From positions 1-44,555 of the forward strand of contig JAFXQR010000105.1 of assembly GCA_017526985.1 (NCBI GenBank): 44,555 nucleotides of DNA. The letters run 5' to 3'. The DNA is from Lachnospiraceae bacterium. GTDB lineage: Bacteria; Bacillota; Clostridia; Lachnospirales; Lachnospiraceae. This document shows positions 1 through 44,555 of this stretch, one piece after another (the stretch's first letter is position 1; every line of letters starts with the position of its first letter). The notes beneath the pieces were generated by a model. That model had not been told where the DNA came from. It searched no databases and saw nothing but the letters and a program-made list of their open reading frames with translations. The translations under genes were made by a program, and so were the position numbers.

Positions 1-153
1 AACAATGTCGTTGCTCTTAAGAAACGTTACAAGGATCTGATGAAGATCTACCATCCGGATAACAGCTGCGGAGATCAGGAGATCCTGATCAAGATCAATG
101 AGGAATACGAAGAATTAAAGAGCCGTTTTGATTATGTTGGAAAACACGCCTGA
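1..153 (+). CDS. J-domain protein, C-terminal part (partial)
   Basis: The window opens inside this frame and the stop is TGA at 151-153, so only the last 50 residues are visible. They contain a helix-HPD-helix pattern (RYKDLMKIYHPD followed by INEEYEELKSRF), the hallmark of DnaJ J-domains; HPD is the tripeptide that stimulates DnaK ATPase. What lies upstream, and so whether this is DnaJ or a small J-domain protein, cannot be seen. The J-domain sits at the extreme C-terminus, which differs from canonical DnaJ and fits C-terminal J-domain proteins. No clear terminator follows before the rpmB promoter. Confidence 0.7.
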   Translation, partial: NNVVALKKRYKDLMKIYHPDNSCGDQEILIKINEEYEELKSRFDYVGKHA

Positions 154-195
154 AAAAAGATTTTCCCAAAAGCAACAAAATTACAAAAATAATGC

Positions 196-224
196 TTGCA
201 TTATTGTAAACAATCTGATAATAT
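196..224 (+). promoter_or_regulatory. Predicted promoter of rpmB
   Basis: TTGCAT (196-201), 17-base spacer, TAATAT (219-224), in an AT-rich stretch about 90 bases ahead of the rpmB start. Prediction from sequence only. Confidence 0.45.
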
Positions 225-314
225 AAGAGCGTTGTGGATACGAGAGATGTAGAAACGTATCTGATGGTTTGAGATAGAGCCAGATAAGATCCGAATAAAA
301 AGGAGGTGTTGAAG

Positions 315-500
315 ATGGCTAGGTGTGATGTTTGCGGAAAGGGTGCTCACTTTGGTAACAATGTCAGCCACTCTCACAGAAGATCGAATCATGTTTGGAA
401 TGCAAATATAAAGAACGTGAAATGCACGGTTAACGGTACTCCGAAGAGACTGCATGTTTGCACGACCTGCTTGAAGTCCGGTGCTGTAGAGCGCGCATAA
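315..500 (+). CDS. rpmB: 50S ribosomal protein L28
   Basis: L28 (61 residues) is a small protein of the large ribosomal subunit. The start MARCDVCGKGAHFGNNVSHSHRRSN is the family signature in outline. Two CxxC pairs (CDVC near the N-terminus and CTTC near the C-terminus) mark the zinc-binding form. The ATG at 315 is chosen because AGGAGG at 301-306 sits 8 bases before it; a GTG at 306 in the same frame would overlap that ribosome site. The gene is monocistronic, with its own promoter upstream and a strong terminator 24 bases after the stop, as is usual for rpmB in Clostridia. Confidence 0.97.
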   Translation: MARCDVCGKGAHFGNNVSHSHRRSNHVWNANIKNVKCTVNGTPKRLHVCTTCLKSGAVERA

Positions 501-523
501 GTTTTGGATTCGTTTTGATTCAC

Positions 524-552
524 AAAAAACCACTGCATAAGTGGTTTTTTTA
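524..552 (+). terminator. Rho-independent terminator of rpmB
   Basis: Perfect 11-bp stem AAAAAACCACT / AGTGGTTTTTT with a 5-base GCATA loop and a T run. Being A/T symmetrical, it could work in both directions. Confidence 0.85.
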
Positions 553-581
553 TTGCAATCCGAGCGCTTATCATATATAAT
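553..581 (+). promoter_or_regulatory. Predicted promoter of the Asp23-DAK2-recG operon
   Basis: TTGCAA (553-558), 17-base spacer, TATAAT (576-581), directly after the rpmB terminator and 47 bases before the Asp23 start. Good match to the housekeeping sigma consensus. Confidence 0.65.
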
Positions 582-627
582 ATGTGTGTTGTTTTTTGCA
601 TTTTGAATAGTTAAAGGAGGGCATCGT

Positions 628-984
628 ATGAAAAGCTCTGTTGATACACATATGGGCAGCATTCAGATCGATAAATCCGTGATCGCGCAGTATGCCGGCA
701 CGGTTGCCAACGAATGCTTTGGCATTGTCGGTATGGCGAGTGTAAATGCAAAGGAAGGTTTGGTCCGCATTTTGAAAAAAGAAAATGTGTACCATGGCAT
801 CAATATCAAAAATCAGAACGGTAAGCTGGTCCTGGACTTCCATGTGATCGTAGCATATGGCGTCAGCATTCTTGCTGTTACAGAGAATCTCATCAGCAAT
901 GTGAAATATAAAGTAGAGAATTATACGGGCCTGGAAGTAGAAAAGATCAACATTTTTGTTGAAGGCGTCCGTGTGATCGATTAA
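628..984 (+). CDS. Asp23/Gls24 family envelope stress response protein (YloU-like)
   Basis: 118 residues, the usual length for the family, with Asp23 features such as SIQIDKSVIAQYAG at the N-terminus and VKYKVENYTGLEV-INIFVEGV towards the end. Family members are cytosolic proteins linked to envelope homeostasis; the exact role of YloU is not established. AAAGGAGG lies 8 bases before the ATG. It is followed after 14 bases by the DAK2-domain gene, the same pairing as yloU-yloV in Bacillus, and probably shares a transcript with it and recG from the promoter at 553-581. Confidence 0.92.
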   Translation: MKSSVDTHMGSIQIDKSVIAQYAGTVANECFGIVGMASVNAKEGLVRILKKENVYHGINIKNQNGKLVLDFHVIVAYGVSILAVTENLISNVKYKVENYTGLEVEKINIFVEGVRVID

Positions 985-998
985 GGAGGAAGACGGAA

Positions 999-2660
999 GT
1001 GGCAGTAAATACAGTAGACGCAAAGCTGATCGCAAAAATGTTTCTTGCCGGAGCGAAGAATCTGGAGGCACAGAAGGAACATATCAATGAACTGAATGTC
1101 TTCCCGGTTCCGGATGGCGATACCGGTACCAATATGACACTGACGATCATGTCCGCGGCAAAGGATGTTTATTCTCTGCAGGATCCGGATATGGCGACTT
1201 TGTGCAAGAGCATTTCTTCCGGGTCTTTGCGTGGCGCACGCGGAAACTCCGGTGTTATCCTGAGCCAGTTGTTCCGCGGTTTTACCAAGGTGATCAAGAC
1301 CTATGATGAGATCGATGTAGCTGTGATCTCTGCCGGCTGTGATAAAGCAGTGGAATCTGCTTACAAAGCAGTTATGCAGCCGAAGGAAGGTACAATCCTC
1401 ACAGTTGCAAAGGGAATCGCTGAAAAGGCAAATCAGGTATTCGAAAGCGGCGAAACAGACATCGATGCTATGTTCAAGCAGGTGATCGAGCATGCAAAGA
1501 GGGTTCTGGACGAGACTCCGGAATTGTTACCGGTTTTGAAAGAAGCCGGTGTGGTTGACTCCGGTGGCGCCGGTCTGTTAGCGGTATTGGAAGGTATGTA
1601 TGACGGTTTCTGCGGTAAAGGCATTGAATTTACCATGGACGAGGAAACCTCTCAGGCAGCCGGTGAGATCCGTCATTTTGAAACGGAAGAACCGAAAAAG
1701 AAAGAGTATCGTTTCCTGTATCATACCACTCTGTCTCTGGAGCTGGACAAAGCTTTCCGCATGCAGAGCGAGCAGGAAGTGCGCAAATATATGGAGGCAG
1801 TCGGTGATGAGGTGGCGATCTCTGTTGATGAGAGTATCGTAAATGTCAGCGTCAACACCAACGATCCCGGTATGGTACTGCAGAAAGCATTAAAATATGG
1901 CGAACTGATCGATGTACAGGTGATCAATCGTAAGCATGCTGACGAAAAGAACGACAGCACAAGTAAAAAGGCAGAAGCTCCGGCGCCGGAAATGCCGAAA
2001 AAGGACATTGGCTTTATTGCAGTATCCGCAGGCGACGGGATCGGTGAGATCTTTACCAATCTGGGCGTTGATTATCTGATCCAGGGCGGTCAGACCATGA
2101 ATCCCAGTACGGAAGATATGCTGAATGCCATTGCGAAGGTAAATGCGGATCATATCTTTATCTTCCCGAATAACAAAAATATTATCTTAGCTGCCAATCA
2201 GGCACGGGATATGACCAAGGACAAGGACATCATTGTTATGCCGTCCAAGACGGTACCACAGTGTATTTCCGCAATGGTCGCTTATATGCCGGAGAGTTCC
2301 GTAGCAGAGAATGAAGCAGCTATGACGGAAGCTATGAGCAATGTACAGACCGGTTCCGTTACCTATGCGGTACGGGATACTTCTATCGATGGTGTCGAGA
2401 TCCATCAGGATGATTATATGGGCATCGGCGATAAGGGCATCTTATCCAACGGAAAAGATATCGAAGAAGTGATCCTGAAGATGCTGGAAAAGATGGCAAA
2501 TGCGGAGTCCTCCCTGATCAGCATCTATTACGGCTCCGATGTATCAGAATCCGATGCGGATGTGATCCGCTCAAAGATCGCAGACAAGTATCCTTCGCTG
2601 GATGTTGAATTCCAGAGAGGCGGTCAACCGGTTTATTACTACATCCTTTCGGTGGAATAA
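999..2660 (+). CDS. DAK2 domain protein, YloV/FakA-type fatty acid kinase catalytic subunit
   Basis: 553 residues. The N-terminal DAK2 (DhaL-like) domain, about residues 5-205, shows the nucleotide and metal-binding signature NVFPVPDGDTGTNM, then SLRGARGNSGVILSQLFRG and DSGGAGLL. A variable middle region and a C-terminal YloV domain, about 320-553, follow. In Staphylococcus, FakA phosphorylates fatty acids carried by FakB (DegV-family) proteins; the same reaction is inferred here. No FakB gene is in the window. Start is GTG at 999, preceded by AAGGAGGAAG. The stop TAA overlaps the recG ATG by one base, so the two are translationally coupled. Confidence 0.93.
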   Translation: MAVNTVDAKLIAKMFLAGAKNLEAQKEHINELNVFPVPDGDTGTNMTLTIMSAAKDVYSLQDPDMATLCKSISSGSLRGARGNSGVILSQLFRGFTKVIKTYDEIDVAVISAGCDKAVESAYKAVMQPKEGTILTVAKGIAEKANQVFESGETDIDAMFKQVIEHAKRVLDETPELLPVLKEAGVVDSGGAGLLAVLEGMYDGFCGKGIEFTMDEETSQAAGEIRHFETEEPKKKEYRFLYHTTLSLELDKAFRMQSEQEVRKYMEAVGDEVAISVDESIVNVSVNTNDPGMVLQKALKYGELIDVQVINRKHADEKNDSTSKKAEAPAPEMPKKDIGFIAVSAGDGIGEIFTNLGVDYLIQGGQTMNPSTEDMLNAIAKVNADHIFIFPNNKNIILAANQARDMTKDKDIIVMPSKTVPQCISAMVAYMPESSVAENEAAMTEAMSNVQTGSVTYAVRDTSIDGVEIHQDDYMGIGDKGILSNGKDIEEVILKMLEKMANAESSLISIYYGSDVSESDADVIRSKIADKYPSLDVEFQRGGQPVYYYILSVE

Positions 2661-4750
2661 TGCAGTTAAACGATCCGATAACTAAAATCAAGGGCATCGG
2701 CGAAAAAAGCGCGGAAGCCTTCTATGCAGCAGGTATTTACACAGTAAATGGCCTGCTGCATTATTTTCCGCGCAATTATACCACTATGCCGGAAGCGGTA
2801 ACGATCCGGGAGATCACGAAGGAAGGGCGCAAAACCATCTTTGGAAAGATCATGAGCACGCCGGCGATGTTTTCGAGCCGCGGAAAAACCATTCTATCTT
2901 TCTATGTCAGTGACGGTACGGGTCGAATCAAGATCAATCTTTTTAACATGCCCTATATGCGCAAGCAGATCCAGCCCGGACGGGAATGGTATTTTTCCGG
3001 TGCCTGCTCCCTGAAGGGGACGGAGATCTTGATGAGTCAGCCCAAATTCCTTTCCAAAGAGCAGTACGAGGCGGAATGCGGCTTTTTGGCGCCTGTGTAT
3101 CCTCTGCGCAAGGATCTGACCAATACCAGGCTACAAAAAGCCTTAAAAGAAGTTTTATATCTTTGTGAAGACATTCATGAATACCTTCCAGAAGACATTC
3201 GGGCCGGAGAGAATTTGTTATCCATCCCGGAGGCAATCCGTCAGATGCATTTTCCGGGGAGTATGGAAGATGTATATGCTGCCAGAAAGCGTCTGGCTTT
3301 TGATGAGTTTTTTCTGTTTCTGGCCCGCATGGAACTCTTAAAACAGGGGCCGGAAAAGCAGACAAGCCATTTTGTTTATCCGGAAAAACGATCACAGGCT
3401 GCTGCAGAAAGCCTTCTCAAACAATTGCCTTATACCTTGACCAATGCGCAAAAACGAACCATTTCGGAAATCCAAAAAGATCTTGCCTCCGGTTTTTGCA
3501 TGAACCGTCTGGTGCAGGGGGATGTAGGCTCCGGAAAGACTATCGTAGCCTTTGCAGCAGCTTTAGCCGTGGTGCAAGCCGGCAGTCAGGCTGCTCTTAT
3601 GGCACCGACGGAAGTCCTGGCAGCGCAGCATTACAACGATATTTGTGAAATGAGCGAAAAATATGACCTTCCGTTTCGTCCGGCATTATTGACCGGATCG
3701 GTAAAAGCGTCCGAAAAGAAACGGATCAAGGCAGCGATTGCCGATGGCTCAGTCAATTTTATGATCGGCACTCAGGCACTGATCCAGGAAGATGTGGAAA
3801 CCCGGGACCTGGCATTTATCATAACCGATGAACAGCATCGTTTTGGTGTGCGTCAACGCATGGAACTGGCAAAGAAAGGATGCGAACCTCATGTTCTGGT
3901 CATGTCTGCCACGCCGATCCCGCGCACATTAGGATTGATCCTCTACGGTGATCTGGATGTGTCATTGATCGACGAACTCCCGGCCAAGCGCCTGCCGATC
4001 AAGAACTCTGTCGTAGATGCGTCCTATCGTACCAAATTATACCAGTTTATCATCAAACGGATCCGCGAAGGACGCCAGGCCTATATCATCTGCCCCATGG
4101 TAGAGCCGGGTGAAGAGGGCACAGAGATCACGGAAGGTTTGGCAAATGTCGTGGACTATTCGGAAGATCTGAAACAAAAATTTCCGCCGGATGTAACTAT
4201 CGATATGCTACATGGCCGTATGAAACCCGCCGAAAAAAATGCGATCATGCAGCGCTTTGCAAGCGGGGAAACAAAGCTGCTGGTTTCTACCACAGTAGTC
4301 GAAGTAGGTGTGAATGTACCAAACGCCACTGTGATGATGGTAGAAAATGCTGAGCGATTTGGTCTGGCCCAGCTTCACCAGCTGCGTGGGCGTGTCGGCC
4401 GCGGGGAATGGCAGTCGTATTGTATATTTGTTGCCGGTTCCGATGACGGCGAGATCAGCAAACGCACCCAGGAACGCCTGCATATCCTATCCGAAACGAA
4501 TGATGGTTTCCGGATCGCAGAGGAAGACTTAAAACAACGCGGCCCCGGCGATTTCTTCGGCTTGCGTCAGTCCGGCCTGCCATATTTTAAGATCGCGGAT
4601 ATCTATACGGATGCGGAGCTGTTAAAACGCGTGAAACGGATCGTGTGTGAAATGATCACCACCGGTTCTGAATCGCTGGCAAATTTACGACAGGCATTAT
4701 ACGAGAAAGAAGAGATGGATTATATCGATTTTCATGGCATTTGCCTGTGA
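2660..4750 (+). CDS. recG: ATP-dependent DNA helicase RecG
   Basis: 696 residues, normal for RecG. Order: wedge/OB-fold (about 1-250, opening with the DPITKIKGIGEKSA pattern), then superfamily-2 helicase motifs. Walker A is GDVGSGKT, motif II is the RecG-specific DEQHRFG, motif III is MSATPIPRTL, and motif VI lies in QLRGRVGRG, with the C-terminal RecG block after it. RecG remodels stalled forks and Holliday junctions. The ATG shares a base with the stop of the DAK2 gene, the conserved yloV-recG arrangement of Firmicutes. An extended -10 promoter for the next gene starts 5 bases after the stop. Confidence 0.98.
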   Translation: MQLNDPITKIKGIGEKSAEAFYAAGIYTVNGLLHYFPRNYTTMPEAVTIREITKEGRKTIFGKIMSTPAMFSSRGKTILSFYVSDGTGRIKINLFNMPYMRKQIQPGREWYFSGACSLKGTEILMSQPKFLSKEQYEAECGFLAPVYPLRKDLTNTRLQKALKEVLYLCEDIHEYLPEDIRAGENLLSIPEAIRQMHFPGSMEDVYAARKRLAFDEFFLFLARMELLKQGPEKQTSHFVYPEKRSQAAAESLLKQLPYTLTNAQKRTISEIQKDLASGFCMNRLVQGDVGSGKTIVAFAAALAVVQAGSQAALMAPTEVLAAQHYNDICEMSEKYDLPFRPALLTGSVKASEKKRIKAAIADGSVNFMIGTQALIQEDVETRDLAFIITDEQHRFGVRQRMELAKKGCEPHVLVMSATPIPRTLGLILYGDLDVSLIDELPAKRLPIKNSVVDASYRTKLYQFIIKRIREGRQAYIICPMVEPGEEGTEITEGLANVVDYSEDLKQKFPPDVTIDMLHGRMKPAEKNAIMQRFASGETKLLVSTTVVEVGVNVPNATVMMVENAERFGLAQLHQLRGRVGRGEWQSYCIFVAGSDDGEISKRTQERLHILSETNDGFRIAEEDLKQRGPGDFFGLRQSGLPYFKIADIYTDAELLKRVKRIVCEMITTGSESLANLRQALYEKEEMDYIDFHGICL

Positions 4751-4754
4751 TGTA

Positions 4755-4763
4755 TGATATAAT
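4755..4763 (+). promoter_or_regulatory. Predicted extended -10 promoter for the EAL/kinase cluster
   Basis: TGATATAAT: extended -10 TG plus a perfect TATAAT hexamer, 42 bases before the GTG start at 4806. No good -35 hexamer is visible, as often with extended -10 promoters. Confidence 0.5.
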
Positions 4764-4805
4764 CAACTGTAGAGCAGGTGGTATTTCACATATTCGGGGG
4801 TTAGA

Positions 4806-7800
4806 GTGGGGTATTATCTACAGGGGTTATTTAATTCATCTTTTTATATTACAGGCTTTCTGATCTGCCTGTGTTGTTTGATTTACACCCACATTCAGGG
4901 ACATATCAGCCGTACCCATAATCGTTTTTTTATCTTTTTGATGTTTGATGTGATGCTGAACGCTCTGGCTTGCATCGTAAACGACTATACAACCCCCATC
5001 GCTGCACGGGATACCGTTGCCGCCTTTTTTCAGAATGTTGCCTGTTTTGTATATTTTTCCACGCACTCTGCACTGGGACCTATGTTTTATGTCTATCTGA
5101 TCTATGCTACCGGATCCATCTACCGGCATCGCCGGAAGAAAGTGCGCTTTTCCCTGCTCATGGTCCCCTTTATGCTTATGGAAATTGCCGTGATCATGAA
5201 TTTTCAAAATCACTGGCTGTTTTATCTGGATGCAGACCGGGTTTATCACCGTCAAAACGGCATGTATCTGATCTATGCGATCTCTGCATATTACTTTTTC
5301 ATGGCCATCGCAGAAAGTCTTTTGTACTGGCGTGTTTCTACGAAACGCCGCCGAAGCGGTATGATGTATATGCTCATCATTACACTGGTTGGTATCCTGA
5401 TCCAGATGATCTTTCCGAAACTGGAAGTGGAAGTCTTTTCCGAAAGCCTGGCATTGCTGGGAGTAATGCTCTTCATCGAAGACGAAGATGACCGGATCGA
5501 TGCAACCTGCCGGTTGTACAATCGCGTGGCGTTAATGCAGGATCTGAACAGTCTCTTTATGATGAAACAGTTTTTTGATCTGATCGTCGTACATATCTAT
5601 AATCCCGGAATGCTCAATAAGGTCACCGGAAATATCTCTAAGGAAGAACTGCCAAAGAGCGTAGGTTCCTACTTAAAAAATCTGAACCGAAACTATGAGG
5701 TCTACCGGATTTCCCTGAATACTTTTGCCCTGACAAATGTGCGGACCGATACGGAAAACAATACCGATCTGCTTACTACGATCCGTAAGCGATTTACGGA
5801 GCCCTGGGATTATGAGGGGGTAGAGATCAACCTGAATGTCCTGATCATGCAAGCCTCCTATCCGGATGAGATCGAATCCATGGAAGACGTACTTCGCATG
5901 ACAGATGCCGCCACCGGAGTGATCACAGATACCCGGGTATTGCGTGGCGGTGAACTGGATTATCTCTCCAGAGAAGCGGAGATTTCCCTTGCTCTGCGCC
6001 GTGGTTTTCAGGAACACTCGTATGAAGTTTACTATCAGCCGGTATATTTTCTGGAAAATATGAGTATTCATGCCGCCGAGGCTCTGATCCGTCTGCATGA
6101 TGAAAAACTGGGAGACATACCTCCGGCAGAGTTTATACCTGTTGCGGAACGAGACGGTATCATCGATGAGATCGGGAATTTTGTTCTGGAAGAAGCATGC
6201 ATGTTTTTGAGCAGCGGTCTGCCGGGGCAGATGGGGATCGAGTATATCAGTGTCAATCTATCCGTCGTTCAGTGCATGCGTAGCGGATTTGCTGCCTTTG
6301 CCAAAGATCTGACTGCCAGGTACGATATCGCACCTTCCCTCATCAGCTTTGAGATCAAGGAGTCTACCGCTGTCGGAGACCTGCCGCTATTATTAAATGC
6401 CATCCGATCCCTGCGAAACTATGGTTTTCGGTTTTCCATGGATAGCTACGGAACCGGATTTTCGGATATGCACGCATTATATGCGCTGGATTTTGATGTG
6501 ATCAAGATCGACCGCAGCATATTAAATCGTGCAGAAGACAAGGTGGGACGCATCGTATTGGAAAGCTGCGTGCGTATGATACGTGAAATGAAACGCCGCA
6601 TTCTGGTAGAAGGCGTGGAGACGAAGGAACAGATCGATCTACTCAAACGCCTGGAGGTTGATTATGTGCAAGGGTACTATTCCTCCAAACCGATCACAAA
6701 GAACGAACTGCTGGGCATTCTGCGAGTAACAGAACTGGCGCGCATGGAAGAGCAGCGTGCCAATGCCGCATCCGAAGCCAAATCCAGTTTTCTGGCCAAT
6801 ATGTCTCACGAGATCCGTACGCCCATCAATGCAGTACTCGGTATGAACGAGATGATCCAGCGGGAATGCGACGAACCGGCGATCATGGAATATGCCAAAG
6901 AAATTGAGATCGCAGGGCGCAACCTGCTGTCACTGGTAAATAATATCCTGGATTATTCCAAGATCGAGGCTGGTGAAATGGAGATCGTAGAAGCGGAATA
7001 TGACCTGAAAAAAGCCTTAAGTGATGTGATCCGCTCTACTTACCGCAAAACCCAGGACAAGCAGCTTTCGTTTCGTGTAAACATCTCCGACGAACTGCCG
7101 GCAAGGCTGTTCGGTGATGAATACCGTCTGAAACAGATCTTGACCAACTTACTGAATAATGCGGTCAAATACACGCAGGAAGGCGGCGTACGACTGGTGA
7201 TGAGCTGCGAGCCGTATTCGGACGAAGAAATTGTTTTATCCATCGATGTAGAAGATACCGGCTGCGGCATCCGCGAAGAAGATCAGGACAAACTGTATGA
7301 GATGTTTCAGCGACTGGATATGGAGCGTAACCGAACAATCGAGGGTAGTGGACTGGGCCTGGCCATCAGTTATCAGTTACTGCAGATGATGCAAGGTGAG
7401 ATCTCCGTGGACAGTGTATATGGTGAGAGTTCCACCTTCCATGTGAGTCTGATCCAGAAAGCTACTACACAGACGCATATCGAGCCGTTTCAGGCGGATG
7501 AACTCAAAGCAATCTTCCGGGGAGCTGTCACAAGACGCTTTGAGGCACCGGATGCAAAGATCCTGATCGTAGATGATACACCGCTGAATCATACCGTTAT
7601 GAAGGAATTACTGAAAACGACAAAGATCCAGATCGATTCTGCCTATTCCGGCGATGAAGGTCTGGCCCAGGCGGAAGCAAAGTATTACGATCTGATCTTT
7701 TTGGACAAAAAGATGCCGGGGAAGAGCGGAGAAGAAACATTGAAAGAGTTGCGCGCTGCCAAAACAAGTGCCAGCCGGCGCTCGACTGTGATCTCGTTAA

Positions 7801-7940
7801 GTGCGGACAATATGCCCGGTATGGGAGATGCTGAGCGTAAGAGCGGATATGATGACTATTTGGGAAAGCCGGTTGAGAGTGAAAAACTGATGGAAACTCT
7901 GGTAAAGTATCTGCCGGAGAGTAAGGTGTTTTACAGTTAA
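4806..7940 (+). CDS. 7TM / degenerate GGDEF / EAL / histidine kinase / receiver hybrid protein (paralogue 1)
   Basis: 1044 residues. About 1-225: seven predicted membrane segments, an unnamed sensor. About 235-370: a GGDEF-like fold recognised by its 'LYNRVAL' entry, but the GGDEF loop reads ISLNTF, so cyclase activity is not expected. About 390-640: EAL domain with E425 of EAL, NLS, IKID, VEGVE and QG intact, but the catalytic Asp pair is D546-S547. About 655-720: HisKA with H668 in SHEIRTP. HATPase with N box NLLNNAVKY, DTGCG and GSGLGL. About 915-1040: receiver with D967. It begins with GTG. It probably joins c-di-GMP binding or hydrolysis to a phosphorelay; input and output are unknown. 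Two paralogues follow, the first after an 18-base gap. Confidence 0.88.
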   Translation: MGYYLQGLFNSSFYITGFLICLCCLIYTHIQGHISRTHNRFFIFLMFDVMLNALACIVNDYTTPIAARDTVAAFFQNVACFVYFSTHSALGPMFYVYLIYATGSIYRHRRKKVRFSLLMVPFMLMEIAVIMNFQNHWLFYLDADRVYHRQNGMYLIYAISAYYFFMAIAESLLYWRVSTKRRRSGMMYMLIITLVGILIQMIFPKLEVEVFSESLALLGVMLFIEDEDDRIDATCRLYNRVALMQDLNSLFMMKQFFDLIVVHIYNPGMLNKVTGNISKEELPKSVGSYLKNLNRNYEVYRISLNTFALTNVRTDTENNTDLLTTIRKRFTEPWDYEGVEINLNVLIMQASYPDEIESMEDVLRMTDAATGVITDTRVLRGGELDYLSREAEISLALRRGFQEHSYEVYYQPVYFLENMSIHAAEALIRLHDEKLGDIPPAEFIPVAERDGIIDEIGNFVLEEACMFLSSGLPGQMGIEYISVNLSVVQCMRSGFAAFAKDLTARYDIAPSLISFEIKESTAVGDLPLLLNAIRSLRNYGFRFSMDSYGTGFSDMHALYALDFDVIKIDRSILNRAEDKVGRIVLESCVRMIREMKRRILVEGVETKEQIDLLKRLEVDYVQGYYSSKPITKNELLGILRVTELARMEEQRANAASEAKSSFLANMSHEIRTPINAVLGMNEMIQRECDEPAIMEYAKEIEIAGRNLLSLVNNILDYSKIEAGEMEIVEAEYDLKKALSDVIRSTYRKTQDKQLSFRVNISDELPARLFGDEYRLKQILTNLLNNAVKYTQEGGVRLVMSCEPYSDEEIVLSIDVEDTGCGIREEDQDKLYEMFQRLDMERNRTIEGSGLGLAISYQLLQMMQGEISVDSVYGESSTFHVSLIQKATTQTHIEPFQADELKAIFRGAVTRRFEAPDAKILIVDDTPLNHTVMKELLKTTKIQIDSAYSGDEGLAQAEAKYYDLIFLDKKMPGKSGEETLKELRAAKTSASRRSTVISLSADNMPGMGDAERKSGYDDYLGKPVESEKLMETLVKYLPESKVFYS

Positions 7941-7958
7941 GGAGCGGATAATAAGCGA

Positions 7959-9872
7959 ATGACGATTGAGATTTTTAATCAAACTGCAATGCTGCTGGGC
8001 GCTGCACTGGTATCGATCACGATACTGGTATACAGTCTTGTGCAAAATCGTACCAGTCGTCAGCAAAACCGTTTGTTCCTGGGCCTGATGCTGAATGTGA
8101 TGATCGCATCCATTGCTACGATCATCCGGTATTATGCTGCGCCTTATGCTCCGGATTCGGAAATTGCCACGATCACGATCAAAATCTCGCATCTGGTGTA
8201 CTATGCACTCCATAATATCCTGGCTATGATGTTCGGCATCTATGTGACCAAAGTCAATTCCTCCTGGGTACGCATGAAGATTTGGATGTATTATCTGTAT
8301 GTTGCGCCATGCACGATTCTGGAGATCCTGATTCTTACCAACCCGATGCATCAGATGTTCTTTTATTACGATGCGCAGATGAATGTATACCGTAACTTTA
8401 TGGTACTGCCCATGTATGCCGTTTCCATCGGATATATCCTGTTTGCACTGACCAATCTGATGTTTCACTGGAGTGCCATTACCAAAAAGAGACAGATCTC
8501 GCTGATGTTTTACTTTGGCCTGGTGTTTGCCGGCATGATCATACAGATGATCAACAGCAATATCAAAACCGAATTACTTACCGAAGCGCTGGCTCTCATC
8601 GGTGTGATGCTCTTTATCGAAAAAGAAGATGACCGTATCGATCTGACCTGCGGTATCTATAATCGTGCAGCCATGGTTCAGGATATCCGTAACTATATGC
8701 GTATGGGCCAGAAGATCCAGGTGATCTGCATACGCCTCACCAATCATGATCTGATCCTGCGGCTGGCCGGAGAAAGCAGTCTGGATACCTTAAACCGTAC
8801 GGTAAGCAAATATTTTAAGGAATGCTGTCCGTGGTACGAGATCTATCATGCAACACCGGTGTGCTTTATGATCGTCAATACCGGCACGCCGGAAGATGCG
8901 GTTGCTCTTTCCGAAAAGATCTATGTCCGTTTTATCAATGGATTGTATATGCCGGGAGCGGAAACACCCATCAATGCCACCATACTCCGGGCATCCGTTC
9001 CGGAGGAACTGGTATCCGTTTCCGATGTGCTGCTGATGTGCGATGCTTCCCTGCCCGAAAAACAACAGAAGGGGATCGTCTGCGGTAAACGACTGGCTTA
9101 TCTGCGTCGCAACAGTGATGTGGAAGAGGCGATCACCCGTGGCTTACGGGAACGGAATTTTGAGATCTTTTACCAGACAGTGCATCGTACAGAGGACCTG
9201 CAACCCTTTGCAGTCAAAGCATTGGTACGATTAAAAGACCCGATCCTGGGCGATGTGATGCCGGGAGAGTTTATCCCCCAGGCGGAACGAACCGGCCAGA
9301 TCCATGAACTGGGCAACCGGATCCTGGAGGAAGTGTGTGATTTTATCTGCAGCGGACTTCCGGCCAGGCTGGGACTGGAATGCATCAATGTCAATCTTTC
9401 CTTTGTACAATGTATGCAGCCCGGATTTACAGAACGGGTAAAAAGTATTGTAGAAAGCCATCATATCCGATCTTCCATGCTGAATTTTGAGATCACGAAA
9501 CCCGTCAATAAAGAAGATTATGAGATTCTGGATCATGTGATCCGGGATCTGAAAAAAGAAGGCTTTTTATTCTCCATGGAGGATTTCGGGGCCGGCTATT
9601 CCAATGTGGAGTCTGTCCTGTCTCTGGATTTTGATGTGGTCAAGATTGACAAATCTATACTCTGGGCAGCGGCGGAATCCGAGGTAGGGCGTATCGTATT
9701 GTCCAGTTCCATTCGAATGATACGGGATCTGAACCGCAGGATATTGGTAGAAGGCGTCGAAAACGAGTCTCAGATCAAACTGCTCACAGAGCTTGGTGCG
9801 GATTATCTGCAGGGATTTTATTTTTCAAAACCGGTCTCCAGAGAAACTCTCGAAGCCAACGGGATCGGTTGA
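7959..9872 (+). CDS. 7TM / degenerate GGDEF / degenerate EAL protein (paralogue 2, no kinase)
   Basis: 637 residues, aligned with the N-terminal two thirds of its neighbours and ending just after the EAL domain. Seven predicted membrane segments (about 5-225) precede a GGDEF-like domain ('IYNRAAM' entry) whose signature loop reads TPVCF. The EAL domain has lost several catalytic residues. The EAL glutamate is K420 (VKAL), the ExTE motif ends in K (FEITK), and the Asp pair is E541-D542. Overall fold motifs NLS, VKID, VEGVE and QGFYFSKP remain. Enzymatic activity is therefore unlikely; a c-di-GMP sensing or partner-modulating role is inference. TAAGGAG lies 14 bases before the ATG, a rather long spacing. 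It is co-directional with and close to both flanking paralogues. Confidence 0.88.
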   Translation: MTIEIFNQTAMLLGAALVSITILVYSLVQNRTSRQQNRLFLGLMLNVMIASIATIIRYYAAPYAPDSEIATITIKISHLVYYALHNILAMMFGIYVTKVNSSWVRMKIWMYYLYVAPCTILEILILTNPMHQMFFYYDAQMNVYRNFMVLPMYAVSIGYILFALTNLMFHWSAITKKRQISLMFYFGLVFAGMIIQMINSNIKTELLTEALALIGVMLFIEKEDDRIDLTCGIYNRAAMVQDIRNYMRMGQKIQVICIRLTNHDLILRLAGESSLDTLNRTVSKYFKECCPWYEIYHATPVCFMIVNTGTPEDAVALSEKIYVRFINGLYMPGAETPINATILRASVPEELVSVSDVLLMCDASLPEKQQKGIVCGKRLAYLRRNSDVEEAITRGLRERNFEIFYQTVHRTEDLQPFAVKALVRLKDPILGDVMPGEFIPQAERTGQIHELGNRILEEVCDFICSGLPARLGLECINVNLSFVQCMQPGFTERVKSIVESHHIRSSMLNFEITKPVNKEDYEILDHVIRDLKKEGFLFSMEDFGAGYSNVESVLSLDFDVVKIDKSILWAAAESEVGRIVLSSSIRMIRDLNRRILVEGVENESQIKLLTELGADYLQGFYFSKPVSRETLEANGIG

Positions 9873-9896
9873 TGCAAGGGATGATAAGGGGTTCTT

Positions 9897-12800
9897 ATGA
9901 CAGAGTACATCCAACAATTGCATGAAGCAGGCATATTGATTGCAGCGTTCTTGATGGCTTTTTGCAGCTTGTGCTATACACTGCTGCAGAAACGTACGGC
10001 CAAAGTACAGAACCGTCTGTTTATCTGGCTGCTGCTGATCATCATGATCAACTGTGCATGTGAAGTATGTACGGTTTTCCAAACGCCTTATTGTGAAAAT
10101 TATCTGTACGCCCGCATTATGGTAGAGCTGTCCATGTATTTCTATTTTGCGACACATACCATGCTCTGTCCGTTGTTGTTCTTTTATGTCTTGTTTGCCA
10201 GCGGCGTGATGATTCAGCGCAGGTCTCTGGGAAAAAGCTATCATCCCATTACCTTTGTGCCTTATATTTTCGCAGAGATCATAGTCCTGATCAATCCTTT
10301 TACGCACTGGGTATGGCGTTTTGATGATGATTTTGTGTATCACCGGATCGGCGGGATCTGGTATGTGTATCTCTGTGCAGGTCTTTATTTCCTGATGGCC
10401 GCCTTCACCATGATCGCGCGACGCAAGGCGATCGAACGCAGCAAACGCATGGCGTTATTCATATTCTTTTTTGTCAATGTCATCGGATTGCTGTTGCAGA
10501 TGTTGAATGGTCAATTGCATACGGAACTGTTTGTGCAGGCCCTGGCCTTAACCGGCGTAATGCTGACCATCGAAAACGAAGATGAGCGGATGGATCTTAC
10601 CACCAAAGTATATAACCGCGGTGCACTCCTGCCGGATCTAAACACTTATCTGCGCCTGCGAAATCCGTTTTCCGTGATCTGCATCCGTATCACCAATGCC
10701 GATATGCTGCAGAGACTGTTGGGTGTCATTGATTCTGACCGTCTTCTGCAAAAAGTTGCGGAATACTTAAAAACCGTTCATCCTTCCTATTACATTTATC
10801 GTCCGACCATGGAGAGCTTTATGCTGGTCATCCTGGAGAAGGAAGATAAGGTAAACGAACTGAAAGAAAAGATCCGGAAGCGTTTTGAAAAAAGTTTTGA
10901 ATTTCAGGGCAGTGAACTGATCCTGCAGGCCACAATGATGAACGCGCGTATTCCGGGGGCCTTTTTGACGGCATCGGACATCCTTCTTTTGTGCGATGGT
11001 CCGTTACCTGCACGAAATACCAAATCCTTATTGGAAGGGAAGGATCTCGACTATCTGCTTCGCCGTGCCGAGGTGGAAAATGCGCTGCACCGCGGCCTTT
11101 CCGAAGGTGGTTTTGATGTGTATTACCAGCCCATCTACCGTATGCAGGGGATGTCTATTTATTCCGCCGAAGCACTGCTGCGCCTGAAGGACAGCAAGAT
11201 CGGCAATATCATGCCGGACGAATTTATCCCCATTGCAGAACAGAACGGATTGATCGATCAACTGGGCGATTTTGTTTTGGAAGAAGTCTGCATCTTCTTA
11301 TCCAGCGGCATCCCCACCGAAATGGGACTGGAATGCATCAGCGTGAACCTGTCTGTATTACAGTGTCTTCAGCCGGATTTCGTCGGACGAGTGCTGGCCA
11401 TCACAAAAAAATATGAAGTGGATTCCCGTTATATCAATTTTGAGATCACGGAGTCTGCTGCCGCCAGTGATTATGATGTACTTTCCGATGTGCTTCGCGA
11501 ACTGCGGCGGAACGGCTTTTTGTTCTCGCTGGATGACTATGGTATCGGCTACTCCAATGTCCGTTCCATCTTTTCCCTGGATTTTGATGTGATCAAGATC
11601 GACAAATCCATTCTTTGGGAAGTGCAGAAGGAATCAGAAAACGGCCCGAGTAACGGTCAGATCATTCTGGAAAACTCTGTTCGCATGCTGCGGGAAATGC
11701 AGTTAAAGATCCTGGTGGAAGGTGTGGAAACTGCTGACCAGTTGGAACTGTTGGAAGCTTTAAAAGTAGATTATCTGCAGGGATTCTATTTTTCCAGACC
11801 GGTAAGCAAAAACGAACTTTTGGGTATTCTGCGTGTTACGGAACTGACACGGATGGAAGAACAGCGTGCCCGCGCCGCATCCGAAGCCAAATCGAGTTTC
11901 CTGGCCAATATGTCCCACGAGATCCGTACCCCCATCAATGCCATACTGGGTATGAATGAGATGATCCTGCGGGAGAGTAAGAATAAACGCATCCTGGATT
12001 ATGCCCACAATATCGAAGGCGCCGGGCGTACACTGGTATCTCTGATCAACGATATCCTCGATTTTTCCAAGATCGAATCCGGCAGTATGGAGATCGTAGA
12101 GACAGAATATGACCTGAGCAGCGTGATCAACGATGTGGTGAATATGATCCAGATCAAAGTCAAGGAAAAAGGGCTGGATTTTACCATTAAAGTGGATCCG
12201 GATCTGCCGGATGCTCTGTATGGCGACGGTATGCGTTTCCGCCAGATCATGGTCAATATCCTGAACAATGCAGTCAAATATACCCCGCATGGATCGGTCA
12301 CTTTCGAACTGACCGGGCGGTTGCAGGAAAAAGACCGTCTGCTCTTAAAGGCGGTGGTCACGGATACCGGTATCGGCATCAAGGAAGAGGATCTTGGCAA
12401 ATTGTTCCGCAAGTTCCAGCGTTTTGATATGTCGCAGAACCAGAGCATCGAAGGCAGCGGGCTGGGGCTGGCCATCACTTACAATCTGTTGCAGATCATG
12501 CACGGCGAGATTGAGGCGAGATCAACCTACGGAAAAGGCTCCACATTTACCGTAATGCTGCCGCAAAAGATCATGCGGCGGGATGCCATCGGCGATTTCC
12601 GCAGGCGCTATCAGATGAATGTCAAGGAGCAGGCGGCTTATCATGAAAGCTTCCGGGCACCGGATGCCAGGATCCTGGTGGTGGATGATACGCCGGTCAA
12701 CCATACCGTGCTGAAGGAACTGCTCAAGAAAACGAAGCTGCTCATTGACTGCGCTTATTCCGGCAAAGAATGTATCGAAATGGTACAGCATAATGTGTAT

Positions 12801-13412
12801 GATCTGATCTTTCTGGATTATCGTATGCCGGAGATGGACGGTATCGAGACCCTGCATGTGATGAAAGCGCTGGAGGATAACTTAAACCGTAAAACACCGG
12901 TAGTCGCACTGACCGCCAATGCCGTTGCCGGTGCCCGGGAGAATTTCCTGCGGGAAGGCTTTGATGACTATATGATCAAGCCTGTGGAAAGCCAGCGCCT
13001 GGAAGAGATGTTGATCCATTACCTGCCGGCCGAGAAAGTACATCTGGTATCCGCAGCGGATGAGGAACTCCCGGAGGAAGATGTTGCAGAAGAACGCTGG
13101 CTGGATAAATGCAAAGGATTGGATACCGAAACCGGCCTGAAGAACTGCGGTTCGGAAGACAGCTATTTAAGCGTGCTGAAGATCTATTATGAAGGGTTGC
13201 AGAAAAAAGCCGAGGATATCCAAAAGTTTTTTGACGCCAAAGACTGGGAAAACTATACGATCCAGGTGCATTCCTTGAAGAGTTCCTCACGAGTGATCGG
13301 TGCTATGGAACTGGGGGAGGAAGCTGCGGAACTGGAAGCAGCCGGCAGCCAAAAGACCTGGCAAAGATCATCGAAAATACCGCACCAATGCTGGAGCGCC
13401 TGCAGGCTTTAG
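9897..13412 (+). CDS. 7TM / degenerate GGDEF / EAL / histidine kinase / receiver / Hpt hybrid (paralogue 3, frameshifted in Hpt)
   Basis: 1171 residues as read in one frame. Architecture as paralogue 1: seven membrane segments; GGDEF-like domain with loop PTMESF (inactive); EAL domain with all expected catalytic residues (E425, NLS, FEITES, D546-D547, IKID, VEGVE, QG). Then HisKA with H674, HATPase (NILNNAVKY, DTGIG, GSGLGL), and a receiver with D974 (LDYRMP). An Hpt domain follows with H1125 in the VHSLKSSS motif. The frame derails after K1153: the last 18 or so residues do not fit Hpt, while the -1 frame from 13355 continues the helix and runs to 13714. Of the three paralogues this is the only one likely to be an active c-di-GMP phosphodiesterase. 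Ribosome site is weak (GGGG before ATG at 9897). Confidence 0.88.
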   Translation: MTEYIQQLHEAGILIAAFLMAFCSLCYTLLQKRTAKVQNRLFIWLLLIIMINCACEVCTVFQTPYCENYLYARIMVELSMYFYFATHTMLCPLLFFYVLFASGVMIQRRSLGKSYHPITFVPYIFAEIIVLINPFTHWVWRFDDDFVYHRIGGIWYVYLCAGLYFLMAAFTMIARRKAIERSKRMALFIFFFVNVIGLLLQMLNGQLHTELFVQALALTGVMLTIENEDERMDLTTKVYNRGALLPDLNTYLRLRNPFSVICIRITNADMLQRLLGVIDSDRLLQKVAEYLKTVHPSYYIYRPTMESFMLVILEKEDKVNELKEKIRKRFEKSFEFQGSELILQATMMNARIPGAFLTASDILLLCDGPLPARNTKSLLEGKDLDYLLRRAEVENALHRGLSEGGFDVYYQPIYRMQGMSIYSAEALLRLKDSKIGNIMPDEFIPIAEQNGLIDQLGDFVLEEVCIFLSSGIPTEMGLECISVNLSVLQCLQPDFVGRVLAITKKYEVDSRYINFEITESAAASDYDVLSDVLRELRRNGFLFSLDDYGIGYSNVRSIFSLDFDVIKIDKSILWEVQKESENGPSNGQIILENSVRMLREMQLKILVEGVETADQLELLEALKVDYLQGFYFSRPVSKNELLGILRVTELTRMEEQRARAASEAKSSFLANMSHEIRTPINAILGMNEMILRESKNKRILDYAHNIEGAGRTLVSLINDILDFSKIESGSMEIVETEYDLSSVINDVVNMIQIKVKEKGLDFTIKVDPDLPDALYGDGMRFRQIMVNILNNAVKYTPHGSVTFELTGRLQEKDRLLLKAVVTDTGIGIKEEDLGKLFRKFQRFDMSQNQSIEGSGLGLAITYNLLQIMHGEIEARSTYGKGSTFTVMLPQKIMRRDAIGDFRRRYQMNVKEQAAYHESFRAPDARILVVDDTPVNHTVLKELLKKTKLLIDCAYSGKECIEMVQHNVYDLIFLDYRMPEMDGIETLHVMKALEDNLNRKTPVVALTANAVAGARENFLREGFDDYMIKPVESQRLEEMLIHYLPAEKVHLVSAADEELPEEDVAEERWLDKCKGLDTETGLKNCGSEDSYLSVLKIYYEGLQKKAEDIQKFFDAKDWENYTIQVHSLKSSSRVIGAMELGEEAAELEAAGSQKTWQRSSKIPHQCWSACRL

Positions 13413-13714
13413 GAGTCGTGCTAAGTGATATTTTTGAAGCAGATGCGGAAGATGTGATCGAAAATACTTCGGAATCCGGTCAAAATGTATCGCAAAAACC
13501 TGAAATTTCGGCTTCCCAGCTAAAAGAAGCCTATGAAATGATGAAAGATTTTGCAAAATTGTACGATTATGATAATATGTTATACATACTGGACTCCTTA
13601 AAAGAGTACCAATTAGATCCGCGTGACCGGGAAACGGTCCATGAGATCAGAAAGAATACAGAGGAATTTCAATGGGAACAGATATTGAATTTACTGCAGA
13701 AGACCGGGAACTGA
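13355..13714 (+). pseudogene. Out-of-frame continuation of the Hpt domain and tail of paralogue 3
   Basis: Reading from GAC at 13355 in the -1 frame gives DLAKIIENTAPMLERLQ, the expected last helix of the Hpt domain. An acidic linker and a helical tail (EAYEMMKDFAKLYDYDNM...) follow, with a stop at 13712-13714. The join lies at CCAAAAG (13349-13355). A -1 slip at AAG would restore a 1272-residue protein, as would one extra A in the run. Independent translation from the ATG at 13388 would give only 108 residues without a full domain. Lesion, sequencing error and recoding cannot be told apart from the sequence. Confidence 0.7.
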
Positions 13715-14523
13715 TGGCTCTGCTGAATCAAATCGATAAGAAAGAGGAAAAGGTCGAAGTATATAATAAAGTGCTTCTGATCCGAAAGGAAGAAACCTTT
13801 CTGGTAAATACCATCAAAACGAATCTGGAAAAAAACGGCTTTTTATTTGCAGAGTCGGCTCTTAGTGTGCGTGAACTGAATGAAAAGAAGGATCTTGCGG
13901 AGCTGCTGGTCCTCTATGTGGACGATACCATTGATGAGGCCAGGGATGTGCTGGTCTATATCAAGGACCTTCTGCTGGAGGAAGAAAAGGAACTGCTGCT
14001 ATTGGGTGACCACATCGAAGTAACTTCGGTTGAAAAAGTGATTCCCAAGGAACTGATCGCCGGTGTTTACGAAAGGCCTTTTGATATGCGTGCCATTATG
14101 GAACGGGTCGGCGATTTCCTGATCCAGCAGCGTGTTCACCAGCGTAAAAAAATGATCCTGATCGTGGATGACGATCCTATGTATCTGAAGCTGATCAAAG
14201 ACTGGCTCCAGGATGATTACCGTGTGAGTATGGCAAATTCCGGCATGCAGGCGATCACCTGGCTGGCCAATAATAAGGCGGATCTGGTGCTTCTGGACTA
14301 TGAGATGCCGACGATCAAAGGTTCCAAAGTACTGGAAATGCTGCGATCAGATGCCTCCATTGCAGATACGCCGGTGATGTTTCTGACCGGAAAAAGCGAT
14401 AAACAGAGCATTCTGGAGGTACTGGCAATGAAACCTGCCGGATATCTTTTAAAAAGCATTGACCGGAAATCGTTGCTGGAAACTTTAAATAAATTTTTTG
14501 TGGAACAGAGGTATAAAAAGTAA
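13672..14523 (+). CDS. Response regulator with receiver-like N-terminus and C-terminal receiver domain
   Basis: 283 residues. The C-terminal half (about 160-280) is a canonical receiver: acidic cluster IVDDDP, phosphoacceptor D209 in LLDYEMP, T of FLTGKSD and K of LLKS. Residues about 25-150 resemble a second receiver by secondary structure (KVLLIRKEETFLVNTIK..., LLVLYVDD) but lack the normal acidic pocket and phospho-Asp, so this half is probably non-phosphorylatable. There is no output domain, so it may act as a phosphate sink or protein-interaction adaptor. Its ATG lies 43 bases inside the tail of paralogue 3, suggesting coupled translation and that it is the partner of that phosphorelay. 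Ribosome site AGAGGAA precedes the ATG. Confidence 0.85.
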   Translation: MGTDIEFTAEDRELMALLNQIDKKEEKVEVYNKVLLIRKEETFLVNTIKTNLEKNGFLFAESALSVRELNEKKDLAELLVLYVDDTIDEARDVLVYIKDLLLEEEKELLLLGDHIEVTSVEKVIPKELIAGVYERPFDMRAIMERVGDFLIQQRVHQRKKMILIVDDDPMYLKLIKDWLQDDYRVSMANSGMQAITWLANNKADLVLLDYEMPTIKGSKVLEMLRSDASIADTPVMFLTGKSDKQSILEVLAMKPAGYLLKSIDRKSLLETLNKFFVEQRYKK

Positions 14524-14528
14524 GACTT

Positions 14529-15461
14529 ATGCATAAATTACTGAATAAAATAGAACTGAAGTTTGGCAAATACGCCATCGAGCGTCTGCCGATGTATGTA
14601 CTTATCTGTTATGCGATCGGCTATATCATGCAGCTGATCAACCCCGATATCATTAATGCAATATCCCTAAACCCTTACGCGATCCTGCATGGACAGGTAT
14701 GGCGCCTTTTTACATGGCTGCTCATTCCGCCCGATACCAGCAATCTTTTCTTTGTGCTGATCATGCTCTATTTTTATTATTCCATCGGTATGTCGCTGGA
14801 ACGCACATGGGGGGCATTTAATTTCAATCTGTATTTCTTCTCCGGTATGTTGTTTACCGTGCTGGGGGCTTTCGGGCTTTATTGCTATGTAGAATTGTCC
14901 ACCCAGGGCACGACGGCTATTTACGATGCGATGATGATTCAGGAGAACGGTGAGATGAATGCTATGTTCGGCGGCAGTTATGCCTATCGATCTTTGGCAC
15001 TTATGTTTTCCACCTATTATGTGAATATGTCCATCTTTTTGGCTTATGCAGCCACCTACCCGGATATGCAGGTGCTGTTGATGTTCTTTATTCCGGTCAA
15101 AGTCAAAGTACTGGGGATCATCTATGCCATCTATCTGGTTGCCATGATCGCGCAGCAATGGCCCTATGGCATGTTTGTGATCGGCGCATCGCTGCTGAAT
15201 TTTGTGATCTTCTTCATTGCCAACCGGAAACGGACTCTGGGCACACCGCAGATGCGGGCACGCCAGAAACAGTTCCGCCAGCGGATGCGCGAGGCTACCG
15301 TGAAACAGAATGTAATTGCCAAACACAAATGTGCGATCTGCGGACGCACCAGCGAGGAGTATCCGGACCTGGAATTCCGGTTCTGTTCCAAATGTGCCGG
15401 AAATTATGAGTATTGCAAAGATCATCTTTATACTCACAGGCATATAGAAAGAAACAGCTGA
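14529..15461 (+). CDS. Rhomboid-like multi-pass membrane protein with C-terminal zinc-finger-like segment
   Basis: 310 residues. About 5-235: five or six hydrophobic segments with the rhomboid-like entry GQVWRLFTWLLIPP and LYFYYSIGMSLERTWGAF. The serine protease GxSG motif and its His partner are not evident, so it is probably a proteolytically inactive rhomboid relative. After a basic linker (RARQKQFRQRMREA) comes a C-terminal metal-binding-like segment with CAICGR, CSKC, YC and THRH. It follows the response regulator by 5 bases and is likely in the same operon. Function unknown. Confidence 0.75.
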   Translation: MHKLLNKIELKFGKYAIERLPMYVLICYAIGYIMQLINPDIINAISLNPYAILHGQVWRLFTWLLIPPDTSNLFFVLIMLYFYYSIGMSLERTWGAFNFNLYFFSGMLFTVLGAFGLYCYVELSTQGTTAIYDAMMIQENGEMNAMFGGSYAYRSLALMFSTYYVNMSIFLAYAATYPDMQVLLMFFIPVKVKVLGIIYAIYLVAMIAQQWPYGMFVIGASLLNFVIFFIANRKRTLGTPQMRARQKQFRQRMREATVKQNVIAKHKCAICGRTSEEYPDLEFRFCSKCAGNYEYCKDHLYTHRHIERNS

Positions 15462-15464
15462 GTC

Positions 15465-15473
15465 TGCTATGAT
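15465..15473 (+). promoter_or_regulatory. Predicted extended -10 promoter
   Basis: TGCTATGAT (TG plus near-consensus -10) 50 bases before the ATG at 15523. No clear -35. Confidence 0.35.
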
Positions 15474-15522
15474 GGCTATGTCAGATAAGCTTTGAAATAA
15501 TTTATAGGGAGATCGTATTTTT

Positions 15523-16266
15523 ATGGCTATGCCTACCGAACAGGAATTTATCAAAAATATCACTGAATTAAAAGAAACTGGGATCATGCAGGGGGGATAT
15601 CTCTCGGAAGAGCAGATCGAAGAAGTCTTTCCGGCACTGACCCAGGAACAACGGTCCTTATTGCTGGACTTTTTCAAAGAAAATCATATCGGCATCGGAG
15701 AGGCGCTGACGGACGAAGAACTGCTGGACGGCGAGGAAGAATCCCGCTTTCTGCAGATGTATCTGGATGATCTGGAAGAAGTTGAGCTCATCGACAACGA
15801 TATGAAACGCGTACTGATCATGAATTCTTTGAACGGCGATACTGCAGCAAAAGAGCGTCTGACGAACTGTTATCTGCGGAATGTGGTAGATATTGCGAAA
15901 CTCTACACAAATCAGGGGGTAGGGCTGGCAGATCTGATCGGCGAAGGAAATGTAGCACTAAGCCTGGCTATGGCTGCGCTGGACAGTATCGAAAAGCCGG
16001 AGGACTGTGATGAAATGGTCAGCCGCAGCATAATGAATGCCATGGAAGAAGCCATCGGTCAGGAAAACGACCAGCTGGAAGCCTTGCAGGAAATGGTGGA
16101 GATCGTAGGCAAAGTACTGGAGAAGGCAAAGCCGCTATCCACAGAATTACGACGTAAGATCAGCATTCCCGAGCTGTTGGGAGAAGGAGAACTGACGGAA
16201 GATACGATCCGTGATGCTCTGCGTTTTTCCTCGGATCTGCGCGAGTATATTGAGGACGAATCATGA
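15523..16266 (+). CDS. Truncated sigma-70-like protein (region 1 and 2.1-2.2 like only)
   Basis: 247 residues. The N-terminal 70 residues resemble sigma region 1.1 (helical, LSEEQIEEVFPALTQEQR). Residues about 115-150 (LTNCYLRNVVDIAKLY, then LADLIGEGNVALSLAMAALD) closely follow the sigma-70 region 2.1-2.2 pattern that contacts the beta' clamp helices. The -10-binding aromatic residues of 2.3-2.4 and any region 4 are absent; the rest is acidic and helical. It could bind RNA polymerase or an anti-sigma factor without recognising promoters; that is inference. The stop overlaps the next start by 4 bases (ATGA), so the two genes are coupled. Confidence 0.65.
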   Translation: MAMPTEQEFIKNITELKETGIMQGGYLSEEQIEEVFPALTQEQRSLLLDFFKENHIGIGEALTDEELLDGEEESRFLQMYLDDLEEVELIDNDMKRVLIMNSLNGDTAAKERLTNCYLRNVVDIAKLYTNQGVGLADLIGEGNVALSLAMAALDSIEKPEDCDEMVSRSIMNAMEEAIGQENDQLEALQEMVEIVGKVLEKAKPLSTELRRKISIPELLGEGELTEDTIRDALRFSSDLREYIEDES

Positions 16267-16670
16267 GCGCGTTTTACGATATCAGTGGGGAACAGGATTT
16301 TAAATACATTCTGCAGGATCTGTCCAAGACGATGATCGGTGCCCGCTTTACCTATGGTGAACTGATGGAACATGAGCGCGTGCCGTTTAAGTTTCAGACC
16401 ATCATCGACCGTCTGATCCTGCCGATCCTGCCGGAGGATATGGAGATCGGCGCACATATCTTAAGCCTGACTAAGGCGGATAAGAACTATCGGATCTATG
16501 AGAATCTGAAGGTGAAGATCCGCTATTATGCCCCGAAGGAAAATGGCGGATTCGAATCGAAAACCGTGACACTGGCAGAGCTGGTCAAAGCCGCTGAACA
16601 CTGGGATGAGCGTGCGGTTTTGCATGAAGTGATCCTGTCAAACCTGGCACTGATGTCTTTTAAAATGTAA
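16263..16670 (+). CDS. Conserved hypothetical protein coupled to the sigma-like gene
   Basis: 135 residues, not recognised. Soluble, mixed charge, with no membrane segment or cysteine motif. N-terminal half looks helical (EQDFKYILQDLSKTMIGARFTYGELME); the middle has a beta-like KVKIRYYAPKENGGFESKTVTLAEL. Its ATG overlaps the upstream stop (ATGA), so it is probably made in stoichiometric amounts with the sigma-like protein and may be its partner. No other context helps. Confidence 0.7.
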   Translation: MSAFYDISGEQDFKYILQDLSKTMIGARFTYGELMEHERVPFKFQTIIDRLILPILPEDMEIGAHILSLTKADKNYRIYENLKVKIRYYAPKENGGFESKTVTLAELVKAAEHWDERAVLHEVILSNLALMSFKM

Positions 16671-16695
16671 TTTTTTTCGCAGGCGTTTAACTGCA

Positions 16696-16716
16696 TATAC
16701 TATACAAATCTGTATA
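16696..16716 (+). promoter_or_regulatory. Inverted repeat and -10-like site before the M16 peptidase gene
   Basis: TATACT (16696-16701) is a -10 candidate. It overlaps a perfect 6-bp inverted repeat TATACA-AATC-TGTATA (16701-16716), which ends 1 base before the AGGAGG ribosome site. It could be an operator or a short leader hairpin. Confidence 0.35.
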
Positions 16717-16728
16717 CAGGAGGAATCT

Positions 16729-19650
16729 ATGAATTTAGAAAACGTAAAAGCATATCAACTGATCGAACATCATTATTCCGAAGATCTCAAGTCGGAAGCT
16801 TATCTTTTGGAACACAAAAAGAGCGGCGCCAGGGTCACTGTTCTGGAAAACGAAGACGAGAACAAGGTGTTCTACATCGGGTTCCGCACGCCGCCAAAGG
16901 ATTCCACCGGCGTAGCACATATCCTGGAACACAGCGTGCTGTGCGGTTCTGAAAAATACCCGTTAAAAGATCCGTTTGTAGAACTGGTCAAGGGTTCCCT
17001 GAACACTTTTTTGAATGCCATGACTTATCCGGACAAGACAGTATATCCGGTGGCTTCCTGCAATGATCAGGACTTCAAAAATCTGATGAGCGTGTACATG
17101 GATGCCGTGTTGCATCCCAATATTGCCAAAGAGAAAAAGATCTTTCTCCAGGAAGGCTGGCACTACGAGCTGGAGAACAAAGAAGCCGATCTGAAGATCA
17201 ATGGCGTGGTATACAACGAAATGAAGGGAGCATTTTCTTCTCCGGATGATGTGCTGTCCAGAGAGACCTTTAATTCCCTATATCCGGATACCGCTTACGG
17301 CGTGGAATCCGGCGGTGATCCCGAAGTGATCCCGGAACTGACTTATGAGGATTTTCTGGCCTTCCATGGCAGGTATTATCATCCGTCCAACTCGTACATC
17401 TATCTGTACGGCAACGCAGATATGGAAGAGCGTTTAACATGGCTGGATCGTGAATACCTTTCCGCATACGATAAGATCGAAGTGGATTCTTTCCCCGGCG
17501 TTCAGGAGGCTTTTGCCGCACGCAAGAGAATTTATAAGCAGTATCCGATCACGGAAGATGAGAAGGAAGAGAACAATACCTACCTGACCTACAATGCCGT
17601 GATCAGTAATGTGCTGGACCGCAAACTGTATCTTGCGTTCCAGATGGTGGATTACGCGCTGATCGCTGCCGACGGCACACCCCTCTGGAAGGCACTTATG
17701 GAAGCCGGCATCGGCACGGAGATCTATTCTTCCTTTGAGAATGGTATCTATCAGCCGTTCTACAGCATAGTGGCAAAGAACGCCAACAAAGAGGACGAAG
17801 AAGAATTTATCCGTATCGTGGAGGAGACATGCCGCAAGGTGGTGAAAGAGGGCTTCGACAAGAACGCTCTTCTGGCATGCCTGAACTCTCTGGAATTCCG
17901 TTTCCGCGAAGGCGATACCGGTACTTATCCAAAAGGTCTGCTATACGGTCTGAAAGCTCTGGATAGCTGGTTATACGATAAAGATGCTCCGTTTATCCAT
18001 CTGGAAGAATTGTCCACCTTTGCCGAACTGCGCAAAGAGATCGAAACTGGCTATTTTGAACAACTGGTTCAGAAATATCTGTTGGATAACAGCCACAAGA
18101 GTATCCTGATCCTTTCGCCAAAGAAGGGATTGACCACAGAGCGCGATAAAGCGCTGGCCGAGAAATTGGCGGCACGCAAATCGACTCTGTCAGAAAGTGA
18201 ACTGGAACAGTTGGTGCAGGATACCGCTGCCTTAAAGGAATATCAAGGCACGCCGGATCCAAAGGAAGCGTATGAATGCCTGCCGACACTGCAGCTTTCC
18301 GATATCCGTAAAGAAGCGGAGCCGCTGACCTTTGAGGAAACGGAAGTGGATGGAATATTTACCCTGTTCCATGAGATCGAGACCAACGGTATTTTATACT
18401 TTAATATGCTCTTTGACTTAAAGGACATTCCGGTAAGGCTGTATCCGTATCTCGGTTTACTGCAGGGCGTGCTGCGCTGCGTGGATACCGAGCATTATAC
18501 TTATGAACAGCTGGGCTATGAGATTGACAAACAACTGGGAAATCTGTCCGCCAGCGTACTTGCCGCCGTGCCGCACCGCAACCTGAAGGAGTACAAGCAG
18601 TACTTCAACATTTCCATGAGCGCGCTGCAGCCGCAGACAGAAAAAGGACTTGCACTCATCCATGAGATCCTGCACACTTCAAAGATCGGCGATACCAAGC
18701 GTCTGAAAGAGATCGTTATGGAAGGCCGTTCCCGTATGCAGGGCTTTATGATGTCGGCCGGCCATACCGTTGCCGCATCCCACGCGCTTTCCTACGGTTC
18801 TGAATTTTCGCAGGCCAAAGAAGTGATCAGCGGTATGCAGTTCTATTACTTCCTGGCAGATCTGGAAGAACATTTTGAAGATAAGAAGGACGAAGTGGCC
18901 GAACGCCTTGCGGAATGTGTCAAACTGATCTTCCGCAAAGATGTGTTGATGCTGGATGTGATCGGTACCAGAAAAGAACTGGACGGTCTGCGAGGACATA
19001 TCGCACCGATCCTGGAAGGTTTCTGGGATGGCAAGATCACGGAAGCACGCGGCCATCTGGAAGTCTCCAAAAAGAACGAAGCCTTTACCAATTCCGCGCA
19101 GGTGCAGTATGTCTGCCGTGCCGGCAATTATGTAAAGCACGGTCTGGAATATCACGGCGCATTGAATGTGTTAAAAACCATCCTGGGATATCAGTATCTG
19201 TGGACGGAAGTCCGTGTCAAAGGCGGCGCTTACGGTTGTATGAGCAGCTTCCAGCCTTACGGTGATGCTTATTTTGTTTCCTACCGTGACCCGAACCTGG
19301 AAAACACGCTGGATATCTTTGCAAAAGCCGCCGAATATATCCGTGCATTTCAGGCGGACGAGAAAGAAATGACGAAATACATCATCGGTACCATGAGCAA
19401 TCTGGACATCCCTCTGACACCGAGGATCCGCGGTATCCGTTCCCGTACGGCATATCTGGAGGGCACGACCTATGAAATGCTGCAGCATGCAAGAGACCAG
19501 GTGCTTGGGGCAACAGCGGAGGATATCCGTAGTCTGGCGGCTTATATCGATGCCTTTATGTCCGACGACATGGTCTGCGTGGTAGGTAACGAAGAAAAGC
19601 TGCGTGCAGCAAAAGACTGCTTTATGGAAGTAAAACCGTTATTTTCATAA
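16729..19650 (+). CDS. M16C family zinc metallopeptidase (PreP/Cym1-like)
   Basis: 973 residues, the size of the two-lobed M16C presequence proteases. The inverted zinc motif HxxEH is H64-ILE-H68, followed by LCGSEKYPLKDPFVELVKGSLNTF, which is diagnostic of the subfamily, and the downstream metal ligand in NEMKGAF (about residue 165). The C-terminal lobe lacks the zinc motif, as expected. No signal peptide, so it is cytosolic; it probably degrades unstructured peptides of a few tens of residues. AGGAGG precedes the ATG. It sits alone between the small unknown gene and era. Confidence 0.95.
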   Translation: MNLENVKAYQLIEHHYSEDLKSEAYLLEHKKSGARVTVLENEDENKVFYIGFRTPPKDSTGVAHILEHSVLCGSEKYPLKDPFVELVKGSLNTFLNAMTYPDKTVYPVASCNDQDFKNLMSVYMDAVLHPNIAKEKKIFLQEGWHYELENKEADLKINGVVYNEMKGAFSSPDDVLSRETFNSLYPDTAYGVESGGDPEVIPELTYEDFLAFHGRYYHPSNSYIYLYGNADMEERLTWLDREYLSAYDKIEVDSFPGVQEAFAARKRIYKQYPITEDEKEENNTYLTYNAVISNVLDRKLYLAFQMVDYALIAADGTPLWKALMEAGIGTEIYSSFENGIYQPFYSIVAKNANKEDEEEFIRIVEETCRKVVKEGFDKNALLACLNSLEFRFREGDTGTYPKGLLYGLKALDSWLYDKDAPFIHLEELSTFAELRKEIETGYFEQLVQKYLLDNSHKSILILSPKKGLTTERDKALAEKLAARKSTLSESELEQLVQDTAALKEYQGTPDPKEAYECLPTLQLSDIRKEAEPLTFEETEVDGIFTLFHEIETNGILYFNMLFDLKDIPVRLYPYLGLLQGVLRCVDTEHYTYEQLGYEIDKQLGNLSASVLAAVPHRNLKEYKQYFNISMSALQPQTEKGLALIHEILHTSKIGDTKRLKEIVMEGRSRMQGFMMSAGHTVAASHALSYGSEFSQAKEVISGMQFYYFLADLEEHFEDKKDEVAERLAECVKLIFRKDVLMLDVIGTRKELDGLRGHIAPILEGFWDGKITEARGHLEVSKKNEAFTNSAQVQYVCRAGNYVKHGLEYHGALNVLKTILGYQYLWTEVRVKGGAYGCMSSFQPYGDAYFVSYRDPNLENTLDIFAKAAEYIRAFQADEKEMTKYIIGTMSNLDIPLTPRIRGIRSRTAYLEGTTYEMLQHARDQVLGATAEDIRSLAAYIDAFMSDDMVCVVGNEEKLRAAKDCFMEVKPLFS

Positions 19651-19685
19651 TGATTTGTAAGTGAATATTTTAAAGGATAAATGAT

Positions 19686-20606
19686 ATGTCAGAAACAGAG
19701 AACGAAAAGAAATCCGGCTTTGCCGCGCTGATCGGCCGGCCGAATGTTGGCAAATCCACACTGATGAACCGTCTGATCGGACAAAAAGTGGCTATTACAT
19801 CGCCGCGTCCGCAGACCACCAGAAACCGTATCCAGACGGTGTATACTGACGAACGCGGACAGATCGTTTTTGTGGATACTCCCGGTATCCATAAGGCCAA
19901 AAACCGTCTCGGGGATTATATGCTTTCCGTGGCAAAAAAATCTCTAAAGGATGCCGATGTGGTACTATGGCTGGTAGAGCCGAAGTCTCAGATCCCCACC
20001 GGAGATATTGAGATCGCAAAGCAGTTAAAACAACTGAAAAATCCGGTCTTTTTGATCATCAACAAAACCGATACCGTGGCCAAACCGGAGATCTTGACCG
20101 TGATCGATACCTACAAAGCACTTTGTGATTTTGCGGAGATCATCCCGCTTTCCGCTCTGAAGGGCGAGAATACGGATGATCTGTTGAATACGGTTTATCA
20201 GTACCTGCCCAACGGTCCGTATTATTACGAAGAAGATGAGGTGACCGACCAGCCCATGCGTGCGATCTGCGCCGAACTGGTTCGCGAAAAAGCCCTGCGC
20301 CTGCTGGATAAAGAGATCCCCCATGGCATCGCCGTGCTGATCGACCGGATGGAATACCGAAAGAGTAATAAAGGCGGTATTTACGATATCGACGCTACCA
20401 TTGTCTGCGAGCGTGCTTCCCACAAGGGGATCATTATCGGCAAAGGCGGACAGATGCTCAAACAGATCGGTTCCCAGGCCAGGCCGGAAATGGAGCGCAT
20501 GCTGGAAGCCAAAGTCAACCTGCAGCTTTGGGTAAAGGTAAAAGATAACTGGCGTGACAGTGATTCACTCATCGCCAATTTCGGATACCGGAAAGAAGAG
20601 GATTAA
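19686..20606 (+). CDS. era: GTPase Era
   Basis: 306 residues. GTPase domain: G1 GRPNVGKST, G2 region with PQTTRNRIQ, G3 DTPGIHK, G4 NKTD, G5 SALKG. C-terminal KH domain with GIIIGKGGQMLKQIG. Era binds the 3' end of 16S rRNA and assists 30S maturation. The ATG at 19686 has only AAAGGAT upstream. recO follows after 6 bases, the usual era-recO pairing of Firmicutes. Confidence 0.98.
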   Translation: MSETENEKKSGFAALIGRPNVGKSTLMNRLIGQKVAITSPRPQTTRNRIQTVYTDERGQIVFVDTPGIHKAKNRLGDYMLSVAKKSLKDADVVLWLVEPKSQIPTGDIEIAKQLKQLKNPVFLIINKTDTVAKPEILTVIDTYKALCDFAEIIPLSALKGENTDDLLNTVYQYLPNGPYYYEEDEVTDQPMRAICAELVREKALRLLDKEIPHGIAVLIDRMEYRKSNKGGIYDIDATIVCERASHKGIIIGKGGQMLKQIGSQARPEMERMLEAKVNLQLWVKVKDNWRDSDSLIANFGYRKEED

Positions 20607-20612
20607 GCTCCG

Positions 20613-21263
20613 ATGCAGGAAGCGATCCGGACGGACGGCATGATACTTCGGGTAGCACCGGCGAATGATTTTGACAAGCGTGTTGTGATCCTGACCAAAG
20701 AGTACGGGAAGATCACTGCTTTTGCCAAAGGCGCCAGACGTCAGACCAACCGGCTGATGGCTGCCACGGATCTGTTTGTCTTTGGCGATTTCAAACTGTT
20801 TCCGGGACGGAACGCCTATTCATTGCTGGATATTAACGCAAAGAATTTCTTTACGGAACTGCGGAATGACTTTACCGCTGTTTTATACGGAATGTATTTT
20901 CTGGAGGTGATGGAATACAACACCCGCGAGAATAATGACGAACGCGAGATGCTGGCGCTTCTGTATCAATCCTGCCGTGCCGTGGTCCATCCTTCTTACG
21001 ACAAGCAGCTGGTGCGGGCGGTATTTGATCTCAAAACGATCATGCTGCAGGGCATTTTTCACAGAGACCGTTATCAGGAGGATTTCCTGGATACCACGCG
21101 GTATGTTTTGGATTATCTGCTGGCTACCCCTCCCGAAAAAGTCTTTTCTTTTGCGGTGAGGGAAGAAGTGATCGGGGAGTTGGTCCGGATCTCCGAACGG
21201 GAACGCGCTCTTACGCAAAACGGACATATTTATAAAAGCGAAGAAATGCTGAAAGTATTGTAA
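20613..21263 (+). CDS. recO: DNA repair protein RecO
   Basis: 216 residues, somewhat shorter than the usual 240-250. N-terminal OB-fold (about 1-80): TDGMILRVAPANDFDKRVVILTKEYG... and FAKGARR, typical of RecO. The helical C-terminal domain is present, but the four-cysteine zinc site of many RecO proteins is missing. RecO loads RecA onto SSB-coated DNA with RecR and RecF. The start lies 6 bases after era with no strong ribosome site, suggesting coupling. Confidence 0.93.
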   Translation: MQEAIRTDGMILRVAPANDFDKRVVILTKEYGKITAFAKGARRQTNRLMAATDLFVFGDFKLFPGRNAYSLLDINAKNFFTELRNDFTAVLYGMYFLEVMEYNTRENNDEREMLALLYQSCRAVVHPSYDKQLVRAVFDLKTIMLQGIFHRDRYQEDFLDTTRYVLDYLLATPPEKVFSFAVREEVIGELVRISERERALTQNGHIYKSEEMLKVL

Positions 21264-21305
21264 GTTTTCTTTCTTCTTTTCGTTGTTTTTTTGCACAAGT
21301 TTTTA

Positions 21306-21333
21306 TTGAAAAAATAGGCAGATATGCTAAAAT
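21306..21333 (+). promoter_or_regulatory. Predicted promoter of the lipoprotein gene
   Basis: TTGAAA (21306-21311), 16-base spacer ending in TGC, TAAAAT (21328-21333): a -35 plus extended -10, about 70 bases before the ATG at 21403. Confidence 0.6.
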
Positions 21334-21402
21334 ATTGTAATAATATTGAGATCATAGAATTAAATTACTGATGGTAAGGTAAGCGGAAAGAAGATTACAG
21401 TT

Positions 21403-22011
21403 ATGATACCTTTGGTGTTTTCGGGGAGAAAGATGATTTTGGCAGCCCTGATGGTTGGGATGATGTTGCTTTTTGCAGGCTGCGCCGAATACGAAGATGG
21501 CTCCGGAGCAAAGAGTGATATTGTCATTTATTCAGATCAAAGCATTGATGCGACCATGCAGCGGACTTTTGATCAGTCTTATTATAGCGAAGATGAGCTG
21601 GTCGCAATGGTGGATGACGAATTGGTGCAATACAATAACGAGCATGGCGCAGAGGCCATTACTTTGAAATCGCATAACCTGTCCGGAAGTGATGTATCAC
21701 TGACACTGCATTTCCGAACCTGGGAGGATTATAATCATTTCATGCTGGATCGCATCTATGTCGGTAATGTGCAGGGTGCGTATGACGAACGATACGATTT
21801 CAATCAGGCACTTTCCTATGCTTCCGACAAAGAGCATACCATCGGCAAAAATGATCTGATGAATATGGCAGATCAAAATATCCTGGTATTCCATGGAGAT
21901 CACAAGATTGAGGTTCCGGACAAGATCCGCTTTTATACACAGACCCTGAAACTGACAGGAGCCAAAACGGCCGAAGCTATGGATGACGGGCTGTATTTTA
22001 TCATTTATTAG
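21403..22011 (+). CDS. Predicted lipoprotein of unknown function
   Basis: 202 residues. A basic start (GRK), a hydrophobic stretch and lipobox LFAGC (Cys about residue 26) predict a signal-peptidase II-processed lipoprotein on the outer face of the membrane. The mature part is acidic with alternating beta and helix and has no motif I recognise. It has its own promoter and lies between recO and glyS. LspA, its processing enzyme, is encoded at 35694-36257. Confidence 0.8.
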   Translation: MIPLVFSGRKMILAALMVGMMLLFAGCAEYEDGSGAKSDIVIYSDQSIDATMQRTFDQSYYSEDELVAMVDDELVQYNNEHGAEAITLKSHNLSGSDVSLTLHFRTWEDYNHFMLDRIYVGNVQGAYDERYDFNQALSYASDKEHTIGKNDLMNMADQNILVFHGDHKIEVPDKIRFYTQTLKLTGAKTAEAMDDGLYFIIY

Positions 22012-22057
22012 AAAAAAAGGCAATCAAATAAATAATTCATCATAAGGAGTCATTTTT

Positions 22058-23458
22058 ATGGAAAAGACATTGGACAAAATCAAAAATCTCTGCAAAGGAC
22101 GCGGCTTTATCTATCCGGGATCTGAGATCTACGGTGGCCTGGCAAATACCTGGGATTACGGTAATCTCGGTGTAGAATTGAAGAATAATGTAAAGAAAGC
22201 CTGGTGGCAGAAATTTATCCAGGAAAACCCGTATAATGTGGGGGTAGACTGCGCGATCCTGATGAATCCGCAAACATGGGTCGCATCCGGCCATCTGGGC
22301 AGCTTTTCCGATCCTCTGATGGATTGTAAGGAATGCCATGAACGTTTCCGTGCCGATAAAGTGATCGAAGACTGGGCTCATGATAACAATGTAACGCTGG
22401 AAAGCAGTGTAGACGGCTGGAGCGGTGAGAAGATGATGGACTTCATCAAAGAGAAGAGCATTCCCTGTCCTTCCTGCGGTAAGCACAACTTTACCGATAT
22501 CCGTCAGTTCAACCTGATGTTCAAGACCTTCCAGGGTGTAACGGAAGATGCATCCACAACCGTATATCTGCGCCCGGAAACTGCCCAGGGTATTTTCGTA
22601 AACTTCAAGAATGTGGCGCGTACCTCCCGTAAGAAGATCCCGTTTGGTATCGGCCAGATCGGTAAGTCTTTCCGTAACGAGATCACACCGGCTAACTTCA
22701 CTTTCCGTACCCGTGAGTTTGAGCAGATGGAACTGGAATTCTTCTGCGAGCCGGGTACCGATCTGGAGTGGTATGAATACTGGAAGAAATTCTGCAAAGA
22801 CTGGCTGCTGTCTCTTGGTATGAAGGAAGATGAGCTTCGTTTCCGCGAGCATGATCCGGAGGAGCTGGCATTTTATTCTAAGGGTACCCAGGATATCGAG
22901 TATCTGTTCCCGACCATCGGCTGGGGTGAGCTATGGGGTATCGCAGACCGTACGGACTACGACCTGACACAGCATCAGAACGTATCCAAGCAGGATATGA
23001 CCTACTTTGATGAGAATAAGAACGAAAAGTATATCCCGTATGTTATCGAGCCTTCGCTTGGTGCAGACCGTATGGTTCTTGCATTCCTTTGCGCAGCTTA
23101 TGACGAAGAGAATCTTGGCACCGAAGAAGCTCCGGACATCCGTGTAGTAATGCATTTCCATCCGGCCATCGCTCCGGTAAAGATCGGCGTGCTGCCGCTT
23201 TCCAAGAAGCTGAATGAGGGTGCGGAAAAGATTTTTGCTCAGTTGTCCAAGAAATATAACTGTGAATTTGATGATCGTGGTGCTATCGGTAAACGCTATC
23301 GCCGCCAGGATGAGATCGGTACTCCGTTCTGCATCACTTACGACTTTGACTCCGAAGAAGATCATAAGGTAACTGTACGTTTCCGTGATTCCATGGAGCA
23401 GGAGCGTGTAGCAATTGACGAACTGGAAGCATTCTTTGCGGATAAATTTACATTTTGA
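22058..23458 (+). CDS. glyS: Glycine--tRNA ligase (single-chain, dimeric class II)
   Basis: 466 residues. Opening pattern [24 protein letters not shown] and LMDCKECH...CPSCG identify the GlyQS-type enzyme. Class II motif 2 is [21 protein letters not shown], motif 3 is [10 protein letters not shown], and an anticodon-binding domain fills about 360-466. It charges tRNA-Gly. The 46-base gap upstream is too short for a T-box leader. AAGGAG precedes the ATG. Confidence 0.98.
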
Positions 23459-23524
23459 TCTTATTTAAGAACTGAAAATATAGCATATATTATCAAAAAT
23501 GATGATGAAAAGGAGGGTTACAAA

Positions 23525-23821
23525 ATGACCATTACAAAAGAACAAAACGGAAATGCACTGACCATCTTTCTTTCCGGCAGACTGGATACCACTACGGCAC
23601 CGGAATTGGAGAGTGAGATCAAGCAGGATCTGGAAGGTATCAAAGAGCTGACATTCCATTTTGGCAATCTGGAATATATCTCCAGTGCTGGTCTTCGTGT
23701 GATCATGTCTGCGCAGAAGATCATGTCCAAGCAGGGCACCATGGTAGTGACCAATGCTTCCGAAGAAGTAAAAGAAATCTTTGAAGTAACCGGATTTTCT
23801 TCGATCATCGAGATTCGATAA
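23525..23821 (+). CDS. STAS domain anti-sigma factor antagonist
   Basis: 98 residues, a single STAS fold. The SpoIIAA/RsbV-type phosphorylation loop reads LEYISSAGLRV, with S53/S54 as candidate acceptor residues. Such proteins bind and inhibit a serine-kinase anti-sigma factor when unphosphorylated. AAAAGGAGGG precedes the start. It is followed by an ATPase-like protein and an RsbW-like kinase, so its partner is probably next door. Confidence 0.92.
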   Translation: MTITKEQNGNALTIFLSGRLDTTTAPELESEIKQDLEGIKELTFHFGNLEYISSAGLRVIMSAQKIMSKQGTMVVTNASEEVKEIFEVTGFSSIIEIR

Positions 23822-23856
23822 GATCTTTGGACAGCGATTAAGGGAGATCATGAAAT

Positions 23857-24483
23857 ATGCAGACTGATAAAATCATGGTATACAGTAACGGGACCGGTAT
23901 GGAAGCAGCGCTCAAAGAAGCAGAACATTTTGCGAGGTACCACGATCTGGATCACAAATCAACCCTGCGTCTGCGTTTGCTGGCCGAAGAAACCTTAGGC
24001 ATGGTAAAAGCGATCACAGGTGCTTTCAATGCAAAATTCTGGCTGGAAAAAGAAGGCGAGGAGTGCCGGATCCATCTGGAAGCAGATACCTATATGGATG
24101 ATGAAAAGAAACAGGAACTGATCGCTGTTTCTTCTTCCGGTAAAAATGAAGCGAACAAAGGCTTTATGGGTATGATCAAAAATCTGTTTTTATCTGCCTA
24201 CAAAGGGTTGAGTGAAGCGAATGAGAGCCAGTTGGATTTCGGCGGCAGCACGGTAATGTTTGGTACTCTGGGAATGCGTGAAGTGGATGCTATGTCCAAC
24301 CTGAATTTCGAATGGTCCTATATGCAATATCGTGAAGGGCTGGAGGAAAACCGTCAGGGAGATAGCGCAGCAGAAGAAGCATGGGACGAATTGGAAAAAT
24401 CAATCGTTGCAAATATCGCGGATGATGTACGCGTGTCTGTTAAAGGTGATATCGTACAGCTGGTGATCACAAAAACATTTTGA
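23857..24483 (+). CDS. ATPase-like regulator with degenerate N box
   Basis: 208 residues. Residues about 15-75 follow the RsbW/SpoIIAB HATPase_c_2 plan (basic helix STLRLRLLAEETLGMV then a beta pair). The N-box asparagine that binds Mg-ATP in the normal EExxxN pattern is replaced (EETLGM). A middle insert has a hydrophobic GFMGMIKNLFLSAYKGL stretch, and the C-terminus returns to an ATPase-like beta strand. It may be an inactive binding partner rather than a kinase. It sits between the STAS gene and the intact RsbW-like gene, separated from each by fewer than 40 bases. Confidence 0.7.
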   Translation: MQTDKIMVYSNGTGMEAALKEAEHFARYHDLDHKSTLRLRLLAEETLGMVKAITGAFNAKFWLEKEGEECRIHLEADTYMDDEKKQELIAVSSSGKNEANKGFMGMIKNLFLSAYKGLSEANESQLDFGGSTVMFGTLGMREVDAMSNLNFEWSYMQYREGLEENRQGDSAAEEAWDELEKSIVANIADDVRVSVKGDIVQLVITKTF

Positions 24484-24520
24484 CCATGCAAGTCAAATAT
24501 TTTCGCCGAGGGAAATATCT

Positions 24521-24943
24521 ATGAAAGAATTGACCATACAGGCAGTTGTAGAGAATCTTGACAATGTGATTGCGTTTGTTACTTCCTTTCTGGAAGAGAT
24601 GGATTGCCCGCTCAAAGAACAGATGTCGATCGAAGTGGCCGTAGAAGAGATCTTTGTTAACATTGCACATTATGCCTATAAGCCTGAGACAGGAATGGCG
24701 CATATCGTTTGCAAAGAAGCTGAAGATGATGTAGCGATCGAGATTTCCTTTGAGGATAATGGCATGCCTTTTGATCCTCTGGCCAAAGCGGATCCGGATG
24801 TGACTCTTTCGGTAGAAGACCGTCCGATCGGTGGTTTAGGCATTTTTATGGTCAAAAAAAGTATGGATGATGTTCATTATGAATATAAAGACGGAAAAAA
24901 TATATTTACTATGCGAAAAAATCTAACACGCGTAAATAATTGA
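24521..24943 (+). CDS. RsbW/SpoIIAB-like anti-sigma serine kinase
   Basis: 140 residues, typical HATPase_c_2 size. N box IEVAVEEIFVNIAHYAY with the intact Glu and Asn, then FEDNGMPFDPL and GGLGIFMVKKSMD as the G1/G2 regions. Such proteins phosphorylate a STAS antagonist and sequester a sigma factor or another target. The STAS protein at 23525 is the natural substrate. No complete sigma factor gene is adjacent. Confidence 0.9.
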   Translation: MKELTIQAVVENLDNVIAFVTSFLEEMDCPLKEQMSIEVAVEEIFVNIAHYAYKPETGMAHIVCKEAEDDVAIEISFEDNGMPFDPLAKADPDVTLSVEDRPIGGLGIFMVKKSMDDVHYEYKDGKNIFTMRKNLTRVNN

Positions 24944-25016
24944 TACACGAAAAGATTTTATCACGCAATAAATTCTGACAAGTTAAAAATGCCTGCCTAA
25001 ATATTCCGGAATATAC

Positions 25017-25045
25017 TTGACATAAATGCGTTTCAATGATAGTAT
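25017..25045 (+). promoter_or_regulatory. Promoter of the rplU operon
   Basis: Consensus TTGACA (25017-25022), 17-base spacer, TAGTAT (25040-25045). Predicted start of transcription near 25052. Confidence 0.75.
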
Positions 25046-25051
25046 ATCAAG

Positions 25052-25128
25052 GTATGCCGCTTGGCGAGGTTTAAGAATGTGAAAACATCACCATAGCCAG
25101 CGAGATTTGTGATAAGGAGGTGCAGACC
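25052..25128 (+). ncRNA. Candidate ribosomal protein L21 leader RNA
   Basis: A roughly 75-base untranslated leader between the promoter and rplU. It holds a small hairpin (GCC-GCTT-GGC at the 5' end) and possible pairing of AGCC/GCGAG segments, ending in AAGGAGG (25114-25120). Firmicutes rplU operons often carry an L21 leader for autoregulation. I assign it mainly by position; a covariance search is needed to confirm. Confidence 0.45.
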
Positions 25129-25434
25129 ATGTACGCAATTATTGCAACAGGTGGAAAGCAGTATAAGGTTTCCGAAGGCGATATCATCAAGGTTGAGAAG
25201 ATCGCAGGCGAAGCTGGTGATACTGTAACTTTTGACCAGGTAGTACTTGTTTCCGATGGATCCGTAAAGGTTGGCGCAGATGCTGCTAAAGCAAGCGTTT
25301 CCGCAACCGTTATGAAGCAGGGCCGTGATCGCAAGGTTATCGTTTACAAGTATAAGCCGAAGAGCGGTTACCACAAGAAGAACGGTCATCGTCAGGCTTT
25401 CACTCAGGTCAAGATCGATAAGATCAACGCTTAA
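25129..25434 (+). CDS. rplU: 50S ribosomal protein L21
   Basis: 101 residues. The start [14 protein letters not shown] and the tail [21 protein letters not shown] are family signatures. The ATG at 25129 is chosen over a GTG at 25120 because AAGGAGG lies 8 bases before it and the family starts at MYAI. First gene of the L21-Prp-L27 operon. Confidence 0.98.
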
Positions 25435-25473
25435 TCTGTTTGGATGAATTTTTTAATCGGGGTTTTTTAAACG

Positions 25474-25791
25474 ATGATTAAAATTAAAACCCAAAAGAAC
25501 GGGGATCATTATTTAGGTTTCCAATGCAGTGGCCATGCCGGTTACGCAGAATACGGAAGCGATATCGTTTGTTCCGCAGTATCTATGCTGGTAATCAATA
25601 CGATCAATGCGATCGATTCATTTACCGAATGTTCTATGAATGTTTCGGATGATGAGAAGAGTGGCAGTATTAAAGTAGTATTTCCAAATGGAACGGATGA
25701 AAAAGCCGGACTTTTGATGGACACACTGGTACTCGGTATTAAAAGCATAGAGGAACAATACGGCAGATCCCATGTAAGACTTGAGTCTTGA
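25474..25791 (+). CDS. prp: Ribosomal-processing cysteine protease Prp
   Basis: 105 residues. Catalytic dyad visible as H21 in SGHAGYAEYG and C33 in SDIVCSAVS, with the 12-residue spacing of the characterised Staphylococcus enzyme. Prp removes the N-terminal extension from L27. Placed between rplU and rpmA as usual. The ribosome site is weak (GGGG), which could keep its level below that of the flanking ribosomal proteins. Confidence 0.95.
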   Translation: MIKIKTQKNGDHYLGFQCSGHAGYAEYGSDIVCSAVSMLVINTINAIDSFTECSMNVSDDEKSGSIKVVFPNGTDEKAGLLMDTLVLGIKSIEEQYGRSHVRLES

Positions 25792-25838
25792 ATCATTTAT
25801 GTTTTATCTAATTTGTAACGAAGAGTGAGGTGAGAAAG

Positions 25839-26123
25839 ATGTTAAAATTAAACCTTCAATTCTTTGCACATAAGAAGGGTGTAGGTTCCACGAAGAACGG
25901 TCGTGATTCCGAATCCAAGAGATTAGGGGCAAAGCGTGCGGACGGTCAGTTCGTGAAGGCAGGCAACATTCTCTACAGACAGCGCGGCACCAAGATCCAT
26001 CCGGGTCTGAATGTAGGCCGTGGCGGAGATGATACTTTGTTTGCAATGGCAGACGGTGTATTGCGTTTTGAGCGTCTTGGCCGTGACAAGAAGCAGGCAA
26101 GCGTATATCCGGTAGAGCAGTAA
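25839..26123 (+). CDS. rpmA: 50S ribosomal protein L27, precursor form
   Basis: 94 residues. It begins [14 protein letters not shown], the extended precursor that Prp cuts after F9 to expose the mature A-H-K-K-G end near the peptidyl transferase centre. The L27 core [17 protein letters not shown] follows. The ATG at 25839 is chosen over the GTG at 25830, which falls in the GAGGTGAG ribosome site. A terminator follows. Confidence 0.98.
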
Positions 26124-26138
26124 AAAAGAGCTTGTGAT

Positions 26139-26175
26139 GAGCCCCATGGTCGTAAGACTGCGGGGCTCTATTTAT
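26139..26175 (+). terminator. Rho-independent terminator after rpmA
   Basis: Seven-bp stem GAGCCCC / GGGGCTC (26139-26145, 26162-26168) with a 16-base loop that may itself pair (GTC/GAC), followed by TATTTATTTT. Confidence 0.75.
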
Positions 26176-26186
26176 TTTGAAAGATC

Positions 26187-27566
<1,380 letters not shown>

Positions 27567-27641
27567 TGTTCTGCACTATGATGAATCATAACAATACAAT
27601 GCATTATTATGTTTTGATAATAAACAGAAAGGAAACGGATC

Positions 27642-27941
27642 ATGCAATTAACAAGTAAACAAAGAGCATATCTGAAGAGTCTGGCCGCAAATGAACCGGC
27701 ATTGTTTCAGATTGGAAAATCTAATCTGACTCCGGTGCTTTGCGAGGCTGTTAGCGAAGCATTCAATAACCGGGAGCTCGTAAAACTTTCCATTTTGAAA
27801 AGCGCTTCTGAGGATCCTATGACTATGGCGGAAGCTATTGCCGATCGTACCAGATCGACTTTAGTACAGGTGATCGGACGCAAAGTGGTACTCTATAAGC
27901 CGTTTAAAGATAATCCGAAGATCATATTACCCAAGGCTTAA
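27642..27941 (+). CDS. yhbY: CRM-domain RNA-binding protein YhbY
   Basis: 99 residues forming one CRM domain. The start LTSKQRAYLKSLA and the loop FQIGKSNLTPVL correspond to the family GxxG RNA-binding loop, and RSTLVQVIGRKVVLYK closes the domain. YhbY associates with pre-50S particles. AAAGGAAACGG precedes the ATG. It lies between obgE and yqeK with nadD missing. Confidence 0.95.
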   Translation: MQLTSKQRAYLKSLAANEPALFQIGKSNLTPVLCEAVSEAFNNRELVKLSILKSASEDPMTMAEAIADRTRSTLVQVIGRKVVLYKPFKDNPKIILPKA

Positions 27942-27952
27942 GGAGCTGTAAT

Positions 27953-28570
27953 ATGCAGGTTTTAAGTGAAAAATACACGGAAGAAGAATTACTGAAAAAA
28001 CTGCGAAAGAAGCTGGATGAACGCAGATATATTCATAGTATCGGAGTAGCGCATACTGCAGTTTCTCTGATGATGGCACACGGTTCAGCTCAAAGGAGTG
28101 AAGATAAAGGTTTATTTGAACTTCAGGCGGCCTATACCGCAGGTCTTTTGCATGATTGCGCCAAATGCCTTGAAGAAGAGGAACGGGATCGGCTGTGTAA
28201 AAAATACCGGGTGGAATTGTCACCTATGGAGCAGGAACATCCCTTTTTGATCCATGCAAAACTGGGGGCCGTACTCGCCAAAGAAAAGTACGGAGTAACG
28301 GATCCGCAGATTCTAAGCGCGATCCGATATCATACCACCGGAAAAGCGTATATGACTCTTTTAGAAGCAATCATTTTTTCAGCAGATTTCATTGAACCGA
28401 ATCGCAAAATGCTGGATTGTCTTCCGGAAATACGTACGGAAATATATAAGGATCTCCCTAAAGCTGTCTATATGATACTGAAACAGACCATGATACACCT
28501 GGAGCTTCGCGAACAACCGGTAGATGAGCATTCGCTTGAAGCATTAGAATATTACAAACAATTTGCGTAA
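27953..28570 (+). CDS. yqeK: HD-domain phosphohydrolase YqeK
   Basis: 205 residues. Metal-binding HD signature: H near RYIHSIGVAHT, LLHDCAK with the HD pair, then HAKLGA and IRYHTTG as further ligands. YqeK proteins hydrolyse diadenosine tetraphosphate symmetrically. AAGGAG lies before the ATG, 11 bases after yhbY. In most Firmicutes nadD separates these genes; here the junction is direct. Confidence 0.94.
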   Translation: MQVLSEKYTEEELLKKLRKKLDERRYIHSIGVAHTAVSLMMAHGSAQRSEDKGLFELQAAYTAGLLHDCAKCLEEEERDRLCKKYRVELSPMEQEHPFLIHAKLGAVLAKEKYGVTDPQILSAIRYHTTGKAYMTLLEAIIFSADFIEPNRKMLDCLPEIRTEIYKDLPKAVYMILKQTMIHLELREQPVDEHSLEALEYYKQFA

Positions 28571-28581
28571 TTCATCGCAAC

Positions 28582-28611
28582 TTGTCATAATTATTTTATG
28601 TAAACCATAAT
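28582..28611 (+). promoter_or_regulatory. Predicted promoter of rsfS
   Basis: TTGTCA (28582-28587), 18-base spacer, CATAAT (28606-28611), in the 69-base gap between yqeK and rsfS. Confidence 0.45.
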
Positions 28612-28639
28612 ATAAAGATTAAAAATGGAGGAAGCAAAG

Positions 28640-28987
28640 ATGGATGCCAGAGAAATGGCCAAAATAGCGATCGCCGCTATGGAAGAAAAGAAAGCAGAAG
28701 ATATTCGTGTGATCGATATTGAAGAAGTATCTTCGATCGCGGATTTTTTTATTATCGCGAACGGAAATAATCCCAGCCAGGTACACGCTATATCGGATTT
28801 TGTTGATGAAAAACTTGGCCGTGCCGGAGTGAGCCCGAAGCAGGTAGAAGGCTATCGAAACGCGAACTGGGTGCTGATGGACTACGGTGATGTGATTATC
28901 CATATTTTTGACCGGGAAAACCGTCTGTTTTACGATCTGGAGCGCATCTGGAAAGACGGTAAGAGGATTGAGAAAGAAGAACTGTAA
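28640..28987 (+). CDS. rsfS: Ribosomal silencing factor RsfS
   Basis: 115 residues. Family motifs: SSIADFFIIANGNN, VEGYRNANWVLMDYGDVIIHIFD, and YDLERIW at the end. RsfS binds L14 and blocks subunit joining in starved cells. The ATG at 28640 is chosen: GGAGGAAG at 28627-28634 stands 8 bases before it, whereas the in-frame ATG at 28625 overlaps that ribosome site. Convergent with lexA across a shared terminator. Confidence 0.96.
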   Translation: MDAREMAKIAIAAMEEKKAEDIRVIDIEEVSSIADFFIIANGNNPSQVHAISDFVDEKLGRAGVSPKQVEGYRNANWVLMDYGDVIIHIFDRENRLFYDLERIWKDGKRIEKEEL

Positions 28988-29026
28988 AGCTCCGTTTTAC
29001 AGTCTAAACAGCAAAATTGACATCAA

Positions 29027-29068
29027 AAAAAGCGACGGTTAAGGAATTTCCTAAAACCGTCGCTTTTA
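29027..29068. terminator. Bidirectional terminator between rsfS and lexA
   Basis: A long hairpin: AAAAGCGACGGTT (29028-29040) pairs with AACCGTCGCTTTT (29055-29067), with further GG/CC pairing inside, flanked by A and T runs on either side. It serves the two convergent genes. Confidence 0.85.
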
Positions 29069-29081
29069 AATACAATACAGA

Positions 29082-29756
29082 TTAATGATACAGTCGGAAT
29101 ACTCCGAATACTTTGCCCAGGATCGTACATTCTTTTACAATGATCGGTTCCATGGTATCATTTTCCGGCTGCAGACGGATATGGTCTTTTTCTTTATAAA
29201 AAGTCTTTACAGTGGCGGAATCATCGATCAACGCCACAACGATATCTCCATTATGCGCTGCATTACAGGACTGCACAAAAATGCTGTCCCCGGAATGGAT
29301 ACCGGCATTGATCATACTGTCGCCCTTAACCTTTAATACAAAGGTTTCTGCATTGGGAACATACTCTACGGGAAGCGGAAAATAACCACTGATATTTTCA
29401 TCTGCAAGAATCGGCTGTCCTGCGGCTACCTGCCCCACAATAGGGATGCTGGTCATCTCCTGACGTACCATTTGGAATCCCTCGTCAATGATCTCGATGG
29501 CACGGGGTTTCGTCGGGTCTCTGCGAATCAGACCGTTTCTTTCCAGGGTAGAAAGGTGCGCATGAACCGAAGAGGTTGATTTAAGATTTACTGCTTCACA
29601 AATATCACGCACGGTAGGCGGATATCCCTTTTTAATGGTTTCTTCTTTAATGTAATCCAAAATCTCCTGTTGTTTTGCGGACAGTTTTTTTTCGGATTTT
29701 TTTTCGCTCTTTGCAGCATTTTTTTCGGGACTTTTCTCGAATTTTTTTTCTGCCAT
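29082..29756 (-). CDS. lexA: SOS repressor LexA
   Basis: 224 residues. Winged-helix N-domain from about 25 ([15 protein letters not shown], recognition helix in [16 protein letters not shown]), scissile A112-G113 in QVAAGQP, and catalytic S147 (GDSM) and K184 (ATVKTF), spaced 37 as in E. coli LexA. An unusual lysine- and glutamate-rich extension of about 24 residues precedes the DNA-binding domain. The start is firm because AGGAGGAGA lies just before the ATG and there is no other Met until residue 96. It is divergent from the LysM gene with LexA-box-like sites between, so it is presumably autoregulated. Confidence 0.97.
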
Positions 29757-29834
29757 TCTTGTTCTCCTCCTAAATAAAACTGGTGACTGTTCCCTGAATT
29801 ACAGCGCATGTATTCGTTGAAATTCATTTTTTCT

Positions 29835-29863
29835 ATCATATCATATCCCTCAAGAAAAAGCAA
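29835..29863 (-). promoter_or_regulatory. Predicted promoter of lexA
   Basis: On the minus strand: TTGCTT (29863-29858), 17-base spacer, TATGAT (29840-29835). The nearest LexA-like box lies about 24 bases upstream of the -35. Confidence 0.5.
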
Positions 29864-29886
29864 ACGTATTTTCGAAACAAATTTTC

Positions 29887-29900
29887 GAAACATTTGTTCG
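29887..29900. promoter_or_regulatory. LexA-box-like site 1
   Basis: GAAACATTTGTTCG; on the minus strand CGAACAAATGTTTC. It matches the Gram-positive CGAAC-N4-GTTCG box at 11 of 14 positions. Confidence 0.65.
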
Positions 29901-29908
29901 AAAATCTA

Positions 29909-29937
29909 TTGACAAACATTTGTTCATGTTGTAATAT
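29909..29937 (+). promoter_or_regulatory. Promoter of the YneA-like LysM gene
   Basis: Consensus TTGACA (29909-29914), 17-base spacer, TAATAT (29932-29937). LexA-like site 2 overlaps the -35 end and fills most of the spacer, as expected for an SOS-repressed promoter. Confidence 0.65.
29913..29926. promoter_or_regulatory. LexA-box-like site 2
   Basis: CAAACATTTGTTCA; on the minus strand TGAACAAATGTTTG. It lies inside the promoter of the LysM gene. Confidence 0.7.
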
Positions 29938-29945
29938 ATGCCTAC

Positions 29946-29959
29946 AAAACAGTTGTTCG
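29946..29959. promoter_or_regulatory. LexA-box-like site 3
   Basis: AAAACAGTTGTTCG; on the minus strand CGAACAACTGTTTT. It shares the GAACAAnTGTTT core with sites 1 and 2 and lies just downstream of the predicted transcription start. Weaker half-sites (ATGTTCG, TCGAACATA) occur to 30000. Confidence 0.6.
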
Positions 29960-30057
29960 GATGTTATGTTCGATTATACAACAGGTCAATTCGAACATAT
30001 TACTGCATAATGAGAAATTAAAAAATATAAGAACATATATCAGAAAGGAATACGATC

Positions 30058-30468
30058 ATGAATACAGCCAGGATGATCCGAAAGATGAAAAAAAGCGTTC
30101 GTAAAAACATTCGCAGATTTCGCAGGAATCTTAAATATCGCTGGTTTCGTACCTACATCACGCAATGGTGCGCAGCAGGTATCATTATGCTGATCGGTTC
30201 TATCCTGATCTGCAGCCTGTTATTCCCTAAGCAGGTCAATGCCGGTGAAAGCGGAGAAGTTTATTATAAATATTATCAGACGATCACGGTGGAACGGGGA
30301 GATACGCTTTGGAAATATGCCGGGATCTATAAAAGCTCCGAAATGAGCCTTGCGGATTATGTAAAAGAAGCAGAGTTCATCAATCAGATCGATAATGGAC
30401 AGCTGGTTGCCGGAAAGACAGTAACGCTCCCTTATTACTCAACCGAATATATTTGTTCGGAAAACTAA
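30058..30468 (+). CDS. YneA-like membrane-anchored LysM protein (probable SOS cell-division inhibitor)
   Basis: 136 residues. A strongly basic cytosolic start (about 1-35, many R/K) leads to a single membrane helix (about 38-57, CAAGIIMLIGSILICSLLF). An external LysM domain follows: YYQTITVERGDTLWKYA ... VAGKTVTLPYY. The plan and position match Bacillus yneA, an SOS-induced division suppressor divergent from lexA. Similarity of function is inference, since YneA proteins diverge fast. Three LexA-like boxes overlap its promoter. Ribosome site AAAGGAA; a terminator follows directly. Confidence 0.85.
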   Translation: MNTARMIRKMKKSVRKNIRRFRRNLKYRWFRTYITQWCAAGIIMLIGSILICSLLFPKQVNAGESGEVYYKYYQTITVERGDTLWKYAGIYKSSEMSLADYVKEAEFINQIDNGQLVAGKTVTLPYYSTEYICSEN

Positions 30469-30471
30469 AAG

Positions 30472-30499
30472 AAAAGATCCCTGCTCGGGGATCTTTTTT
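30472..30499 (+). terminator. Terminator after the LysM gene
   Basis: Ten-bp stem AAAAGATCCC / GGGATCTTTT (30472-30481, 30488-30497) with a 6-base loop and T run; also positioned to stop the convergent recombinase transcript. Confidence 0.85.
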
Positions 30500-30513
30500 A
30501 TCGGGGAGCTTGC

Positions 30514-31569
30514 TTATCCTTCACGTAACTTAACAAATTTGGCTGCCTTGCGTTTTTGTTCGTCATCAATGGAAGCGTAGTGCTTACGGGTGGTATTGAC
30601 ATCCTTGTGCCCCAAAACCGTAGCTACCAGGTAAATATCATTGCTTTCCTTATACAGTGTTGTACCGTAGGTACTGCGCAGTTTATGAGGTGTGATCTTT
30701 TTTAACGTAGTGACCTGTGAGGCGTATTTTTTTACCAGATTTTCCACGGCACGCACGGTGATCCTTCTGTTCTGAATAGAGAGAAAAAGAGCCTGTTCGT
30801 GGCCGGAAAGCGTTATTATCTCTTTTCGTTTGGGAATATACGCCCGAAGTGCATCCTCCACTTCCTCGCCGAAATAAACGCGTGCTTCATTACCGCCTTT
30901 TCGGATGATACGGATAGCATCATTATCGAAATCCACATCCTCCAGATTCAACCCGACACATTCCGATACACGGATACCGGTGCCCAGCAGAAGGGTGAGA
31001 AGACACAGGTCACGCACCACAGTGCGGTCATGAAATTTCTTCTGATGCTTGCTTTCCTGGTCGGAACCGTTTTCTACGATCTCCAATAGTTTGGCCACTT
31101 CATCCGGATCCAGACGGATGATATTTTTTTCATGAATCTTCGGTGTATGGATGATCGCTGCCGGATTGGTCTTGATCAGCTCTGATTCAAAGAAATAATT
31201 GAACATGGATTTGACGGCAGCGAGTTTTCGTGCTTTTCCGCGTTCGTCATTGGTATGCTCCACGCCATCCGCACCGGTATAAAAGGAAAGATAATCCATG
31301 AAATTTTCCAGATCCAGTTTTCCGATGGTATCCAGTGCATCCAGACGGATGTCGGATAGCGCATCATAATGGGGCGAGAATACATTTTCGTTCATATAAT
31401 GGAAAAAGATCTGCAGGTCATAGGCATACGCCACCATAGTACGTGCTCCGACACGATCTGCCACACCACGAAAAAAGACCGTACAAAAAGAAGGCAGTAC
31501 CTTTTGCATCTGACGCAGCTTCTCAATATTGTCACGTTTGATCTGTTCATGATATGTGATCTCTGCCAT
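30514..31569 (-). CDS. Tyrosine recombinase (XerC/XerD-like)
   Basis: 351 residues. SAM-like core-binding domain about 25-150, catalytic domain about 160-350. Catalytic residues visible: Arg in GTGIRVSE, Lys in IIRKGGNEA, HxxR in TPHKLRSTYG, His in LGHKDVNTT and Tyr in KHYASI. The size and the isolated place next to lexA suggest a housekeeping Xer-type enzyme rather than a phage integrase, but the native target is not evident. The ATG at 31569 is preferred to a GTG three codons upstream because AGGTG lies just before it. It follows the AI-2E gene by 15 bases, probably in one operon. Confidence 0.93.
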   Translation of the reverse strand: MAEITYHEQIKRDNIEKLRQMQKVLPSFCTVFFRGVADRVGARTMVAYAYDLQIFFHYMNENVFSPHYDALSDIRLDALDTIGKLDLENFMDYLSFYTGADGVEHTNDERGKARKLAAVKSMFNYFFESELIKTNPAAIIHTPKIHEKNIIRLDPDEVAKLLEIVENGSDQESKHQKKFHDRTVVRDLCLLTLLLGTGIRVSECVGLNLEDVDFDNDAIRIIRKGGNEARVYFGEEVEDALRAYIPKRKEIITLSGHEQALFLSIQNRRITVRAVENLVKKYASQVTTLKKITPHKLRSTYGTTLYKESNDIYLVATVLGHKDVNTTRKHYASIDDEQKRKAAKFVKLREG

Positions 31570-31584
31570 ACGAAACACCTGACA

Positions 31585-33060
31585 TTACTTTCTTTTCTTT
31601 TTTGCTGATCTTTTCAGATCAGCAGAAGAGGGTTGCGAATTTCTTTCGTTATCACTGTCTCTGTGCTCATCGAGATCTAACAGAACCTGTGCTTCCAAAA
31701 GTTCCGTTTCATTTTCATTCCGTTTTGCCAAATCCTTAAAAGCTTCGCGGCTCAAGATACGTTTTACTTTGGATTTTGGCAATTTGACAAACTGATCGTT
31801 TTCATCAATATAATCCACATGTACATACTTTTTGGTATCTAGCGTCAGATGTTTTTCCATCAGTCTGGCATTGATATAGGAGCTGATACCGGTATAGAGC
31901 ACGGCAAAAACCGGAACACCGATCACCATTCCGGCGAACTTGAACAATCCGCCAAAGATCGTGATGGCGATGATCACCCACAAACTGGACAAACCGGTGG
32001 ACTGACCCAGGATTTTGGGTCCCAAAATATTACCGTCAAACTGCTGCAGCAGGATAATCATAATAATGAAATACAAGCATTGTCTCGGATCCACCATCAG
32101 GATCAGCAATGCACAAGGGATCGCACCGATAAACGGTCCGAAATAAGGGATGATATTGGTGATACCTACAACAACACTGATTAGGGTTGCATACGGTGTG
32201 CCAATGATCTTTGTCAGGATAAAACAAAGAATTCCGATGATGATGGAATCCACAATCTTGCCACTGAAAAATCCCAAAAAAGTTTTATTCGTAAAACGAA
32301 TATTATGAATGAACGAATTGGCACGATCCCGGTTCATAAGGGCGTAAATCACCTTTTTGCACTGGCCCAGCAGCAGTTCTTTGCTGTTCACCACATAGAT
32401 GGATACCATGATCCCGACTAAGATGTTCAAAAGAAGCTTCAATACGGAAACACCGCCGGAGATCACGCCTTTTACCACACCACCTGTGGTCGACAGGATC
32501 GCAGTAGTCTCTTCGCCGTCTGTAGAAGCAAGGCGGTTCATGATCAATTCTTCAATCCCGCTCGTGGAAGCGTTCAGGATATCGTTCACACTTTCCTGTA
32601 ATTTCGGGAAACGAACCAGTAGTCCATCAATCCAGACTTCAAAATTGGCTATGTAATCCGGAAAACGGCTGACAATGTTCTGGATACTGCTCACCAGTTC
32701 GGGGATCAGCAGATTAAAAAAGCCAAAGAGCGCTACAAATACCAGGATATAAGTAAGCAGTATCGTTAATGTCCGTATATTGCGTTTATACTTACCACGG
32801 GCTTCGCCGACTGCGCCATGATACAACCAGCGGTCCGGCAGGCGATAAAATTGTTTTTCCATAAAGTTGATAATGGGAGAGAGCAGATAGGCAAAGATCA
32901 GTCCCATAAAGACCGGTGTCAGGATCTCGCATACGGTGTCAAAAATCCCGGCAACAACAGCGAAGTGATTGAGTACATAGAAAAACAAAAGAAGAGCGCA
33001 ACCCGTAAGAAAAGCGGTCAGCCCCCAGGCAAAATGCTTATGTTCATCATCAAATTTCAT
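31585..33060 (-). CDS. AI-2E family transporter
   Basis: 491 residues. A multi-pass membrane protein of the PF01594 type: hydrophobic segments near the N-terminus (about 10-60), a soluble helical middle, then about five more segments (about 210-390) with the conserved pattern GIPYFGPFIG-like (NIIPYFGPFIGAIPCALL) and GKIVDSIIIG. About 100 charged C-terminal residues end in KRSAKKKRK. Members export varied small solutes; the AI-2 name does not define this substrate. AAGGAAG precedes the ATG. Confidence 0.92.
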   Translation of the reverse strand: MKFDDEHKHFAWGLTAFLTGCALLLFFYVLNHFAVVAGIFDTVCEILTPVFMGLIFAYLLSPIINFMEKQFYRLPDRWLYHGAVGEARGKYKRNIRTLTILLTYILVFVALFGFFNLLIPELVSSIQNIVSRFPDYIANFEVWIDGLLVRFPKLQESVNDILNASTSGIEELIMNRLASTDGEETTAILSTTGGVVKGVISGGVSVLKLLLNILVGIMVSIYVVNSKELLLGQCKKVIYALMNRDRANSFIHNIRFTNKTFLGFFSGKIVDSIIIGILCFILTKIIGTPYATLISVVVGITNIIPYFGPFIGAIPCALLILMVDPRQCLYFIIMIILLQQFDGNILGPKILGQSTGLSSLWVIIAITIFGGLFKFAGMVIGVPVFAVLYTGISSYINARLMEKHLTLDTKKYVHVDYIDENDQFVKLPKSKVKRILSREAFKDLAKRNENETELLEAQVLLDLDEHRDSDNERNSQPSSADLKRSAKKKRK

Positions 33061-33156
33061 GATTGAAACTTCCTTCTTTACAAGTATTTACCGAAATGAT
33101 CAGCTTATATACATACTATATAAATATATCACAGATTTACATAATTGAAAAGTAGT

Positions 33157-33186
33157 TTGACATAACACGCGTATGTAAGCTATAAT
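33157..33186 (+). promoter_or_regulatory. Promoter of the ynbB-aroB-lspA-rluD operon
   Basis: Perfect TTGACA (33157-33162), 18-base spacer, perfect TATAAT (33181-33186), about 50 bases before the first ATG. Confidence 0.8.
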
Positions 33187-33237
33187 TTGTAAGGTTTTAA
33201 GAATCAAAATACAGACCGGAAACGGCGGAATATATGA

Positions 33238-34548
33238 ATGAATCTTTTAGAAACTGCTTTAAACGAACAATATAAAAAAATGGGGCTGGATGAACAGACT
33301 ATTGCTTACGGTAACGAAGTGCGCGAAAGCTTAAAAGAGCGTTTTGCGCAGATCGATGCCATGGCAGAGCTGAACCAGATGAAGGTCTTGCAGGCAATGC
33401 AGAAACACCAGGTGAGCGAAGCGTGCCTGCTGGGGACTACCGGCTACGGCTATAACGATCTGGGACGAGATACCCTGGAGGCGGTTTATGCGGATATTTT
33501 CCACGCGGAAGACGCTCTGGTGCGCCCGCAGATCACCTGCGGTACCCATGCGCTGGCGCTTGCCCTGATGAGTAACCTGCGGCCGGGAGACGAGCTGTTA
33601 AGCCCCGTAGGAAAGCCTTACGATACACTGGAAGAAGTGATCGGTATCCGGGATCACGGAAATGGTCACAGCAGCGGTTCTCTGAAAGAATACGGCATAT
33701 CTTATCGACAGGTAGATCTGTTACCGGATGGGGGCTTTGATCTTGAAGGCATCAAAGCTGCGATCAATGACAAAACCCATATGGTGACCATACAGCGTTC
33801 CAAAGGCTATCAGACACGGCCTACCTTATCGGTGGAACGCATCGGTGAACTGATCCGTTTTATCCGCGGTATCAAGCCGGAAGTGGTCATTCTTGTCGAT
33901 AACTGCTATGGCGAGTTTGTAGAGGCGATCGAACCTACGGAAGTGGGGGCAGATCTTTGTGTGGGTTCCCTCATCAAGAATCCCGGTGGTGGCCTGTGTC
34001 CCATCGGTGGATATCTGGTGGGCAAAAAGGAATGCGTTGAGAACGCCGCGTATCGCCTGACCTCTCCCGGACTCGGAAAAGAAGTGGGCGCTTCACTGGG
34101 GATTTTACCCGCATTTTATCAGGGCATCTTTTTGTCTCCGACGGTGACCGCATCCGCATTGAAAACAGCAATCTTTGCTGCAAATTTGTATGAAAAACTG
34201 GGATTCTTTGTGTTGCCCAACGCAACGGAACCCCGATATGATATCATTCAGGCCATTACCTTGAATTCTCCTGAAGCTCTGTGTGCTTTCTGCGAGGCCG
34301 TACAGGCAGCGGCGCCGGTGGACAGCCATGTTACCCCGGAACCCTGGGATATGCCGGGCTATGACGATCAGGTGATCATGGCCGCCGGTGCTTTTGTATC
34401 CGGTTCCTCTATTGAATTGAGCGCGGACGGCCCGTTGAAACCGCCGTATAATGTGTATTTCCAGGGAGGACTGACCTGGCCGCACGGCGCCTTCGGTATG
34501 TTGAAGACCATTCAGTATTTAAAAGACCGCGGACTGATCCGCTTATAA
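33238..34548 (+). CDS. PLP-dependent methionine gamma-lyase family protein (YnbB-like)
   Basis: 436 residues. A fold-type I PLP enzyme of the family once called aluminium resistance protein: GTTGYGYNDLGRDTLE near the start, RPQITCGTHALALAL, VDNCYGEFVE with the PLP-ring Asp, and the Schiff-base lysine in LIKNPGGGLCPIGGY. The substrate is not established for this branch. Start at 33238 fits the family; the ribosome site is weak. First gene of a four-gene operon. Confidence 0.93.
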   Translation: MNLLETALNEQYKKMGLDEQTIAYGNEVRESLKERFAQIDAMAELNQMKVLQAMQKHQVSEACLLGTTGYGYNDLGRDTLEAVYADIFHAEDALVRPQITCGTHALALALMSNLRPGDELLSPVGKPYDTLEEVIGIRDHGNGHSSGSLKEYGISYRQVDLLPDGGFDLEGIKAAINDKTHMVTIQRSKGYQTRPTLSVERIGELIRFIRGIKPEVVILVDNCYGEFVEAIEPTEVGADLCVGSLIKNPGGGLCPIGGYLVGKKECVENAAYRLTSPGLGKEVGASLGILPAFYQGIFLSPTVTASALKTAIFAANLYEKLGFFVLPNATEPRYDIIQAITLNSPEALCAFCEAVQAAAPVDSHVTPEPWDMPGYDDQVIMAAGAFVSGSSIELSADGPLKPPYNVYFQGGLTWPHGAFGMLKTIQYLKDRGLIRL

Positions 34549-34580
34549 GAATCGATAATAGTTAAGGAGAAAGATAGGAT

Positions 34581-35687
34581 ATGTCGAAACTGATCACTGT
34601 AAATTATAACCGTAAACCGATCTATGATATTATGATCGAGAATGATTTTTCGCAGCTCCCGGAAAAGATCAAAAGCCTTGGCTATGAAGGTGTCAAAGCG
34701 ACGATCGTAACGGATAAGATCGTCGGCCCCATTTATGTGGATGCCATCAAAGATGCGATCAAAGGGATCTTCAGCGAAGTGTTTGTTTATTCTTTTGATG
34801 CCGGTGAGAGCCATAAGAATATGGATACCGTACAGGCAATCCTGGCGGATATGGTAGAGCACAAAATGAACCGCCATGATCTGATGATCGCAGTAGGCGG
34901 CGGAGTCGTAGGTGATGTTGCAGGTTTCTGTGCTTCGATCTATATGCGTGGCATCGATGTGATCCAGATCCCCACATCACTTTTGGCGCAAGTGGATTCC
35001 TCCATCGGTGGCAAGACCGGCGTGGACTTCCTGCAATACAAGAATATGGTCGGTGCCTTCAAGATGCCGAAACTGGTCTATATCAACACCAATACATTAT
35101 CCACTCTGGATGACCGTCAGTTCTATGCCGGAATGGGCGAAGTGCTGAAGTACGGTCTGATCATGGACGCTTCTTTCTATGAATGGCTGCTTTCCAAATT
35201 GTATGAGATCCACGATAAAGACGCCGCTACTCTGGAAGAAATGATCGAGCACTGCTGCGTATTAAAACAGCGCATCGTGGAACGGGATCCGGAAGAGAAG
35301 ACCGGTGACCGCGCTCTTTTGAACTTCGGACATACCATCGGACACGCGATCGAAAAGTATAAAGATTTCACTCTGCTGCACGGGGAATGTGTAGCACTGG
35401 GCTGCGTGGCAGCGGCCTTCATCTCCTGGAAGAAAGAGAAACTGTCTATGGATGAGTATTACGAGATCCGAGATATGTTTGTTCCGTTCAATCTGCCCAT
35501 CACCATTGATGATATTGATGACGAAGCCATCCTGAATCTGACCAAGTCCGATAAAAAAGCAGAGAACGGCGGTGTAAAGTTTGTACTGCTGAAAAAAGTC
35601 GGAAAAGCTTATCTGGATAAGACCTTAACGGATGAAGAGATCCTTGGCGGTATCAAGGAGATCCATTTTGTGGAAGACGGTGAATAA
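34581..35687 (+). CDS. aroB: 3-dehydroquinate synthase
   Basis: 368 residues. NAD-binding core AVGGGVVGDVAGFCASIYMRG, the IPTSLLAQVDSSIGGKTGVD signature, and metal ligands in GMGEVLKYGLI, LNFGHTIGHAIE and HGECVALG. It catalyses the second step of the shikimate pathway. AAGGAGAAAG precedes the ATG. No other shikimate genes are adjacent, which is unusual but seen in Clostridia. Confidence 0.97.
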   Translation: MSKLITVNYNRKPIYDIMIENDFSQLPEKIKSLGYEGVKATIVTDKIVGPIYVDAIKDAIKGIFSEVFVYSFDAGESHKNMDTVQAILADMVEHKMNRHDLMIAVGGGVVGDVAGFCASIYMRGIDVIQIPTSLLAQVDSSIGGKTGVDFLQYKNMVGAFKMPKLVYINTNTLSTLDDRQFYAGMGEVLKYGLIMDASFYEWLLSKLYEIHDKDAATLEEMIEHCCVLKQRIVERDPEEKTGDRALLNFGHTIGHAIEKYKDFTLLHGECVALGCVAAAFISWKKEKLSMDEYYEIRDMFVPFNLPITIDDIDDEAILNLTKSDKKAENGGVKFVLLKKVGKAYLDKTLTDEEILGGIKEIHFVEDGE

Positions 35688-35693
35688 GAAACC

Positions 35694-36257
35694 ATGAACG
35701 AACAGAGCGTAAACAACCGAAAGATAAATAACAGTGCCAAAATGCTGTTGATCGATGCATTGATCTTCGCCATTGGTATCTTGTCCGATCAGCTTACAAA
35801 AATACAGATCCGCAAAACGCTTCCGATCGGTTCCTCCATAGACCTGATCCCGGGTGTTTTTCAGTTCCTTCATCATGAAAATTTTGGTGCTTCCTGGGGC
35901 ATTATGCAGGGAAAAACCGTATTGTTTTTGATCATCGCCACGGTGGTAGTGATCGGTCTCAGCTATTTTCTGACCAGGATCCCGGCAGAAAAGAAATATC
36001 TTCCGTTAAATATCGCAGCTGCTCTGATCCTGGCGGGGGCATTGGGAAATACCACGGACCGTATCATGAAACAGTCCGTCACGGATTTTCTGTATTTTAA
36101 ACTGATCAATTTCCCGATCTTCAATGTGGCGGACATTTATATTGTGGTCGCTACATTTGGCGTTGCCATTTTATTTCTGTTTATCTATAAAGAAGAAGAT
36201 TTGAAATTTCTGGATTCGGGTAAAAATTCCTCTGACAAAAAAGCGGAGGAAGACTGA
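35694..36257 (+). CDS. lspA: Lipoprotein signal peptidase (signal peptidase II)
   Basis: 187 residues, slightly long because of an N-terminal 15-residue and a charged C-terminal extension. Four membrane helices; active-site motifs HENFGASWGIMQG, GNTTDR (first catalytic Asp) and FNVADIYI (second catalytic Asp). It cleaves diacylglyceryl prolipoproteins such as the product of 21403-22011. It starts 6 bases after aroB and its TGA overlaps the next ATG by one base. Confidence 0.96.
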   Translation: MNEQSVNNRKINNSAKMLLIDALIFAIGILSDQLTKIQIRKTLPIGSSIDLIPGVFQFLHHENFGASWGIMQGKTVLFLIIATVVVIGLSYFLTRIPAEKKYLPLNIAAALILAGALGNTTDRIMKQSVTDFLYFKLINFPIFNVADIYIVVATFGVAILFLFIYKEEDLKFLDSGKNSSDKKAEED

Positions 36258-37213
36258 TGGAATATCAGTTTGTGATTAGCGAAGAACAGGAGGGCGACCG
36301 CATTGACCGGTATGTTGCCGGTCTTTTACCGGACTGCTCCAGATCCTATCTGCAAAAACTGATCAAAGACGGCGCATTGCTGATCAATCAGAAAGCAGTG
36401 AAACCTTCCGCTGCCATAAAGAGCGGCGACCAGATCATCTTAAATGTTCCGGAAGCTATCCTGCCGGATATCAAACCGCAGGATATTCCCATAGACATCG
36501 TATATGAAGATCACGATATTATTATCGTCAATAAAGCCAAGGGTATGGTAGTACATCCGGCACCGGGGCATTATGAAGGCACCCTGGTCAATGCGATCCT
36601 TTATCATTGCAGGGATCTGTCCGGAATCAACGGAGTATTGCGTCCGGGGATCGTGCACCGGATCGACCGGGATACCACAGGTCTGCTGGTCATCTGCAAA
36701 AATGATGATGCCCATCAAAAGATCGCTGCTCAGTTTAAAACCCATGATATCGAGCGCAGTTATCAGGCGATAGCGCTGGGAAATATTCACAGATCTCAAA
36801 ATGACTCCAAAGTGCCGGAAACGATACATACCTATATCGCAAGAGATCCCAAAGACCGTAAAAGAATGGCGGTCGTACCATGTGCACCGGGTACCGATCC
36901 GGGATACGGTAAAGATGCCATCACACATTTTAATGTATTAAAGCAATACACCGATATGGCGCATATTGAATGCCGTCTGGAAACCGGCCGTACGCATCAG
37001 ATCCGCGTGCATATGTCGTATATCGGTCATCCCTTGCTGGGAGATGCTGTATACGGCGCAAAATCTTCGAAATTCACATCCAAAACGCAGGGGCAGACAT
37101 TGCATGCCAAAACACTTGGCTTTGTACATCCATCCACAAACGAATGGATTTCTTTTGATTCCGAATTGCCCGAATATTTTCAAAATATACTGAATTCGCT
37201 GGCTGCAGAATAG
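36257..37213 (+). CDS. RluA-family pseudouridine synthase (RluD-like)
   Basis: 318 residues. N-terminal S4 RNA-binding domain (about 1-75: DRIDRYVAGLLPDCSRSYLQKLI), then the catalytic domain with RPGIVHRIDRDTTGLLV, which carries the catalytic Asp in HRIDRDT. Further motifs are RSYQAIALG, ETGRTHQIRVH and HPLLGDAVYG. Fits RluD (large-subunit rRNA pseudouridines), though RluA-family specificity cannot be read from motifs. lspA-rluD order is typical of Firmicutes. Last gene of the operon. Confidence 0.95.
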   Translation: MEYQFVISEEQEGDRIDRYVAGLLPDCSRSYLQKLIKDGALLINQKAVKPSAAIKSGDQIILNVPEAILPDIKPQDIPIDIVYEDHDIIIVNKAKGMVVHPAPGHYEGTLVNAILYHCRDLSGINGVLRPGIVHRIDRDTTGLLVICKNDDAHQKIAAQFKTHDIERSYQAIALGNIHRSQNDSKVPETIHTYIARDPKDRKRMAVVPCAPGTDPGYGKDAITHFNVLKQYTDMAHIECRLETGRTHQIRVHMSYIGHPLLGDAVYGAKSSKFTSKTQGQTLHAKTLGFVHPSTNEWISFDSELPEYFQNILNSLAAE

Positions 37214-37231
37214 AAATATCTATATAAGATA

Positions 37232-37259
37232 TGGTATAATTTACTGGTATGCTATAGGC
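37232..37259 (+). promoter_or_regulatory. Extended -10 promoter with conserved GCTATAGGC leader
   Basis: TGGTATAAT (TG at 37232, TATAAT 37235-37240), then exactly 10 bases, then GCTATAGGC (37251-37259). The same layout recurs at 43417-43444. Marks the left edge of the accessory region. Confidence 0.6.
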
Positions 37260-37328
37260 GGTTTTGTAAAATAAGAGAGAATAGATTTAAACAAAAAATC
37301 GGTAGGAGATTAAGGCTGGATAGCGGTA

Positions 37329-38087
37329 ATGGTTGCGGAAAAGAGTATGAAATATACTGATGAAAAAATATTTGATTTGCTTGATTATATAAAAAAGCGC
37401 CCGGGAATGTATCTTGGCTCACTTAATATCAGTGCATTACGTACATACATTGCCGGCTATGATCATGCTCTAAGTGATTTCGGAATATATGAGAATATAA
37501 CAAAAACGGTTCTTTTTCCTCTAAATTTCTGGTTTATGAATGAGTTTTCAAAGATTAAAACAAATAGTTCTAATAGTTCATTAGGATGGGACAGACTAAT
37601 ACTTGAGAAATGCGGCGGTGATCAGAAATTAGCTCTTGAACAGTTTTATAAATATCTTGATGAATTTCGTTCACTCAAAGCCGTGAGCCTAAAAAAAGCA
37701 ATCCTAACAGAGGAGAACATCCTTGCTAACGATAATATGCTTTATTCTTATAGAATTGGCCCTAAGCTTGATATTTCCCGAAAGGATATTACTGATAACG
37801 AAGATCTTTATTTTCATTCAGGAAAATATATCGGCCGAAAGTATCCGATATACGATTCCCCTAAAGCGGTGTATATTATTGAACTATCAAACGACATCGG
37901 ATTTCTCAGCGCTGTCGAAACAAAGAAAGATATTCGACTTGAGCGATATATATACCGCAAAAATGAGATTTTTGGAGATAATAAATGCCTCGAGTCACCG
38001 GAACATGTTTTTGGCAAATTACCCGCATTTACGGATGTAGATTATGTCAATAATCCGGATTTTGGCAAGCCTATTATCAGGCGCTAA
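37329..38087 (+). CDS. Hypothetical protein with RPGMYLG motif
   Basis: 252 residues, function not recognised. Residues about 8-45 contain KIFDLLDYIKKRPGMYLGSLNI, reminiscent of the RPGMYIG loop at the start of GyrB/GHKL ATPases, but no ATPase N box or DxGxG follows, so this is only resemblance. The rest is mixed and soluble. An internal ATG at 37347 (MKYTDEKIF) is also plausible as start; ribosome sites are weak for both. Driven by the promoter at 37232. It looks A/T-richer than the housekeeping genes. Neighbours (XRE regulator, SUKH protein) suggest an immunity-type island, by inference. Confidence 0.7.
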   Translation: MVAEKSMKYTDEKIFDLLDYIKKRPGMYLGSLNISALRTYIAGYDHALSDFGIYENITKTVLFPLNFWFMNEFSKIKTNSSNSSLGWDRLILEKCGGDQKLALEQFYKYLDEFRSLKAVSLKKAILTEENILANDNMLYSYRIGPKLDISRKDITDNEDLYFHSGKYIGRKYPIYDSPKAVYIIELSNDIGFLSAVETKKDIRLERYIYRKNEIFGDNKCLESPEHVFGKLPAFTDVDYVNNPDFGKPIIRR

Positions 38088-38118
38088 TCTATGCGATAAA
38101 AATTCCCTATTTCAGTCA

Positions 38119-38133
38119 AGACATACGATGTCT
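38119..38133. promoter_or_regulatory. Palindromic operator candidate
   Basis: AGACAT-ACG-ATGTCT, perfect 6-bp arms, about 100 bases before the XRE regulator. A related AGACATGTCT palindrome lies at 41262-41271. Confidence 0.4.
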
Positions 38134-38222
38134 GGTACACAAAATACGGCTTTTCTCACTTTATGTCGTGTTAAATGTGGGCCGAGCGGAAGATAATAGT
38201 CAACGAAAGGAGGAAAGAAATA

Positions 38223-38711
38223 GTGGATCAGGCTAAGATAGGTTCTTTTTTAAGGGAGCTCAGAAAAGAAAAAAAACTGACGCAGGAACAACTTGCAGAA
38301 CACTTTGGTGTTGCTGCACGGACGGTATCCAGATGGGAAAACGGCAATAATATGCCCGACCTGTCAATTTTGGTAGAACTAGCAGACTATTACAATGTAG
38401 ATATCCGTGAGCTCATTTGCGGAGAAAGGAAAAGTGAGAAAATGAATGAGGATATGAAAGAAACGTTGACTATGGTAGCAGATTATGCTGAAAAGCAGAA
38501 AAAGCATGCAATAATCAGAGCAGCAATACTGTTTGGCCTGGAAATGATCTGCTGCGGGTATACATTAGGTGCGGCAACTTTGGTGCTGAAGAGCAACGGA
38601 GAAATAAGTTCGACATTCGCAATAGTACCTATGTTGATCACTTTTTGTTTTTCAATCATGCTGGTTATCAATGCCAAGGATTATATCAGCAAACTTCCGA
38701 AGAAAGAATAA
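38223..38711 (+). CDS. XRE-family transcriptional regulator with two membrane segments
   Basis: 162 residues. HTH_3 domain about 4-62: LRELRKEKKLTQEQLAEHFGVAARTVSRWENG, then LADYYNVDIRELI. A linker (about 65-100) is followed by two hydrophobic segments (IIRAAILFGLEMICCGYTLGAATLVL and IVPMLITFCFSIMLVI), so the repressor is probably membrane-tethered. GTG at 38223 is chosen because AAAGGAGG lies 9 bases before it; a longer frame from 38175 would read through that site. Such small XRE-plus-membrane proteins are common in Clostridia. Confidence 0.85.
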   Translation: MDQAKIGSFLRELRKEKKLTQEQLAEHFGVAARTVSRWENGNNMPDLSILVELADYYNVDIRELICGERKSEKMNEDMKETLTMVADYAEKQKKHAIIRAAILFGLEMICCGYTLGAATLVLKSNGEISSTFAIVPMLITFCFSIMLVINAKDYISKLPKKE

Positions 38712-38713
38712 CT

Positions 38714-39145
38714 ATGAGAAATTTGGCAATGAACAGTGCATTTGAAGTTGTAAACAGTGCTCCCGGCTCAAGCGAGATTGAAATAGAGGAGTTAGTCCGC
38801 TATGCTCAAATAAATATTCCTATGGAATATCTGTCTATTATCAGAAAGGAAACTGAGCTTGAAATAAGTGTAGCCAAAATAAAGCTCCTGCGCTTATGGG
38901 GCGCTAAAGGATGCATTGAGATGAATGAAGCATATCATATTCAGCAATATATACCGAATTCTCTGGCAATCGGTGATGATGAATGTTGTAATGTGCTTCT
39001 GTATGCAGAGGGAGAAAAGGGATTCGGATTATATATAGTTTCATTAAGTGATCTGGAAGAGAATGCGATGGTAAATATTGCTGATTCGCTTAAAACATTT
39101 TTAGTAGATGGGATTGGATTGAATGTCTTTAATAGTTATTTTTAG
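38714..39145 (+). CDS. SUKH (SMI1/KNR4-like) family protein
   Basis: 143 residues. The pattern IEELVRYAQINIPMEYLSIIRK..., then LRLWGAKGCIEMNEAYHIQQYIP and LAIGDDECCNVLLYAEGEKGFGLYIVSLSDLEE fits the SUKH fold: an early helix pair, a W-G strand turn and a 'GD' turn. SUKH proteins are frequent immunity proteins of polymorphic toxins but also have other roles. It starts 2 bases after the XRE gene, so they are likely co-transcribed. No toxin gene is next to it. Confidence 0.75.
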   Translation: MRNLAMNSAFEVVNSAPGSSEIEIEELVRYAQINIPMEYLSIIRKETELEISVAKIKLLRLWGAKGCIEMNEAYHIQQYIPNSLAIGDDECCNVLLYAEGEKGFGLYIVSLSDLEENAMVNIADSLKTFLVDGIGLNVFNSYF

Positions 39146-39268
39146 TAATGGAACTGTAGGGAATGAATGTTAAAAATACGCTCAGATACCGCTGTCAGAG
39201 GCTTTCTTGGTGTTGTACCGAGAGAGGACCGGTAATGAATAATATAAATGGTATTTTTTATGTTTGAT

Positions 39269-39306
39269 AGTTCTAATCTTTAGATAGATTGGGACTTTTC
39301 TTTTTT
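39269..39306 (+). terminator. Terminator after the SUKH gene
   Basis: Eleven-bp stem AGTTCTAATCT / AGATTGGGACT (with G-T pairs), 6-base loop TTAGAT, then TTTTCTTTTTT. The gene-free stretch 39146-39268 before it holds nothing else I can name. Confidence 0.7.
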
Positions 39307-39344
39307 CTAGACATAACGCGGACCTCCGGCCGCAACCAAAAAAT

Positions 39345-39418
39345 ATAGAGCCAAAACCCTGTTGATTGTGCTATATTGCACATAGGCTAAAATACCAACA
39401 AGGAGGTTTTGGCTCTAT
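39345..39418 (+). promoter_or_regulatory. Long stem-loop sequestering ribosome site and start codon of the orphan gene
   Basis: Perfect 14-bp arms ATAGAGCCAAAACC (39345-39358) and GGTTTTGGCTCTAT (39405-39418). Pairing extends inward through CTGTTG (39359-39364) with CAAC...GG (39396-39403), so the whole AGGAGG (39401-39406) and the A and T of the ATG are paired. An inner hairpin TGTGC/GCACA (39367-39371, 39378-39382) caps it. Confidence 0.75.
39366..39393 (+). promoter_or_regulatory. Possible promoter inside the stem-loop
   Basis: TTGTGC (39366-39371), 16-base spacer, TAAAAT (39388-39393). Transcripts begun here, near 39400, would lack the left arm and so leave the ribosome site free. Weak hexamers; inference. 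Confidence 0.3.
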
Positions 39419-40952
39419 GTGCAAAATGATAGACCAATACAGTGATAAAATCAAGGGTACATTTTCTTTTTTCGATCGCATGATCATTAACGGTTATCTA
39501 AACCCTTTAATGAATGAGCATTCTCGTCCCGGTGCTCTTGCACAGCTCGGGGTGCTTCACAAAAACTATAAGGACTATTTTATGCAGGTCACCAACTCTA
39601 TTATCAGGCAGATTGAAGATGGCGCCACCGAATTGGAACGTCCTGTCATTTATCTTTCATCGACAAAGCAGAAAAAAGAAGATGTTGCTAAAAGTATACT
39701 TGATTCTTCTCCCGTTGATGAAGGTCTTATCTGTGCTATAAAGATCCTGGAATCTTGCAAAACAGCCAAAGTGTATGGCAGCAATGAAGGAAAACTTGTC
39801 GTGAAATCAACTTTTACCAAGTGTCTTCATTACTACCTCTACTACCTCGATAAAGTATTCGGTTTCATGTTTGTTAAGATCCAAACGTGGTTTCCTTTTA
39901 ACATCCAGGTGTATATAAACGGACGCGAAATGATGAAATCCGTTTTTACAAGGAATCACATCACTTATCAGTGCTACGACAATTCTTTCACAGATCTCTC
40001 TGACATTGCTAAAGCTCAAAAGCTCGCCGATAAGTTTAATTCAGAAAAACTTTGTCGCCAGCTTGATAAGTTTGCAAAATCCATCAACCCTTTTCTTGCT
40101 ACTGTTCAAAAAACTTTCGGGCAGGGCTATAACTGGTGTGTGCATCAATGCGAGTTCGCAACCGATGTAATGTTTAAGGAACGGAAATTCCTCGAGGATA
40201 TTTATCCATCGCTGGTTGGTCACGCATTCTATGATTTCACAGTCACCGATGTCTTTACCTTTATGGGACGTAAACCGGACCCGCGGTTTCTGGGAGAATC
40301 TGTCTCCGACTATAAATCACGCCCCATAGGCTGTAGGGTAAAGTTCAAGTTAAACGCCAACAGTATCAAAATGTATGACAAATGCAGTGTACTCCGCATT
40401 GAAACCACGATCAATAATCCACGTGAATTCAAAGTATATGCTGATGTCCATCATCGTGGCGGAAAGATTTCAAAAGAATGGAAACCTATGGGCAAGTCTA
40501 TATCCAACCTTTACCGCTACGCTGAGGTATCTAAAACATGTAACGAACGTTTTCTTGATGCCATGACAGATATCGTTCCGGTTAAATCCACTTTGGATGA
40601 AATCAGTAAAATCTGCTCTGGTAAAACTATAGATGGATACCGAGTTACCGGCTTCAATGTATGGTCTCCTGATGTTGTAAGAATCATGGAAACGGTCTGC
40701 GATGGCAGATATTTCATCAATGGTTTTCGAAACAAGGATATCGGAAAGATTATATATCCGAATTTCGAATCAAATAGAAAACGCAGCGCCAAGACCAGCA
40801 GGTTATTGAAAAAACTCCGGCTACATGGACTCATCAAAAAAGTTCCGAAATCACGTCGATATCATGTTACATCAAAAGGGCATCGTACTATGGGAACGTT
40901 ACTTGAACTACATTCTCGCGACTATCCTACACTTGCTGCAAAACCGACATAA
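39417..40952 (+). CDS. Orphan 511-residue protein with C-terminal winged helix, possibly mobile-element encoded
   Basis: 511 residues. No named family recognised with certainty, but the block pattern recalls a widespread uncharacterised family: KCLHYYLYYLDKVFGFMFVKI with TWFPFNIQVYINGR, then AQKLADKF, CEFATDVMF, MGRKPDPRF, SIKMYDK, LRIETTINN, WKPMGKSI. The C-terminal 60 residues (SRLLKKLRLHGLIKKVPKSRRYHVTSKG) form a winged helix. A conserved acidic or Lys/Tyr-rich core (KMYDK, RIETT) could be catalytic, but no nuclease motif is proven. Start ATG 39417 with AGGAGG 10 bases before; both lie in a stem-loop. A terminator follows. Confidence 0.75.
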   Translation: MCKMIDQYSDKIKGTFSFFDRMIINGYLNPLMNEHSRPGALAQLGVLHKNYKDYFMQVTNSIIRQIEDGATELERPVIYLSSTKQKKEDVAKSILDSSPVDEGLICAIKILESCKTAKVYGSNEGKLVVKSTFTKCLHYYLYYLDKVFGFMFVKIQTWFPFNIQVYINGREMMKSVFTRNHITYQCYDNSFTDLSDIAKAQKLADKFNSEKLCRQLDKFAKSINPFLATVQKTFGQGYNWCVHQCEFATDVMFKERKFLEDIYPSLVGHAFYDFTVTDVFTFMGRKPDPRFLGESVSDYKSRPIGCRVKFKLNANSIKMYDKCSVLRIETTINNPREFKVYADVHHRGGKISKEWKPMGKSISNLYRYAEVSKTCNERFLDAMTDIVPVKSTLDEISKICSGKTIDGYRVTGFNVWSPDVVRIMETVCDGRYFINGFRNKDIGKIIYPNFESNRKRSAKTSRLLKKLRLHGLIKKVPKSRRYHVTSKGHRTMGTLLELHSRDYPTLAAKPT

Positions 40953-40982
40953 CAGCTCTGTCAATAAGAATACTCTTCCTGC

Positions 40983-41005
40983 AATCAAGCAACCCTTGAT
41001 TTTAT
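40983..41005 (+). terminator. Terminator after the orphan gene
   Basis: AATCAAG / CTTGATT stem (40983-40989, 40995-41001) with 5-base loop, followed by TTATT. The T run is short. Confidence 0.5.
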
Positions 41006-41225
41006 TCTGCTGTCAATGTACTGAAAATCTTTATATTTCTTGATGTTTTCTCAAGGAAATATCATAATATGCGTCGCAGATTCCGGACATAGATCAAGCG
41101 ATCCCCCTGCACAAAACCAATGTTGAGAGGCTGCGCAGAGATGACCTTCCCTTTAATTGGAAAAGAAAGTATGGGCTTTGTTTATATATAAAATGTGTCT
41201 AAGTGTGAATATATTCATAAAAACA

Positions 41226-41254
41226 TTGATTTTTGACAACATACTGGTTATAAT
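41226..41254 (+). promoter_or_regulatory. Predicted promoter of the HTH-PRiA4 gene
   Basis: TTGATT (41226-41231), 17-base spacer, TATAAT (41249-41254), 54 bases before the ATG at 41309. A TTGACA at 41233 is too close to the -10 to serve. Confidence 0.6.
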
Positions 41255-41261
41255 CCAATCA

Positions 41262-41271
41262 AGACATGTCT
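41262..41271. promoter_or_regulatory. Palindrome at the predicted transcription start
   Basis: Perfect 10-bp palindrome AGACATGTCT starting 7 bases after the -10. It shares both half-sites with the palindrome at 38119-38133. Candidate autoregulatory operator. Confidence 0.4.
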
Positions 41272-41308
41272 AAATGAGAAAATAAAGTTAAGAAAGAGGG
41301 ATAATCCT

Positions 41309-43396
41309 ATGCCGATATCTGATAAAGACCTGGAATATATGAAGAAAATAGCTGTTTTTTACCGTGCTAACGGTTCTATTAAGAGGACAGCTGACGAATT
41401 CAAGATCAACCGCAATAAAGTCCGTAAGATCCTAGTCACAATGGGTGAGATAAAGTCTCCCATCGCTGATAATGTAAGAAAGCTCCGTGAGGAAGGACTA
41501 TCCATTCAAGAGATTGCAAAATATCTTAATGTCTCTGTAGCTACGGTATCAACTGCCCTTCCTTATGAGGATAAGGTGGATAATACGCTGGAGCCTACAG
41601 AACACGCGGTCAAGGTAAGGGAATATCGGGCATATGAGAAGAAACTCAAGATGCAGATGATTAAGCCTGCAAAAACGAAGGAAGATGAGCCTATGAAGGG
41701 AGAGACTATGGAAGATAAGAGTATGAAAAATATGACGATAAAAGAAGCGCAATCTGATAAAGAAACAAGCGTAAAAGAGTGGGAGAAAGACATCAAGATG
41801 TCCTATACGGAGGATTATACCAGACCTCCCAGAGTCACCTGGGAAGAAAGAGAAGAACAGTTGAAAGCTCTTTCCAAGGCATACGATAGGCATCCATCAA
41901 AGGAACTGGCATCCTGCATCCGACAAATGAGCCCGTTTCGCCCCGGTATAGATGCGAAAGAGAAGGAATTAAAGAAACTCTTGAATAAAAAGAAAAGAAC
42001 AGAGGAAGAATCTAAAAGGTTTATGGAGCTTGTCTACGAACTCGGGCTTTTCCCCGGTGCGTTAAATGACCGTGACAAAGATGCGTTAGAAAAAATTTCC
42101 GGTGATCGCTTACCTCCAGATCCACTGAATGTCGTAAGGCTTCATATGGAGCTTTATGATGAATACGAAGAGTGGTATGAGAAAGAGGATGGATATGTTG
42201 ATAAGGACGCTGAAGTATTCAAGAAATATGGAAAACTGCAGTATGGCAACCATATAAGCAGGGATATAGTCGTACCGTATGATATCCCCTTATATGCCCT
42301 TCATTATGTGATCCAGAGAGCCTTTGGATGGGAAAACTCACATCTGCATCAGTTTGAGCTGCCACCGGATGCCTTTAAAAAGGTGACTAAGAATAAAGCC
42401 GGATTATGGAGCAAAATGGTTGGTATCCTATTCCGTTCCCCTTATATGAACGAAGAAGACGAGTTCTGGTGTGATGACTACAATGGTGGCAGCTTCAAGA
42501 ACTGGCTCAGGAAGAAGTATACTGGACCTTATCTTTCTCAGTGCCAAGGCGAAGGTATCCTCTCCTGCATAAACAATATAAAGAGGATCGATATAAACGC
42601 TAAATATTATGTATTGTATAGCAATGCATATAACCATAAAACGAATAAATACGATGGGGAGGAATATGTATCCAGAATCTCACCGGTTTATGACAACGAA
42701 GGGAATAAGCGGCCGGAACCTACGCCTATATTCTCTGATGAAGCCCCTTATAGAGTCGAGATAATGGATTTTAAGGATGCTCCGGTAGAAGGACTTCGAA
42801 AACTGTTTGACCGGGATCCCATGTCTCTCCTTGAAAGGTTGCCCTTATATTCTGTACTTGCGGTAGGTAAATATACTCTTCCAAAGGACGCGCCAAAGGA
42901 AGAGAAGGCCTATATTAAGAAGCAAATAGCGAAATCGGGAGATGCGATCTATAAGGAGTTAAAGGAACACATAGATTATATTGTTAAGGAACAGATCAAT
43001 GCTCCTGAATACCAAGTCTATCCCCAACCGGTAACGGATACCCTGATCTACAGCTATGACTTTGGTGATAACTGGACGATTAGAATCACAGCAAGTGAAA
43101 ACTGCGAAGATTTAGTAGTATCTGAGCGGATTACCCAGACAGAGCTAGACAGGGCAAATGTGAAGTGCCGAGAGGTCTATCGTCCGGTTCTGATTGCCAA
43201 AGATGCTGAGATGCTGGTAGATGATGTTGGTGGTATCAGTGGCTTTGCTGAGTTCTTAGAGGAGATCAATCCCGAGTTAGATGGGTTATCTGCCCTGGAG
43301 AAGAAGGAAGCTAAGGAAAAGAAGAAGGAAAGCCTGACTTGGGCAAAGAGCCTTGGGTGGCATAGGGAGAATTTGTCGGATTTTAACCTAATCTGA
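41309..43396 (+). CDS. HTH domain fused to PRiA4_ORF3 (IS1096 TnpR-like) protein
   Basis: 695 residues. The N-terminal 90 residues hold two helix-turn-helix-like units (GSIKRTADEFKINRNKVRKI and GLSIQEIAKYLNVSVATVS). A charged coiled linker (about 95-240) follows. The C-terminal part (about 295-680) carries PRiA4_ORF3 motifs: YDIPLYALHYVIQRAFGW-NSHLHQFEL, YSYDFGDNWTIRI and DVGGISGFAEFLEE. This family was named from plasmid pRiA4b and the IS1096 passenger gene; its biochemical role is not settled. AAAGAGGGA precedes the ATG. The large linker splits the domain into two blocks, which is unusual. Confidence 0.85.
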   Translation: MPISDKDLEYMKKIAVFYRANGSIKRTADEFKINRNKVRKILVTMGEIKSPIADNVRKLREEGLSIQEIAKYLNVSVATVSTALPYEDKVDNTLEPTEHAVKVREYRAYEKKLKMQMIKPAKTKEDEPMKGETMEDKSMKNMTIKEAQSDKETSVKEWEKDIKMSYTEDYTRPPRVTWEEREEQLKALSKAYDRHPSKELASCIRQMSPFRPGIDAKEKELKKLLNKKKRTEEESKRFMELVYELGLFPGALNDRDKDALEKISGDRLPPDPLNVVRLHMELYDEYEEWYEKEDGYVDKDAEVFKKYGKLQYGNHISRDIVVPYDIPLYALHYVIQRAFGWENSHLHQFELPPDAFKKVTKNKAGLWSKMVGILFRSPYMNEEDEFWCDDYNGGSFKNWLRKKYTGPYLSQCQGEGILSCINNIKRIDINAKYYVLYSNAYNHKTNKYDGEEYVSRISPVYDNEGNKRPEPTPIFSDEAPYRVEIMDFKDAPVEGLRKLFDRDPMSLLERLPLYSVLAVGKYTLPKDAPKEEKAYIKKQIAKSGDAIYKELKEHIDYIVKEQINAPEYQVYPQPVTDTLIYSYDFGDNWTIRITASENCEDLVVSERITQTELDRANVKCREVYRPVLIAKDAEMLVDDVGGISGFAEFLEEINPELDGLSALEKKEAKEKKKESLTWAKSLGWHRENLSDFNLI

Positions 43397-43405
43397 TGGA
43401 TTATA

Positions 43406-43444
43406 TATAGCAGATATGATATACTTACTATGTCTGCTATAGGC
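43406..43444 (+). promoter_or_regulatory. Extended -10 promoter within an inverted repeat, with GCTATAGGC leader
   Basis: TGATATACT (TG 43417, TATACT 43420-43425), 10 bases, GCTATAGGC (43436-43444). Perfect 9-bp arms TATAGCAGA (43406-43414) and TCTGCTATA (43433-43441) flank the -10. The -10/leader layout copies that at 37232-37259. Confidence 0.6.
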
Positions 43445-43473
43445 AAGATTATACGAAGAAAGAGAGCACAAAA

Positions 43474-43926
43474 ATGTCCCATCATAGCTTAGATCCCTAT
43501 CCGATTCCTAAAGATAGTGTCCCCTTATATATCAACGAGCCCTGGCTTATTGATAGGTCGCTTCTGGAGTATCCATTAAGCAAAGAACCAGAAGACACGG
43601 AAGACAATATCCGGATTTATGCCCCTATCGACCTAAATCACGATGCTATCCTTCGCAGGCTTGAGTATGTTATTGCCAGATACGGAGAAGCTAATGAGGA
43701 CAACGAGATGTGCTTCAGTGTAGATGTGGACGCCCTTATCTCCCAGATCGAGGTATACGATCAGGTATGGTATGTGCGTCATATGCCTAAAGAAGGAGAT
43801 CATAGCCAGAAAGCTATAGATTTGGTAAAGGACTTCATTAAGAGGCTGGAAGAAATACCTGATGGATGTGCTGAGTGCTTCCCTTTTGATACGATTGAGC
43901 AGTTGAAGGGAGAGTATTTAGCGTAA
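43474..43926 (+). CDS. Hypothetical acidic protein
   Basis: 150 residues, not recognised. Soluble and acidic, without a signal peptide. The C-terminal half is helical (DLVKDFIKRLEEI) and holds two close cysteines (DGCAECFPF). AAGAAAGAGAG precedes the ATG at 43474. It has its own promoter with the shared leader module. Confidence 0.65.
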   Translation: MSHHSLDPYPIPKDSVPLYINEPWLIDRSLLEYPLSKEPEDTEDNIRIYAPIDLNHDAILRRLEYVIARYGEANEDNEMCFSVDVDALISQIEVYDQVWYVRHMPKEGDHSQKAIDLVKDFIKRLEEIPDGCAECFPFDTIEQLKGEYLA

Positions 43927-44373
43927 AAAGATAGGAATAGCAAATATAGGACATGATTCGATGTGATTACTATCTGCGGTTAGGAGTCAAATGAGTAATT
44001 ACAATCGAAGACAGACAAGGGGACGGTTCCAATGGCATTTAGCTAAGCATCCCTAGGCTCATATACTCATATTTTTACTAAAACAGAGATGAAATATTCT
44101 CTGTATTTTATTATTTTTTCCTTGAAAACACTTGACAAATAGGCTGATAAATGTTGCCCCACCTTGAATGAATTCGGATTTCTGTTATAGACAGGGTTTA
44201 AATAGGAAATTTTAATGGATTTTGTGGGATGTATGTGCTGGAATTTGGTTTTTTCTTATCTCACCCCCATAAAAATCCCCCTTATCTCCCGTTACTATGA
44301 TGTAACCAAAAACCAAGGACATCATGAGACGACATAAAACACAAATCAATTTATGAAAAGGAGAGGTAGTAAA
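43927..44373. other. Gene-free stretch after the acidic protein
   Basis: 447 bases with no convincing gene. It contains a terminator (44083-44117), a TTGACA (44132-44137) without a matched -10, and two CTTATCTC copies near 44254 and 44281. A GTTAC-TATGAT-GTAAC inverted repeat (44291-44306), whose core resembles a -10, lies ahead of the small frame at 44374. Confidence 0.5.
44083..44117 (+). terminator. Terminator-like hairpin
   Basis: Seven-bp stem ACAGAGA / TCTCTGT (44083-44089, 44098-44104) followed by ATTTTATTATTTTTT. Confidence 0.5.
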
Positions 44374-44508
44374 ATGACAAAAATGGCACAAATGAAGAAA
44401 GTATTGAAAAAAGGTGTTTTTTGCAAGCCTTTTTTGCATAAAGTTGCAAAATATAAATGTAGGTTGTTGCAAAACAGTTTTGTAGGTTGTTGCACCTACA
44501 TTTTGTAG
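44374..44508 (+). CDS. Possible 44-residue basic, cysteine-containing peptide
   Basis: ATG at 44374 with AAAGGAGAGG (44357-44366) 7 bases before it, a very good ribosome site; stop TAG at 44506-44508. The peptide starts MTKMAQMKKVLKKG, is basic, and has four cysteines (C17, C29, C39, C40). Most of it is encoded by 23-bp repeats that are not a multiple of three, so the protein itself is not repetitive. It may be a genuine small protein or a fortuitous frame in a repeat array. Confidence 0.4.
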   Translation: MTKMAQMKKVLKKGVFCKPFLHKVAKYKCRLLQNSFVGCCTYIL

Positions 44509-44526
44509 TTTATTGCAAAGGACTAT
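44412..44526 (+). repeat. Five-unit 23-bp phased repeat array
   Basis: TTGCA occurs at 44421, 44444, 44467, 44490 and 44513, exactly every 23 bases. Units 3 and 4 share TGTAGGTTGTTGCA (44458-44471, 44481-44494) and unit 5 has TGTAGTTTATTGCA (44504-44517). Units 1 and 2 are decayed. Unit 4 also contains the dyad TGTAGG-N8-CCTACA. Iteron-like. Confidence 0.75.
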
Positions 44527-44530
44527 GCCG

Positions 44531-44546
44531 GCCGGTTAAGACCGGC
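44531..44546. repeat. GC-rich hairpin beside the repeat array
   Basis: GCCGG-TTAAGA-CCGGC just after the array, with another TGCCG immediately before. It may end a transcript or be an end structure; the window stops 9 bases later. Confidence 0.5.
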
Positions 44547-44555
44547 ACATCCAAT

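Follow-up and report, generated by a model that had tools for sequence, protein, structure and literature searches.

Insertion sequences of the IS200/IS605 family have no terminal inverted repeats, and elements of the IS91/ISCR kind, which are moved by Y2 HUH enzymes, likewise have no inverted repeats and use a fixed tetranucleotide as target. In IS10, IS50 and IS200, read-through RNA folds into a hairpin that conceals the ribosome site. For IS200/IS605, a published account describes small hairpins near the ends and, beside the left end, a conserved tetranucleotide, with the enzyme binding the subterminal hairpins and the tetranucleotide setting the cut (PMC6006769). A further relevant comparison is the Rep_trans site, which two published sources describe as a tyrosine on a beta strand within RxYxK and a metal held by three carboxylates (PMC4797284, PMC6499999).

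Here we analysed a stretch of 44,555 nucleotides from a Lachnospiraceae bacterium (contig JAFXQR010000105.1), hereafter the window, in which an earlier note had singled out the protein encoded at 39417..40952 as a candidate new mobile-element protein. The family to which it belongs resembles IS200/IS605 in having no terminal inverted repeats, a left-end hairpin and a fixed short target word, and it resembles IS91/ISCR in combining the absence of inverted repeats with a fixed tetranucleotide target. Unlike IS200/IS605, it has an identical core word at both ends, its strong, G+C-rich hairpin is confined to the left end and, unlike the IS200/IS605 TnpA (Y1 HUH), the window protein has 511 aa and neither an HUH motif nor a Y1_Tnp match. 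Y1_Tnp (PF01797) was absent from the Pfam matches of 30 members at E<=0.1 and, in contrast to IS91/ISCR, no HUH transposase family was among those matches; judged by its sequence, the window protein is not a HUH enzyme. Literature searches found no description of this element family. We file it as an insertion sequence, a known kind of element, the transposase of which matches no Pfam or NCBIfam class and which may have an entry in ISfinder.

Copies, ends and unoccupied sites

The open reading frame at 39417..40952 (plus strand) is intact, with 511 codons counted from the ATG at 39417, and the earliest start given by the ORF listing is a TTG at 39366. Comparison with related copies indicates that it is the sole gene of an insertion sequence at 39312..41066 (plus strand, core word counted at both ends), that is, a 1751 bp unit plus one extra CATA, the ends of which we placed by resemblance to copies whose ends comparison had fixed. 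Directly to the right of the element, 41309-43396 encodes a protein of 695 aa that has an HTH at its N-terminus and also contains PRiA4_ORF3 (PF07929, E 9e-21). On the other side, 38175-39145 encodes a Cro/CI-type HTH regulator and then a protein with a weak SUKH-1 (SMI1_KNR4) match below cut-off, and a terminator-like hairpin (39269-39296, plus strand) lies directly left of the element.

The window's own genome holds one copy only. A profile search found 21 matches in Lachnospiraceae A4 (G628), nine of which are full-length open frames belonging to two subfamilies, type A and type B. The type A copies L009 and L019 are 99.5% identical over 1803 bp and L012 and L013 are 99.94% identical over 1798 bp, in both cases with unaligned flanks, and identity between the two pairs is ~77%; the five type B copies are 99.1-99.8% identical over ~1646 bp. 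In these near-identical copies the non-coding ends are conserved along with the gene, and their presence in unrelated flanks fixes the ends of the element. In the draft of this genome, runs of N interrupt two copies (the group of L046, L138, L005 and L017), and the sequenced stretches of L005 and L017 stop exactly at the right core of the element, as expected where a repeat breaks assembly.

The core word forms a direct repeat at the ends, with CATA in type A, the type of the window, and CCTAA in type B; flanking sequences diverge beyond it, and no terminal inverted repeats were seen at the ends of either type. In the window the left CATA, on the target side, is at 39312..39315, as placed from the type A left-end listing and multicopy boundaries, and the right CATA is at 41063..41066, as placed from the sequence and comparison with type A copies (both plus strand). 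A type A left end consists of CATA, then 2 nt, then the hairpin. CATA is found in 18 of 18 listed type A left ends, a count for which the search pattern already included CATA; the left word is independently visible at the boundaries of multicopy elements. Among the 14 listed type A right ends, which were located by searching for the core word, 13 read ATAnCATA and one, L015, reads ATTACATA; exact CATA is absent at the right ends of L016 and L046, neither of which is among these 14. Type B copies start with CCTAA-C-CCGGataaaCCGG and end with GTGCCTAA. A CCTAA-type left end is also present at L063, on plasmid pOLGA1 of Paraburkholderia phytofirmans, where the protein is annotated as an ArsR family regulator. 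Outside the core word the target preference is short: before CATA, targets prefer T-A-T at positions -5 to -3 (13, 14 and 11 of 18, respectively), so that the target and the right end have a short extended word in common.

Unoccupied relatives of the element sites read through with one core word, each subfamily providing one clear case. For type B, copy L133 sits ahead of a gene for a small protein, which from its look we take to be mobC-like, and in 8 of the 12 fetched relatives of its flanks the alignment runs through the joined site, with the element missing. Nearest among them is L162, with GGAGGA-TTAGA-GAAAATGG compared to GGAGGA-TTAGG-TAAAATGG in the joined L133 flanks, TTAGG being CCTAA on the opposite strand. 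The single word of type B rests on L162, because the word itself is less well matched in the other seven relatives; immediately upstream, L162 additionally carries a local insertion that is unrelated. For type A, the unoccupied L189 has ATCATAAATCCCGG, with a single CATA where the flanks meet, the joined L013 flanks read AACATAAATCCCGG, and the two are 65% identical overall. A right-flank DNA search of 60 genomes found no unoccupied relative of the window's own site, the matches in three other genomes being restricted to the distal part of the query. At G628:C6, a stretch 100% identical to the left flank of L019 was considered as a further unoccupied site and rejected, as it runs into the element.

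The profile search gave more than one match, which may be a fragment of a copy, in 14 of 26 genomes, all of which had been picked for holding a locus. Among 97 other relatives 2 match, one of them with a short relic, and in a phylum-wide sample 11 of 347 other genomes match, mostly with fragments. A scan of genome contigs found at least 58 loci, which is a lower bound because the finding of relatives needs exact peptide words; by record title they belong to Lachnospiraceae, other Clostridia, Chloroflexi, Acidobacteria, Planctomycetes, Verrucomicrobia, Bacteroidetes, Proteobacteria and others. Relatives were found in nine plasmid records and, as one partial match, in viral contigs; a search of phages gave no relative at E 1e-5. 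The protein tree has nine phylum labels among its 29 labelled rows, with Bacillota as one group and Planctomycetota and Acidobacteriota split (three changes each), a pattern that is compatible with transfer and is no proof of it. As judged from these matches, the element is patchily distributed and its copies are decaying.

We thus found the features of an insertion sequence, namely a discrete unit, near-identical copies at unrelated sites and known unoccupied sites, and comparison shows the element to be mobile, as a discrete unit of ~1.75 kb that inserts at a fixed short word. The idea of a mobile-element protein, put forward from the window alone, is therefore borne out by near-identical copies in unrelated flanks, fixed ends, unoccupied sites and a patchy, decaying distribution. 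The earlier note's statement that similar proteins occur in multiple copies across unrelated bacteria agrees with the 21 matches in one bacterium and the nine phylum labels in 29 tree rows. Of the checks proposed there, the copy count per genome gave one copy in the window's genome and 21 matches in Lachnospiraceae A4, and the comparison of occupied with empty sites gave one unoccupied case each for type A and type B. Between the two roles that had been suggested, a DNA mobiliser fits the evidence for mobility, and a self-spreading regulator found no support apart from the winged helix.

Hairpins at the element ends and over the gene start

The left-end hairpin of the window, GCGGAC-ctcc-GGCCGC with one mismatch and followed by AACCAAAA, lies at 39318..39333 (plus strand) and was recognized by its cross-phylum occurrence and covariation. 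In several phyla the hairpin begins 1-2 nt inside the left end, and 33 of the 41 scanned loci (L002 included) have a short, usually G+C-rich left-end hairpin before AACCAAAA or a variant of it; such a hairpin was not found in the other eight (L020, L021, L028, L031, L032, L034, L035 and L064). For the covariation analysis 26 of the 41 loci were kept and 15 were dropped by hand, a choice that favours pairing: L009, L010, L012, L015, L018 and L025 were dropped as near-duplicates and L002 because a different hairpin had the better score, even though the left end of L002 is the same as that of the window, and L047 and L133 were retained despite differing tails. In these 26 hand-picked loci, 13 distinct arm pairs gave 50 of 52 Watson-Crick cells versus a mean of 38.4 for shuffled arms, and 1 of 10000 arm shuffles was equally good. 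Individually, 20 of the 26 hairpins beat all 40 shuffles and L003, L036, L043, L049, L063 and L133 do not; taken by itself, the hairpin of the window has no unusual stability (equalled by 25 of 200 shuffles, z -1.3). Being upstream of the likely promoter, the left hairpin is outside the element's own mRNA, and the simplest reading is that it folds as DNA. On the minus strand it also reads as a terminator-like site.

At the right end, a weak A+T hairpin, ATATTTC-N16-GAAATAT, touches the core at 41033..41062 (plus strand). In a shuffle test of 10 right ends, the number of shuffles as good out of 500 was 2 for the window, 3 for L012, 20 for L008, 23 for L011, 55 for L003 and at least 92 for the remaining five; outside the window, most of these hairpins are weak and do not reach significance. 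For type B, a longer right hairpin can be read at greater distance from the end.

The start-masking hairpin occupies 39345..39418 (plus strand), with arms at 39345-39369 and 39394-39418, the downstream arm spanning the Shine-Dalgarno and the ATG. The predicted RNA fold of 39330-39430 has -33.2 kcal/mol (z -5.9) with 0 of 200 shuffles equally stable, which confirms the hairpin already noticed over the gene start, and the pairing of the start region with the upstream arm was also equalled by 0 of 200 shuffles. This pairing is reached at <=9/200 shuffles in 23 of 30 loci, which are related and hence not independent, and L036, L037, L040, L042, L063, L064 and L133 miss this threshold; in L002 the best upstream arm is the left-end stretch instead of the usual arm. 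Like the hairpins of IS10, IS50 and IS200, that of the window element is predicted to hide the ribosome site in read-through RNA, but in this family the arms vary in sequence between subfamilies and yet keep their pairing.

A likely extended -10 promoter, TGCTATATT, was read from the sequence at 39369..39377 (plus strand), and type A relatives have TGC-TATAAT or TGC-TACAAT at the equivalent position; a promoter consensus scan did not report this extended -10, and there is no -35 there. Since the upstream arm lies at or before this likely -10, the masking hairpin would form only in RNA started outside the element.

Conserved residues and motif likeness of the protein

The five dense motifs named in the earlier note, KCLHYYLYYLD, TWFPFN, CEFATD, KMYDK and RIETT, are all present in the transposase candidate (at residues 135, 157, 245, 318 and 327, respectively), and all fall within conserved blocks in an alignment of the window protein with 29 relatives, where mean column identity is 49% and many residues are invariant. 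The same note saw no known transposase motif, and indeed the window protein has no match above cut-off to any model of Pfam or NCBIfam (June 2026), including transposase families. Its description of the C-terminus as DNA-binding-like was right in that residues ~460-499, and these only, are winged-helix-like (Pfam, NCBIfam), but every HTH match is under the curated cut-off. When the 30 members were scanned singly, Pfam returned winged-helix families and scattered weak matches. In PHROGs the window protein has nothing at E<=0.1; among the 30 members, 11 match 'transcriptional regulator' families (best E 5.6e-5, positions in the proteins not given), 8 match an unnamed family (9e-4) and one matches a 'DNA helicase' family (0.003). 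For the window protein, a MarR protein at E 0.67 was the sole match of a PDB profile search, and PADLOC gave one weak match, CARF3--CARF_TM, at residues 416-493 (E 4e-4). Two plasmid relatives are annotated as 'ArsR family transcriptional regulator' and 'hypothetical protein'.

D20, E112, E246, K318, Y320, R327 and E329 are invariant in 33 of 33 sequences, and substitutions at other positions occur in L060 (E at K322) and L064 (T at D250). A conserved HxH pair is absent, His being present in at least half of the 33 sequences only at columns 138, 152, 269, 310 and 470. By eye, the order of motifs is like that of Rep_trans (PF02486: pT181-type Rep, MOBT relaxases) and Phage_CRI (PF05144: gpII-type), with an N-terminal acidic residue, an acidic residue, (R/K)xYxK and RxE in common and no HUH, and KxYxK is present in several gpII-type phage proteins. 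The spacing differs, however: RxE follows the Tyr by at most 9 residues in the window protein, whereas the metal-binding Glu follows it by 23-28 in two Rep_trans/Phage_CRI-type enzymes (PMC4797284, PMC6499999). Furthermore, Rep_trans and Phage_CRI proteins are replication initiators or relaxases, unlike the transposase candidate of the window.

PF02486 and PF05144 are missing from the Pfam matches of the 30 members, and full-length hhalign was negative (Rep_trans 0.17%, Phage_CRI 0.10%; alignments of 14 and 7 sequences), with a positive control in which Rep_trans and Phage_CRI detected each other at 78%. Sub-region hhalign against Rep_trans, for a stretch picked after the likeness had been seen, gave 2.3-9.0% probability over 10 columns; 0, 2, 0 and 0 of 60 column shuffles were equally good in the controls, and two printed alignments place KMYDK on RIYDK. 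When four motif blocks were scored together, 32 of 201 controls reached or exceeded the score of the window protein, which is not significant, and the best placement of the window protein does not use KMYDK; across 33 members, the number of the 201 controls doing as well was 0 to 83. Membership of Rep_trans or Phage_CRI is thus rejected by the profile comparison and the block test, and the likeness is by motif only. Because the full-profile match is negative and the block test is not significant, we put forward Tyr320 as the catalytic tyrosine as a hypothesis and not as a finding. Among the Rep_trans genes, three at G232:C1 (L070, L071 and L072) have identical scores and a spacing of exactly 7313 bp, resembling a tandem-repeated phage-sized unit.

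Proposed mechanism and alternatives

On balance we lean towards the view that the window protein serves as transposase for an autonomous insertion sequence with a single gene, which moves by single-strand tyrosine nicking at the core word. Under this hypothesis, the winged helix and the protein body would bind the end hairpins, and at each end one strand would be nicked immediately 3′ of the core word, Tyr320 within K318-x-Y320-x-K322 being the likeliest residue to do so, with a metal held by some of D20, E112, E246 and E329. The flanks would then be rejoined at one core word and the excised strand reinserted 3′ of another such core word. The start-masking hairpin would silence the gene in RNA arriving from neighbouring promoters, because its upstream arm is at or upstream of the likely -10 of the element. 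We infer single-strand transposition from the likeness of the ends to IS200/IS605, and the left hairpin, which covaries in several phyla and is upstream of the likely promoter, also points toward single-strand DNA. Points that speak against this view are the negative full-length profile comparison, the block test, the substitutions in L060 and L064, the right ends of L016 and L046 that do not have an exact CATA, and the weakness of most right-end hairpins. With less confidence, and tentatively, we suggest that the family may represent a new transposase class, namely a tyrosine nickase outside the HUH enzymes, whose metal site would be formed by carboxylates as in Rep_trans/gpII proteins and which would move single-stranded DNA and recognise both the G+C-rich hairpin on the left and the core word of its subfamily, in many phyla.

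The conserved acids and the repeated word can also be read as a hidden RNase H-like (DDE/DEDD) transposase that cuts both strands and for which the fixed word is a sequence-specific target duplication of 4-5 bp. Several acids are invariant (D20, E112, E246, E329) and a 4-5 bp direct repeat at the ends is formally a target duplication; we nevertheless consider this unlikely, as terminal inverted repeats were not seen, the word is non-palindromic and constant within a subfamily, the left-end hairpin covaries and no DDE/DEDD family was found in Pfam (30 members) or NCBIfam (window protein).

A core common to the target and the right end, the single core of unoccupied sites and the absence of inverted repeats would equally suit a site-specific double-strand recombinase, integrase-like or RNA-guided as in IS110/IS1111, acting through a double-stranded circle between core words, and one of the 30 members very weakly matches the phage-integrase central domain (E 0.084). 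This appears improbable to us, because no recombinase or IS110 family matches above cut-off in Pfam or NCBIfam, with DEDD_Tnp_IS110 and Transposase_20 absent from Pfam (30 members) and NCBIfam (window protein), and because the target preference beyond the core is short. Moreover, a circle-junction pattern had 3 matches in 14 genomes (L212, L213 and L214), and the one examined, L214, is an ordinary left end and no circle junction. Finally, an ordinary host winged-helix gene, a transcription regulator that was merely duplicated, would account for the weak winged-helix matches and the 'ArsR family transcriptional regulator' annotation of a plasmid relative, but is very hard to reconcile with near-identical copies in unrelated flanks, conserved non-coding ends, the existence of unoccupied sites and the scarcity of matches (2 of 97 other relatives; 11 of 347 other genomes in the phylum-wide sample).

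There are few classes of transposase, and annotation easily overlooks an insertion sequence family that spans phyla and has no catalogued catalytic core. If the reading as a new class is true, such a family has spread under names such as 'hypothetical protein' and 'ArsR family regulator'. Its defined ends, core words and hairpins make the family directly testable, and core words that differ between subfamilies (CATA, CCTAA) invite the question by what means the protein reads the word and whether this choice can be changed. If single-strand nicking by a tyrosine is the true reading, transposition would gain a link to Rep_trans/gpII-type replication initiators, such as already exists for HUH enzymes.
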